This document shows, in pieces, positions 1-64,000 of a stretch of 64,000 bases of DNA (position 1 is its first letter; every line of letters starts with the position of its first letter). This stretch comes from Echinarachnius parma (lineage: Eukaryota; Echinodermata; Echinoidea; Clypeasteroida; Echinarachniidae), in assembly GCA_037951105.1 (NCBI GenBank), contig JBAMJV010002924.1, forward strand, positions 183,501 through 247,500, written 5' to 3'. The notes under the pieces were generated by a model. The model searched no databases. It was not told where the DNA came from and worked only from the letters and a program-made list of their open reading frames with translations. The translations under genes and the position numbers were made by a program.

Positions 1-6
1 AAATCC

Positions 7-23
7 CCCCCCCCCCCCCCCCC
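7..23. repeat. Homopolymer C tract
   Basis: An uninterrupted C run at the window edge. Similar G or C tracts recur through the window and are prone to length error in assemblies. Confidence 0.9.
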
Positions 24-422
24 ACAAATAAAAATGTACTTGTTACAGATCTATCCCATTAACTGTCTTTGGTAGAAATTCACAAGCAAGAACACTTATT
101 TGCCAAATGTTGAAATAAAAATGTCCGTGTAGCGGAAGCATTTCTCTAGAGTATAGCTCTGGTTGAACAATTTTCTAAGAAAATTTAGTGTTCCAAATCA
201 AATAACTTTTATTTAATATTTGTTTTAATAGTGTAACTCATGTACATGTATATGCAGTGGGTAACTCAGTAATGAAAGAGAACTTTAACAACATCATCAT
301 GTCTCATGCTTCTATAAATAAGATACAAAGTGAAGGTACACAGATTTGTTCATTTTTCCAGATGATATTGGCCAGTTTTGATGAGGTTTCTAATTTCCTT
401 TTAAACAATTTCCTTCAAACAG

Positions 423-488
423 AATTGCCCAGCTCCTACAGTTACCAAGGGATGTTCTTCTTGAGATCTTAGAACACACCAAGGAGAG
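423..488 (+). CDS. Coding exon (amphipathic helix), first visible exon
   Basis: A 66-nt exon follows a pyrimidine-rich acceptor ending CAAACAG and precedes a GTGAGA donor. In the only frame that joins to the next exon it reads IAQLLQLPRDVLLEILEHT plus KE, and the split codon AG|T gives Ser across the junction. The leucine spacing suggests a packed or dimerising helix that continues into the next exon. The preceding 422 nt have no other exon I can support. Confidence 0.7.
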
Positions 489-934
489 GTGAGAAGATAA
501 CTGTTAATTGTTCTTCATTTCTTTTTATACTACATGTAATTCATTGGTACGTGTATTTAATGCAGTTGTTCTGTTAACCTAAACTAAAAATAACTTTAGA
601 TACTGTTAAATAAATGTAATATTTTTTAAAATTTCCTTAAAAAAAATAAACTCTGTATACGTTTGTAAAGTATATCTCCATTTTTTAAAGGCTTGGTACT
701 TGCATTTGGAATAACATGAGTTTCGAATTTCCACATCAATTTGCCTTGATTATTTCAGCCTGGGCCTGGTTTTTATCCTAAATGTTATTTTTATATAGTT
801 GAAATGAAAAATTAAATCATGTAATCTTATATTCACATGGAAACAAACTGTACATACTGTATATGTAAAATGTCACTCTTGTTTGTTAATGTTTTCCCCA
901 CTATAAGTTACATGATAATAATAATGATAATAAT

Positions 935-974
<40 letters not shown>

Positions 975-996
975 CATAATCATCATAATCATAATC

Positions 997-1031
<35 letters not shown>

Positions 1032-4000
1032 CATAATCATAATCATAATGATAATGATAATGATAATGATAATGATAATCATGATAATAATGATAATAAT
1101 GATAAAAATAATAAAAAATTATAATGATAATGATACTAATAATAATAATTTGTTTTCCACAGTGACCTGTATGACAAGAGCAAGGTGTCCATGCTGCTTG
1201 AGCAGCTCATGCCTCTCATCCGGTTTGAGAAGGACGATCTCCCCCTCCACTACCCCCCTGGGCCTCCTCCCATATCCCCCGTCAGCCTCCAGTTCTCCAC
1301 CCGCACCTCTGTCCCCGCCCCTCCAGCCCCCCTCCACTCCAGTGGGATCCTCCGCCAGAAGAAAGTCACACTGTTGGACGGTCGGCAGAGGAGGGCGGAG
1401 CCTCTGAGAGCCCCGCCCCCGACGCGGGGTGTGCCGTTCTTCCTGGATGAGAGTGCGATGTCGGGGATCACGTCGTCTGAGTACACGCGCCGGGAGAGGC
1501 CGGAGCAAGGCGGGGAGGAAGACAGGATGACCATCATGCCGACACCGACAGTAGCCTCTGAGGAAGTCATCAAGCACAAGTCAATCGCAACCCTGCGAGG
1601 TTCGTCAATTTCGAAAATACTCATGCTGGGTCTATAGAGAATGCATGTTATACCAACATCAAATACTCTTGAAAGGTTTGATAAGTGGGGGAATAACTGA
1701 GTAATTTGATTGGCTTTTCTTTAAATGTCTCTGCCAAGAATCTTGCACCATTACACTCAGGGCCAGGACCCAAGACCCATAAAATGTCAAAATTATTTAC
1801 CTTTTGTTTACCTGAACCTGTTTGAAAAACACCCGATAGATTTGATTGGCTTTCCTTAAAAAAGTTAATTCATATTTTTCAACCTCTCTTTTCAGGAGGA
1901 CCAACTGATACATCCAAGCATAAAATAACCCCAGTTTCTGCTAAGAGTCTGCCGCAATTACAAGCCGATGTCAGGTTAACCATTAACCCTTAAACGATAT
2001 ACCTTTCATATGCCCAGCATGAATACAAGGTGCTTTATGGAATCATTTTTTAAAATTGTATCTTCTCTACCTAGCTTCCTTGTTTTCAGGATAACCAATT
2101 GATACTTCTAAGCGTACAGTACCATCAGTGTATGCTAAGAGTCTGCCTGCGTATTAAGAAGATAACGGGCTAAACCAGTTCCTTAAAACTATACCTTTTA
2201 TTTCCCCAATAATTGATGTTATATAAACTAGACATGTTACATATCATCTTTTCTCCCTTCTTTTATTTCAGGAGGACCAACTAAAAACTCTAATCATAAG
2301 ATTACCCCAGTCTACTGTTATAACAAGCAGATGCTAGCTTATATCCAGACCCTTCAACTATTTAGCTTTTATGTGCCAAGTCCAAATACAAGGTGTTATA
2401 ATTATGACATTGAAATGTTAATTTCATCTTTTCTCCCTTCTTTTATTTCAGGGGGACCAACTAAAAACTCTGAATCGTAAGATTACCCCAGTCTACTGTT
2501 ATAACAAGCAGATGCTAGCTTAACCAGACCCTTCTTGACTATTTAGCTTTCATATGCCAAGCCCGAATACAAGGTGTTATATGACATAGAAATGTTAAAT
2601 ACCATCTTTTCTGCCTCCTTTTATTGCAGGAGGACCAACTGAAAACTCCAAGCGTAAGATTACTTCAGTCTCTGCCAAGGGTCTTCCACCGTTACAGGCC
2701 GGGGTCAGGCTTACCAGACCTTTCAACTACACCACTCAGGCCTTCGACCTGGCTCTCAGTAAGTTTATTGATTTAGTATGATTATTTATTGGAATCTAGT
2801 TATTTGATTACTATTTATACCTGCTTCTGTATGCATCTTATATTTGTATTACCATTATGATTGACTATACCACAAGTACAGCATACCACCACAAAAGTAT
2901 ATTTTTGTTTGGCCCATACACTCAAATTCCTTTAGAGTTCTGCACAAAATGTGAAGGTTAAGAGTTAAATAATTTGCTATCATTTTTTAACAGATTGTTG
3001 AATTATAAGAAAATATGTCTATTAGCATAAAGACATCATTATAGCATTCAATTTTACTTGAGTATGTACCATGGGCGTCGATACTTACGTAATACCCATT
3101 CATCAGGGGGGGATGGATGAATGGATCATCCCCCCCTAATCAATGGGTATCAATGACAGATCGACGCCCATGGTATGTACTTTAAAAATCATGTTTTTTC
3201 AAAGATGTTCATTTTGTTCATATACCGGAAGGTGAATTTCCTGTGAAGCAGTCATCTAAATGCAGTATTTGGGTAGCATTGAATCTTCCATATATAAACT
3301 CACTCAATACCATTTGATTTTGGTTTAACATACACTTTCCAAGTCCAGCTGAATTATTTTGCTAACCATTACAAATTAAATGCAATCAGGTATTAACTTT
3401 TCTACTCATAAAAAAAGATGTAATTATGAAAACCCTAAGATAACATTAACTTGGACAAAGAAACACAGTTATTAAAAAGCATGGGCTTGATCAGAGTGTA
3501 AAAGTTGCAAGCTAGGTTTTGTATTATTTTGCTTTTTTGGAAGTTTAACATATTTGATTTTTGATTTTTTTTGTACAGGTCCGTTGTCCACCCCAGACTA
3601 CCAGGAGTCCGAGAAGCCTTCCAGTGCGTACTCCGGCCGGGCGTCCACCGTCTACGTTACCGTGCCAACGCTCATGTCAGACCACACCCCTCCCGTCACC
3701 CCCGCCAGTCACGAGCGCACTCCCATACCTCCCATCACCAGGCAGAGCTCCGCCCGATACTCAAACATCTCCTCCGCACCAAGCGATGACTTTGTGAGTA
3801 CAATACTTCTTGAACTGTTTGACATCTATTATATTAATAGGGTAAGCTTCATCCCGGAATTTAGGGTCGGGCGCGCCTCCCCCCAAGATTTTGGCGACTC
3901 CCCGACCGTCGAGATCAAAGGGTATACGTTTTGCAGAGGATGTAGAGGCATTCTCGAGTCGCCCCGCCCCCTGGTTGTCGTCAAGATCGAAGAAAAGGTG

Positions 4001-7000
4001 GCCTGCACAACGTTCATTGCCTATTGCCCCCAAGCATTGACTAACGATTTACCACCTTAAAGGGATAGTTGAGTTCTGGTAAGGAGAGTACAGTTTTAGT
4101 GAAACTGAATTTTAGTAACCAAAAACTGCATCTTTACATTTCAAACTAATAGTTATAACTAGAAAGGAACACAAAATTACAAATGATGTAGTAAAGATCA
4201 TGTTATCATTCAAAAAGAGCCGTTAAAACGTAAGAGGGCGCTCTCTAAACACTCATCGGTTTCAACCATTTTGAATAAAATATTGTGCATGTGATGCTTT
4301 GTTGAAATAGTGATTAGATAGAGAAATAACCAACAACTATTTAAATACCTATTTTTTTACTTTTTGAAAAGAGGAAGCATTTTCTTGAATTTTTAACGGC
4401 TGGTTCAAAATTCTCTAATAAACCCGGGGCCCCGGGTTTATTACAAATTGTTATATTTATGGATATTTCAGCCGTTTCTGAACCGATTTTGATCAAACAA
4501 AGATGATTTTATTGTTTAAATATTATGCTCTTTCAAATTTTGCACTCAGTTTTTCATTACCTCACAAACCAATTAAGTAGTCTAGCGCCCTCTCTACCAA
4601 AACTCAACTTTCCCTTTAAGTTTGTTTGAAGAATATAAAACTTCAAAAATTTTCATTTCTAAATTAGAAGGATCATGTTCCTTTATGTTTTTTTTCTTCT
4701 TCTTCAAATTCCGCATACAAATTTGACTGACAGTATGCCTGTGATGGTACTTGATCTTTCTATGTCAGCTTGTTTGCTGCCATACGTGTTCAAAATAAAT
4801 GCCATGAATATGTTATATATGATATGTAGCAGTCACACCGCCAAACCGAACCCAAACAGACACCAGACCAAACAATTCGGGGACCTTTCGAGGACGTTCG
4901 GGGTGCTGTCAGTTTGGTGTCGGTGTGGTATCAGAATTGTCAGTCTCTTTTGTTGTGGCAGCTAACCCCAGTTCGGGCTTTTGGCGGTGCCCGATAAGCA
5001 GAAAGTTGTACTTTATTTCGGTCTGGTGTCGGTTTGGATTTGGTTTGGCGATGTGACTGCTACATTAGGTTGGCCTATTCCCGTATCCTCCAAAATCCAA
5101 GTAATATTGATGACAAATTATACATGAGGTATTCATCATTTTGAAAAATTCATTATTTACTTGCATTGTATTTTACCTCTTATTGATAATAAATAAATAC
5201 AGTGTTTCCTTTTTAGGTCATTGTCAGATATGCCAACAATCCAAGTGATTCATTTGTAATGTGGAATAAATTCAATTCAATCTTGTATTTTCACATGTTT
5301 AATCTAAAATTAATTGTTTTGTTTATTTACGTAATTTTTGTCCAATGCTACCTATAGCCGGAACTGCATTGGGTTGATTATGAGGTAACACTGAAACTCA
5401 AGTATTTCTGTCTAATAACTCACAGTGTGACTGCACAGCACCTATGATACAGCTCTTGTAAAGTTCTTGTGTTTTTATTATACTGTTTGTTTGTTTTTTA
5501 AACAAAAAGTGTTTAAACTTCTAGATGCCCGCATAGAGCCCTGTTACATTAAATGCTGCTTTTTGAATGAAAACTGCCTTATAAATAAGTTACAAATTGA
5601 GATTTCTTGTTAGCATTTAAGCATGGTAGTAGATCAGATTTAGATTTGAGATTTTATTTGGTCTTCAAACATACACGTGTTGTAAAGAAATGTGTCATCC
5701 ACAGGAAAATGGCAAGAGAAGGCACTAATAACAATAATGAACTTCAGAACATTACAATTATAACAATTTCTATAAACATTCAAACACGCATTTACGTGTA
5801 GGCATGATCACTTGCATGCCTACACAACAACAGATAATTAAATACCTATTTGGTTGCATCTGGTCACTGGACTAATGAACTACAATATTGCATAAACATT
5901 TGCATTATGTAATTAAATTCTTCCAAAATGCAGTTGGCTAAACTAATGAACTTCATTATGTCATTAAACTCTTACGTATAATCCTAAAATACTAGTACAA
6001 TAAATATCAATGATAACACACGTTTGAGGCACTAAAATAAAGTTTTACAAGAACATTTCTTTTCCTTTTAATGGATATCATGACACAATTGTGAATTTGC
6101 ACTACAATTTGTATACATTCGTGTGAAGAAGTGTGTGTATTCTTTTCTTTCATGCCTTATTCACACTCTTTATTCTGACAGTCTAATTGTTGCATGTATT
6201 TGAATAACTGCTATTTTAATCTCAGTTTGTCCTTCTCTTCCAAACACAATACAAACTTTAAGTAAAAATTTAAAGTTAATGTCCTTCACATCGAATTTGG
6301 TAAATAAGGTAACATTTTCTCTGATTCTGTAGTCCTATACCACATATTCGTAGTGAAAGGTATCGAAGGGGGCTTTTCCTTTTCCTATTCTATAAATGCG
6401 GAATGCCTGGCTAGAATGCAGAAGGTACAATTTTTAAGTCTTTGGTATGGGGGGGGGGGGGGGCACTCTAATTATTTTTTGACGGGGGAAACTCTGAAAT
6501 GTGGGTCTTATGAGCTGACTACAAGCAAAAAATATATATAAAACCTTGAAACGGGAGTTGGGTCTAAGGAGCAGACTAAAACTACAAAAAACATAGACTT
6601 GGAGCTACCAAAGACCTACGGAAACCCTCAAAAAGGCTCAAATGGTGGTCCAAGGAGCTAATGGACTTGGCGCTGCTCAACTACCTAGCCAAGTCATTCC
6701 GGGGGTCTATGGAGCGGCAATTTTTGAAAATCGGGGGTCTTTAGAGCGGCAATCGGGTGTGAAAACGAGGTTCTTTTAAGCGGCACATACCCGTCTTACA
6801 TTATACCTGGGCGTTGAACCCTGGACCCCTGATGCATGGCAGCCTGTCAGAAACACTCCAAGCGCTACGCCACCATGCTTGGTCTGACTTGCAGTTCATA
6901 CATTTATTTGTTTGCCTAGATAGTCATTATGTCACCCAATTCTTTTGTAACAATCTGTTAATAAGCAATGAATACATTCTTTTTTTTTCTTTTTTTTAAA

Positions 7001-8706
7001 CGTAATATGTATGACCCTTTTTCTTACCACTTTCTCTATTTTCCACAGTTTTCAAATATTTTTAACATTTTCTGATGTTTTTGTCATTCATTTCTTTCCC
7101 CGGCCTCCACACAACACTCTTTATATTATTTTATACATTATTTCTTTCGCCCATCTTTGCAACATAAAACTTCATTTGAATCACTCTTGACAGGAGGTCA
7201 TACATGTATGTTCTATTACCGTGCAAGTCTACTTTTGATTTTTCGTTCACAGCAATTTAAAACATTCTCTGAGCATCCAATATTTTAGCAACTTGTGTTA
7301 AGGGCAAGTATACAACCAGTTACTTTTTTCTTTCCTTTATCCATAAGTTTTCCCTCTTCTCTTTCCTACCACAGAATGCCCTTCATCGGACCACACCACA
7401 CGGTCGTCCTGATGTCTTCAGGGTTCCATACCCCACCGACCCTGTGCTGAGGCCAGAGCACACTCGAGGGGAGGACCTGACGCAGTCTGCTACAACACGG
7501 CATGTGGCAGAACACACCATGCAACGCTTGCCATCAAACACCCCTGTGATGTCGCCAACTGTGGGGGGCACCACGACCGTTACAAGCTACGCGAGATACA
7601 CCGCCGACCAAAGTCGCAAGGAGCAACTGATAAACACAGCCTCAACAAATACCAGGGATGCCGGTCTCGCCACCCCGATGAAACCACCGGATTCTGCAAC
7701 GTCACCGTATGGTGCGCAAACCAGCGTCATGGCTCAGGCGTCAGAAAAGGCGGCCGGGTCGCCCTTACCCATGGTCACACCGATGCCGTCGACGGCCAGC
7801 CCTGACTTATGGCCAGTGGTCGACGAGCGGGACTATATGAGGATGGTGTCGCCCAATCGCAAGATGGAGCAGCTTGCCAAAAAGCAGATGGAGATGATTC
7901 TTGCCCCTGTTGCGCCGCCGCCGTCACCGGAGCCGGCCGCACACGACGTTGATGTCGACTATGACATCCATGAGATGGCCAAGAGCACTGGGGCATCTTC
8001 ACTGGCACCTCTTGCTGAGGAAGAGGAGGAAGACGGTCACCATGACAACAATGTCATTGTCAATGATAACATCTATGTCAAGGACAATTTCAATGATAAC
8101 ACTATCAATGATGATGTCAACGACGACCTCAATGTCAACGACAATGCCAATGACAATGATAATCTCAGTGACAATGCCGGTGACTTGACAAGGGACGAAG
8201 CTGCATCTGGCCAAAGAGCTGAGCCAGAGAGAGTGGACGCTGGAGCTACTACAACAGAACAGATTCAAGATCCTGGAGAGAGATTAGAACCGGTGAACAG
8301 TGTCCAGACAAACAATGAAGAAAGCACTGAAGTAGAGATGGCTGAGGGAAAGATGGACATTAATGACATTGCCAACAGGGAGATGTCAGAGGCAGCTCAA
8401 ACATTTGTTGAGGAAAGTGACAGAGTCCAAACTGGAACAAGCACGGATATCCTTGTGGATGATCAAGAAGTTGGTGAAGACAGAGGTGTTATAGACACAA
8501 CACAGGACATGAGTGACACTAGTGCAATGGAGCCTTCATCAGATGCCAACCATGAAGCAACTGATCTTCCTCCTGAGGATGCACCAAAAGATACAGAAGG
8601 AGATATTGAAAGCAGCTCCAAAGAGGCTGTGGTAGCAGCATCAGTAGAGGCCGGAGAAGATGACAAATATGCATCAGAAGAGGTGATCCAGGAAGAAACA
8701 GATTAA
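423..8706 (+). CDS. Unrecognised multi-exon gene, 3' portion (join 423-488, 1163-1599, 2630-2758, 3579-3793, 7375-8706)
   Basis: Five exons are bounded by AG acceptors and GT donors, and their phases agree at every junction (2, 1, 1, 0), giving 725 uninterrupted codons that end at TAA 8704-8706. The 5' part of the gene lies outside the window, because exon 423-488 starts in the middle of a codon. The protein begins with an amphipathic helical stretch (IAQLLQLPRDVLLEILEHT, then residues such as YDKSKVSMLLEQLMPLI), passes into a long proline- and serine-rich region, and ends in an acidic, probably disordered tail with an Asp/Asn repeat. I see no enzyme motif, signal peptide or membrane segment. 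A cytoskeletal or scaffold protein would fit the composition, but that is a guess. The gene structure is well supported by splice phase; the function is unknown. Confidence 0.82.
913..1135. repeat. ATAATG/GATAAT microsatellite in intron
   Basis: About 220 bp of alternating AAT and ATG trinucleotides, with switches to CATAAT, lie just before the acceptor of exon 1163-1599. Both strands are open here (poly Ile/Met or Asn/Asp), which is an artefact of composition. The same GATAAT-like motif appears in coding form in the last exon of this gene. Confidence 0.95.
1163..1599 (+). CDS. Coding exon (helix end, Pro-rich segment)
   Basis: A 437-nt GC-rich exon stands out from its AT-rich flanks. The acceptor is TGTTTTCCACAG and the donor follows CTGCGAG. 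It encodes 145 full codons: a short helix (YDKSKVSMLLEQLMPLIRF), then a Pro/Ser-rich stretch with repeated PP and PxxP motifs, then basic and acidic patches ending near HKSIATLRG. The Pro-rich stretch could bind SH3-like domains, but that is only inferred from composition. Several overlapping open frames on both strands here are shadows caused by the high GC content. Confidence 0.8.
1896..2629 (+). repeat. Tandem array of decayed copies of exon 2630-2758
   Basis: Exon-like units start after AG at 1896, 2090, 2272 and 2452, and the functional exon starts at 2630; spacings are 194, 182, 180 and 178 bp. Each unit begins with a polypyrimidine tract and a version of GGAGGACCAACTGAAAACTC. Copies 2 and 4 have an early in-frame TAA. 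Copies 1 and 3 are open over the homologous part but lack a donor in the right phase. They look like intron-exon duplicates now decaying. Confidence 0.8.
2630..2758 (+). CDS. Coding exon, last copy of a tandemly duplicated exon
   Basis: A 129-nt exon lies between TTTTATTGCAG and GTAAGTTT, entering and leaving in phase 1. It encodes 43 residues including PPLQAGVRLTRPFNYTTQAF. Four diverged copies of its acceptor and 5' half precede it at roughly 180-bp spacing. Only this last copy has the full open frame and a strong donor, so it is taken as the functional one. Confidence 0.78.
3070..3172. mobile_element. 103-bp hAT-like foldback MITE, copy 1
   Basis: The ends are inverted repeats starting CATGGGCGTCGAT, with a short G/C-tract loop. 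It is flanked by a perfect 8-bp direct repeat GTATGTAC (3062-3069 and 3173-3180). A second copy lies at 18197-18299 with its own different 8-bp duplication. Eight-bp target duplications are typical of the hAT superfamily. No coding capacity. Confidence 0.88.
3579..3793 (+). CDS. Coding exon (Ser/Thr/Pro-rich)
   Basis: A 215-nt exon between TTTTTTGTACAG and GTGAGTAC starts in phase 1 and ends in phase 0. It encodes about 72 residues rich in Ser, Thr and Pro with several S/T-P sites (for example HTPPVTPASHERTPIPP), which suggests a disordered, phosphorylatable linker. If the donor is not used, the frame stays open to the TAA at 4058-4060. Confidence 0.8.
3794..4056 (+). other. Open extension of exon 3579-3793 into its intron
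   Basis: Beyond the GTGAGT donor the reading frame stays open for a further 88 codons through an unusually GC-rich stretch, ending at TAA 4058-4060. That stop is formed by the TTAA target site of the adjacent transposon. It may be an intron-retention isoform or simply GC-rich repeat sequence. Confidence 0.3.
4057..4619. mobile_element. TTAA-flanked MITE, family 1 (AAAGGGATAGTTGAG)
   Basis: A 563-bp element including TTAA at both ends. The termini are inverted: AGGGATAGTTGAGTTCTGGT on the left and the complement of AGGGAAAGTTGAGTTTTGGT on the right. The centre is a conserved palindrome around GGGGCCCC. No open frame of note. TTAA duplication is used by the piggyBac and Kolobok superfamilies; which one applies is not resolved. 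It lies in intron 4 of the left gene. Confidence 0.85.
4825..5064. mobile_element. Foldback element with ends TGTAGCAGTCACA
   Basis: The left end TGTAGCAGTCACACCGCCAA and the right end are inverted repeats over about 50 bp, both carrying CCAAACCGAA-type motifs. The element is about 240 bp, non-coding and intronic. The target duplication is not clear. Confidence 0.7.
6445..6464. repeat. Homopolymer G tract in intron
   Basis: A G run next to a repetitive stretch (6350-6800) in which phrases such as GGGGGTCTTTAGAGCGGCAA recur. The rest of intron 5065-7374 shows no gene. Confidence 0.75.
6806..6880 (-). other. tRNA-like sequence, probable SINE head
   Basis: On the minus strand an A-box-like TGGCGTAGCGCTTGG is followed at tRNA-like spacing by a B-box GGGTTCAACGCC. 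The acceptor arms do not pair, so this is not an intact tRNA gene. A tRNA-derived SINE or pseudogene is the best reading. Confidence 0.5.
7375..8706 (+). CDS. Terminal coding exon with acidic Asp/Asn-repeat tail
   Basis: The acceptor TTCCTACCACAG is followed by 443 codons and a TAA. The first half is a Thr/Pro-rich linker with one likely helix (YMRMVSPNRKMEQLAKKQME). The middle, about 8040-8180, is a degenerate repeat of GAYAAY-type codons giving alternating Asp, Asn and Val/Ile. The last 170 residues are strongly acidic. The exon continues the phase-0 junction from exon 3579-3793. Nothing indicates a catalytic domain. The 3' UTR follows with two AATAAA signals. Confidence 0.82.
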   Translation, partial: NALHRTTPHGRPDVFRVPYPTDPVLRPEHTRGEDLTQSATTRHVAEHTMQRLPSNTPVMSPTVGGTTTVTSYARYTADQSRKEQLINTASTNTRDAGLATPMKPPDSATSPYGAQTSVMAQASEKAAGSPLPMVTPMPSTASPDLWPVVDERDYMRMVSPNRKMEQLAKKQMEMILAPVAPPPSPEPAAHDVDVDYDIHEMAKSTGASSLAPLAEEEEEDGHHDNNVIVNDNIYVKDNFNDNTINDDVNDDLNVNDNANDNDNLSDNAGDLTRDEAASGQRAEPERVDAGATTTEQIQDPGERLEPVNSVQTNNEESTEVEMAEGKMDINDIANREMSEAAQTFVEESDRVQTGTSTDILVDDQEVGEDRGVIDTTQDMSDTSAMEPSSDANHEATDLPPEDAPKDTEGDIESSSKEAVVAASVEAGEDDKYASEEVIQEETD

Positions 8707-8843
8707 GAGGTGATCTCTGGGGATGAATAAGCTGTTGTCAAAAGCAGCTCGGGAGATGCTGGAGAAAACACCAAAGACACGGCTGAAGACATCAGCCAAA
8801 ATTATCATGCAAACTCCTGAGGAAGAAATCTCCTAGCATTGTG

Positions 8844-8898
8844 AATAAACTGTGACAGTTCTGATGGGTAGTGGTTTCAAAGGGGTTGTAATAATAAA
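8844..8898 (+). promoter_or_regulatory. Candidate polyadenylation signals of the left gene
   Basis: AATAAA occurs at 8844-8849 and again at 8893-8898, 140-190 nt after the stop codon. Either could end the transcript. In AT-rich DNA such hexamers also occur by chance, so only their position supports them. Confidence 0.45.
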
Positions 8899-10121
8899 GG
8901 GGTAGAGATATTAAATATCTGTTTCAATTGGGATTAGAAATGAAGGGGGTGAAAATGAGCAGGCCGGGTTTGATATATGAAGTTAATATTAACTTACAAG
9001 TTTCTACATTTTTTGTAAACATTATTAAGAGTTAAGAGTCTCCTAATGGAACAACTAGTTGAAAGCACAGCAGGCCAGACTGAATGATGCTTATGTGTGG
9101 TCTAGAGTAAGCCGCCCACTCAGCAATCATGACAAAGTCATTGACTAATTACATCCAGCATGCACCCATGCTGTGAGGGATTGGGATGAATAGCTTGACT
9201 CTATCATCAACAGTTAATGGTGAACGGCTGAATGTTTGTGTTTGCTCGGGGAATAATTGCTTTATTTTGTAACTTAAGTTGATCAGCAAGTTCATTATGT
9301 CTGCTAGCCAGAAGGAAGATCAGTTTACTTTTCATGTATTGCTAGCATTACCAATCTTAGGAAGGAGAAATCATTATCTGAAGTGACATAGTCGACTTGA
9401 GTCACAGTACTCAAAGAATCAGATATTTTTGTTTGTTTTAAATGCACGCAATAGATTAGTATGGAATAAATTGTATAGACATTCAGACTTCTTAAAACAA
9501 AGCTGTAAACCATTTCTGAGCATCACATTTGTAAGTGCCTTGGTCGACTCGAGTCACAGTACTCATAATCAGATACATTGATTTGTTCCTAAATGCACAC
9601 AAAAGATAAGTATGGAATAAATACATCAGAAAGACATCAATTCAGACTCCCTGTATACCGCAGTGGGCTTATTTTCAAATCATTGTATGTACATGAATGC
9701 ATGGAGTCATTAGCATATTCATGTGAACCAGGGAAAAATTATTTTTGGGGGTTACTCTTTAAACTTGCCTGCATGCAAATAGCACTCTAAAATTTGTTTC
9801 GCATTAAACTCTATGCAATTTGATAGGGGCTCTTTTATGACTTTCGGGTGCATTTTGTTGTCATTTTGGGGGCTAAATCTCCCTGATCCCCCATTTTTTT
9901 TCACTGATGTGTATAGTTGTGTAAAGTCTAAAGTCTAAATAACTGGATGAAGTGGATTCTTCAATTGAAATAATAACTGCATAATTTACAACGGGTAATA
10001 ATATCAGGAAGTGGATATTGAAAAAATCAACTTGTAAATGGTCTGAGATATATAGATATGCAGTACAGTTATGTAGAGGTACATAGTGGAAACCAAACAA
10101 TACCAACAATAGCTAGGGTGG

Positions 10122-10152
<31 letters not shown>

Positions 10153-12340
10153 TAGTGGAGAAAAGAGATCAAAAGTATTATTGAGAAAAACGGTTTGTTC
10201 TGTATCAAAGCAATGAAATGATGAACAAAACCAATGCATTTACTTAAACTTGTAGCCGATGGAAAATTTGTCAAAATTGATTTATTGTGCACTTGTCTTT
10301 TTGGATATATGAATTTTTGTGAAACTGCTTTTGAAATCACACACGCAGACGAATATTACACTGTCATGCATTAAATGCTATTTAGTATATGTACCAAGTT
10401 ATCATGAACAATCTTTGAATGGAAATGCTAGACAGAAAAGCATTTTTATGCCAAAATATACATTTATTTATAGAACATATGAAGTATCACTGCATATCTT
10501 GTGATTTACCATTTGATGTTCAATGCCTATTTGAACAGCTGCAGACGAATGTCACAAGCATCGGAGGGTACACTACTCTTTGTTTCCTTCTAAATATAAA
10601 GAAAAAAATATATAGTCGGGGACTAGTTAGGGACACCCAGACAAAAGGTGTTTTTGTTTACATTTCAATGAAAGGGTCTAACCGGTTCCCACTGGATTGC
10701 GTCCTTTTGATAGCAGACAAAGAAAACTGCAAACAACAGTCTGTTTGTGATCTAGTGCTACGTTTTCAGAATTGTCACAGAGCAACTACAATTATGAATG
10801 TGGAATTTTTCCCTGATTTGTCGGTTTCAGATTGTATTTTATTGGTATATACTAAATCCATTGCCGTGGGAACCTGGTGGTCCCTGTGTTATCTCTATGA
10901 GAATTGCAAAAGCTAGCAGGAAACAGGTTAAGTTATTGTTTTTCTAAGGTGAAGGCTTATTAATCCAATGGTTTAAGGTGAGATTTTCACTGCTATTTTT
11001 GAAAGAATATAATTCAATTTAATTTGTATTTTCATGATAAAAAAAAACATCATGATGCAAACGAAAAGGTTAGTTGTGAATATGAAATATCTCAATCGTA
11101 AAGGTCAGTATGAGATAAATTTTCATTGTATTAATATAAAATTATGGTACATGTATTGTTTTGGTTGTTCAGGGTGTAAACTATGTCCAGTGCAATGGGT
11201 GCCTATTTCTCTGCTGTAAATGGCATTATATCTCTATACAGTTATTGTACTGGGACCTTGTTATAAAGAGCTCTGATATAACAAAACCCTTTCATAATAA
11301 TTAAGGTCATATCGCTGGTCGCAGCCCTTTTACATTATTTTGTTTAGATTTTTGTTTTGATACCTGATATGAAAAGGTAATTTGTATGGTCATAATATCT
11401 CGTTGTAAATAGGTTCCACTGTATATGTTTTGTTCTGTACCATTGAGCAACCATCTTTAATATGCAAGTATTTTTGTTGTTCCAACAAATATGACAAATA
11501 TAGCGTGCTAATTTTCTATTTACTTCTTAGAAAAAAAAGAAAAGAGTGTATTCAACTATCCGTCCAAATGTTATACAATTATTGTTGTGTATCATTATTG
11601 TAAAGCAAATGGAAAGAATATGATATGATACCATAATTTATGTGTTCATGTATTCGTTTTTATTCTGTATTTGTACAGTCTCCTGTAGTATATAGTGCTA
11701 ATTACTAATGTACCTGAATATTGTTTGCTGTCCCTATGGTGCCTTAGTTGTACAGTATATTTGGTGACAATTGGGTGTAAATCATTGGTGCTGGTGTTGG
11801 TGTTTGTGCTTGTGGTCCAACAGTGGTGGTGGTGATGATGGCCATATGCGTACCCATGGGGGAGGTTGTCATTTTTATTTAAATTATGCATGATTTCACG
11901 TAAGTGAATATAAAGTTATTGCGTGGACGTGGCTATAGACATACATAACCGACACTATTTAAAAAAAAGAAAGAAAGATAATCTTCCCTTTTAAGTGGTT
12001 CAAGATATTTGGTAAATGTGCTATCTGAAAAGAAAAAAACAAACATAAATCATATTTATTTACTTCTTAACATTACTGTGAACGTATTTTCTATTATAAT
12101 TATTAATCGATTACATTTAATCATAATGATTTACACACTATATTTCCCTAAACACACTTGCATAAAGTAACGAGGAAACAAACATGTTAAACTATAACTT
12201 AGATATAGCGACGTATATTTCTATAGCTATGTAATGAACTGCTGATGGAGAACATATGATGTGAAGAAAAAATGGGTAATCATTATAATATGCATCTTGC
12301 CAAACATGACAAATAATATATGTGCGATTTCTTTTCACGG
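8899..12340. other. 3' flank of the left gene, no recognised gene
   Basis: AT-rich DNA with no recognisable protein. It holds a local direct duplication of about 100 bp (starting near 9388 and 9540, both containing GAGTCACAGTACTCA), a G tract at 10124-10152, and one isolated open frame at 10419-10916. Part may be 3' UTR. Confidence 0.5.
10419..10916 (+). CDS. Isolated 165-aa open frame, unrecognised
   Basis: An ATG-initiated open frame in AT-rich DNA, with mixed composition, nine or more cysteines and a hydrophobic C-terminal third (residues like CILLVYTKSIAVGTWW). It has no visible domain, no splice context and no paralogue in the window. A frame of this length is near what chance would give over 64 kb, so it may not be a gene. 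Confidence 0.15.
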   Translation: MEMLDRKAFLCQNIHLFIEHMKYHCISCDLPFDVQCLFEQLQTNVTSIGGYTTLCFLLNIKKKIYSRGLVRDTQTKGVFVYISMKGSNRFPLDCVLLIADKENCKQQSVCDLVLRFQNCHRATTIMNVEFFPDLSVSDCILLVYTKSIAVGTWWSLCYLYENCKS

Positions 12341-12349
12341 TTTGATCCC

Positions 12350-12600
12350 GGGGGGGGGGGGGGGGGGGGGGTATGTCTCCATATAAACGGGGGTACCATG
12401 CGTGACCAAGAAATCACGTAAAAAGGGTCGTTTTTTACGATCAGGCACGTTACGTACGTTACGTGTTTAGGGTGTCGAAATCACCGAAAATCAGGAAATA
12501 GGGTATCTTTTTTACACTGCTGAAATACGCGTTTAGGGTATCAAAATTCAGCTTATGTACTTGGGTCCCACTTGGGTTGATTCAGCGCGAGAACAAGTTT
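12350..12600. repeat. G tract followed by GTTTAGGGTATC-type repeat
   Basis: A roughly 20-bp G run is followed by repeated phrases GTGTTTAGGGTGTCGAAAT, AATAGGGTATC and GCGTTTAGGGTATCAAA. It looks like dispersed repeat debris; no coding potential. Confidence 0.5.
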
Positions 12601-12775
12601 TATTAGTCACCGTTCTGAGCTGAAATAACCACCAAATCTCGGTCCCCAAAACATCGCACACATCACATTCGCAAAGACTTGACAGCCCCTGGATTTATCC
12701 CAGTGTTTCGATCCCTGGATAATACCCGAACGCGTGCATGCATCGTAGGTAGAGTCTATGGCAATAAATTATTGT

Positions 12776-13724
12776 ATACGTGCCTTCGCAGTTGTTGCGA
12801 TTGCAAGATCACGTGACAAAATTCTAGTACACCCGGATCGCCAAACGACCTAGCAGCCGACGCTTTGTGTATAAAGACCCTTTACTTCCTGGCATGACAC
12901 CCGAAACTAAATGAAGATATTTATTCGTGAATATTAATTTCATGACACTTTCAGTGCTAATTATGCAAAGAGAACAACATCTGTCTAACATTTCCAACAA
13001 ATTTGATCATTTCTGTCACATTGTAATGCAACAAACTGAGTTTTGATGAACATATTTCGAAACTCGAATGCCACTTATAATTACACGGCTCGCGGCGCAC
13101 TGCATTGCATATGCAATCAAGCTGCATGCAGTTCAAGCACTGTCTGCATTGTGCGTACATGTATGTACCCGGGCTTCGCTCGGGAAACTGCAACAAGCCA
13201 ACAATTAAACACAGTCTCAAATGAAGGGTAAGACTTGTCTTTGTATGGAAAAGCATTGAAATGTATGTTAGATATTCCATACTAGGTGGAAATCATATGA
13301 AGTTTGTCAGAAATGAATACTTAGTAGTTAAATGTGGGTTTGATCGGGTTCTTGATTTCGTGAAACACGAAACCAATGGGCACAATTGCATACGTTTGCG
13401 TGCAATGTACGGCGCAGCAAGAAGAAAGGAGAGCCATTTTTGTCAATCAAACTCGAGTTGTATCCTTGAATTTTAAACAAACGATCATATTTCTTGAATA
13501 ATCTGAAAATGTATATTGTTCTCGATTTATGTTAGGCAATGACAGTATTATAGAGTTGATATTCATGAATAAATATCTTCATTTAGTTTCGGGTGTCATG
13601 CCAGGAAGTAAAGGGTCCATTGACATTATACACAAAGCGTCGGCTGCTAGGTCGTTTGGCGATCCGGGTGTACTAGAATTTTGTCACGTGATCTTGCAAT
13701 CGCAACAACTGCGAAGGCACGTAT
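12776..13724. mobile_element. Foldback element with about 170-bp inverted arms
   Basis: The left arm (about 12776-12945) and right arm (about 13552-13724) are near-complementary over some 170 bp, including TGCCTTCGCAGTTGTTGCGA and CACGTGA near the tips and TTTAGTTTCGGGTGTCATG inside. The loop of about 600 bp has only short open frames. Target duplications are not evident. Confidence 0.75.
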
Positions 13725-14527
13725 TCTATGCACTTGCGTGCACATTTTCACGGCGATTGGCGCTCTGCGCTGTGCGGCCGAGAGCATAATGGCCGTAGGA
13801 AGACCTGGCATTTCTAGAGTTTAAACGGCTTGCCATATACCAATGCGTACCGCGCGCATATCATATACACGTGTCCATGGATATGCGGCCATGCAGACTC
13901 GTGTTGTTTCGTGTACCATATTATATTTTTATAACATATAATAACTTATTATGACTAACTTCCATTGCTATAGGAAAAGGATATCATGGTGCTTTGTACT
14001 TAACACTCACATATATATATAAATATTTATTTTGTTTGTTTGTATTTATATTTCCTATATTTTAAACTGTATAACAGTGAAAGTCTTTCATGCTTTGCCA
14101 TATTACAGCTTTGTAAGATAGGTAAGTTAGGATAAACATGGTAAAACTCAATATTCCTTTCAACTTTATTTAGATATTCGATTGTAGCTTTGTAACCCGA
14201 CTCCTCCTCTGTTTCTGTTCCCATCAGCCCATCTGCACACAACTTTGTTGTTTTCTATTAATTTAATTGTAGTAATTATCAATCCTTTTAATTTTGTTCT
14301 ATAAGTGCGCATGACAATAATTAAATCAATAGAAGTGTACAATTTGATACATTCACTTAATAGAATTAAATCAAAAGGAAGGATAATAATAGTTGAGGAA
14401 GTTTTACCTTAAATGTACGCACATTTACCTCTTCCCTAATATTTATGAGAATGAGAGTAGAGGGACGATGCTTTTTCATGAGACATTTTGTCAAGTTTTG
14501 TTGTACAGTTCCAGTGGAAGTTCTCCA

Positions 14528-14685
14528 GGGCCCCGTTGCAGGAAGAGATAAAATTGATCATAAGTCAGAAAATTTACCCCAATTTAGGCGTTTCAACCAA
14601 TCAGATTTGCGCATCAAGAACATGTGATCTGACTTACGATCAATCGTAACTTACAATCGATTGTATCTCTTCCTGCAACAGGGTC
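14528..14685. mobile_element. MITE with ends CCCYGTTGCAGGAAGAGATA
   Basis: The left and right ends are inverted over about 22 bp, and the middle has a second imperfect symmetry around CGATTGTAAGTTACGATTG. A decayed relative lies at 60565-60715, sharing AACCAATCAGATTTGCGCAT. Non-coding. Confidence 0.75.
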
Positions 14686-15103
14686 CATGTGTTTTTTGTT
14701 TTCAATGATATTTATTTTATTCATTGCTCTTTATAAACAGTAAACAAACAATAAGAAAATCAGTGAATGAGATAATTGGTATGTTAACATAGTTGTATAA
14801 TTATGACATCACAGATTTGGCAAATTAAGAGCCAACTAAGAGGGCAGAAAACAAAAATTTGGAAAGTCATAATTCTTGATTGGATTGTCCAAATCTCCTT
14901 GCTAATATGTATCTAAAATTGTTCAATTTTCACCCATCCTGCTTAAAAGCTTGTAGTGGTGTTACTTACATTTATAATACATAATCAAGTAGATTTAGTT
15001 GTTTTCTATTAGTTAAATTGTGATAATCGGGTGATAATCAAACCTTTTAATTTTATTCTGCATGACAATTGTACATGAAATCAACCCATGGACATAGGCG
15101 CCG

Positions 15104-15215
15104 GAAGTGGGGGGGGGGGGGGGGGCAGGGGGGCGGCCGCCCCCCAAATCCAAAAAGTGGGGGGGGGGGGGGCAAAACGCATTTTTGCCCCCCAAAAAAG
15201 CCCCCTCCCCCCTCA
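15104..15215. repeat. G/C-tract repeat
   Basis: Alternating long G and C runs joined by short phrases (GGCGGCCGCC, CCCCAAAAAAGCCCC). Open frames here are compositional. Related tracts occur at 15490, 15775, 19430 and 57545. Confidence 0.7.
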
Positions 15216-15739
15216 AAAAAAAGAATGAAAGAAAGAAAAGGGAAAAGAAAAGATTAAATGTATCGGCCAATGCTTGTTAAACATCCATTTAAAATTTTCG
15301 CTGCGCGCTCCGCACGCAAACAAATTATCTCAGTTTGTTATGTAAGTTTCGTATGGTCGTCTGGGTGGGTTTTTCTGTACCGGTCCACGTAGTTCCTGTG
15401 TATCATTGCCCTGCTGTTTGTGCGATGTGCACCAAATCACACAATTACAAGTAAATAAATGCAAAATCTATACCCCTTTCCACGCCCCGCCCCCCCCCCC
15501 CCCCCTCGCTCGGGACTCATTTTTAGCTCTTATAGCTATAATGGTGGATCATACAAATGTGGCATTATGGTTTATGTTTTTATGCACCAGATTGCACCAT
15601 TTCCAAATATTAAAATGCAAAATCTTCCCACCTCCCAAACCCTCTCCCTCTGGCTCTGCCCCAGCCCTCGGTCGCTTCGCTCCCTCGGGACTCATTTTTA
15701 GCTGTTAGCTATGATGTTGAATCATACAAATCATACAAA

Positions 15740-15901
15740 TACAGTGGCGGATCTACGGGGGGTTAGGGGGTTTAACCCCCCCCCCCCCCCCCCCCCCCCT
15801 TGGGCTGCCAAGTGAAAATGTACCAGTGAAAAAAGTGAAGAAAAAAAATCGCCGCTTCGTGGCTCGTGGACAAAAGTGACAACAAAGTGAACAAAAATCA
15901 C
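15740..15901. mobile_element. Fragment of CAGTGGCGGATCTAC element
   Basis: Begins CAGTGGCGGATCTACGGGG, then a C tract and TTGGGCTGCCAAGTGAAAAT. The same start is seen at 19798 and 57525, the latter with a matching inverted end CTAGATCCGCCCCTG. This copy runs into the first unit of the 16.5-17.1 kb tandem repeat. Confidence 0.55.
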
Positions 15902-16541
15902 TTAAAGGGACAGATCCACTTTTACAAAACGTCTGAACAGCTTTCAGTTGACGGATGGGGATCAATGTAACATGCAAAAATAACATCAGAGCGAACAGCC
16001 CTCTAATTTGGATTCTATGAATGAAAAACGAATGCGTCCCTCCATTTAAACTATATATCGGTCAATAAAGGAGTTCAACTGATTTAGCATAATAATACAA
16101 CAATATAGTACTAATTCTCGTAAAGGTATTGTGAAGCCGACATTTGTTAACGCATGTCACGGAAAAAGATCTCAAAAAGAAAGAATATATAATTACATGT
16201 AGTCAGTTTAAGCGAAGTTTGGGTATTTTGCTTGGTAAACGCTCACACATTAGTACTTATGCGCGGCTCACGTAGCTAGCGGGGGTCATGTAGGGGTCAT
16301 GCATACCGATCTAGCACTCCGTGAAATCTATGTACGAACTTATTCACCGGCCAAAAATACGTATGTACATAATTAACCGACGTCCCTCAGTTTATTCAGT
16401 TTTAGGTCTATAACTCCACGAAAAAGAGATTTCAAGCCCTAATTTTTTCAGGCATGCTATTAAATGACATTTCCTTTCATATAAGACAATAACCTCGCAA
16501 CTTTTGAATTTTGGCTTGCAAAAGTGGATCTCTCCCTTTAA
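15902..16541. mobile_element. TTAA-flanked MITE, family 3 (AGGGACAGATCCACTTTT)
   Basis: A 640-bp element with ends TTAAAGGGACAGATCCACTT and the inverted TTAAAGGGAGAGATCCACTT. It sits inside a tandem-repeat unit: other units read CACTTACGGGGGTTC where this one reads CACTTA, the element, then AGGGGGTTC, so the tandem array supplies the empty site. No coding capacity. Confidence 0.85.
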
Positions 16542-16542
16542 G

Positions 16543-17103
16543 GGGGTTCAAAATAGTAAAAAGAATCGCTGCTTCGCGACTCGTGGACGGAAGTGAACAA
16601 AAATCACTTACGGGGGTTCAAAATAGTAAAAAGAATCGCCGCTTCGCGGCTCGTGGACGGAAGTGAACAAAAAATCGAACAAAAATCACTTATATACGGG
16701 GGTTCAAAATAGTCAAAAATATCGCCGCTTTGCGGCTCGTGGACGAAAGTGAACAAAAAAGTGAACAAAAATCACTTACGGGGGTTCAAAATAGTAAAAA
16801 GAATCGCTGCTTCGCGACTCGTGGACGGAAGTGAACAAAAATTACTTACGGGGGTTCAAAATAGTAAAAAGAATCGCTGCTTCGCGACTCGTGGACGGAA
16901 GTGAACAAAAATCACTTACGGGGGTTCAAAATAGTAAAAAGAATCGCCGCTTCGCGGCTCGTGGACGGAAGTGAACAAAAAATCGAACAAAAATCACTTA
17001 TATACGGGGGTTCAAAATAGTAAAAAATATCGCCGCTTTGCGGCTCGTGGACGAAAGTGAACAAAAAAGTGAACAAAAATCACTTACGGGGGTTCAAAAT
17101 AGG
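16543..17103. repeat. Tandem array of about 70-86-bp units
   Basis: Eight occurrences of GGGGGTTCAAAATAG start near 16543, 16611, 16697, 16779, 16849, 16919, 17004 and 17087. Each unit carries a GCCGCTTCGCGGC hairpin (or the variant GCTGCTTCGCGAC), CTCGTGGACG and GTGAACAAAAATCACTT. Spacings of 70, 85 and 83 recur, so there is a higher-order unit of about 237 bp. Confidence 0.9.
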
Positions 17104-18075
17104 GTTCAAAGTATGGAACCGCTTTCTTCATGTATAGGAACAGTTATTCTGGCACCCATCAACATGATATTGTCTTGCCCAGGCTAATTGCTGTGTAGTT
17201 GACACTAGAACTTCCATCACTGAGGGACTATCCAAACTCTATACATGATGGAATGATTGGCTTGGGAATGTGCGCATTCTTATCAATGATGGCGTGAGAA
17301 GCTCGTTTGAGACAAAGGAGAAAAGCGTCCTCACTAGGAGGCAGTAGCTTCAAGAGAGCTGACACGTTGTTCCCAGATCGGAATCCTTAAACTGGTCTAC
17401 TTTGGTGATGTACACATCCATTGCAGGTTCTTGTGTTCAAGTGATACTGTCATCTCTTAAAGCATTGGCAGGTTTTTTTTACCAGCCAAGTCGATATGTG
17501 CCGATTCTGGGCTGTCCTCACCCACAGCTCTGAGAGATCAGTGATACGTGCTTGTGACACCAGTGTCATTGGCATGAATAACTACTCTGTCGACTCTTTC
17601 TCTGTTGTAGAATGTATACAGTAAGACCCTTGTAACAGCCTCTTCATGCCTGTTGTGTAGATTCAAGACGACAGGAACCTCCAAAGCAGACCCCACTGTG
17701 AGAAGAATACTATTTTCTTTCTATCCACCACCAAAGTGCAGATGGCTTTGACCAAGCTAAGGACTTGTTCAAGCTGTCCATAATCTCACCACCTTTCACA
17801 GGGTAAGCTCAAAAGGTTTGCTTTGTTAGCTTGATATAGTGAAAAACTCATGTGGATCAGGAGCTGCACGTTTCCCACTGACTTCATAGAATTTGGCTCA
17901 TTTTGTATAGGGCACACCTCTGTTCCTGTTCAGCAGACTTCAGACTGGCCTAGCTGTACATATCATGTTCAACACAGGTGTATGATATCAGTACCGAAAG
18001 GAAATTCTTCCAGCAATAGATTTGCGTGCCATTTAGTGACTGCTTCAAATGATTCACCTTTATGAGATGGCCAGT
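17104..18075 (-). pseudogene. Decayed transposon-type gene with HEEADTR-like motif
   Basis: Read on the minus strand, fragments in shifting frames resemble a protein found repeatedly in animal transposable-element-rich genomes. At 17543-17670 the fragment reads NLHNRHEEAVTRVLLY followed by VVIHANDTGV, matching the pattern HEEADTR...DTDV. Upstream, at about 17930-18060, pieces such as FEAVTKWHANLLLEEFPFGT are followed by an SLKSAE-like segment. Stop codons and frameshifts interrupt it throughout, so it cannot make a full protein. The family assignment rests on motif recall and needs a profile search. Confidence 0.5.
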
Positions 18076-18144
18076 GACATATGGAGAACATTGCATTAAC
18101 AAGCACTGTCCTTTTACAGTTCGGTTGTCATTGACTTTGACTAC

Positions 18145-18196
18145 AACCCCTTTAATAATAATAATGAAATATTTCTACATTATATAGCGCATAACA
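18145..18196 (-). mobile_element. LINE/SINE 3' tail (minus strand)
   Basis: On the minus strand the sequence reads GCGCTATATAATGTAG then ATTATTATTATTA, the usual form of an L2/CR1-like 3' end with microsatellite tail. The 103-bp foldback element inserted into its inner side. Confidence 0.45.
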
Positions 18197-18299
18197 CATG
18201 GGCGTCGATACTTACGTAATACCCATTCATCAGGGGGGGATGAATGAATAGATCATCCCCCCCTGATGAATGGGTATCAATGACAGATCGACGCCCATG
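18197..18299. mobile_element. 103-bp hAT-like foldback MITE, copy 2
   Basis: Nearly identical to the element at 3070-3172, with the same length and ends, flanked by the perfect 8-bp direct repeat GCATAACA (18189-18196 and 18300-18307). It inserted into what looks like the microsatellite tail of a minus-strand LINE or SINE (AATAATAATA then ATATAGCGC). Confidence 0.88.
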
Positions 18300-18309
18300 G
18301 CATAACACG

Positions 18310-19400
18310 TTATCCCTGATGACACGATTCTGACCAGATGTACGGTGTGGCATGGATGAATGGAGATGCAGCATAGTGGGAGCATACTTGTCAACTCTGT
18401 TTATAGAGATGGCTGTCTTTAGTGGGTTTTTTGTAGATGCTTTTCAAGTTTCGCTTCATGTGGACTTCCAGCAGCTAGTCCAACTATAAGTTGTGTTTCT
18501 AGAACTGTCATATGAGACATTTATGTGGGCCAATCTTTAACATGAACCAACTCTCACGATATATCTCCTTTGACCTAGAATTAAAATTGCCCTCAAACGT
18601 GTCATGTAAGCCTACAGACACACTACAGACACACCAAACTGGGTGGGTAGACCTCGATTATAATTATGTTTGGAGTCCATTGATGAAAGGATGGTCTTTT
18701 GAACACCCCCTTCCCTCCTCCCGTGTATCTCATTCACGGGATAAACATTATGTAATTTTTTGGATATATTTTGTATCATTTGATTATATAGTAATTTAAC
18801 CACATCTTAACAAATTATAACATTAACAACTCATATTCTTATGTGTTTCATTGTTTTTAATGCTAATGTGTTTTATTGTTTATTAATGTACATGCTTAGT
18901 TTCATTATATAATGCTCTTAATAGATATCTAAAATGCGAATAACATGTTTAAAGATCGAAATATAGCCTATTTTTCATTTGTAAGAATTTTGTTGTCTTT
19001 TATACATACGCGCTGTATACGAATTTCACGTCCGTATGTGATGTATCACGTTGTAACGACGTGTGACGCAGTAACCAAAGATGCAATATGCTAAAATGTG
19101 GTATCAAACGATGCGCAGGACTTTAGGAAAGTCCTCCATGAAACAACAATCTGGAATCAGCAGTGCATTGGGGTGTAATTGTGCAAGATGTGTGAATGGG
19201 TATTCATGATCCATCAGGCTAAAACACACTATTTAGTGTATTATAGGTGTGATTTTCTTGAAACTCATCCTGTGGACTTCCAGTAGCTAGTTCGCGAGGT
19301 TGTCCACCTAGGTTATGATCCTGGAGGGTCCTAGAAGCCATTTCTGGTGACCAACCTTTTACAACAGGCAAAAGCTGCTAAACCCCCTTTGCCCCCTGGG
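18310..19400. other. No gene recognised
   Basis: Mixed unique and repeat DNA. The phrase TGTGGACTTCCAG with a nearby CTAGTYC occurs twice (about 18460 and 19270), so this may be two decayed copies of one repeat. Open frames are short and unsupported. Confidence 0.4.
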
Positions 19401-19411
19401 TAATGAGTTTC

Positions 19412-20132
19412 CAGGGGCGTCGATCACGGGGGGGGGGGGGGGGGGGATGGGGGGGGGGGGGGGGATATATCCCCCCAATATTTGAGGTGGGGGGGGGGGG
19501 ATGGCCTGTATTATCATCCCCCCCATATTTGGGAGGGTAAAAAAAAAAAAAAAAAGTTTCTTATATCGTATGTCTTATGTTAGAAAGTCCTTACTCATTC
19601 CTCCATAAGCAATATAAGTGCGATCTGCCCTTTGGTTTTCTGCAAACTTGATTTCATTAATATCTATAACACGGTAACTCAGAAACAAGTTTATAAAACG
19701 TGAAATTGATGCCTTAGGTATGCTCCAGATTGCACAATTTCAAGCCCGAAAATGCAAAAGCTTCCTACCGTGGAACACCCACCCCCCCCCCCCCCCCAGG
19801 CGCGAATCTACGGGGGGGGGGGGGGGGGGGTTAGGGGGTTTAAACCCCACCCCTCCTTGGGCTGCCAAGTGAAAATGTGATGTGCATAGAAAAACGCCAT
19901 CATTGTGTCCAGACCCACACAGTATCCGTATCGTCATTGGGTCAAACCCCCCCCCCTTACCAAAATAGCCCCCAAAAAAAAATCGCTTCGCCGCTACGCG
20001 GCTCGTGGACGATGCTCCGCATCGTCATTGGCAAAAAGCTAGATCCGCCCCTGCCCCCATCGGTCGCTTCGCTTCCTCGCAATAACTGATCACCCCCCCC
20101 CCCCCAATCATGAGAAGAAATCGACGCCCTTG
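19412..20132. mobile_element. CAGGGGCGTCGAT-ended element with nested insert
   Basis: The left end CAGGGGCGTCGATCACGGGG and the right end ATCGACGCCCTTG are inverted. Inside lie long G/C tracts, an A tract and a nested CGGATCTACGGGG element (about 19798-20058) ending in TAGATCCGCCCCTG. No intact coding sequence. Confidence 0.6.
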
Positions 20133-20332
20133 GACTAATGACTAAAAACAAATTTGAATGAGGATATGTCGATCCAAGCGCGGATTAGACGAAATTGCAT
20201 GAGAAAATAACGAAATTGACCGGGAAAACCTATATAATGGTCGACGTAGGAAATCGTACTTAATACTTATTTTAAAGGTGCTAATTAATTTGAGCTTCCT
20301 CATTTCTCTTCTACCGTGTTGTTTGGCTTTTG

Positions 20333-20848
20333 TTAAAGGGATAGTTGAGTTCTGGTAAGGAGAGTACAGTTTTGGTGAAACTGAATTTTAGTAACCAAAA
20401 CCTGCATTATTACATTACAAACTAATAGTTAAAACTAGAAAGGAACACAAAATTACAAATGACGTAGTAAAGATCATGTTATCATTCAAAAAGAGCCGTT
20501 AAAACGTAAGAGGGCGCTCTCTAAACACTCATCGGTTTCAACCATTTTGAATAAAATATTGTGCATGTGATGTTTTGTTTAAATAGCGATTAGATAGAGA
20601 AATAACCAACAACTATTTAAATACCTATTTTGTAACTTTTCGAAAAGAGGAAGCATTTTTTTGAATTTTTAACGGCTGGTTCAAAATTCTATAATAAACC
20701 TGGGGCCCCAGCTTTATTACAAATTGTTATATGTATGGATATTTCAGCCGTCTCTGAACCAATTTTGTTCAAACAAAGATGATTCTATTATTTAAATATT
20801 ATGCTCTTTCTAATTTTACACTCAGTTTTTCATTACCTCACAAAAAAA
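20333..20848. mobile_element. Family 1 MITE, right end lost
   Basis: Closely matches the element at 4057-4619 from TTAAAGGGATAGTTGAG through the central GGGGCCCC palindrome, but stops at a poly-A run where the right terminus should be. Confidence 0.8.
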
Positions 20849-21029
20849 AAAAAAAAAATGTATTTTGGTGGAGTTATACATTTTATGATTTTTTTTATTA
20901 CCTATAGATTAATAAAATGTTGGACGACGGTTTAATAACCGACCCTCACAATAATCTGTCTAGCTTCCTCTACGTTCGCTGTTTGATAGTGTATGTTGTA
21001 TGAATGTGATGCCTACCACCCATAATAGA

Positions 21030-21075
21030 TAGCGCCACCAACGAGAGAGATCTGCACAACGAGAGAGATCTGCAC
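21030..21075. repeat. 18-bp direct duplication
   Basis: AACGAGAGAGATCTGCAC is present twice in a row in otherwise unremarkable DNA. Confidence 0.7.
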
Positions 21076-21390
21076 AACAGCAGTGATCGCTATGAATGAT
21101 GGCACCTACGGCTATGAAATTTCATACGCAGCATAATACAAGTGTTATGCAGATCTGTACCGAATTTGAAGCATTTTGGCATTTTTGGTAAAAAGGGGCA
21201 CTCCCTTTAAACCAGGAAAGCAGTGATTTTTTCAATGAAACTTTCACACATCACTTGGACATACTTTACAATAATTTTGGTATAGGATTGAAGTTTCAAA
21301 TGTAATTTTGCGCAATATATGACACTTTACAGAAGCTCATTTAAGGTGATTTCAAACTTATATTGATTTTCCTTAAAACATATTTTAAAA

Positions 21391-21645
21391 TGTGTACAAT
21401 TCTTGTATAATTATTAAAAAGCTATTTATATTACCAATATTAAATACATGATTTTTTCTCTTTTTATATAAATATTAATTTGATTATATTGTGTACAATT
21501 CTTGTATAATTCTTAAAAAGCTATTTATATTACCAATATTAAATACATGATTTTTTTCTCTTTTTATATATATATTAATTTCATTATATTAATGTTATAT
21601 TAATATTAATGTTATATTAATATTAATGTTATATTAATATTAATA
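21391..21645. repeat. Tandem duplication of about 99 bp plus ATTAATGTTAT repeat
   Basis: A unit starting TGTGTACAATTCTTGTATAA occurs twice, at about 21391 and 21490. It is followed by several repeats of TTAATGTTATATTAATA. No coding potential. Confidence 0.8.
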
Positions 21646-21830
21646 TTTGTTATACACAAAGCTGCATGATCGCGGTTGATACCTTACACTTATCACTATA
21701 GTTCGAAACTTATCCTTCATGTCTCATATTCATAACATCCCGCTAGCTTTATAGTTGCATGCTAAGTCTATTTCGATTGTTGGATGACGAGGCTAAGAAT
21801 TAAACACACGATTTAAGTTGATAACTAGAG

Positions 21831-22931
21831 TTAAAGGGATAGTTGAGTTCTGGTAAAGAGAGTACAGTTTTGGTCAAACTGAATTTTAGTATCCAAGACC
21901 TGCACCAATTATTACAAACTAATAGTTATAACTCTACCATGCTTGAAAGGAATTCAAAATTACATACGACTAAGTAAAAAGCCTTTTGTCATTCAAACAG
22001 AGCCGTTCCAACTCGAGATGGCGCTCTCTAAAAACTAATTGATTTAAATCATTTTAAATAAACCGAACACAAAAAGTAACTTCACCCCTAAGCAATTGCC
22101 CATAATTTCATAACCAAGAATCGTTTCAAGATTTCGTCTTGCCAATATATCCATATGGTAGTTACGAAAACAATGTGTACAAATGAGAGGTATTATCATC
22201 ATTACAAATTATTGAGAGTTGGAAAATAAAAAAATGCACTGCTTTACAATTGCAATTAATGCATTTTACCACATGTGCCATCAACAAATCAAAATGAATG
22301 GAATATCAAACAGCATTGTTTCATAAATCATGATCAATGCATTCCGCCACATGTGCGGATTCACAACAATGTACAGGCACGCGCAATACCTTGTGACTTT
22401 TGAATTGGGCCATTTTGTCTTTAATCTGTGCTCATTCAGCCATAATGTAATAAATATCTCTGATTTTTGCACATATCGAACATAACAACTGTGCCAATAT
22501 TGTGGTAAGATGACATCTTGAAACAATAATCGGTAATGAAATTATGGGCAATTGCTTAGGGGTGAAGTTACTTTTTGTGTTCGGTTTAGAATATTGTGTA
22601 TGTGAAGGTTCGTAAAAATAGTGATTAGATAGAGAGATAATCACCAACTCTTAAAAACATTCTTTTGAAATTTATTTAAAAGAGGAAGCATTTAAAATAA
22701 AATTGGTTACGGTTGGTTCAAAATCGTCTAATATTTGTGGGGCCCCACATTTATTACAAATGGTAACGTTAATGGATATTTCAGCCGTTTCTGAACCGAT
22801 TTCGATCAAATAAAGTGTATTATGCCATTAAAATATGATGCTCTTTCAAATTTTACACTCAGTTTTCATTATCTCACAAAAACAATATTATGTGCAGCGC
22901 CCTCTCTACCAAAACTCAACTATCCCTTTAA
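21831..22931. mobile_element. Family 1 MITE interrupted by another MITE
   Basis: The outer element has both TTAA-AGGGATAGTTGAG ends and the central GGGGCCCC palindrome. Its left half is split by the element at 22061-22586. Removing the insert leaves the usual family sequence AAATAAAATATTGTG nearly intact. Confidence 0.85.
22061..22586. mobile_element. TA-flanked foldback MITE nested in family 1 copy
   Basis: A 526-bp element with about 70-bp inverted ends starting AACCGAACACAAAAAGTAAC. TA flanks both sides (22059-22060 and 22587-22588), as for Tc1/mariner-type elements. The minus-strand open frames inside are short and not conserved elsewhere. Confidence 0.82.
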
Positions 22932-23076
22932 CTTAGTGGATACCTAAGACTTACTCAGCTTACCCAGTTGGGGACTTGAACAACTGTTTGTTGCTCACCA
23001 AAGACCAAACTGTATCAGTTTACTTACCTTAGCTTTGAAAATAGTTTCAGGGAAGGACCCCCATCATAACTCTTCC

Positions 23077-23140
23077 TAGCTTAGTGGTCAGAAGTTCAGA
23101 ACACCAGTTTAGCAATCCAGAAGTCTCGGCTACGATTCCC
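23077..23140 (+). other. tRNA-like sequence, probable SINE head
   Basis: TAGCTTAGTGG is an exact A-box consensus and CTACGATTCCCG about 50 nt later is a degraded B-box. There are no pairing acceptor arms, so it is not an intact tRNA gene. Confidence 0.45.
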
Positions 23141-23839
23141 GCGTTTTAACCAATTTGGTTTGTCTTTTTACAAGGCAATAATGTCATTTTTTTTTTACAT
23201 CATGATATTTTGTAATGGTATATCATATTCCGTGTTCGCTAATATACTATAGTTACATTTTATTTCGAAAATTCAGTCGGGTTGAAATGTCATCACATTG
23301 TCATTTCAGGATTCTTTTTTTAATCATAGCTACAGTTTACATCAACGTATAGTTATATGCACAGCTTGTGTAAAGTACTATAATCATTTTCATTATAGTA
23401 TACGGTAGTGGTTGTTGGAGCGCGGCAAAGTGAGGGTATACAAATGTATGTGTTCTTTCGTTTTTCGTATGTGTGTGTTTGTGAGTAATCCAGTGCTTGG
23501 GTGGGTGTGTGCAAATAACAATCACTCATGGTTATTAATTCCACTTCCTTAGAACATAAAGAATGCACACAATGTGTCTACGTCAGACCTATCAAATCCC
23601 GATCACGTGTTACGAATGGCGGTAGTTGAATAAACGCCCTTCGAGTATGATGAAATATGTTCAGATATAAACCAAAATAAAACTTGATGGATCTTCGACT
23701 GCGCGCAGTCGAAAGTCGATGCCTCCGCCATTTCGCGATTTATATCAAGCCCAAATTAACATGCCCTGAATTAATTAGTCAAATCAATTTTGATAGTAAT
23801 CTGTCGAATATCACAATTAGGAGCTATTGTTGGATATAT

Positions 23840-24460
23840 ATGAGACGTGGCCTTGACCTTTGACCTAATGACCCCAAAATCGTACACATTTATCAGCTCC
23901 CAAAGATACGAATAATTTCCAAGTTTGATGGTTATTTGTCGACTGGTTCTTCAGATAGTGCAAAATTAAAAGCTTGTTATGCATGATGAGTCCTGTGACC
24001 TTGACCTCTGCCTCATGACTCCAAAATATGATGGCTGCAATGGCTTCCTAAGACACATTGAGGTAGTTTGATTAAAATTTGACATTCTGTTCTTGAGATT
24101 TTGCAATAACAAGCTCAATCAGCACATAATATTGAGCCCTGTGGTCTTTTACCTTTGACCTTATGACCCCAAAATATAATGAGTTATTCGGCTACTCCAG
24201 ATACATACATGACTGTACCAAGATTGGTGCAAATTCATTATTACTTAGCCATTTGTGCATATAATAATGCGCCCTGTGACCTTTAACCCTTCATCTCATA
24301 TACCCCAACATCTAATCAGTTCATTGACGCGCCAAGATACATACATGAACCAAGTTTTGTGAGAATCCGTCTATCGGTTCTTGAGATAACGCGATCACAA
24401 GAATGGGACGTACGTCGGACGTACGGACGGACGGAAAACCTGAAAACATAATGCAAAATG
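23840..24460. repeat. Degenerate tandem repeat with TGACCTTTGACCT units
   Basis: Four diverged units of roughly 125-150 bp start near 23850, 23995, 24140 and 24270. Each opens with a version of TGACCTTTGACCTNATGACC, then CCCAAAATNTAAT and a motif like CCNAGATACATACATGA. The last unit ends in CGTACGGACGGACGG. The pattern is a dispersed repeat, not a gene. Confidence 0.75.
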
Positions 24461-24938
24461 TCACTTCTGTTGTCACGAAATGGGGATTCCCACCCAAAAT
24501 AACGTCCCGCCATTTCCTCCATGTAATCCCCGCTCTCGCCCAGCGAACCGTGTGCATGACAATTGTTCGATGACCTTCGGAGTTCCCGCCAAATAGTGAA
24601 GTTTGTGTAAATTATCGCTGTGAAATATCTGCTAGTGTTAGCCTGAATACAAAACCCCGTTTTTATAAGTGGGTTATTTGTATTATGTATTATAAATAAG
24701 TAATACTCCCACACGCCCATTCATGGGGAAAATGAAAACAAACAAACGTACATCAGGGCTAACATGTCCCGGTTGGTCACGTGTTACGAATGGCGGTAGA
24801 GTGGTAACAGGCACCCTACGAGAATGATGAATGACATATTTTTGGAACACATAGCAGAATAGCGCGGATGTTTTTATCATACTTTGGAAACATTTTGTTG
24901 AAGGAATATAATAGTCGAACATATTAGGAAGGGCAGGC

Positions 24939-24959
24939 GGGGGGGGGGGGGGGGGGGGA
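24939..24959. repeat. Homopolymer G tract
   Basis: A G run of about 20 bp inside the repeat block. Confidence 0.75.
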
Positions 24960-27379
24960 GGAATCAATATGCGCGTTCTTCAATTTGAAGATGTTTGCTT
25001 ACCTTACAGACTGCTGAAGTCCCTTTAGGCTATAATGTATGAGACTTGCATGCCCATAAACTAAGTTGCAAACCGAAGAACATCACAACAATAATACACA
25101 CAGGGATATATATTCGCGACGCTGTTAATAATTTCCCGCTGCCGCCAACTTAGAGCCATATTATTACTTATTATTAATTTACGAACCGCAATTATTTGAA
25201 GATACGGATTGGAGGTTAAATCATGATATCAACAAAGTGAGGCCAACAAATGAATGTGTTCTTTCGTTTTCGCATGTGTGTGTTTGTTTTGGGTGGGCGT
25301 TGCATGCAAACAATAATTCCCCAGGGCCTTTGATTATTCCACTACCTTAGAAAAAAAAAGATGCACACAATGTGTATACGTCAGAACTATTAGGTCCCGG
25401 TCACGTGGTATGAATGGCGGTAATGGAAGAAGCGCCGTTCGAGTATGATGAAATACAGACTTGGAAAAAATTATTAGACCAAGCACTTGAATTACCATTT
25501 TGATTCTTGGTGAGAGGTTCCAAGTGGCATATAACTCTGTTGGAGAAGCAAATAATATTTGAATGCTGACTGCCTATGCTTTGGCAGTATACCAGGATAT
25601 AGGCCATCTTCACCAGGCATTACTTCTTTGATAAGAGCGATTGACTGTCACTTGGCAGCTCTAATCACGAATTGAATTACTAATAAAAAAAGCCCCACAA
25701 AGAATGGAAAGGTATTTCTTTGATTTAAGCACTACTTGCAACACAAATCTCAAATTATCCTACTATGCACTGACAACGTGTGTATGAAACCCATACCTTT
25801 TTATGGTAAAAATCCACGCAGTTATTCATAAAATTAATGTTTCCTTTAAATTAAAGACATCAAATTTGTTGTAGGCAGTCTTACTCCCATTGGCTATAAC
25901 CCCTTTGATATATTATGAACTTTTGTTTCTTTAAAATGTAATTAAAGTGACATAATAGTGTGAACAATCTCAATAATTGAGCAAAAAATGCTTAGTCTAA
26001 TAATTTTTTCCAATGCTGTATAATTATAAAAACGAAAAAAAACCCCACATTATTACAGAGTTGTGGATACCAAAAGATCAAGACGACTTCTTTTGTCACG
26101 AATTGGGAAATCCCACCCAAAATAACTTCCCGCCATTTCCTCCATGTAATCCCCGCTCTCGCCCAGCGAACCGTCACGGTGTGCGTGATTATTGTTCGAT
26201 AACCTTCGCAGTTCTAATAGAATAATGTAGTTTGTGTACAAAAAACCTGTAAATTGTCGCTGTATGAAATGTGCTATAGTGATTGCCTAAAAATGTATAC
26301 AAAAGCCCGTCTTTATCAGTGGGTTATGGTGCGCACGTAATAATTTGTTTGGGGTGTGTATTATAATATTTTTACTAATAATTACAAGCAATACTCCCAC
26401 ACACCCAAATTAAAACTAACAAATGTACATCAATGCTAACAAGTCTCCGTCACGTGTTACGAAAGGCGGTAAATAGTGGTTAGATGTACATTTAAGTTAA
26501 TATTTAAGAAGGGATATGATGCTCATAGATTTAGTTGCAATTATTATTGAATTACAATACTTAACACGCGGATATACTTCGTATGGCACTTCGGTACGAC
26601 CTAAATGTGTTGTTATAGCATTTAAACAATGTTACTAGACCCAGGCCTAGACACAACAGTCGGAAGACACATCTTCATATCATACAAATACTAAAATGGT
26701 ATTACCCCTTCGTTAGAAAAAAAAGAGTTAAAAAACACTCGACTTAATGGGTAGGGTATGATTTTACTCGCAAAAAACAGTTCTCATTTTTTGTGTGTAG
26801 TAGAGTTATAACTATTAGTTTGTAATGTAATGGTGCAGGCTTTGGTTACTAAAATTCAGTTTGACCAAAACTGTACTCTCTTTACCAGAACTCAACTTTC
26901 CCTTTAAGTTGCCAACCTGAGAACATTATTAAATAAAATGTGGATATACTTCGTATGGCACTTCGGTACGGCCTAAATGTGTTGTTTACTAGACCCGTAG
27001 ACACAACATTCGGAAGACTCATCTTCAGATCAACTACAGTACAAATACTAAAATGTGAATACCCCTTCGTTAGCAAAGGTACCAAATCCATGTAATACCT
27101 AAGATTCTGGAAATGTGTTTTGTAATTTGTAATATTCCGAATAATTAGCTGCGTCGTGGACAGAAATATAACAAATTGATCATAAATATTTAAACAAACA
27201 CTCAGTTTGTCCTAACTTTTTATCAAATGTAAATTAGAAAATATGCAAACACATACACATACTAATACTAATAATATAGAGCACTTATCATGCACATTAA
27301 CATTATTCTGGTACTACTGATGACAAGATTTTTCAGACGCGTGGGCGCTATCAGTGACAAAAAACAGCAGGAAAGTGTA

Positions 27380-28120
27380 CACTCTAAATTACAAGGATTT
27401 AAAATTAAATCTATTAGATTTACTTTTAAATCTTTCTTCGGCTGTGGTTAGGGACCAGCCGATCATGATTTAAAATAAATCTTTTGTTGGATTTAAAAAA
27501 TATAAATCCATATAGATTAAAAATGAAGCCCTTTTGGATTTGTTTTATGTTAATCTTATTAGGCCCCAGGCGAGTTCATGGCATCTAATGAATTATTCAT
27601 AATCAGTGATGCAGGCCACAATTTTCAGGTTTTAGTTTACTGTGCATGATACATTCACTAAATAAAGCGCTACTCACCAATTATCATGGCAAAAGAAAAA
27701 ATAGAAGACTAAGAGAGGATTCGAACCCGTGACACCGAGCGTGGAGGTCCACAGCGTGACCACTACGCTACGTAAATCGATGATGGAAAGAGTGGTCTCA
27801 TTGTAATCATATCCTTAACTCTAACCAAAACCGTAATCCTAGTTATGAATATTCATGAGTATAAAACTAAGAAAACTGAGCTTCAGAATACCGCAGTAGG
27901 TCACGTGTGAAATATCTCTGTTCTCATTCGTCAAATCTCCGATAACCTGGCGTTATTTTCCAATCCTTTGATGGATTGAAAATCACACCTTGGCCTTCGA
28001 TTAACAATTGCTTTCGCGCGACTTTTTAAGTCTCCATAGATTTACAAATAATCTAAGTGTATTTATATTTGTTTTAATCCAAGCTACGATTTAGATTTTA
28101 AATCCCTGTAATTTAGAGTG
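27380..28120. mobile_element. 741-bp TA-flanked MITE (ends CACTCTAAATTACA)
   Basis: Inverted ends CACTCTAAATTACA(A/G)GGATTTAAA, flanked by TA (27378-27379 and 28121-28122). The paralogous empty site GGTGTAGCAG is present at about 36745, 39185 and 48665, which proves the ends. It carries a tRNA-like segment near 27714-27772 on the minus strand. No open frame of interest. Confidence 0.9.
27714..27772 (-). other. tRNA-like A/B box pair inside MITE
   Basis: On the minus strand TAGCGTAGTGG (A-box consensus) is followed by GGGTTCGAATCC (perfect B-box) at tRNA spacing. The T stem is imperfect and the acceptor arms do not pair, so this is a tRNA-derived sequence rather than a functional tRNA. It may still recruit Pol III. 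Confidence 0.6.
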
Positions 28121-28126
28121 TAGCAG

Positions 28127-28526
28127 TTAAAGGGATAGTGTTGGTTTACAGGTCGCTACACACTATACTTTTTCATGAGATAATGAAAACTGAGTGTCAG
28201 ATTTGAAAGAGCATACAATTGTAATGACTGTATAAGCTTTATTTGATCAAAATCGGTTCAGCAATGGCTGAAATGGCCCCAAAGTTAGTCGATAATTTTG
28301 ATCCAGGCGTTACAACAATTTTAAAAATGCTTTTAAAAAATATCTCTAGTTTTAACGGCTCTTTTCGAATCATTATGATAACAGGCTTTTTACTTATTCA
28401 TTTGTTGTATTCCTTTCGAGCATGTTGGAGTTATAACTGTTAGTTTGTAATGTAATGGTGCAGGTTTTGGTTACGTAAATTCAGTTGCTAAAGTTCAGCC
28501 TTACCAAAAGTGTACTACCCCTTTAA
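28127..28526. mobile_element. Family 2 TTAA MITE (AGGGATAGTGTTGG), copy 1
   Basis: TTAA at each end, left AGGGATAGTGTTGGTTTA, right CTACCCCTTTAA. Near-identical copies lie at 36753-37152, 39193-39592 and 48670-49058, all at the same position within larger duplicated blocks, so they were copied with the block and did not insert independently. The short open frame with MAEMAPKLVDNFDP in each copy is incidental. Confidence 0.75.
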
Positions 28527-30177
28527 GGGGTATTAATTCATGTTATAGGGTCCTAGTGTCTTCTTATCCGTATTTTATGGATATTTCAACTGTTTCCGAA
28601 CCGATTTTGATCACAAAAAATTGTTTGGTCTTAAAGATCACGTGTTTTTGTTTAAAAAAATCATTTTGCTTTGTTTCATTACCTCATATAGATATTTGCT
28701 TCACCAGATTGTGTTACTGCACGCTCAGATGACGTTTCACGCGGAACCATTGCAAAACAAGAACATGGCAGCCTCTAGTGAACAGTCAAAGAAGATGATA
28801 GTGGTTTCAAAAATGTTGATTTTTTTCTATGCTTAGTGATGTACTTGGGTACCACTAAAAGTGACCGGATTTTTGCAATCAGTAACAGCAATCGGCATTT
28901 ATAGTGGTTTATTTCCCTTTAAGGTGACTGCACTATGCTTAAATTGGCCTGAATACCCCGATCAGACATTACTTATGATAAAAAATGACACATACGCTTG
29001 TTTGAACGAAAGAATTAGAATGGAATTGTAAGGCAGTGTAAGCGCCGACTTCTTTTGTCACAGACTGGGGAATCCCACCAAAAATAATTTCCCGCCACTG
29101 CGTAATCCCCACCCCCGCACATGAACAATTGTCCGTTAACCTTCGCAGTTCCGAAAGAGTAGTTGAAGTGAAGTATCGCTGTGACATGTCCATATATACT
29201 ATTGATAGCCTTAATACGGAACCCATTTTTTTTAAATTAGTGGTTGATGGTGCACATGTAAGCGTTTTTCCATTATAATTTGTTTGTGTTATGTATTATA
29301 TTATATTATTTGGCTAGTATACATTAAGTGCAAATAATACTCCCACACAACCATTAATGGGAAGAAGAAGAAAAAAAAAATACGTGCATGAGGCATACCA
29401 AGTTCTGGTTGCGTGTTTCGAATGGCGGTTACTTTGTAACTCAAAGGGAATGATGAAACCTTAGCTAAAAATTTAAAGTTAAATTACATGTTAGACACTC
29501 TTTGATTATATTGCATAATCTTTTCAAGGAATATAATGGTAGAACATTACTATAAAATCGATATTTAAGCAATAATGCTAATGGTAATGACATAGAAGAT
29601 GTTGGGTGCCCAAGAACTATTATTACATATGCATTTTTTCTTCTTCTACATATCAATGTGTATGACTAATTCTAATGAGACGGGGATGGGGCAAATGGGG
29701 ATTGGACAAACATACAAACAAACACAAGTTCATTTTTTGATGTAATCAAAAAATTGCATATAGTGTGCCCCCAAATAATTTGCTCACATTCTGCCGACCA
29801 CGTATGTTATCATGTTAAAACATCATTGGCAATGCTGATGATTATATTTGTGTGGCTATATGGCGCATAATAGGAGAGGGAGATTCCGTGAACAATTACT
29901 TATCTATGTGGATACCTGCCCATGTCATGTTACCCCTCTCGGCCCTAAAGGGAACAACATCCATATCTATCTTTTTTTTTCCATTTTGCATCCACTCCGC
30001 GAGATCCTGCACCATCCCCTTCCCATTTATTTGCATCGACCCCCTGTTCTTTACAAATAATGTTGGCTACGGCCACGGAAGTATTCTAATACTCTACTTC
30101 CGTGGCTACGCCACTTTGGGCGTGATGTGGAAGACTTTCCAAGCAACTTTAACATCTTAACAAAAAGTGCCACAATA

Positions 30178-30835
30178 AGGGCGTTCGTAGTTACAAACTG
30201 CGCATGCGCCAATTTCTGAGACGAAAATTCACTGTACCAAAAACATCGATATTGCCCGTTGTCCCATAGACCTTAGTGCAATTATTGTCACATTTGAAAC
30301 GTGTTTTCACGGGAAATTTGGCTCGAAGTCATAAATGTTTTTCTGAATTAATCATAATGGACATCTCATATACATAAGACTGATTTGTTTTAATTTATTT
30401 TTTCTATTTATTTTCGGATTTCAACCAAAATGTCAACGTTCGTATCTGGGCTTTTATTGAAATCGCAAAGGCCCCATACGAAGATTTGTGTGTACTGTTT
30501 TCTTTTAAGTGTTGAAAACGGGCAAAGATGTGATTTTTATTCTAAAAAAAATTATTTAGCCTGCTTCAAGTTTGAAAATTAAAATGAATGGTTATATTTA
30601 TTCAATTTTAAATATTTTAGGATGAAGGTGAGTTTTGTTTGGTCAGGTCTTTCAAACGTAACGAAACACAAGGAGAATTCACGCACGCACGCGGAAATTC
30701 TGCATAGAGCTACTGTACTTTAAATGCGTGCGTCACAGGCTGTGCCGTAAACGTACGCGTAAAGCCTAAATTTTGGTACAATCTTCCGAAAACCCGGTTA
30801 CGTCCGTTGCTCCATGGGCTAACTACGAACTCCCT
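30178..30835. mobile_element. TA-flanked element, ends AGGGMGTTCGTAGTTA
   Basis: Inverted ends AGGGCGTTCGTAGTTA and AGGGAGTTCGTAGTTA, with TA on each side. The paralogous site at about 50811 (GTGCCATAATTGCTTTA) is empty. A second copy in inverse orientation at about 53797-54880 is split by a family 1 MITE. Confidence 0.82.
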
Positions 30836-31210
30836 TATTGCTTTATGTTGTAGGATATTCCCGCCAATAAACCCACGTAGACTGCTCGTGACAACAAATG
30901 AATAGTGTTTTTTTTCTTTTTGTGAAGCTGCCTATCAAGTCAGTCCCCCGTTTAGTAATTGGCCCACTTCTAATATAATATTCTTGCCCACGTCACGTTG
31001 CCTCTCATGGCCTTGAAGGAAACAAACTCCATATCTTTGTTTGATTATTTAAGACATACTCCGCGAGATCATGAGCCATTTCGTGTTCCCTTTTTGGCGT
31101 AAAACCCCTGTTTTAAAATATAATTTTGGCTAGGGCCACTGCACTAGTATTCTACTTTCACGGCTACTCCACAATGGTTGAGTTATATAAGACTTTCCAA
31201 GCCCCTTTAA

Positions 31211-31589
31211 AGGGACTTAGTAACATTGTCCAAATCCTCAAAATCTAATTGCAATTCTAGTGGTTCCCTCATACCTTGTTGTATTCTTATTAACAAAAAA
31301 AGGCATGGGACAGGTTTCGGTTTTTCAAATTTCCCTTTCGTTAAAAAGATATTTACGATTGAAGTGTTCAGATGACAAATTATTCAATGGATCATCAGAA
31401 CCGTGTACAAAGTGAGTGCAATGAGTTCGTGAATGTCACTTTGCATTTATGCTCATTACTCGGCCATATAAAGTCCATTTTACTTGAAATGTTCACACAA
31501 CACCCAGTGGACATATCATATAACAACAATATAAATTGTATCAACCACTCATTACTTTTTGCACATGTCAACAAAGTTACTAGATCCCT
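31211..31589. mobile_element. TTAA MITE, family 4 (AGGGACTTAGTAAC)
   Basis: TTAA on both sides (31207-31210 and 31590-31593), inverted ends AGGGACTTAGTAACATTGT and AGGGATCTAGTAACTTTGT. The paralogous empty site is at 51169-51172 (CCACTTTAACAGCC). Non-coding. Confidence 0.88.
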
Positions 31590-31752
31590 TTAACAGCTTA
31601 ACAAAAGTACCAGGATGTTCCCGCCAATTATAACCCACGTTGACTGCGCGTGCCAACGACTGAATAAATGTTAGGTGTTTTTGTTATTGTATATAGGTGC
31701 CTATCAAGTCACTCCCCCGTTTAGTAATTGGAGACCCAGAACCTTAATAATA

Positions 31753-33384
31753 TAGGTTTTCCCATTCATTTTAACACTATTGTCATTCAATTTCATTAAT
31801 TCGTCATTCAAATTCGTCCCGAGGAACCACCAGAGCGGAAATCCCATCTTCAATTTCGTCTTTTGTCGATCAATTTCGTCAAAGATCACACAATTTAGTC
31901 ATTAGGCACACATTTTCGTCAATTGCAAATCAAATTCGTCGGTCACAGTTGCTGAACACATAAAAGCGAAAGCAATTTCGTCAATTGGCAACCAATTTCG
32001 TCAAAACTCTATTCAAATTCGTCGCATGGTATAGCCTTATATGCCTGTCTGTGTCATGACTATGTAGATGGTGTAGGTGGTTAGATTGGTATGTATGTGT
32101 GTATCTGTGTGTGCGTGTGTGTGTGTGTACATAATATTTAACATTGTTTAATTTTATTTCCACCGTATGTTTGTCTTGAAAAAGAATTTAATGCAATTTG
32201 CTGTCAACGTGCTTTTGTGAGTGTTGGTGTGCACACATGCATGTGTGCAAATGTATGTGTGTTTGTAAGTGTGTGTATATGTGTTGTGCGTGTGAGTTTG
32301 TTTTCGAGTGTAATATACATGTGTATGTTACCCCCTAAATGATTAATGTTACAATTAGCAGTTATATCAAGACAATATAGAACAGAACATTACAGTGTAT
32401 ATACATTGGACGAATTTGAATAATAATAATATAACATATTTATATAGCGCCTACTGCAGTCCAGCCTCTAAGCGCTTTGAGAAGAAAGTTGTAGATAGAG
32501 TCCATGTTTGAGCTATGACTGAAAATGTTCTTGGAAGAGATACGATTTAAGGTTGATTTTGAAAGAGTCAACAGAAGGAGAGTTTTTAATCCGGTTTGGG
32601 AGAGCGTTCCAGAGAGAAGGACCGATGAAGGAGAAGCTGCGCTCACCATATGACCGGGAGAGAACCTTAGGTTGGACGACGAGGTTGTGGGTAGCTGACC
32701 TAAGTTGACGAGTTGGTGTGTATGGAATGACATGTTCTTGTAGATAGCTGGGAGCTTGACCGTTCATGCATTTGTACATGAGCAGGAGTAACTTAAAACG
32801 TATTCGAAGATGGACAGGCAGCCAGTGAAGGTTATGAAGAATTGGAGATATATGATCATGGCGTTTGGTGCGAGTTATGATGCGAGCGGAAGCATTTTGT
32901 AAACGTTGTAGTCTTGAGACATCTGTGTCGGGGGATCCAGTTAGTAAGCTGTTACAATAGTCGATGTGTGAGGTGATAAAGGCATGAACTAGCTTTTCTG
33001 ATGTTGGTTGATCAAGGTATTTCCGGAGACGACCAATTTTGTGAACTCCAGCCCATCCTGCCCTGATAACTTTGCCAATTTGATCTGTCATCTGGAGGTG
33101 CTTTGAGAAAATAACGCCAAGGTTATAGAGTTTTGACGAAATTGGTTGCCAATTGACGAAATTGATTTCGCTTTTATGTGTTCAACAACTGTGACCGACG
33201 AATTTGATTTGCAATTGACGAAAATGTGTGCCTAATGACTAAATTGTGTGATCTTTGACGAAATTGATCGACAAAAGACGAAATTGAAGTTGGGATTTCC
33301 GCTCTGGTGGTTCCTCGGGACGAATTTGAATGACGAATTAATGAAATTGAATGACAATAGTGTTAAAATGAATGGGAAAACCTA
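31753..33384. mobile_element. 1.6-kb foldback element with CAATTTCGTC-repeat arms
   Basis: Inverted arms of about 260 bp (31753-32015 and 33125-33384) begin TAGGTTTTCCCATTCATT and are packed with the motif AAWTTCGTC. TA flanks both sides. The interior holds a GT-rich microsatellite stretch (32040-32410) and a truncated LINE end (32413-33115). Confidence 0.85.
32413..33115 (-). pseudogene. 5'-truncated L2/CR1-type LINE, C-terminal end
   Basis: An open stretch (32513-33091, minus strand) encodes the last 190 or so residues of a non-LTR retrotransposon ORF2 product. It has the usual region after the reverse transcriptase core: SHIDYCNSLL, LQRLQNASARIIT, LHWLPVHLRIRFKLL, SLWNALPNRI, FKINLKSYLF. 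The catalytic RT motifs and the endonuclease are absent, so it is a dead fragment. It is followed by a 3' UTR with GCGCTATATAAATA and an ATT microsatellite tail, as in L2/CR1 elements. It sits within the arms of a foldback transposon. Confidence 0.85.
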
Positions 33385-33439
33385 TAATTAACAAATTCCC
33401 TATAATTCTAACAAACACACAAACACACACACACACGCA

Positions 33440-33893
33440 CACACACCCTATTTCATTTTCGGATTAACGAACCCTAATTCGTTTTCGGACTAACGAACCT
33501 TCGGAATAACGAACGCGATTTCATTTTAGGAATAGCGAACCTTCGGAATAACGAACCTTCGGAATAACGAACCTTCGGAATAACGAACCCGATTTCATTT
33601 TAGGAATAGCGAACCTTCGGAATAACGAACCTTCGGAATAAAGAACCTTCGGAATAACGAACCCGATTTCATTTTAGGAATAGCGAACCTTCGGAATAAC
33701 GAACCTTCGGAATAACGAACCTTCGGATTAACGAACCTTCGGAATAATGCAACAAATGTTCGGATTAACGAACCCTATTTCATTTTCGGATTAACGAACA
33801 CTCAGGTATAGGAAATTTGCGTATTCGGAATAACGAACCTTCGGAATAACGAACCTGCGGAATAACGAACCTTCGGAATAACGAACCGCACCC
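33440..33893. repeat. 16-bp tandem array TTCGGAATAACGAACC, copy 1
   Basis: Many tandem units of TTCGGAATAACGAACC are separated by longer variants with CATTTTCGGATTAACGAACC and CATTTTAGGAATAGCGAACC. The right tip (33750-33893) matches 44685-44830 in reverse, including AACACTCAGGTATAGG, so these are members of one repeat family. Confidence 0.9.
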
Positions 33894-34630
33894 GTAAATT
33901 CAAGTATGAACTCGACGATGCCAGTATTCGTTATGTATATTGAAACTAAAATGCATCAACTATATCACATTATGAGATTTTATGGTAGAAAAGATGCAAT
34001 TGTATTACTGTTTTACTTGCATTTCGTGTATGAAACCTTTCTATTGTATGTCAATAAAACAACATACTTCGACAATGATAAAACATATTGACTGTCCAGA
34101 GCTAAAATTTGTTTTTACTAACCGTAAAAAAAAAAATCTAAATTAGATATTATAAAGTAATATGATTGTAATCGTACTGTCAATTAATCTGTGTATTGCA
34201 GTAGAATTGTTTGCTTTTCGGGATCTCTCTATTTCCACTTTTTATTTGCTGTGTGATATTTATTCAAGATGCTAGTTGCCATTCTGCTTTGCTGGTTTTA
34301 TTTCACAAATGTAAACTATATTTGTTTTGTACAATGTTATTTATTTGCAATTGTTAGAAAATTAAAATAAACTAAACTGAACTGAATAAAATAAAATAAA
34401 ATCATATTTCGTCAACGATGAAAACGTTCACATTGGGCAATGCACATAAAATGTACATGTCATAACAAAACCCAGAAGGTATTAATATTATCCATGCAAC
34501 ATAAATCAATTAGAATTCAGGGACCTGTTATGTGGAACTCACTAGTAAACTATTTATTAAAGGGTGAAAAGATCTACAACCTTTTTAAAAATAGACATAA
34601 ACAAGCGATACTCAAAACCTACTGAATCCT
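33894..34630. other. No gene recognised
   Basis: AT-rich DNA with two short open frames of no recognisable family, and a short AATAAAATAAAATAAAAT run near 34385. Confidence 0.5.
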
Positions 34631-34789
34631 ACTGGTTGAAATGTTATAACATTGTCATTTAAGGATTCTTTTTTAATCATAGATACAATTTACATCAATG
34701 TATAGTTATATGCACAGTTTGTGTAAAGTACTATAATCATTGTTATAATAGTATATAGTGGGTTTTGGAGCGCGGCAAAGTGAGAATAT

Positions 34790-37204
34790 ACAAATGTATG
34801 TGTTCTTTCGTTTTCGTATGTGTGTGTTCGTAAGTGTTCCAGTACTTAGGTGAGTGTGTGCAAATAACAACCCATCATGGTCATTTATTCCACTTCCTTA
34901 GAAAAAAAATGCACACAATTTGTCTACGTCAGACCTATCAGGTCCCGGTCACATGGCGGTAATGGAAGAAACGCCCTTCGAGTATGATGAAATACAACCT
35001 TCGAAAACATTATTAGACCAAGCACTTTTTGATCAAATCATTCGAAGTATCACACTATTTTGTCAATTTTAAAATATTTTAAAGAAAATGAGTTAATGAC
35101 ATACCAAAAGGGGTATCAATGGTGTTTGAGATATCTACCACGTATTTTCTGCCTTTAATTTGATTTAAAAAAACAAGAACTTTTTACAGATTGTATGGAT
35201 TTTGTCCATTCCTTACATGTACATTAAAGGCATGGGTTTTACATACTACAAAGTGCAAAATTTGATCATTTCTTTCCCTGACAGTTGTGATTATCCATAG
35301 AATGGTCTCTCCAGTTCCCAGTGTGACTTGAATTACCATTTTGATTCTTGGTGAGAGGTTCCAAGTGGCATATAACTCTGTTGGAGAAGCAAATAATATT
35401 TGGATACTGACTGCCTGTGCTTTAGCAGTATACCAGGATAGGCAATCTTCACCTGGCATTACTTATTTGATAATAGCGATTGACTGTCATTCGGCAACTC
35501 TAATCAAGAATTGATTTACTAATAAACAAGCCCCACAAAGAATGGAAAAGTATTTCTATGATTTAAGCACTACTTGCAAACAAATCTCAAATTGTCCTAC
35601 TATGCACTGAAAACGTGTGTATGAAACCCATACCTTTTTATGGTAAAAATCCACGCAATTATTCATAAAATTAATGTTTCCTTTAAATTAAAGACATCAA
35701 ATTTGTTGTAGGCAGTCTTACTCCCATTGGCTATAACCCCTTTGATATAATATGAACTTTTGTTTTAATTAACTTTTAATTAAAGTGACATAATAGTGTG
35801 AACAATCTCAATAATTGAGCAAAAAGTGCTTGGTCTAATAATTTTTTTCCAATGCTGTATAATTATAAAAACGAAACAAAAAATCCACATTATTACAGGG
35901 TTGTGGATGCCAAAAGATCAAGACGACTTCTTTTGTCACGAATTGGGAAATCTCGCCCAAAATAACTTCCCGCCATTTCCTCCATGTAATCCCCGCTCTC
36001 GCCCAGCGAACCGTCACGGTGTGCGTGATTATTGTTCGATAACCTCAGCAGTTCCAATAGAATAATGTAGGTAAAAAAAAAACACTGTAAATTGTCGCTG
36101 TATGAAATGTGCTATAGTGATTGCCTAAAAATGTATACAAAAGTCCGTCTTTATCAGTGGGTTATGGTGCGCACGTAATAATTTGTTTGGGGTGTGTATT
36201 ATAATATTTTTACTAATAATTACAAGCAATACTCCCACACACCCAAATTAAAACTAACAAATGTACATCAATGCTAACAAGTCTCCGTCACGTGTTACGA
36301 AAGGCGGTAAATAGTGGTTAGATGATAGATTTAGTTGCAATTATTATTGAATAACAATACTTAACCATGTTAACACGCGGATATATATACTTCGTATGGC
36401 ACTTCGGTACGGCCTAAATGTGTTGTTTTAGCATTTAAACAATGTTACTATAGACCCCTAGACACAACAGTCGGAAGACACATCTTCAGATCATACATAT
36501 ACTAAAATGTTATTACCCCTTCGTAAGCAAAGGTACTAAATCCATGTAATACCTAAGATTCTGGAAATGTAACATAAATATAACAAATTGATCATAAATA
36601 ACAAGCACTCACGTTGTCCTAAGTTTTTATCAAATGTAAATTAGAAGAAAAACAAACACATACACATCAACATATTCTGGTACTACTGATGACAAGATTT
36701 TTCAGACGCGTGGGCGCTATCAGAGACAAAAATCAGCGGGACGGTGTAGCAGTTAAAGGGATAGTGTTGGTTTAGAGGTCGCTACACACTATACCTTTTC
36801 ATGAGATAATGAAATCTGAGTTTCAGATTTGAAAGAGCATACAATTTTAATGACTGTATAAGCTTTATTTGATCAAAATCGGTTCAGCAATGGCTGAAAT
36901 GGCCCCAAAGTTAGTCGATAATTTTGATCCAGGCGTTACAACAATTTTAAAAATGCTTAAAACAAATATCTCTAGTTTTAACGACTCTTTTCGAATCATT
37001 ATGATAACAGGCTTTTTATTTATTCATTTGTTGTATTCCTTTCGAGCATGGTGGAGTTATAACTGTTAGTTTGTAATGTAATGGTGCAGGTTTTGGTTAC
37101 GTAAATTCAGTTGCTAAAGTTCAGCCTTACCAAAAGTGTACTACCCCTTTAAGGGGTATTAATTCATGTTATAGGGTCCTAGTGTCTTCTTATCCGTATT
37201 TTAT
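34790..37204. repeat. 2.4-kb tandem duplication, unit 1
   Basis: From TATACAAATGTATGTGTTC to the next occurrence of the same phrase. It contains the family 2 MITE and the CCCGCCATTTCC block. It is more diverged than units 2 and 3. Short open frames with many stops; no supported gene. Confidence 0.85.
36753..37152. mobile_element. Family 2 TTAA MITE, copy 2
   Basis: Same ends and position within its block as 28127-28526. Confidence 0.75.
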
Positions 37205-39645
37205 GGATATACAAATGTATGTGTTCTTTCGTTTTCGTATGTGTGTGTTCGTAAGTGTTCCAGTACTTAGGTCAGTGTGTGCAAATAACAATCCATCATG
37301 GTCATTTATTCCACTTCCTTAGAAAAAAAATGAACACAATTTGTCTACGTCAGATCTATCAGGTCCCGGTCACGTGGTATGAATGGCGGTAATGGAAGAA
37401 ACGCCCTTCGAGTATGATGAAATACAGCCTTCGAAAACATTATTAGACCAAGCACTTTTTGATCAATCATTCGAAGTATCACACTATTTTGTCCATTTTA
37501 TAATATTTTAAAGAAAATGAGTTAACGACATACCAAAAGGGGTATTAGAGATACATACCAAGTATTTTCTGCCTTTAATTTGATTTAAAAAAACAAGATC
37601 TTTAAAAAATTGTATGGATTTTGTCTATTCCTTATACATGTATATTAAAGGCATGGGTTTTACATACATTTTTTAATACAAAGTGCCAAATTTGATGATT
37701 TGTTTCCCTGAAAGTTGTGATTATCCATAGAATGGTCTCTCCAGTTCCCAGTGTAACTTGTATTACCAGTTTGATTCTTCATGTTCTTGGTGAGAGGTTC
37801 CAAGTGGCATTTAACTCTGTTGGAGAAGCAAATAATATTTGGATACTGACTGCCTATGCTTTAGCTGTATACCAGGATAGAGGCCATCTTTACCTGGCAT
37901 TACTTCTTTGATAAGAGCGATTGACTGTCACTTGGCAACTTTAATCAAGAATTTATTTACTAATAAACAAGCCCTACAAAGAATGGAAAGTATTTTTATG
38001 ATTTAAGCACTACTTGCAAAAAAAAATTCAAATTGTCCTACTATGCATTGAAAACGTGTGTATAAAACCCATACCTTTTTATGGTAAAAATCCACGCAAT
38101 TATTCATACAATTCATGTTTTCTTCAAATTAAAGACATCAAATCTGTTGTAGGCATTCCTAATCCCATTGACTATACCCCCTTTGATATACAGTATTATG
38201 TACTTTTGTTTCTTTAAAATGTATAATTAAAGTGACATAATACTGTGAACAATCTCAATAATCGAGCAAAAAGTGCTTGGTCTAATAATGTTGTCCAATG
38301 CTGTATAATTATATAAACGAAAAAACAACAACACATTATTACAGAGTTGTGGATGCCAAAAGATCAAGACGACTTCTTTTGTCACGAATTGGGAAATCTC
38401 GCCCAAAATAACTTCCCGCCATTTCCTCCATGTAATCCCCGCTCTCGCACAGCCAACCGTCACGGTGTGCGTGATTATTGTTCGATAACCTTCGCAGTTC
38501 CAATAGAATAATGTATTTTGTGTAAAAAAAACCTGTAAATTGTCGCTGTATGAAATGTGCTAGAGTGATTGCCTAAAATGTATACAAAAGCCCGTCTTTA
38601 TTAGTGGGTTATGGTGCGCGCGTAATTATTTGTTTGGAGTGATAATATTTTACTAATAAGTACAAGTAATACTCCCACACACCCACATTAAAACTAACAA
38701 ACGTACTTCAGGGCTAACAAGTCTCGGTCACGTGTTACGAAAGGCGGTATAGAGTGGTTAGATGATAGATTTAGTTGCAATTATTATTGAATAACAATAC
38801 TTAACCATGTTAACACGCGGATATATATACTTCGTATGGCACTTCGGTACGGCCTAAATGTGTTGTTTTAGCATTTAAACAATGTTACTATAGACCCCTA
38901 GACACAACAGTCGGAAGACACATCTTCAGATCATACATATACTAAAATGTTATTACCCCTTCGTAAGCAAAGGTACCAAATCCATGTAATACCTAAGATT
39001 CTGGAAATGTAACAGAAATATAACAAATTGATCATAAATAACAAGCACTCACGTTGTCCTAAGTTTTTATCAAATGTAAATTAGAAGAAAAACAAACACA
39101 TACACATCAACATATTCTGGTACTACTGATGACAAGATTTTTCAGACGCGTGGGCGCTATCAGAGACAAAAATCAGCGGGACGGTGTAGCAGTTAAAGGG
39201 ATAGTGTTGGTTTAGAGGTCGCTACACACTATACCTTTTCATGAGATAATGAAATCTGAGTTTCAGATTTGAAAGAGCATACAATTTTAATGACTGTATA
39301 AGCTTTATTTGATCAAAATCGGTTCAGCAATGGCTGAAATGGCCCCAAAGTTAGTCGATAATTTTGATCCAGGCGTTACAACAATTTTAAAAATGCTTTA
39401 AAAAAATATCTCTAGTTTTAACGGCTCTTTTCGAATCATTATGATAACAGGCTTTTTATTTATTCATTTGTTGTATTCCTTTCGAGCATGGTGGAGTTAT
39501 AACTGTTAGTTTGTAATGTAATGGTGCAGGTTTTGGTTACGTAAATTCAGTTGCTAAAGTTCAGCCTTACCAAAAGTGTACTACCCCTTTAAGGGGTATT
39601 AATTCATGTTATAGGGTCCTAGTGTCTTCTTATCCGTATTTTATG
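37205..39645. repeat. 2.44-kb tandem duplication, unit 2
   Basis: Very close to unit 3 over its whole shared length, with only scattered differences, implying a recent duplication. The join to unit 3 reads TTTATGGATATACAAATGTA, the same as its own left edge. Confidence 0.92.
39193..39592. mobile_element. Family 2 TTAA MITE, copy 3
   Basis: Almost identical to copy 2, since it lies in the adjacent tandem unit. Confidence 0.75.
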
Positions 39646-41182
39646 GATATACAAATGTATGTGTTCTTTCGTTTTCGTATGTGTGTGTTCGTAAGTGTTC
39701 CAGTACTTAGGTCAGTGTATGCAAATAACAATCCATCATGGTCATTTATTCCACTTCCTTAGAAAAAAAATGAACACAATTTGTCTACGTCAGACCTATC
39801 AGGTCTCGGTCACGTGGTATGAATGGCGGTAATGGAAGAAACGCCCTTCGAGTATGATGAAATACAGCCTTCGAAAACATTATTAGACCAAGCACTTTTT
39901 GATCAATCATTCGAAGTATCACACTATTTTGTCCATTTTATAATATTTTAAAGAAAATGAGTTAACGACATACCAAAAGGGGTATTAGAGATACATACCA
40001 AGTATTTTCTGCCTTTAATTTGATTTTAAAAAACAAGATCTTTAAAAAAATTGTATGGATTTTGTCTATTCCTTATACATGTATATTAAAGGCATGGGTT
40101 TTACATACATTTTTTAATACAAAGTGCCAAATTTGATGATTTGTTTCCCTGAAAGTTGTGATTATCCATAGAATGGTCTCTCCAGTTCCCAGTGTAACTT
40201 GTATTACCAGTTTGATTCTTCATGTTCTTGGTGAGAGGTTCCAAGTGGCATTTAACTCTGTTGGAGAAGCAAATAATATTTGGATACTGACTGCCTGTGC
40301 TTTAGCTGTATACCAGGATAGAGGCCATCTTTACCTGGCATTACTTCTTTGATAAGAGCGATTGACTGTCACTTGGCAACTTTAATCAAGAATTTATTTA
40401 CTAATAAACAAGCCCCACAAAGAATGGAAAGTATTTTTATGATTTAAGCACTACTTGCAAAAAAAAATTCTAATTGTCCTACTATGCATTGAAAACGTGT
40501 GTATAAAACCCATACCTTTTTATGGTAAAAATCCACGCAATTATTCATACAATTCATGTTTTCTTCAAATTAAAGACATCAAAATCTGTTGTAGGCATTC
40601 CTAATCCCATTGACTATACCCCCTTTGATATACAGTATTATGTACTTTTGTTTCTTTAAAATGTATAATTAAAGTGAAATAATACTGTGAACAATCTCAA
40701 TAATCGAGCAAAAAGTGCTTGGTCTAATAATTTTTTCCAATGCTGTATAATTATAAAAACGAAAAAAAAACCCCACATTATTACAGAGTTGTGAATACCA
40801 AAAGATCAAGACGACTTCTTTTGTCACGAATTGGGAAATCCCACCCAAAATAACTTCCCGCCATTTCCTCCATGTAATCCCCGCTCTCGCACAGCCAACC
40901 GTCACGGTGTGCGTGATTATTGTTCGATAACCTTCGCAGTTCCAATAGAATAATGTAGTTTGTGTACACAAAACCTGTAAATTGTCGCTATATGAAATGT
41001 GCTATAGTGATTGCCTAAAATGTATACAAAAGCCCGTCTTTATTAGTGGGTTATGGTGCGCGCGTAATTATTTGTTTGGAGTGATAATATTTTACTAATA
41101 AGTACAAGTAATACTCCCACACACCCACATTAAAACTAACAAACGTACATCAGGGCTAAAATGTCCCGGCCACGTGTTACGA
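39646..41182. repeat. 2.44-kb tandem duplication, unit 3 (partial)
   Basis: Matches unit 2 until CACGTGTTACGA near 41182, then switches to sequence resembling 24760-25020. Confidence 0.9.
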
Positions 41183-41463
41183 TCAGACGAATTGCAGTAG
41201 AGTGGTAGTAAGAGGCACCCTACGAGAATGATTAACTGACATTTTATTTAGAACACTTGCAGAATAACGCGGACATTTCATCACATTGGATATATATATT
41301 TGTTTGAAGGAATATAATAGTTGAAATGCAGGGGTGTGGGGGGAGGGAGTGGAGGAAGCAATATTGCGCCTCCTCCCATTTTGAAATTTGTGCCCGTATT
41401 GCCCCACAGACTGTTGAAGTCCATTTAGGCTAATAAGGATGGATATGATGCCAGCCCCATAGA

Positions 41464-42035
41464 TTAAAGGGATAGTTGAGTTTTGGTAGAGAGGGCGCTA
41501 CACATAATAATTTTGTTGTGAGATAATGAAAAACTGAGTGTAAAATTTGGAAGAGCATAATATTTTAGTGACAGAATAAACTTAATTTGATCAAAATCGG
41601 TTCAGAAACAGCTGAAATATCCATAAACGTAACCATTTGTAATAAATGTGATGCCCCACAAATATTAGATAATTTTGAACCAACCGTTACAAATTTTTAC
41701 AAAATGCTTCCTCTTTTTAAAAATGTTAAAAAGAAGTTTTTTAATAGTTGTCGATTATCTCTATCTAATCACTATTTTTACGAACCTTCACATGCATACA
41801 ATTTTGTTTAAAATGGTTTAAACCAATGAGTTCTTAGAAAGCGCCATCTTGAGTTTGAACGGCTCTGTTTGAATGATAAAAGGCTTTTTACTAAGTCGTT
41901 TGTAATTTTGAATTCCTTTCAAGCATGGTAGAATTATAACTATTAGTTTGTAATATAATGGTGCAGGTTTTGGTTACTAAAATTCGGTTTGACCAAAACT
42001 GTACTCTCTTTACCAGAACTCAACTTTCCCTTTAA
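41464..42035. mobile_element. Family 1 TTAA MITE
   Basis: A complete 572-bp copy in inverted orientation relative to 4057-4619, with both ends and the CCCCACA centre. The flanking sequence downstream (42036-42269) matches 26908-27141. Confidence 0.87.
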
Positions 42036-42594
42036 GTTGCCAACCTGAGAACATTATTAAATAAAATGTGGATATACTTCGTATGGCACTTCGGTACGGC
42101 CTAAATGTGTTGTTTACTAGACCCGTAGACACAACATTCGGAAGACTCATCTTCAGATCAAATACAGTACAAATACTAAAATGTGAATACCCCTTCGTTA
42201 GCAAAGGTACCAAATCCATGTAATACCTAAGATTCTGGAAATGTGTTTTGTAATTTGTAATATTCCGAAGGCTTGGTACGAACAGTCACGTTCACGTCAC
42301 GTTCACGGTTCTGTACCTTTTGTGAAACAGGTCACCCAAATCTACAAACAGTCACGGTAAAGTGACCCAACAATTTGTCGTTTTCCATGCCGGTAAAACT
42401 CGAATTGTCACGTCTACCAAAACGTGACGTGAGTGTTTAATCATTATTTGTAAACGTGAAAGCGCTTGTTACTAAGACTAGTAATGACGTCATCCAGAAT
42501 ATTCTCGACGACACTATTTTCCTTTTTGTGCGAGTGAATTCCTATGGGGATTGCGTGTTTAAGGATTTGTCGCAGCGCACACAAAATTGTATGT

Positions 42595-43213
42595 AAGTGA
42601 TCTGATGCGTCGCGACGATATCGACGAGATTCGAGAGCGAGGCCGAGGCACAGTTTGACGACGCGGCGATCGAGTAAATTGCAGGCTAGGCGCCGGATAT
42701 TTTCGATGATACAAAGTGAGAATGTGAGTATAGTTTGGTATATCATTATTCTTTTCTAGCTGTTACGAGGACATGCCATATGCCCAAGCCCAAGGCTCGA
42801 CACGGCTATGGCTGCATTAGCCATGTGCAAAGATTGCCACTGCATAGCCGGCCTACCTAGGGCCTAGGCCATCATAGCATGCAAGCTAGCACTGCCACAT
42901 GACTGCACTCTGGAATTCACTGGCTGCCGTCAATAATGATAAGGCAGATATCTAGTGCATAAAATAGCCTTGATTACGAAGTCCTGCCAGGCTTTGGGCC
43001 ATAGCCGTGTCGAGCCGTGGGCTTGGGCATATGGCATGTCCTCGTAACAGCTGGAAAAGTATAATGATATACCAAACTATACTCACATTCTCACTTTGTA
43101 TCATCGAAAATATCCGGCGCCTAGCCTGCAATTTACTCGATCGCCGCGTCGTCAAACTGTGCCTCGGCCTCGCTCTCGAATCTCGTCGATATCGTCGCGA
43201 CGCATCAGATCAC
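42595..43213. repeat. 215-bp inverted repeat inside the 2.0-kb element
   Basis: The arms 42595-42810 and 43001-43213 are almost exact complements, separated by about 190 bp. Both arms therefore encode the same short peptide outward, with residues such as NIRRLACNLLDRRVVKLCL. No evidence that it is a gene. Confidence 0.88.
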
Positions 43214-43267
43214 TATATATATATGCATGCACGCAATGAAACGTACCTGTGCAAGGCGCGGCGATTA

Positions 43268-43402
43268 CGACTACCCCCCCCCCCCCCCCCCGCTGACAGG
43301 ATTTTATGAACCGCTAGGTCCTGGTCCTGTTGGAACCGGTCCTGGTCTAGGCTTCGAAAAAATATTACGAATAAACCTACCCCCCCCCCCCCCCCCCCCC
43401 CC
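43268..43402. repeat. C-tract repeat with CGCTGACAGGA units
   Basis: Two C runs each followed by CGCTGACAGGA and a GGTCCTGGTC-rich phrase, forming a short direct duplication inside the 2.0-kb element. Confidence 0.7.
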
Positions 43403-44453
43403 ACCGCTGACAGGACTTTTTTTCAACTACTTGGTCCTGGTCTAGGTTCAACATTTTGGGACTGGTCCTGGACCAACATCACATTTTTTGACAAAAACCC
43501 CCTTGAAAATATCGTGGGTTCGCTAGTGATTTTGTTGCCCCCCAATCAGTCCGACCACGCTACACCACCATGACCACTGAATTTTATTATTACACACAAG
43601 TAATCAATACGTGTAGAAAGTTATTTTGCTCAAACCTATTCGTTAAAATTATTTCGCTATTTGTATAAAGGGGGACTTTCATTTGTTGTTGTTTTTATTA
43701 CATGTTTGTTTTTTGTGTACGTATAATTTGCGTGTATGGGAGGGTATAACTAGCTACCATTGTGTCTGGGTGTGCATGCATTTGTCTAGCTGTGTCATTA
43801 TCATCCTTTGATAAGTGTATGCGCTTTTCCTTACACCATACACGATACTTTATTATATAATTTTATATTTTATTGTACATTATTATATACACCCCCCCCC
43901 CCAACCCGCCCCCCATGGGTACGCCTATGAATGGTACATTTTCATTCATTCATTCATTTCACATAATCTATACGACATCTTCGGCCCGAACCAGCTATTT
44001 TGCCATTAGTCTCTTCTCAATGACAATTTACGTTATTTTTTAAAACGCAAGTGGCAATTTACGTGAGCTTTCGTAGATTGCATATAGCAGGTCAACAAAT
44101 TGTTGGGTCACGTTACCCTACACTTCGTAGATTTGGGTGACCTGTTTCACAAAAGGTACAGAACCTGAACGTGACGTGAACGTGACTGTTCGTAGATTTG
44201 GGTGACCTGTTTCACAAAAGGTACAGAACCTGAACGTGATGTGAACGTGACGTGAACGTGACTGATCGTACCAAGCCTATTCCGAATGATTAGCTGCGTC
44301 GTGGACAGAAATATAACAAATTGATCATAAATATTTAAACTTACACTCAGTTTGTCCTAACTTTTTATCAAATGTAAATTAGAAAATAAACAAACACATA
44401 CACATAATAATACTAATAATATAGAGCACGTATCATACACATCAACATAGCTA

Positions 44454-44528
44454 CGGGGGGGGGGGGGCACGGGGGGCACGTGCCCCCCCAATCGTTTGGC
44501 AAAAAAAAAAAAAAAAAAAAAAAAAAAA
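44454..44528. repeat. G tract, C tract and poly-A
   Basis: TACGGGGGG-type repeat remnant with a GGGGGGCACGTGCCCCCC palindrome followed by a poly-A run of about 28. Confidence 0.75.
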
Positions 44529-44684
44529 TGACGACCCGACATGAAGCCAAATGTGTCTACAATGTATATCATTCATTATTATCACATTTTATTTAATGTG
44601 TGATAATAATCATTATCAACGATAATAACCAAGAACATAACAGTCGTTCCCTAGTACTAGCAATAGCGCACCTATATCAGTGGG

Positions 44685-45150
44685 TGCGGTTCGTTATTCC
44701 GAAGGTTCGTTATTCCGAAGGTTCGTTATTCCGAAGGTTCGTTATTCCGAACACGCAAATTTCCTATACCTGAGTGTTCGTTAATCCGAAAATGAAATAG
44801 GGTTCGTTAATCCGAACATTTGTTGCATTATTCCGAAGGTTCGTTATTCCGAAGGTTCGTTATTCCGAAGGTTCGTTATTCCGAAGGTTCGTTATTCCGA
44901 AGGTTCGCTATTCCTAAAATGAAATCGGGTTCGTTATTCCGAAGGTTCGTTATTCCGAAGGTCCGTTATTCCGAAGGTTCGTTATTCCGAAGGTTCGTTA
45001 TTCCGAAGGTTCGCTATTCCTAAAATGAAATCGGGTTCGTTATTCCGAAGGTTCGTTATTCCGAAGGTCCGTTATTCCGAGGGTTCGTTATTCCGAAGGT
45101 TCGCTATTCCTAAAATGAAATCGGGTTCGTTAATCCGAAAATGTATTTGG
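44685..45150. repeat. 16-bp tandem array GGTTCGTTATTCCGAA, copy 2
   Basis: The same 16-bp unit as at 33440-33893, on the opposite strand. The unit has no stop codon in any frame on one strand, so it reads as a repeating 16-residue peptide (RYSEGSLFRRFVIPKV). Confidence 0.9.
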
Positions 45151-45295
45151 GTTTGTTATAATGCTATAATTTCATATAAAGTGATAAAATAAACTTAAAT
45201 GTTTGATTGGTCTGGCCAAGGGAGGGAAAGGGGGAGGGGTATGCTTAATGCAGGCTGTAAATTAAATAAACAAAACACAAACTATAGTATTATAA

Positions 45296-45592
45296 CAAGC
45301 CCGATTTAATTTTCGGAATAACGAACCCGATTTTATTTTCGGATCAACGAACCTTCGGAATAACGAACCTTCGGAATAACGAACCTTCGGAATAACGAAC
45401 CCGATTTTATTTTCGGATCAACGAACCTTCGGAATAACGAACCTTCGGAATAACGAACCTTCAGAATAACGAACCTTCGGAATAACGAACCTTCGGAATA
45501 ACGGACCTTCGGAATAACGAACCTTCGGAATAACGAACCTTCGGAATAACTGAACCTTCGGAATAACGAACCTTCGGAATAACGGACTGTAA
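45296..45592. repeat. 16-bp tandem array TTCGGAATAACGAACC, copy 3
   Basis: Faces copy 2 across a spacer of about 150 bp, so together they form a long inverted repeat. Confidence 0.9.
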
Positions 45593-45599
45593 CCATATC

Positions 45600-46240
45600 A
45601 GTTTGAAGAATCCTTCCAATATAGCGCCTTATGCAAATTTTCAGTCCCGTGCGCGAGGATCGACGCTCACCGCATTTCAGAAGACATAGAGCGCGTATAG
45701 GCCTAACAAACTTCCTAGCATGGTAAATCGTTTATCATACCAAGGGCCCTTTTAGGATCTTGAATCTGCCTCCCGCTTTTATAGATAATTTTGACGCCTT
45801 CGTGCAGGCTATAAAGGCGCATAGCTGCACTACATAGTCCTAAATGTCTAGGTAAAGACAAACTTCTTTTACTAATTTCTTCACTCCAAATGCACCCGTT
45901 CCATTAATTCATGATGCATAATCTAGGCATATTGTTGATGCTCATGATTGAAGGAGCACCAGTCATCTTCTCCAGAGTCGATATCTGCATCAGTTGAGCA
46001 TAGGCCTACTGAAACTAATTCAAGGGACCCGAGCATAGCTGTTTTTTTTTTAGTTTGAAAAGGACTGTAAATCTTAATTTTTGCCGCGCGCTTCGCGCGC
46101 ATATTCTGAAATACTTATATATACTAAATTTATTAGACCCTCATCTATCATGTCTATAGCACACCATCGGAAAATAAAATAATTTGAAATAATATATCTT
46201 TTAGTAAATTCGGTCCATATGCGCTGAATGCAAATAAAAT
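45600..46240. other. No gene recognised
   Basis: Unremarkable mixed DNA with a GCCGCGCGCTTCGCGCGC hairpin near 46082 and no open frame of interest. Confidence 0.45.
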
Positions 46241-46249
46241 TGGAATATT

Positions 46250-46530
46250 ATGTCCCCCACATTAGAAAGGGGAGGAGATTGTCCCCCTCCTTTGTCATTA
46301 AGTATGTTTGGTTCCATACTTATATACTTTATATTACGTGAAATTTCTGTCTTAGGTGGGCACCAAATTGCACAATTTCAGGCCCCAAAATCCGAAAGCT
46401 CCCTACTGTGGGAGGGGGACACCCCCTCCCACACCCTCCCCCAATCGGTCGCTTCGCTTCCTCGCAATGTCTCCCCTCCACTTTTGCTTAGTTCCATTGG
46501 AGCTCAATGCCCTAGACTATATCGATGGCT
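46250..46530. repeat. GGGAGGGGG/CCCTCCCAC repeat, split by an insertion
   Basis: Shares GCACCAAATTGCA, AAAGCTCCCTAC and CGCTTCGCTTCCTCGCA with 48400-48595 and, loosely, with 15420-15690. It is a dispersed repeat, not coding. Confidence 0.6.
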
Positions 46531-46533
46531 CTA

Positions 46534-47212
46534 TACTGCCGTCCCATGACAAAAGGAAGCAACTCTGAATTTATCAAAATCGACTTTTTTCTTGATTTGG
46601 GGTATTTTTTGTATGCTCTACATGATGGTGAAAAAATTGAGGCCACATGACCCCTAATTTCCGAAATATAGATATATCAAAAGGAAGCAACTCTAAAGAT
46701 TTCCTCATAAAACAATGACAAAAGGAAGCAACTCAATCAGCCAATCACCTATCAGCATGGAAGTGGCATGTGTGCATTGATCTCCCAATCAGCCAATCAG
46801 AGCGCGCCTAAGTGCAGCTCACTTTTCTCCTTGAATGTCTGTCAACCACTGCACCAGAATTGATACAGAAAATGATGAAATTCGCTAATCTGTTTGCACA
46901 TCTGAAGGAAACGTTAGTGTATTTTGACTGAAGTATATATATACATTTAAAACCCATTTCATTTATCAATCAAAATGCTGACTGTGAATACAAAATATAA
47001 CGTTTGATTTTTTTTTTCACAGCACAAGTTCTGATGCTGTGTGTTTATTATTGTCCCACATGTAGACTTTTGTGTGGGGAATTTTGCAGAAAATGATAAA
47101 CTTGATGAAATGTTGTTTTACCTGGCTGGCTTTGCCAATGACTCGGACACAAACACAAACACGCACACACATGCACAACCATACACGTACACACACATAC
47201 AAACACACGCAT

Positions 47213-47256
<44 letters not shown>

Positions 47257-48074
47257 GCATGCAAACACACACACACACACACACAAATATACGCACACAT
47301 ACAGACATACGCGCAAACAAACACACACACGCACAAACACACATACACACACTACCACAAGCAAACACACAGACACACCTACACACACACACGCACTCAC
47401 ACACAGAAACACGCACACGGCACAGCCACACAAACACACACGCACACACACATTTACAAACGCACATAACACACACGCGCGCACACACACACGTACGCAC
47501 ACACACACACACGCATGCAAACACACACAAATATATGCACACAGACATACATACGTGCAAACATACGCACATATACACACGCATACACACACAAACACGC
47601 ACATATACAACACATACACACTAGTAGATACACACTAACACATACACACACTGACACATACTCACATGCACTCACACACACGCATACATACACATATATT
47701 TGCACATAATATACACACAAACGTATATACACACATACACATGGATACACACACAAACACACACACGCACGTACTCACACAATACTGACTTCTTAGATTA
47801 TCAAGAGTTGCTTCCTTTTGTCATTGGATGACGCGTGCAAATATTCAAGATATACTGTGACAAAAGGAAGTATGCTGCTTAATTTGCATAAAACAATGAT
47901 TTTACAAATCAAAACATATCAACCCGAAATGCCTTCTCTGAGTACATTATAAAACATGTCAGGTCTGGGAATTAGGATTTTATGTTTGAGAGGTCAGAAA
48001 GAAAAACATATTTTCTTCATTTACTAAGAAACTCATTCCACAGAGTTGCTTCCTTTTGTCATGGGACGGCAGTA
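46534..48074. mobile_element. 1.54-kb TA-flanked element with CA-rich core
   Basis: Inverted ends TACTGCCGTCCCATGACAAA continue through AGGAAGCAACTCT; TA flanks both sides. TGACAAAAGGAAGCAACTC recurs internally near 46718 and, inverted, near 47805. The centre (47130-47790) is a long ACAC/ACGC microsatellite. No transposase is visible. Confidence 0.85.
47130..47790. repeat. (CA)n-rich low-complexity tract
   Basis: About 650 bp of ACACAC interrupted by ACGC, ATAC and AAAC. All long open frames here (poly His/Thr or Cys/Val) are artefacts of composition on both strands. Confidence 0.95.
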
Positions 48075-48239
48075 TAGTATACAGGATCACGTGGATCCAT
48101 CTCACGGGCTTAATCTTTCCTCGCTATTACCATTTTAAAATGCGTAACGAGTAGATTCACTATTATATACCATTTTAACACCCATGATTAAGACAATGAT
48201 AAAGACAATAATGACCATACTTCTACAGTGATATTTTAA

Positions 48240-48600
48240 ACACCAATTTCAAAAATTTCAAAAAATTGGGAGGGGGTGAACCCCCTCCCACACCCTCCCC
48301 CAAATAAATGTAGACAAGCATACGGCGTGAGAGTATTTGAGTCTGGTGTGTGTGTACACGTAGGTTTGATTGTGTGTGTATACTTTATCATGAGGGAAAT
48401 GATTTCTTTAATTCAGTATTATCAAATTTCCTTCCAAGGTATGCACCAAATTGCATTATTTCAAGTAAAAATTTGCAAAAGCTCCCTACCGTGGGAGGGG
48501 GGACACCCCCCTCCCACACCCTCCCCCCCCCCCCCTCGGGCGCTACGCTCCCTCGCAGCTGTGCCCCCCCCCCCAATCACTTGACCCTCGCTACGCCACT
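48240..48600. repeat. GGGAGGGGG/CCCTCCCAC dispersed repeat
   Basis: Contains two CCCCCTCCCACACCCTCCCC phrases and ends in CTCGCTACGCCACTG. Related to 46250-46530. Not coding. Confidence 0.6.
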
Positions 48601-48664
48601 GACTGATGACAAGATTTTTCAGACGCGTGGGCGCTATCAGTGACAAAAAACAGCGGGACGGTGT

Positions 48665-50212
48665 AGCAGTTAAAGGGATAGTGTTGGTTTAGAGGTCGCT
48701 ACACACTTTACCTTTTCATGAGATAATGAAATCTGAGTGTCAGATTTGAAAGAGCATACAATTTTAATGACTGAATAAGCTTTATTTGATCAAAATCGGT
48801 TCAGCAATGGCTGAAATGGCCCCAAAGTTAGTCGATAATTTTGATCCAGCCGTTACAACAATTTTAAAAATGCTTTTTAAAAATCTCTCTAGTTTTAACG
48901 GCTCTTTTCGAATCATTATGATAACAGGCTTTTTACTTATTCATTTGTTGTATTCCTTTCGAGAATGGTGGAGTTATAACTGTTAGTTTGTAATGTATTG
49001 GTGCAGGTTTTGGTTACGTAAATTCAGTTGCTACTGTACTACTGTACTACCCCTTTAAGGGGTATTACTGAATTCATGTTATAGGGTCCTAGTGTCTTCT
49101 TATCCGTATTTTATGGATATTTCAACTGTTTCCGAACCGATATTGATCAAAAGCTAAATTTTTTGGTCTTAAAGATCACGTGTTTTTGTTTGAAAAAATC
49201 ATTTCGCTTTGTTTCATTACCTCATATAGATAGTTGCTTAACCAGATTGTGTTACTGCACGCTCAGATGACGTTTTACGCGGTACCATTGCAAAAAACAT
49301 GGCAGCCTCCAATGATCAGTCGAAGCAGGTGATAGTGGTTTCAAACACATTGATTATTTTTATAGTGATGTACATGGGTACGACTAGAAGTGACCGGATT
49401 GATGCATATCAGTAACAGCAATCGGCATTTCCAGCGTTTCATTTCCCTTTAAGGTGACTGCACTATGCTTAAATTGGCCTGAATACCCCGATCAGACATA
49501 TATTTCGGTAATTAATTATAATAAAAAAATAACACATACGACTTCTTTTGTCACAGACTGGGGAACCCCACTCAAAAAAAATTCCCGCCACTGCGTAATC
49601 CCCGCCCCCGCACATGAACATCAGAACAATTGTCTGTTAACCTTCGCAGTTCCGAAAGAGTAGTTGAAGTGAAGTATCGCTGTGACATGTCCATATGATA
49701 GAACCCCGTTTTTATTAGTGGTTGATGGTGCACAGGTTTAAAGCGTTTTTCCATTATAATTTGTCTGTGTTATGTATTATGATATATTTTTTTGGCTAGT
49801 ATAAGTGAAAATAATACTCCCACACAACCATTCATGGGAAAATTAAAAGAAACAAACGTGCATCAGGCATAACAAGTCCTGGGTACGTGTTTCGAATGGC
49901 GGTTACTTGGTAACCCTCAGAGAATGATGAAATCTTAGCTAAAATGTTTAAAGGTAAATTACATGTTAGACACTCTTTGAGTATATTGCATATTCTTTTC
50001 AAGGAATATAATGGTAAAACATTACTATAAAACCGATATGTTAGCCATAATGCTAATGACATAGACGATGTTGGGTGCCCAACAACTATTATTACATATA
50101 AGTGCATTTTTTCTTAATATAAATCTGTATGACCAGTTGTAATGAGACTCCATAATCTTCCAATGGAGCATAGGCGTACCCAGGCTTTTTTTAAATGTAT
50201 TTATTTATTTAT

Positions 50213-50243
<31 letters not shown>

Positions 50244-51287
50244 TTGAACCCCCCCCCCCCCCCCCCACTTTCCAAATTTTAGCCACTTTTTAGCGGTCTC
50301 GACCATCATTAACTTGGTCTCGGTCTCGAGTACATACAGGGTGGGGCAAAGGGGGGTTTACAAAAATACAAACAAAGACAAGTTCATTTTGTATGTAATC
50401 AAAGAATTGCATAATTATAGTGTGCCCCCAAATAATTTGCTCACATTGGGCCGACCACGTATGTTATCATGTTAAAAACGTCATTGGCAATGCTAATGTT
50501 TTGTGTGGCTATATGGCGCATATGGGAGAGGTGGACTCTGTGAAAACAATTTACTTATCAGTGTGGATACTTGTCGAAGTCATGTTACCCCTCTCGGCTA
50601 TAAACGGAACACAATCCATATCTTTTTTGTTTGTTTTCATTTTGGATCCTCTCCGCGAATCGTGCAACATCCCCATCCACTTACTTGCATTGTTCTTTAC
50701 AAAATAATGTTGGCTACCCCCACGGAACTCTACTTCCGTGGCTGGCTACGCCACTTTGGGCGTGATGTGGAAGACTTTCCAAGCCACTTTAACATCTTTA
50801 AAAAAGTGCCATAATTGCTTTATTTTGTAGGATATTCCCGCCAATAAACCCACGTAGACTGCTCGTGACAACGACTGAATAATAACCTTTTTTTTCTTCA
50901 AGTCACTCCCCCGTTTAGTAATTGGCTAATATAATATTCATGCCCACGTCACGTTGCCTCTCTTGGCCCTGAAGGGAACAAACTCCATATCTTTGTTTAA
51001 TTATTTTGGACCCACTCCGCGAGATCATGAGCCATTTCGTGCCTCCTTCATTGCGTCAAACCTCTGTTTTTAAAATATAATCTTGGCTAGGCCCATGGCA
51101 GTATTATTGTATTCTACTTTCAGGGCTACTCCACGTTCGGTGAGTTATAGAATACTTTTCAAGCCACTTTAACAGCCTAACAAAAGTGCCGTAATTGTTG
51201 ACTGCGCGTGAAAACGACTGAATCCGTGGTTTTTGTTACCGTAGGTGCCTAGCGCCTATCAAGTCACTCCCCCGTTTAGTAATTGCA
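48665..51287. repeat. Dispersed duplication, copy B (pairs with 28122-31730)
   Basis: Colinear with copy A but lacking two transposons present there, and carrying its own insertion of G/C tracts near 50220-50266. It ends at CCCCCGTTTAGTAATTG, immediately before the promoter of the first deaminase-like gene. Confidence 0.8.
48670..49058. mobile_element. Family 2 TTAA MITE, copy 4
   Basis: Same ends as the other copies with a small deletion near the right end, where CTACTGTACTACTGTACTAC replaces the usual sequence. Confidence 0.7.
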
Positions 51288-51316
51288 TGGCTTCTTATCG
51301 CGCGCTAGAAAAGGTT

Positions 51317-51376
51317 TATGATTGGTTGCCGCCCCTAGCTCACGAGAGGAATGTGAGCGAGTATCCAGTATAAAAA
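51317..51376 (+). promoter_or_regulatory. Core promoter of deaminase-like gene 1
   Basis: TATGATTGGTTGCCGCCCC contains an inverted CCAAT box (ATTGG, 51321-51325); a TATA box TATAAAAA follows at 51369-51376, 38 nt upstream of the ATG. The first 14 bases are repeated exactly upstream of gene 2. The short distance from TATA to ATG implies a very short 5' UTR. Confidence 0.7.
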
Positions 51377-51413
51377 CGCTGCGTGTCTTGCAAATCTTCA
51401 CTTATTCTGGAAC

Positions 51414-52436
51414 ATGGATACACACTTTGCTTCAAATCAAAACTATAAGGAAGTTTTGAGTTGGAAACAACCAGATTTTAGTTATTTACTTGGAATACGT
51501 GATTTAATTGATATCAAGTTACATAAGTTAAAGGGTCTTAAGGCTGTACAGTTTTTTGGTGTTGCATTTATTGTGAACGGAAGAAATGTACACATGCCGG
51601 AGGAAATTGGAGACGCGTTCATGGATTGGAAATGGAATCATTATAATCGAGATAATTTCATGTTTAGGTCAAGCCATGAAGGTCAAAGGGAAATGTCAAT
51701 TTGTCCTTATGATTGTTTTTTTTCCACACCAATTAATCTATCCGACAGTGAAATTGAGGAAAATAAAAAAAGGGGGGTTCAAACTTCAAAAGCACACGCA
51801 GAAAAACGGTCGTGCTGCCATTTAATAAGATATATTACTAAATATATAGATCGACTAGAGCTAACAGAAGGTGATATATTAATAATAGAAATGTTATCAC
51901 ATCTTTTGCCCTGTAAATATTGTAGTTGGCAACTAAAATCGTTAATTAAAAAGATAACGGCACAATATCCTACTTTTGAAATATACTTTCATTTGTTTTT
52001 TGAAAAGGTATGCAAACAACCATGTGTTAAACAGGCAAAAACAAACAGGCAAAAACAAACCAAAGGACAGGCAAAAACAGGCAAAAACAAACAGGCAAAA
52101 CCAAACCAAACCAACTTTGACGAATTTAAAAAATTAGAACAAATTAGTGAGCGGATTAAATTGTACTATGTTTGTCATCGCGACAAAGAAAATATAGATG
52201 ACAACATGCATAATAATAATAATTGCATGGGTTTTGACAGTCCGTCTGCCCAGCATTTACCAGACTTAATAAAGGATTGGAAGCCGGTAAGCATGGTAAG
52301 ATACGAATCCACCTCAAATTGTAGCCCATTGCCATTTACCGTGTTCGAGTCACCCGGTACAATCTCCCCTGTAGACATGGTAGAGCAGTATTCAGTTCCC
52401 CCAAAAAGATTGCCATTACAGAATTTACAATCGTAA
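51414..52436 (+). CDS. AID/APOBEC-like cytidine deaminase candidate, single exon (gene 1)
   Basis: A 340-residue intronless frame, ATG in good context (AACATGG). Residues 128-130 are H-A-E and 166-170 are P-C-K-Y-C, separated by 35 residues. This is the zinc site of the deaminase fold: H128, C167 and C170 would bind zinc and E130 would be the proton shuttle. The strand before the PCxxC helix (GDILIIEMLSHLL) resembles the AID/APOBEC arrangement, and residues 43-55 (KAVQFFGVAFIVN) fit the first beta hairpin. Residues 206-234 are a Lys/Gln/Asn-rich insert encoded by a DNA tandem repeat; FEIYFHLF before it and DEFKKLEQISERIKLYYV after it align with gene 2. The C-terminal 90 residues look disordered. 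Substrate (DNA, RNA or free nucleoside) is unknown. TadA/CDA-type deaminases are an alternative. Confidence 0.7.
   Translation: MDTHFASNQNYKEVLSWKQPDFSYLLGIRDLIDIKLHKLKGLKAVQFFGVAFIVNGRNVHMPEEIGDAFMDWKWNHYNRDNFMFRSSHEGQREMSICPYDCFFSTPINLSDSEIEENKKRGVQTSKAHAEKRSCCHLIRYITKYIDRLELTEGDILIIEMLSHLLPCKYCSWQLKSLIKKITAQYPTFEIYFHLFFEKVCKQPCVKQAKTNRQKQTKGQAKTGKNKQAKPNQTNFDEFKKLEQISERIKLYYVCHRDKENIDDNMHNNNNCMGFDSPSAQHLPDLIKDWKPVSMVRYESTSNCSPLPFTVFESPGTISPVDMVEQYSVPPKRLPLQNLQS
52032..52113 (+). repeat. In-frame tandem repeat CAGGCAAAAACAAAC
   Basis: Imperfect copies of CAGGCAAAAACAAAC, 15 bp and so frame-preserving, encode the basic insert of gene 1. Gene 2 has no counterpart. Confidence 0.85.
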
Positions 52437-52444
52437 GCTAAAAA

Positions 52445-53796
52445 GTTGGGTTAGGGTTAAGGTTTAGATTAGGGTACGAGTTATCTAAATTCAGATTGTG
52501 TTTTCCATGTCCTTTACAAGTCCGTATCCCTTGTATCAAATTTTAGCGGCAATTATTTTTGTTTTATCTGTTTGGAATGTTATGTACAATATATCAGGAC
52601 CGATACCGAATGTGTGTTCGGGTCGCGATATATTATCATGGTAAAAGCAAGTTGTACCATAATTTAACATAATCAAATGATGGACAAAAAAAAAAAAAAC
52701 AAAGGATCCGTACAGCCAGGAACACACAGAACCGTTCGAGTTCTGATAGTTTCAGAAACGGAATTCTTTGTCAAAGCTCTTATTTCATGTTTTCTTAATC
52801 CACATCCTGGCTGCTGATGAAGAGTGTGGCATTTTTTGTGATTAATTTTGATTTTGTAGTCACTAGTTATAAAGATGTTCTGACTGTTCCGAATTTTCTC
52901 TGTACCTACCTGTTAAATATATGGAAATATTTTAGTCAAATGTGTTCGTTTGTGTTGTGGCAAAATTTATCCATTAAGATTGATTCATCGAACCATGTTC
53001 ACCTATTGATAACAGAGAAAATCTGAAATGTCAGAATTTATCGCCATTGTTTGCGTTAAGTATCCGAATTCGGATACTATGAAGGATTTAGTTTCTAAAT
53101 TTGAATACTCTTGGCTACGATCGTACAGCGTTCGGAAACTCTGTTCAATCCAATCTGTATTGTCTTCATAATAAGTAGCAATAGGGCATACAAATTGTTA
53201 GCATTTGTGATAAATAATTTTTGTTGGACCGTGTGTATTAATTACACAGGCAGGTTATATAAATAAGGCATAAGCACATGTTTTATTATTGTGCAATAAC
53301 AAAATATTGATCAGTCCATTTGTGCACTTAGTTAAAACAAAATATCTCATATTTACTTATGATAAAATATATGTTATTGTATATCAAATTAAAGATAAAA
53401 TTACCTCCTTCAATATTGGAGTAAAGTTTTGATGAAATCATTCATGCATGACTTGTCACGGTCAATTAACCACCGCTAGGTCTGTTTTCAAAAATAGCAA
53501 AAATAGAACATCCATTCCACCATACAAATGTTGATAAGCACAATCTAAAATGCCATATCATGATATATCATAATCTTTTATTACAAAAGTTATATTTGTT
53601 ATTTTCATCTCAATACAAAAAGCATAAATTTTGAACGTTAAATGTTTTATTTTCATCCACATGTAACAATTTAACGGGGAATTCCATGGCAAAGGTTTAT
53701 TCATCGAAACAACAGTTTGTGCCCTTATTTAAGCATGAAATGTGGTATACAGACTTCTCAAGAATTCTACTGCAGTCCACAGATCTTCAAAAGATT
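52445..53796. other. 3' flank of gene 1
   Basis: Starts with a GGGTTAGGGTTAAGG stretch just after the stop. Contains the block conserved with the gene 2 locus (52598-52866). The open frame at 52817-53026 begins in that block but its frame is not kept in the paralogue. The rest is AT-rich with no gene. Confidence 0.5.
52598..52866 (+). other. Conserved downstream block, gene 1 copy
   Basis: Matches 59270-59600 in patches, most strikingly the 34 or so bases that begin CACATCCTGGCTGCTGATG, and the phrases GTTTCAGAAACGG, AGTTGTNCCATAATT and GATCCGTNCNGCCAGGA. It lies 160-430 nt after the gene 1 stop and is probably 3' UTR or a flanking element. Confidence 0.7.
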
Positions 53797-54880
53797 CTTT
53801 GGAATATTGTACTCAAAATTGAGGCTTTTCTCGTACGTTTGCGGAACAGCCTGTGACGCACGCATTTAAAGTACAGAGCTCTATGCAGAATTTCCACGTG
53901 CATGCGTGAATTCTCCTTGTGTTTCGTTACGTTTGAAAGACCTGACACAAAAAAACTCACCTTAAAGGGATAGTTGAGTTTTGGTAGAGAGCGCGCTACA
54001 CATAATAATTTTTGTGAGATAATGAAGAACTGAGTGTAAAATTTGAAAGAGCATAATATTTTAATGACAGAATAAAGTTTATTTGATCAATATCGTTCAG
54101 AAACGGCTGAAATATCCATAAACGTGACCAATTGTAATAAATGTGGGGCCCCACAATTATTAGATAATTTTGAACCAACCATTAAAAAAAAAAATGCTTC
54201 CTCTTTTCAAGCCTGTTGATTATCTCGCTATCTAATCACTATTTTTACGAACCTTCACATGCACAATATTTTATTTAAAATGGTTTAGACCAATGAGTTT
54301 TTAGAGAGCACCATCTTGAGTATAAACGGCTCTGTTTGAATGAAAACAGGCTTTTTACTTAGTCGTTTGTAATTTTGAATTCCTTTCAAGCATGGTAGAG
54401 TTATAACCATTAGTTTGAAATGTAATGGTGCAGGTTTTGATTACTAAATTCAGTTTGAACAAAACTGTACTCTCCTTACCAAGACTGAACTATCCCTTTA
54501 ATCCTAAAATATATAAAATGTAATACATATAACCAATCATTTTAATTTTCAAACTTGAAGCAGGCTAAATAAATATTTTTAGAATAAAAATCACATCTTT
54601 GCCCGTGTTTTCAAAACAGAACACACAAATCTACGTATGGGGCCGTTTCGGTTTCAATAACAGCCCCGATACAAACGTTGGCATTTTTGTCAAAATCCGA
54701 AAATAAATAGAAAAAATAAATTATTTAATCTATATGAGATGTCCATTATGATTAATTCTGCTTGCCAAATTTCCCGTGAAAACACGTTTTAAACGTGACA
54801 ATAATTGCACGAAAGTCAATATGACAACGGGCAATATCGATGTTTTTAGTACAATGAATTTTCGTCTCAGAAATAAAGCT
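53797..54880. mobile_element. Second copy of the 30178 element, split by a MITE
   Basis: In inverted orientation this matches 30215-30790 (for example GCGTGCGTCACAGGCTGT and TGAGACGAAAATTCA). The family 1 MITE at 53962-54501 interrupts it at TTAA, where the uninterrupted copy reads TGAA. Confidence 0.8.
53962..54501. mobile_element. Family 1 TTAA MITE inside another element
   Basis: Complete copy with TTAA at both ends and a GGGGCCCCACA centre. The host sequence on either side rejoins to match 30600-30640. Confidence 0.88.
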
Positions 54881-55920
54881 TCATATTTAAAAAAAAATGG
54901 GATTTCTATGAATAAGTAATGAGCAGGAACATTGAGATTTCAAATCGTATAAGCTAAGAGAAACGAAAGTTTCATGAAAAGAAAGGCATCGAGACAACGC
55001 CTTATATTCCAAAGTTTATGTTATTATCTATTTCGTTTCAATCTGACGTAGATAAAAGGGTGATATGATAATACAACAAGAATTTAATCCATGTTTACTT
55101 AATAAAATAATATATCAAATGTGCTTCCGTCTCGGTAATTTTTACATCATTGAAAAGAAAAAAAGTATTGTCTCAGAAACTGCACCGTTCATTTATTCAT
55201 TCATTTTTGTAGAACAGTCAGGAGCTAGCAAAATATTACTAGATGTTAATCAATTACTGTGAATGTACGCATTCCAGCTCTGTGAATGGTTTATTCACCA
55301 TCACGCGCGACCTGTGAGCAAATCACTGGTCTGGAATTTAAGAAATTACAGTAATTTTTTGACCCCGTGTGATTGTTTTTTGCTAGCTCCTGACTGTTCT
55401 AAAAGGTTAATGAATATGCAAATAGTTTCTCATCAAAAACGAGACTTAACCCTTTCCAATTATGTAAAATTAACTGAGACGCAAGCATTTATAATAATTT
55501 ATTCTGCAATATGATTGTGTGAAATTTTTTTTTTTTTTTTATCCTCTTCTTAACCTTTTTATCTGTGACAGGTTGATACGAAAGAAAATATAATATGAAC
55601 TTTGGAATATTACTCGTTACAAACACTTTTTGTTCATGGAACACTCATATTGTGCTAGTTATTTCGATTTATAACATCGGTACTTTGAGAAAGATGACAC
55701 TTACAGAATGATCGGTCAATTAATCATAAGCTCTCAATTCTGCCTCATTATCTGGGCGATGACAGCCACGCTGAAAAGGGACATTTGGACAAATAAAACC
55801 CGATTAGCAAACGAAAATATGAAATACTCTTCGATGCCACAATGCCAGAACAAAAGTTCACGGGTTATCTGATCCCCTGGATTAAAATAAAAATAAAAAA
55901 TCATGATTATCCCAACAATT
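54881..55920. other. No gene recognised; contains a 25-bp inverted repeat
   Basis: AGAACAGTCAGGAGCTAGCAAAA (from 55211) recurs inverted at 55378-55401, so 55209-55402 may be a small foldback element. The open frames at 55065-55262 and 55263-55514 overlap it and have no recognisable family. Confidence 0.5.
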
Positions 55921-55943
55921 AATTTGTGTGGAAACCTCATATA

Positions 55944-56392
55944 GCACCACCACCATCACCACCAGCATCCCTGACAACACCCCAAACACCACCTCTATTA
56001 TCACCACCACCATCATCAACAGTATCATCATCTCCATCATCATCATCCTCATTATCGCCATTACCACTACAAACACCACCATCACAACTTATTCTACCAC
56101 TCACACAACCACCACTAGCCCCACCATTATTATCAACAATACCACGACCAACACGACCATCACTACTACCACTGCAACCGCCTCCATCAACACCACCACC
56201 ACTGTTGCCACCATCATCCCTACTTTACCACCACCACCACCATCATCATTATAATCATCTTCACCACCGCGCCAACCATTACTACCAACACCACGCCCAC
56301 CATCACAACCAACACCACCACCACCACCACCACCACCACCACCACCACCACCACCACCACCACCACCACCTCCACCACCGCTATTGCTTTCT
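55944..56392. repeat. CCA/CAC/ATC trinucleotide repeat tract
   Basis: About 450 bp of mixed CCA, CAT and ACC repeats ending in a pure CAC run (56308-56371). Long frames here are poly-Pro/Ser/His or Thr artefacts. Confidence 0.92.
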
Positions 56393-56727
56393 CTTCCAGT
56401 TATAGTTATGCGAACTGTACACTGTCCGACTTAGCGCACTAGATGGCGACAAACCTCATCAAGACTGTTTACGATTGACCCTATCATATTGCATACCGGG
56501 GTGGTCTCAGATAATAAGAACCCTGATTTCGTTATTAATGATTAACAATCATAATGAAAAAGGGCTTATATGAAATAGACGCGATAATCAACTGTGGAGG
56601 CTAATTGGTGGCGTGGTCAGATTAGTATTTGACTTCTCATTCACCGGTTTCGATCGATCGGAGTTCGAAATCAAACGATGCCCCGGCATATACGTCCTTC
56701 GACAAGCAAGACAGGGAAGCAATATAT

Positions 56728-56790
56728 ACCCCTCCCTCCCTCTCTCCCCCTCCCCCTCCCCCTCCTTCCCTCCCTCCCTCCCTTCCCTGT
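56728..56790. repeat. CCCTCC pyrimidine tract
   Basis: About 60 bp of C/T only, mostly CCCTCC, followed a little later by a C run near 56839. Confidence 0.85.
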
Positions 56791-56978
56791 CGCAGTAATC
56801 GTGAATCATCATGGAGGGCCAGATCATTTAGTTTTCACCCCCCCCCCCCCCCTATGAAAAATCATATGCTTCAACCGTTTTTCATACAAAACTATGCATG
56901 TGATGTTTTGTTAAAACAAGGATGTAATAGAGAGATCATCAACAACTACATCTATATAAAAACCTCTTTTGAAAATGT

Positions 56979-57480
56979 TTAAAGGGATAGTTGAGTTCTG
57001 GTAAGGAGAGTACAGTTTTGGTGAAACTGAATTTTAGTAACCAAAACCTGCATCATTACATTACAAACTAATAGTTATAACTAGAAACGAACACAAAATT
57101 ACAAATGACGTAGTAAAGATCATGTTATCATTCAAAAAGAGCCGTTAAAACGTAAGAGGGCGCTCTCTAAACACTCATCGGTTTCAACCATTTTGAATAA
57201 AATATTTAACACCTATTTTGTAATTTTTTGAAAAGAGGAAGCATTTTTTAAAATTTTTAACGGCTGGTTCAAAATTCTCTAATAAACCTGGGGCCCCAGG
57301 TTTATTACAAATTGTTATATTTATGGATATTTCAGCCGTCTCTGAACCGATTTTGATCACAAAGATGATTATTTAAATATTATGCTCTTTCAAATTTTAC
57401 ACTCAGTTTTTCATTACCTCACAAAAAAAATAAGTAGTCTAGCGCCCGCCCTCTCTACGAAAACTTAACTATCCCTTTAA
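56979..57480. mobile_element. Family 1 TTAA MITE near gene 2
   Basis: Very similar to 4057-4619 and 20333-20848, both ends intact. The 100 bp to its left (56870-56978, with ATGCATGTGATGTTTTGTT) is a fragment of a more diverged member of the same superfamily, so one copy inserted beside or into another. Confidence 0.87.
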
Positions 57481-57524
57481 AATGATCACAGGGTCTGTTC
57501 GCTACCCGTGAGCATTGTGAGTGG

Positions 57525-57725
57525 CAGTGGCGGATCTACGGGGGTGAGGGGGGGGGGGGGGGGGTTAGGGTGTTTACCCCCCCCCCCCCCTCTTCGGCTG
57601 CCAAGTGAAAATGTGATGTGCATAGAAAAACGACATCATGTGTCCAGACCTACACAGTATCCGCATCGTCATTGGGTCACCCCCCCCCCCCTCCCCCCTT
57701 AGCAAAAAGCTAGATCCGCCCCTGA
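57525..57725. mobile_element. CAGTGGCGGATCTAC element
   Basis: About 200 bp, ends CAGTGGCGGATCTAC and CTAGATCCGCCCCTG inverted, G/C tracts inside, and the shared phrase GCTGCCAAGTGAAAATGTGA. It abuts the region where homology between the two deaminase promoters begins. Confidence 0.75.
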
Positions 57726-57760
57726 GTGGATGGCATAGAATCACACGACATACTGGATTA

Positions 57761-57844
57761 TATGATTGGTTGCCTGCCCCGACTTGCCCCTCCTCCTTTC
57801 TCAATTCCACCAGTCATTCGGACGAGTACCGAGCAATATAAACC
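57761..57844 (+). promoter_or_regulatory. Core promoter of deaminase-like gene 2
   Basis: TATGATTGGTTGCCTGCCCC with an inverted CCAAT box (57765-57769), then TATAAACC at 57837-57844, 58 nt before the first ATG. The layout and the first 14 bases equal those of gene 1. Confidence 0.65.
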
Positions 57845-57894
57845 CTGCACATACATCACATGTTTGTGTCTTAAACGATCTCCCAAGGTAGTGC

Positions 57895-58610
57895 ATGTCG
57901 ACTGAAATTGGTAAAACGTCCGAACCGCCAAGCAATTTTAATTCACCGGACTTCCCGTGGAATGCGAATTTCTTGGTAAGTTGTTTAAATATCAAGGATC
58001 CAGAATTGTCTTGGCTGAGCCTGAGTCAATTCTGCACGCTTTTTATTTATACAAAACACGCGAATGGCATAATGGCTCAACAAGACGCCACGGCAAGGCA
58101 GTTTCTTTCTTGGTTTCTACCAAGAACGGAAAGCAGCCACACCTGTTGCGTGATAGGATCAAAAACTCTTTAGTTTCAGCTCAATGCACCTTTCCTGATA
58201 ATTTTGTCCCTGCTTTTCGTAAGGATGGAAGGAAGGGAGAGGGCCACTCAGAACGACAGATCCTTGTTCGCACGAACAAGAAAACTACTAAATGTTTCAT
58301 CGAACGAATTAGATTAGGTCGTGAGGACAGATTAGAAATCTGTCTGTTCACACACTTTTCATTCTGTGCATTCTGTACAAACCGTGTGAACTCATACCGC
58401 GATCTGGTCAAGTCCGTTTTACGTGAGCATTTTCAGCAAAATCCACCCGAAGTAGATTTCAAAATTTACTATGAAGTAAAATATTGCGTTCCGAAAAACC
58501 CATCCCTTACAGAAGAGTACTTTCGGAAGTTCAATGAACTACAAAGTAACAATAACGACCTTGAAATTAGGTCCGTCAGGCGTCCGTTCGAGATCTTCAA
58601 CGATCAATAG
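57895..58610 (+). CDS. AID/APOBEC-like deaminase candidate, single exon, frameshifted near start (gene 2)
   Basis: The deaminase frame is open from about 57939 to the stop at 58608-58610 and encodes about 217 residues (numbered from 57957). H97-S-E99 and F136-C-A-F-C140 are 36 residues apart, like gene 1; the zinc ligands and glutamate are kept but the usual Pro before the first Cys is Phe. Further shared blocks with gene 1 are KAV-x-F, VDFKIYYEV and EYFRKFNELQ. The deaminase frame has no ATG; the only well-placed ATG (57895) starts a frame one base away, reading MSTEIGKTSEPPSN. So either one base is wrong or lost near 57950, or the gene is a young pseudogene. A GTAAGT at 57975 does not lead to a phase-compatible acceptor that I can find. 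The last codons lie in a large inverted repeat. Confidence 0.62.
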
Positions 58611-58805
58611 ACCGCTTCTGTAATGTATGCAAATAATATGCGTATGACGTAAGACTCTCCGTTGGCAAGCTTAACAATGGTAACTAGGTCCGGCAAGCTA
58701 AGTTTGCCGGAGCTTGCCGGACATAGTTACTATTGTTAAGCTTGCCAACGGGGAGTCTGACGTCCTACGCATAATATTTGCATACATTACAGAAGCGGTC
58801 TATTG
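58605..58805. repeat. 201-bp inverted repeat spanning the gene 2 stop codon
   Basis: Arms of about 95 bp (CAATAGACCGCTTCTG... and its complement) fold around a small GCCGG-rich tip near 58715. The left arm contains the final CAA codon and the TAG stop. The flanks are also loosely inverted (GATCTTCAACGAT versus ATCATCGAAGATT), so the arm may be an inverted duplication of the gene's own end and not an inserted transposon. Confidence 0.9.
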
Positions 58806-59640
58806 GGTATCATCGAAGATTCTTAATCACCTTACAGTGCACCATGGAGCTGGTCAACATGACTTGTTCTGATGAACATAATGCCTTTTTTTTCTTTCTT
58901 AAAAAATCCCGGGGCAGATATGGTCGCATATAGGTGCACGATTGAGGGGGACTTCCCTACGAGAGATTCTGGTGCAACTTTATTCACAATTGAATGATAT
59001 TGCCAATACAACAACAATTACGACTTTCCCCGAGAGTTTTTTAAAGCATCCATTTTACCAATTTCAGGATTACCATTCATTACCTTTCGAGCGGTGAATC
59101 TGTTTGACCTATGGGTTACGTGCGGGGTGAAAGGACGGTCGTCTGTACGTACTGGGAAACAGTTCAGTATATCGACCATCAAGATACTTCCCACATACAC
59201 CATGATCGCACAGACAGATTCTTTACCAAGACATCGACGGATCTTCATCATCGGTTTATCATGTTTATTCGGAATGTACCCCAACATATTTGTATTGGGG
59301 TATATACCAAGATGGAAAATGCGAGTTGTGCCATAATTAAATCGTTTTTTATTAAGATTTGCGGACCAAAAAAAGAGAGGAAAAACAAGAAAAAAGAAAC
59401 AAAAATGAAAACAAAACAAAAACAAAAACAAAAGAAAAAAAAGATCCGTCCGGCCAGGATCAAACAAATCACATATGTTGTGTTTTGTTTGTTTCAGAAA
59501 CGGTCTTTTATTTTAGCATAATTCTTGTTCCCATTTTGTCACATCCTGGCTGCTGATGAAGAGTGTGGCATTTTGGGTTTTATATTTATAGTCATTTTTT
59601 TCAGAAACTTGCTAATCGACTCAAACAGAAAATTACATTT
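58806..59640. other. 3' flank of gene 2 with conserved block (59270-59600)
   Basis: Contains a TACCCCAA/TTGGGGTA hairpin near 59276-59301, an A-rich tract (59368-59440), and the segment starting CACATCCTGGCTGCTGATG shared with 52598-52866. The overlapping open frames on both strands are compositional (poly Lys or poly Phe). Confidence 0.6.
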
Positions 59641-59903
59641 TGAATTCGTATTTATACGAATTTGTCGCTCAATTGCATGAAATAAGAGTATATATGGATA
59701 GTTTCATTTTGAGTTTAGAGACTCCTTCGAGTATAAATATACAATTGCAAGGAAAAAGAGACGAAAAGGAAAAAAATAAGTACATCGCAAATTATAACAA
59801 AGATCTCAAGAACAGGGGCCCCTTTGTTTATGTTGCTGCTTGTGCCTATTTAAAGACACCATTAATTAGTATCTTCATCAAACAGACCCTATTATACATG
59901 TGA
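59616..59903 (+). CDS. Short open frame, possible OTU-like fragment
   Basis: Open for 95 codons; the first ATG is at 59694. The pattern KYIANYNKDLKNRGPFVYV followed by AACAYLKTPLISIFI loosely resembles the middle of OTU-type cysteine protease domains (Y, G, then a helix with AA and a beta strand). The catalytic Asp/Cys region is not present and the usual Trp-Gly is missing. It may be a fragment or chance. It lies directly after the conserved block of gene 2. Confidence 0.2.
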   Translation, partial: STQTENYILNSYLYEFVAQLHEIRVYMDSFILSLETPSSINIQLQGKRDEKEKNKYIANYNKDLKNRGPFVYVAACAYLKTPLISIFIKQTLLYM

Positions 59904-60392
59904 AAAATATTATATATATTTTTGCTACAATTAACTTATCTGATCAGCTACACTTTATCAATAAATATTACATTTGCCTGAAAAGTAGATGACCTGGCAA
60001 AAGGAAGAACTTTTACCTTTGAAATAAGTAATGAACAATATTTATATTCAAGAGAGGTCTTCTTTATCGAGACCATTCTATAAAGTACATGAAGTATGGA
60101 AACTGCTTGTTCACGATATACGTTTCGTTGCCGATACTAATAGAAAACATCAGCGATACAAACGTATATATTTCGTATTGAAAGTTAAATTCATTTCCCA
60201 AATAGGCTAGTGGCGTAGCTGTAATTTTTTTCCAGAGTCTGAGGAGGGGCTGGGCACCAGAAAGGCCTTATATTTGATGAGGAGGCAAAGGGAATTAGGA
60301 TTTATTACTTCAGTGGTAGCATGGGCGAACATGTTTTTTTTTTAATTTGTATTATTTGTTTGCATTTGTTTAATTTGGATTGAATAATTGAT
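59904..60392. other. No gene recognised
   Basis: AT-rich sequence; an AATAAA at about 59958 could serve as a polyadenylation signal for a gene 2-locus transcript. Confidence 0.35.
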
Positions 60393-60400
60393 TTTGTAAA

Positions 60401-60564
60401 GTGGGGGGGGGGGGGGGGGGGGGGCGTGGGGGCTAACCACATTTGAATTGTTATATATTTTTATATGTTATGCTTCCGTTTTTCTTTGCCAAAAAGCCAA
60501 AAAGGTGGGGGGGGGGGGGGGGCTGCAGCCTCCCCCCCCCCCCCCCCCCTAGCCCCCCGGTTCC
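60401..60564. repeat. G tract and C tract repeat
   Basis: G runs at about 60401-60424 and 60507-60521 and a C run near 60532-60549, with the palindrome-like GGGGCTGCAGCCTCCCC. A G run of about 25 also occurs at 60852-60876. Confidence 0.75.
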
Positions 60565-60715
60565 GCGGCCCCTGCAGAAAGAGATATTATTGATTGAATG
60601 AATTAAAATTTTGTAAGTCAGACAATTTACGCGTTTTAACCAATCAGATTTGCGCATCTTGAACACGTGATCTGACTAACAATTAATTTCAACTTAAAAT
60701 CGATTGTATATTAAA
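60565..60715. mobile_element. Decayed relative of the MITE at 14528
   Basis: Shares AACCAATCAGATTTGCGCAT, the GTGATCTGACT motif and AATCGATTGTAT with the element at 14528-14685, but its ends are degraded. It directly follows a G/C-tract region. Confidence 0.55.
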
Positions 60716-61069
60716 GCATCGTGTAGTTGCGATTATAAAAAAAAACCTTAATCAGATTGGGGCTGGGCACTTACAAGTATAACCGATACATACAAACGAA
60801 AAATATTTCATCTTTACCTTCATATTCAAGTTCGCAATCATTCGTCATTATGGGGGGGGGGGGGGGGGGGGGGGGGTAGTGAAATTTGTACATTACACTT
60901 CCCTCGTGTTATAAGGGGATTCATTCCCTACCCCATTCGGTGCCATTGATAACTCATATTTGATTTATTATTTCAAATGGAATCATACATAGTTTAGTTC
61001 ATTTTATATCGTGTCCCCTTCTCACTGATTGAAATAAAGCAAGCTTTCCATAAAACATGTTTACATTTG

Positions 61070-61205
61070 ACCGATGATGGGTTTTGTTCCGATCGCGAAG
61101 TTAGGACAACTGTCCTAAGTGTACGTAATTCAGTCGTAGTCACATGACAGTCACGTGACATTTAGGACGTCCTAAAGATAGGACCCTTTCTTGCAACAAG
61201 CCCCT
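61070..61205. repeat. Short symmetric repeat with TTAGGACAACTGTCCTAA and GTCACGTGAC
   Basis: Contains two palindromes and ends TTGCAACAAGCCCC, which suggests a small decayed MITE, but no clear inverted ends are visible. Confidence 0.4.
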
Positions 61206-61362
61206 GTTCGTCAAATTATTGTGGGAAACACATTAACACCGACAGCGGCCCCAACACCCCGTTGTTTATCAATTGACTACTGTAGTTTATTCTAAATTCA
61301 CAAACAAATAAGTTTATAAATATAGAGTGTATACGTTTATAAATGGGCTTGGTTTTACATTA

Positions 61363-61810
61363 TTAAAGGGTACCACCACCCAAAAATAATATTCTTATTA
61401 AAGAAAGGTAACATCTTTAGTATTCCATTCCATCAACAAGTTCACAAAAATAAGTTTCCAGAAAAAAATATATAATTGGAAACGCATCACCATTCTAAAG
61501 CATGCGTTCATGCGGTCTAAATTACGCAGACTGCTATGTGTGCGGTGAATTGCAATGCGTGCAGAGCGAAAGAATCGCCCGGGAATATATTGTTTACAAA
61601 CGTGCGCGTGAATAGCTGCATTGGCGCACTCGCAAATGGTTGGCCCGTATGGAACCAGTAAATAGCAGTGGTTCCGTAAGTGGTGGAAATTAATTGCTTT
61701 GTTTATGAATTACACAACCCTTTGCAAAATGTTGGGTATCTATTTGATATCACAAAACGGTACCAAAACATATAATAATGTGTTGTTCTTTGCCTGGTGG
61801 TCCCCTTTAA
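61363..61810. mobile_element. TTAA MITE, family 5 (AGGGTACCACCA)
   Basis: TTAA at each end; inverted termini AGGGTACCACCACCC and AGGGGACCACCAGGC. About 450 bp, non-coding. Confidence 0.75.
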
Positions 61811-62309
61811 GATAAAAATTGTGGTGAAATTATGGTGTTATGCATCAGGTGACTCTTACAATTTGTACATGTATGATAAATGACGATTAACGCAAATAAT
61901 AAAATCAAACAAACTTAAGCTAAAAATAATACTTGTATTAATTCAACATGAACGTCCTTTTATATGAATTTCAGAATTCGCAATAAACCAAATAGAGATA
62001 TGACCTAGCTTACTGGATTGATGGAAAGTAATTATCTTGAATTTTTTTTAAAGGAAGTTTTGAATTTTACAACACAGAGAAAATTCACCTTATAAAAAGA
62101 AAGGGAATTAGCATGGACTTCGACTTGCTAACTCTTTTTGATTGCATTATTCTACTTCGCTATGATACCTACAAGAACTTTAGTAGGATAACATGAGACA
62201 TGGGTAGAAAATAAAAACGGTCAGAAATTAGTCATACCCTTCACATATAATAGTTTTATTACCAGCATCACATGTCTGGGGGTGGAATCGCTTTATGAAA
62301 ATTTTAAAG

Positions 62310-62850
62310 AATTATCCCTAATGGATAATTCAGTTTTGGTCAAACTGAATGTTAGTAACCAAAACTTGCACCACATAATTACAAGCAATAAGTTGTTATT
62401 CCACCATGCCCGAAAGATAGACTAACTTACAAACAAGTCAACTGAAAAATAATAACAGTATCATTCAGAGCAGCCGTGGGCGCTCTCTAAAAAGCATTTC
62501 CCCCCTGTATTTTATAACAAATTGTAAATATGATAAAATATGATGTTTTGTAAACAAAAATAATAATTCAATAGAGATGTCAAACAAATGTTGGTATATT
62601 TTTGAAAATTGTATGCATTTTATAATTTTGTTTTAATCGTTAAATACATGTGAACAGATGTGGGACCCACATTTGTTTCTAATCGAAAATAAATGTAGTG
62701 ATTATTTATTAGCTCTTTCTGAATCAATTTTAATAAAAAACAATGTTTTTGGTCTTTAAAATAACGTGCTCTTCTGAATAGTTTTCCTGTACCTCCCATA
62801 TCAATAATTATTCGTAAAATGCCTTCTAAACCAAAACTATACTTAATCTC
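62310..62850. mobile_element. Decayed family 1-like MITE
   Basis: Keeps CAGTTTTGGTCAAACTGAAT, GTAACCAAAACTTGCACC, GGGCGCTCTCTAAA and GTGGGACCCACATTT, but the ends are degraded. Confidence 0.6.
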
Positions 62851-63350
62851 TCTAAACTGTATCGTTACAGTGATAATTATTGCCACCATCAGCGTAAGCT
62901 TCGGAAGCTTCGCCCGTTATTTAAGGGGGTCCATACAAAGAGCAGGTGAAAGGGTAGAGGCAACAGATGAGAGCGAAATGATAGATGTGTTATACTGTGT
63001 GGTTAGCGCGTAGTACGGTCCATGGTTAGAGTTTCTGAAGAATAGGAGCTATACATTTTTAAGTGTGATGGAAGTAAACAACCATCACCACCAATCCGTT
63101 ATATCCATCATCCCCGCTAACCTACTGACCTAACCTCGTTGAGTTCGTCCCTGATGATCGTCCCTGGCGACTACCGAAGTAGCCCGATAGATGTTGACAA
63201 ACCCAATCATGCATGTGAAATATTTGCCCAGCTACTCCACAACTATAACAAACCTCGGATTGCAAAACTAAATAGAAAGTCACCGCCAGCGCGTACTGAG
63301 CAATGGGACACAGGCTAGATTAAGGAAAACAGGCCGCGATCGTTCTTCTA
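62851..63350. other. No gene recognised
   Basis: Unremarkable sequence. A short open frame at 62819-63013 has a hydrophobic stretch (TVIIIATISVSFGSF) but begins in transposon sequence. Confidence 0.4.
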
Positions 63351-63604
63351 ACCACCACCACCACCATTAGCATTATTATTATCGTCATCATCATCACCAT
63401 CATCAACAACATCACAATCATACTCATCAACATCATCATCATCATATTCACTATCGTCACCATCGTTACCATCATCCAAGGATATGGGAATTTGACGCCT
63501 ACTTCCATGCATCATCACCAACATCACCATCAACACCGTCATCAACATCATCATCACCATCGTCATCGGCATTACCATATTCATCAATACCATCAATTTC
63601 ACCA
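63348..63604. repeat. CATCAC/ATTATC microsatellite
   Basis: Two stretches of ATC/ACC/ATT trinucleotides separated by about 60 bp of unique sequence. Open frames on the minus strand (poly Met/Val/Asp) are artefacts. Confidence 0.92.
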
Positions 63605-63606
63605 GC

Positions 63607-64000
63607 TTAAAGGGGTAGTTTAGTTTTGGTAAGGCTGAACTTTAGTAACCAAACCTGGACCGTAACATTATAAACTAATAGTTATAACTCTACCATGCTC
63701 GAACGGTATACAAAATTACAAACGACTAAGTAAAAAGCCTGTTATCATTCAAAAAGAGCCATTAAAACACAAGAGGGCGCTTTCTAAAAAGGCATTGGTT
63801 TCAACCATTTTTCATACAAAATTATGCATGTGATGTTTTATTGAAATAATGATTAAATAGAGAGATCATCAACGTTTATTTTAAAAACGCTTTTGAAATT
63901 TTTTGAAAAAGTGCAAGCATTTTTTTAATTTTTTGAAAAAATCATCTAATTATTTGGGGCCCAAATAATTATAAGATCAGATATATTTATTGATATTTCA
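63607..64000. mobile_element. Family 1-like TTAA MITE, cut by window end
   Basis: Begins TTAAAGGGGTAGTTTAG and continues with the family's internal phrases through the GGGGCCC centre; the right end lies outside the window. Confidence 0.78.

Follow-up and report, generated by a model that had tools for sequence, protein, structure and literature searches.

AID/APOBEC enzymes act in vertebrate antibody diversification and virus restriction, and the immune use of such enzymes before lymphocytes is the question on which the gene family described here bears. For the locus itself the questions are narrower: does an open frame of 340 codons in Echinarachnius parma, picked out from its letters as a candidate deaminase, belong to this superfamily, and could its product still act as an enzyme? 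The window, meaning the whole stretch of 64,000 nucleotides that was analysed, corresponds to C2923:183501-247500, and the genome searched comprises 1.2 Gb in 14790 contigs. An echinoderm origin is supported by its cox1 (C14600), in which TGA is read as Trp and the sole AAA codon of the translated part, residue 86, falls on the second Asn of RMNNMSFW, a position that is also Asn in the aligned mammalian COX1. AAA for Asn together with AGA for Ser belongs to the echinoderm/flatworm code (table 9), though a single codon is thin evidence. An rRNA-like stretch lies ahead of cox1, and nad4L-like and cox2-like frames come after it, an arrangement typical of echinoids or holothuroids. On sequence comparison it is likely that the host encodes a divergent zinc deaminase of AID/APOBEC-like type in this frame, and that the gene belongs to a small intronless clade standing beside a larger set of single-frame deaminases in the same genome.

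As shown in Table 1, the frame (P0001) lies on the forward strand together with a promoter unit, a conserved 3' element and a second, deaminase-like frame. Translation gives 340 codons with no internal stop and places HAE at residues 128–130 and PCKYC at 166–170, with 35 residues from E130 to P166, exactly as the original prediction had it. The TATA promoter that it had named is also present, the TATAAA starting 45 nt upstream of the ATG. Over its six frames, the window has a single instance of the pattern H[AVS]E-x(24-36)-PCxxC, and 40 dinucleotide shuffles have none; open frames of at least 340 codons number two in the window and none in 40 shuffles. The gene is called intronless because the whole ORF is open and its paralogs likewise lie in single open frames, in line with the single-exon structure predicted from sequence; at all 19 of 19 genome places the NAD1 match, found in a search that reads through stops, contains no stop. 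A K/Q-rich insert sits just after presumed beta4/loop 7. The single-sequence structure model of the protein has a pLDDT of 39, with no residue at 70 or above.

Table 1. Positions of the deaminase locus features within the window.
Feature	Position	Strand	Basis
Upstream DNA, blocks 73–84% identical to that upstream of L044/L045	49539..51377	+	DNA comparison
Upstream blocks, third copy, in pieces	29046..31731	+	DNA comparison
Promoter unit of the window gene: TGATTGGTTGC, 39 nt, TATAAA at 51369	51319..51374	+	Pattern search
P0001, AID/APOBEC-like deaminase (probable), intronless ORF, 340 aa	51414..52436	+	Translation, paralogs, HMM, tree, profile-profile
HAE, residues 128–130: presumed zinc ligand H128, presumed catalytic E130	51795..51803	+	Alignment columns
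PCKYC, residues 166–170: presumed zinc ligands C167, C170	51909..51923	+	Alignment columns
14-nt repeat array (AAACAGGCAAAAAC-like) encoding the K/Q-rich insert, about residues 206–233	52029..52110	+	Repeat families D1, D4
3' element of the window gene; core CACATCCTGGCTGCTGATGAAGAGTGTGGCA at 52801	52687..52858	+	DNA comparison
Promoter unit, second copy: TGATTGGTTGC, 63 nt, TATAAA at 57837	57763..57842	+	Pattern search
Second open frame, deaminase-like: HSE, spacer of 36 residues, FCAFC	57942..58610	+	Clade HMM, E 7e-13
3' element, second copy; core at 59540	59422..59587	+	DNA comparison

Searched by itself against Pfam, the window protein gives nothing better than E 0.43, and NAD1 is not reported; NCBIfam yields no match and the PDB nothing of note. 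Since it has no direct family match, its membership of the superfamily is reached through a chain of paralogs. In its own genome, tblastn finds three more places, with E-values between 8e-13 and 1e-12 at 36% identity, which are single open frames of 264–272 aa and match NAD1 (23 bits, cut-off 27), SNAD4 and APOBEC_N. In an alignment of the window protein with 22 paralogs (A2, 23 rows; L009, L014 and L015 entered without their acidic tails), every row but that of the window protein itself, 22 of 23, matches APOBEC_N, NAD1 and SNAD4 at E ≤ 0.01. The profile of A2 finds APOBEC3G first in the PDB (E 1e-20), followed by A3H, A3C, A3F and AID, with the zinc motifs aligned. The profile search proposed in the original prediction had two outcomes, being empty for the protein alone and positive for its paralogs.

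The link between the window protein and these paralogs was examined with HMMs. An HMM of the other 22 rows of A2, from which the window protein was excluded, finds it at E 1e-14, against E 0.0035 for the best of 2000 shuffles; among 259 window ORFs used as decoys, only one scored above the best shuffle (E 2.7e-4), and this was the second deaminase frame, which came to light in this way. With an HMM of four clade rows, the E-value of the window protein is 2.6e-25. An HMM made from the 18 A2 rows outside the clade fails to tell it from shuffles (E 3.3e-4 versus 7.5e-5 for the best shuffle). For the step from the clade to the other deaminases, five of the eight clade places (A3; the near-copies L003, L004 and L045 were left out and the N-terminus of L022 was shortened) were compared by hhalign with 14 rows from outside the clade (A4), drawn from the 20 such rows in the tree described below by omitting L011, L016, L019, L021, L023 and L036. 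The match has a probability of 93 and an E of 3.4e-7, with HxE aligned to HxE and PCxxC to PCxxC; A3 searched by itself against the PDB finds no deaminase. By way of the paralogs, these sequence comparisons link the predicted protein to AID/APOBEC as a homolog. The divergent family member that had been proposed is supported by paralogs, paralog HMMs, the profile-profile match and the tree, and a direct Pfam match is the part that did not appear.

The number of relatives in the genome can be given as lower bounds, since this is how place counts have to be read for large families. NAD1, APOBEC_N and SNAD4 exceed their Pfam cut-offs at 19, 19 and 18 places, respectively; NAD1 and APOBEC_N together cover 21 places, to which SNAD4 contributes none, and a search of the genome with PF18750 gave no additional place. 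Seven clade places come on top, namely P0001, the second window frame, one on C13073, two on C5244 and two on C4586, so that at least 28 deaminase-like places are present, alleles included. C5244 and C4586 are 99.1% identical over 3.3 kb at L003/L004 and 93.7% over 2.1 kb at L044/L045; they look like two haplotypes, and the number of genes would accordingly be smaller than the number of places.

In a tree of 27 rows (the 23 of A2, to which the second window frame, L044, L033 and L036 were added; the allele L045 omitted; tails beyond runs of at least 8 D/E cut; midpoint root), a split with support 98/99 sets P0001, L002–L004, L022, L044 and the second window frame apart from the remaining 20 rows. 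These seven rows and the allele L045 make up the clade of eight places. The position of the window protein within it is not resolved (85/72), and long branches were flagged, among them that of the second window frame. The rows of A3 share 19–33% identity with the window protein. NAD1 (PF18778, Novel AID APOBEC clade 1) is the best Pfam model for L002–L004 (23 bits) and L044 (21.9 bits), all below the cut-off of 27, and L022 on C1256 reaches 30.4 bits and is over the cut-offs of NAD1, APOBEC_N and SNAD4. SNAD4 and SNAD1 match the other clade relatives more weakly.

The original prediction had taken the 35-residue spacing, longer than in vertebrate AID, as a sign that the protein may belong to a poorly described clade. 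The spacing is indeed 35 residues from Glu to Pro in P0001, L002–L004 and L022, and 25–31 in the other 18 rows of A2; from HxE to the Cys the length is 43 in L044, the same as in P0001, and 44 in the second window frame. However, the family range is H[AVS]E-x(24-36)PCxxC in the account given by PMC5956068, and because 35 lies inside it, the spacing by itself does not set a new clade apart. That the clade is a poorly described one is nevertheless plausible on other grounds, which are the tree and the promoter and 3' element that its members share. Among titles and abstract openings, no publication was recognisable as describing it; Krishnan 2018, the field's principal survey, was outside this scope, and priority for the clade cannot be claimed.

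The second window frame is found here as a further, damaged-looking member of the clade. Phe replaces the Pro of its PCxxC motif, Pfam gives no deaminase match (best other E 0.12), and its nearest relatives are the genes on C13073, C4586 and C5244 (E 8e-5). It has no in-frame ATG; the ATG at 57895, 58 nt past the start of the TATAAA, opens a different frame. It is probably either broken or carries a short intron.

Both frames are preceded by the same promoter unit. The core TGATTGGTTGC, which we take to be an inverted, NF-Y-like CCAAT, occurs twice in the window with both strands counted, each time ahead of a deaminase frame and followed by TATAAA; its start lies 95 nt upstream of the ATG of the window gene. 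This double occurrence is a new observation. The unit also precedes L002–L004 and L044/L045, which brings it to seven of the eight clade places, and in the stretch examined at the eighth, L022, it was not found. TATAAA stands 51–52 nt upstream of the ATG in L003, L004, L044 and L045, and 17 nt upstream of the first ATG in L002, whose ORF starts further upstream; as a background, TATAWA is found 45–55 nt upstream of 21 of 1351 ATGs in the window. In the whole genome, the core followed by a gap of 40–60 nt and TATAAA occurs at 16 sites, five at clade deaminases and 11 elsewhere, a gap range that misses both window promoters (39 and 63), and the reversed control pattern occurs at five. Since 11 of the 16 sites are elsewhere, the unit is not exclusive to the clade.

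The 3' element, whose conserved blocks are GTTTCAGAAACGG and CACATCCTGGCTGCYGATGAAGARTGTGGCA, lies behind the genes. It was found at no fewer than eight places in the 1.2-Gb genome, seven of them at clade copies and one on C8593, and three of the seven clade matches span 36 bases only; this association is also new here. The core is absent from the non-clade deaminase loci examined and from the L022/L043 loci, so L022 alone among the eight clade places has neither promoter unit nor 3' element. At the C8593 copy (73044-73085, L088), a look at the preceding 1.6 kb revealed no deaminase frame. Several identities for the element were considered and set aside. For a histone-like 3' end, Rfam gives nothing over gathering scores anywhere in the window and nothing in 52650-52900 at E ≤ 1; for a 3' coding exon after a conserved TTTCAG, the frame that runs between TTTCAG and the core varies among copies when read by eye; and for a common repeat, eight genome places were found, as a lower bound. 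RNAalifold on six rows pairs CCAGGA with TCCTGG and contains two pairs with compensatory changes, and the single-sequence folds of the two window elements disagree with each other; an RNA structure is only a suggestion of these models.

The flanks of the window gene were also compared with its coding sequence. The upstream DNA at 49539–51377 holds two imperfect copies of a unit of about 370 nt. Between the window gene and L044, the 3' element is 92% identical, the aligned codons 46% at the nucleotide level and the proteins 28%, a gap that would fit very fast coding change. This argument is weakened because the third copy of the upstream blocks comes with no deaminase that could be detected: it ends shortly ahead of the point that matches the window gene's promoter, it has no promoter core, and no deaminase coding sequence was detected behind it. 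Duplication of the blocks can thus happen independently of the gene. For ten paralog pairs with bootstrap, one of them from the clade (L002/L003), dN/dS is 0.48–1.16, several values lying near 1; the 95% interval includes 1 in nine of the ten and excludes it for L010/L012 only. Neutrality would predict 1–13 nonsense changes per pair, and the pairs were drawn from open frames. The clade allele pairs have lower values, 0.09 for L003/L004 (four differences) and 0.29 for L044/L045 (eight differences). The paralog values fit fast evolution of maintained proteins and are not proof of positive selection. From these parts, a wider reading can be put forward as a speculation of low probability: the clade would be a co-regulated intronless deaminase module, with a CCAAT-TATA promoter and a structured, nearly clade-confined 3' element, in which coding sequence diverges fast and pockets are rebuilt while the regulatory frame stays fixed. 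A site of processing or self-regulation could then be the purpose of the 3' element, which might perhaps even be a target of the deaminases.

The residues of the presumed zinc site are well conserved. In the columns of A2, all 23 rows have H128, C167 and C170, and 18 of the 23 have E130. The other five rows (L011, L016, L019, L021 and L023, on C9325, C2205, C8059, C2015 and C8196, respectively) have S, A or T for the catalytic Glu, as HVS, HAA or HAT, and STC for SPC, with the His and both Cys kept; they form a branch with support 100/99 and are likely pseudo-enzymes.

The substrate pocket of the window protein is less conserved. It has been reported that A3A holds its target cytosine by the backbone carbonyls of W98 and S99 and by Y130 of loop 7 (PMC5414352). 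In the alignment, the window protein has L164 and L165 at the first two of these positions and lacks a residue at the third, loop 7 reading FFEKIYCKQ in L044 versus FFEKV-CKQ in the window protein. Among the 27 rows, read by eye, 25 have Ser two places ahead of the first Cys, where the window protein has L165, and 25 have the loop-7 Tyr; the position of L164 is Y, N or F in 26 rows and aromatic in 23. All three pocket features are absent from the window protein and two from L033, and the classical AID/APOBEC1–3 pocket, an aromatic-Ser ahead of PC plus a loop-7 Tyr, is not that of the window protein. With L164-L165 and without the loop-7 Tyr, the protein would therefore probably have a changed substrate preference or weak activity, and whether it is enzymatically active is uncertain.

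On the preferred reading, H128, C167 and C170 would bind zinc and E130 would activate a water molecule, so that C is turned into U in nucleic acid that is single-stranded. The protein would then most likely serve as an intracellular effector mutating foreign or mobile-element nucleic acid. By analogy to SpAIDL and LaAIDL, among which there are active mutators in E. coli assays and whose transcripts are enriched in microbe-exposed tissues according to PMC5956068, the most likely function is that of a nucleic-acid cytidine deaminase of innate immunity, an immune role that is assigned by analogy only. The altered pocket makes changed or lost activity a serious rival. On one such reading, which we regard as possible though less likely, the protein would be a zinc-binding pseudo-enzyme that keeps fold and ligands, has a pocket refusing cytidine, and acts by binding as a decoy, regulator or nucleic-acid sensor, aided by the basic K/Q-rich insert. 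The two leucines, the lost Tyr and the position of this insert after loop 7 speak for it, as do the probable precedents in the same genome, the five Glu-less rows of A2. E130, on the other hand, is retained in the window protein, and because the A3A contacts of W98 and S99 are made by backbone carbonyls, side-chain changes there need not kill activity.

A different explanation of the same pocket changes and of the repeat insert is decay, in which the frame would be a recently inactivated or relaxed copy that is open by chance. Its neighbour looks broken and lacks an in-frame ATG, and in the probable allelic pair of L044 (372 open codons on C5244) and L045 (C4586), L045 has stops in the deaminase frame. 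Against this stand 340 open codons with a promoter unit, an ATG and a 3' element, the zinc and catalytic residues that are intact despite the low identity to the A3 rows, and the low dN/dS of the clade allele pairs, few as their differences are; decay is accordingly judged unlikely. A generic zinc motif could also belong to a free-nucleotide or tRNA deaminase (CDA, dCMP deaminase or TadA) or to a toxin-type deaminase, and Toxin-deaminase (PF14424), dCMP_cyt_deam_1 and XOO_2897-deam do match 12, 7 and 5 of the 23 rows of A2, respectively, at E ≤ 0.01. Their best E-values are weaker, those of APOBEC_N, NAD1 and SNAD4 being far better, and dCMP deaminase comes last among the best 60 of 66 PDB matches of A2, a list led by APOBEC3s and AID, so this alternative has very little probability. 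The preferred reading is still that of a divergent AID/APOBEC-like deaminase gene.

Among known systems, the closest comparison is with SpAIDL of Strongylocentrotus purpuratus as presented in PMC5956068: the host is an echinoderm, the protein is of APOBEC_N type with H[AVS]E-x(24-36)PCxxC, and there are several loci, broken copies and allelic variation, as in the family of the window. SpAIDL1 and SpAIDL4a, set against the window protein by their description there, have 193–194 aa and a recognisable APOBEC_N domain. The window protein, in contrast, has 340 aa, no direct Pfam match, an altered pocket and a K/Q-rich insert. SNADs are marked by a signal peptide in the description of PMC11004436, and none is apparent by eye at the N-terminus of the window protein. 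Vertebrate AID and APOBEC3 share the order of the zinc motifs, and the profile match to them is that of the wider set A2; they differ in having the aromatic-Ser ahead of PC and the loop-7 Tyr, and human AID has 198 aa in the same account (PMC5956068), compared with the single ORF of 340 codons here. With at least 28 places, mostly single frames, some without the catalytic Glu and several pairs near a dN/dS of 1, the family resembles the APOBEC3 arms race, here in an animal lacking antibodies, to which the clade contributes a divergent pocket and shared regulatory sequences.

Some further features were seen in the paralogs and in the window. L009, L014, L015 and L017 carry long Glu-rich or Asp-rich terminal runs. 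A frame of 192 codons at 32513-33091 on the reverse strand presumably resembles the end of a reverse transcriptase, and has no Pfam match at E ≤ 0.1. The same search gave no match for a frame of 420 codons with a GTG start at 7444-8706 on the forward strand, which by eye is rich in acidic residues, N and T and is perhaps an exon. Finally, arrays of a 16-nt repeat (TTCGGAATAACGAACC) occur in both orientations at 33484-33887, 44688-45139 and 45312-45584 of the window.
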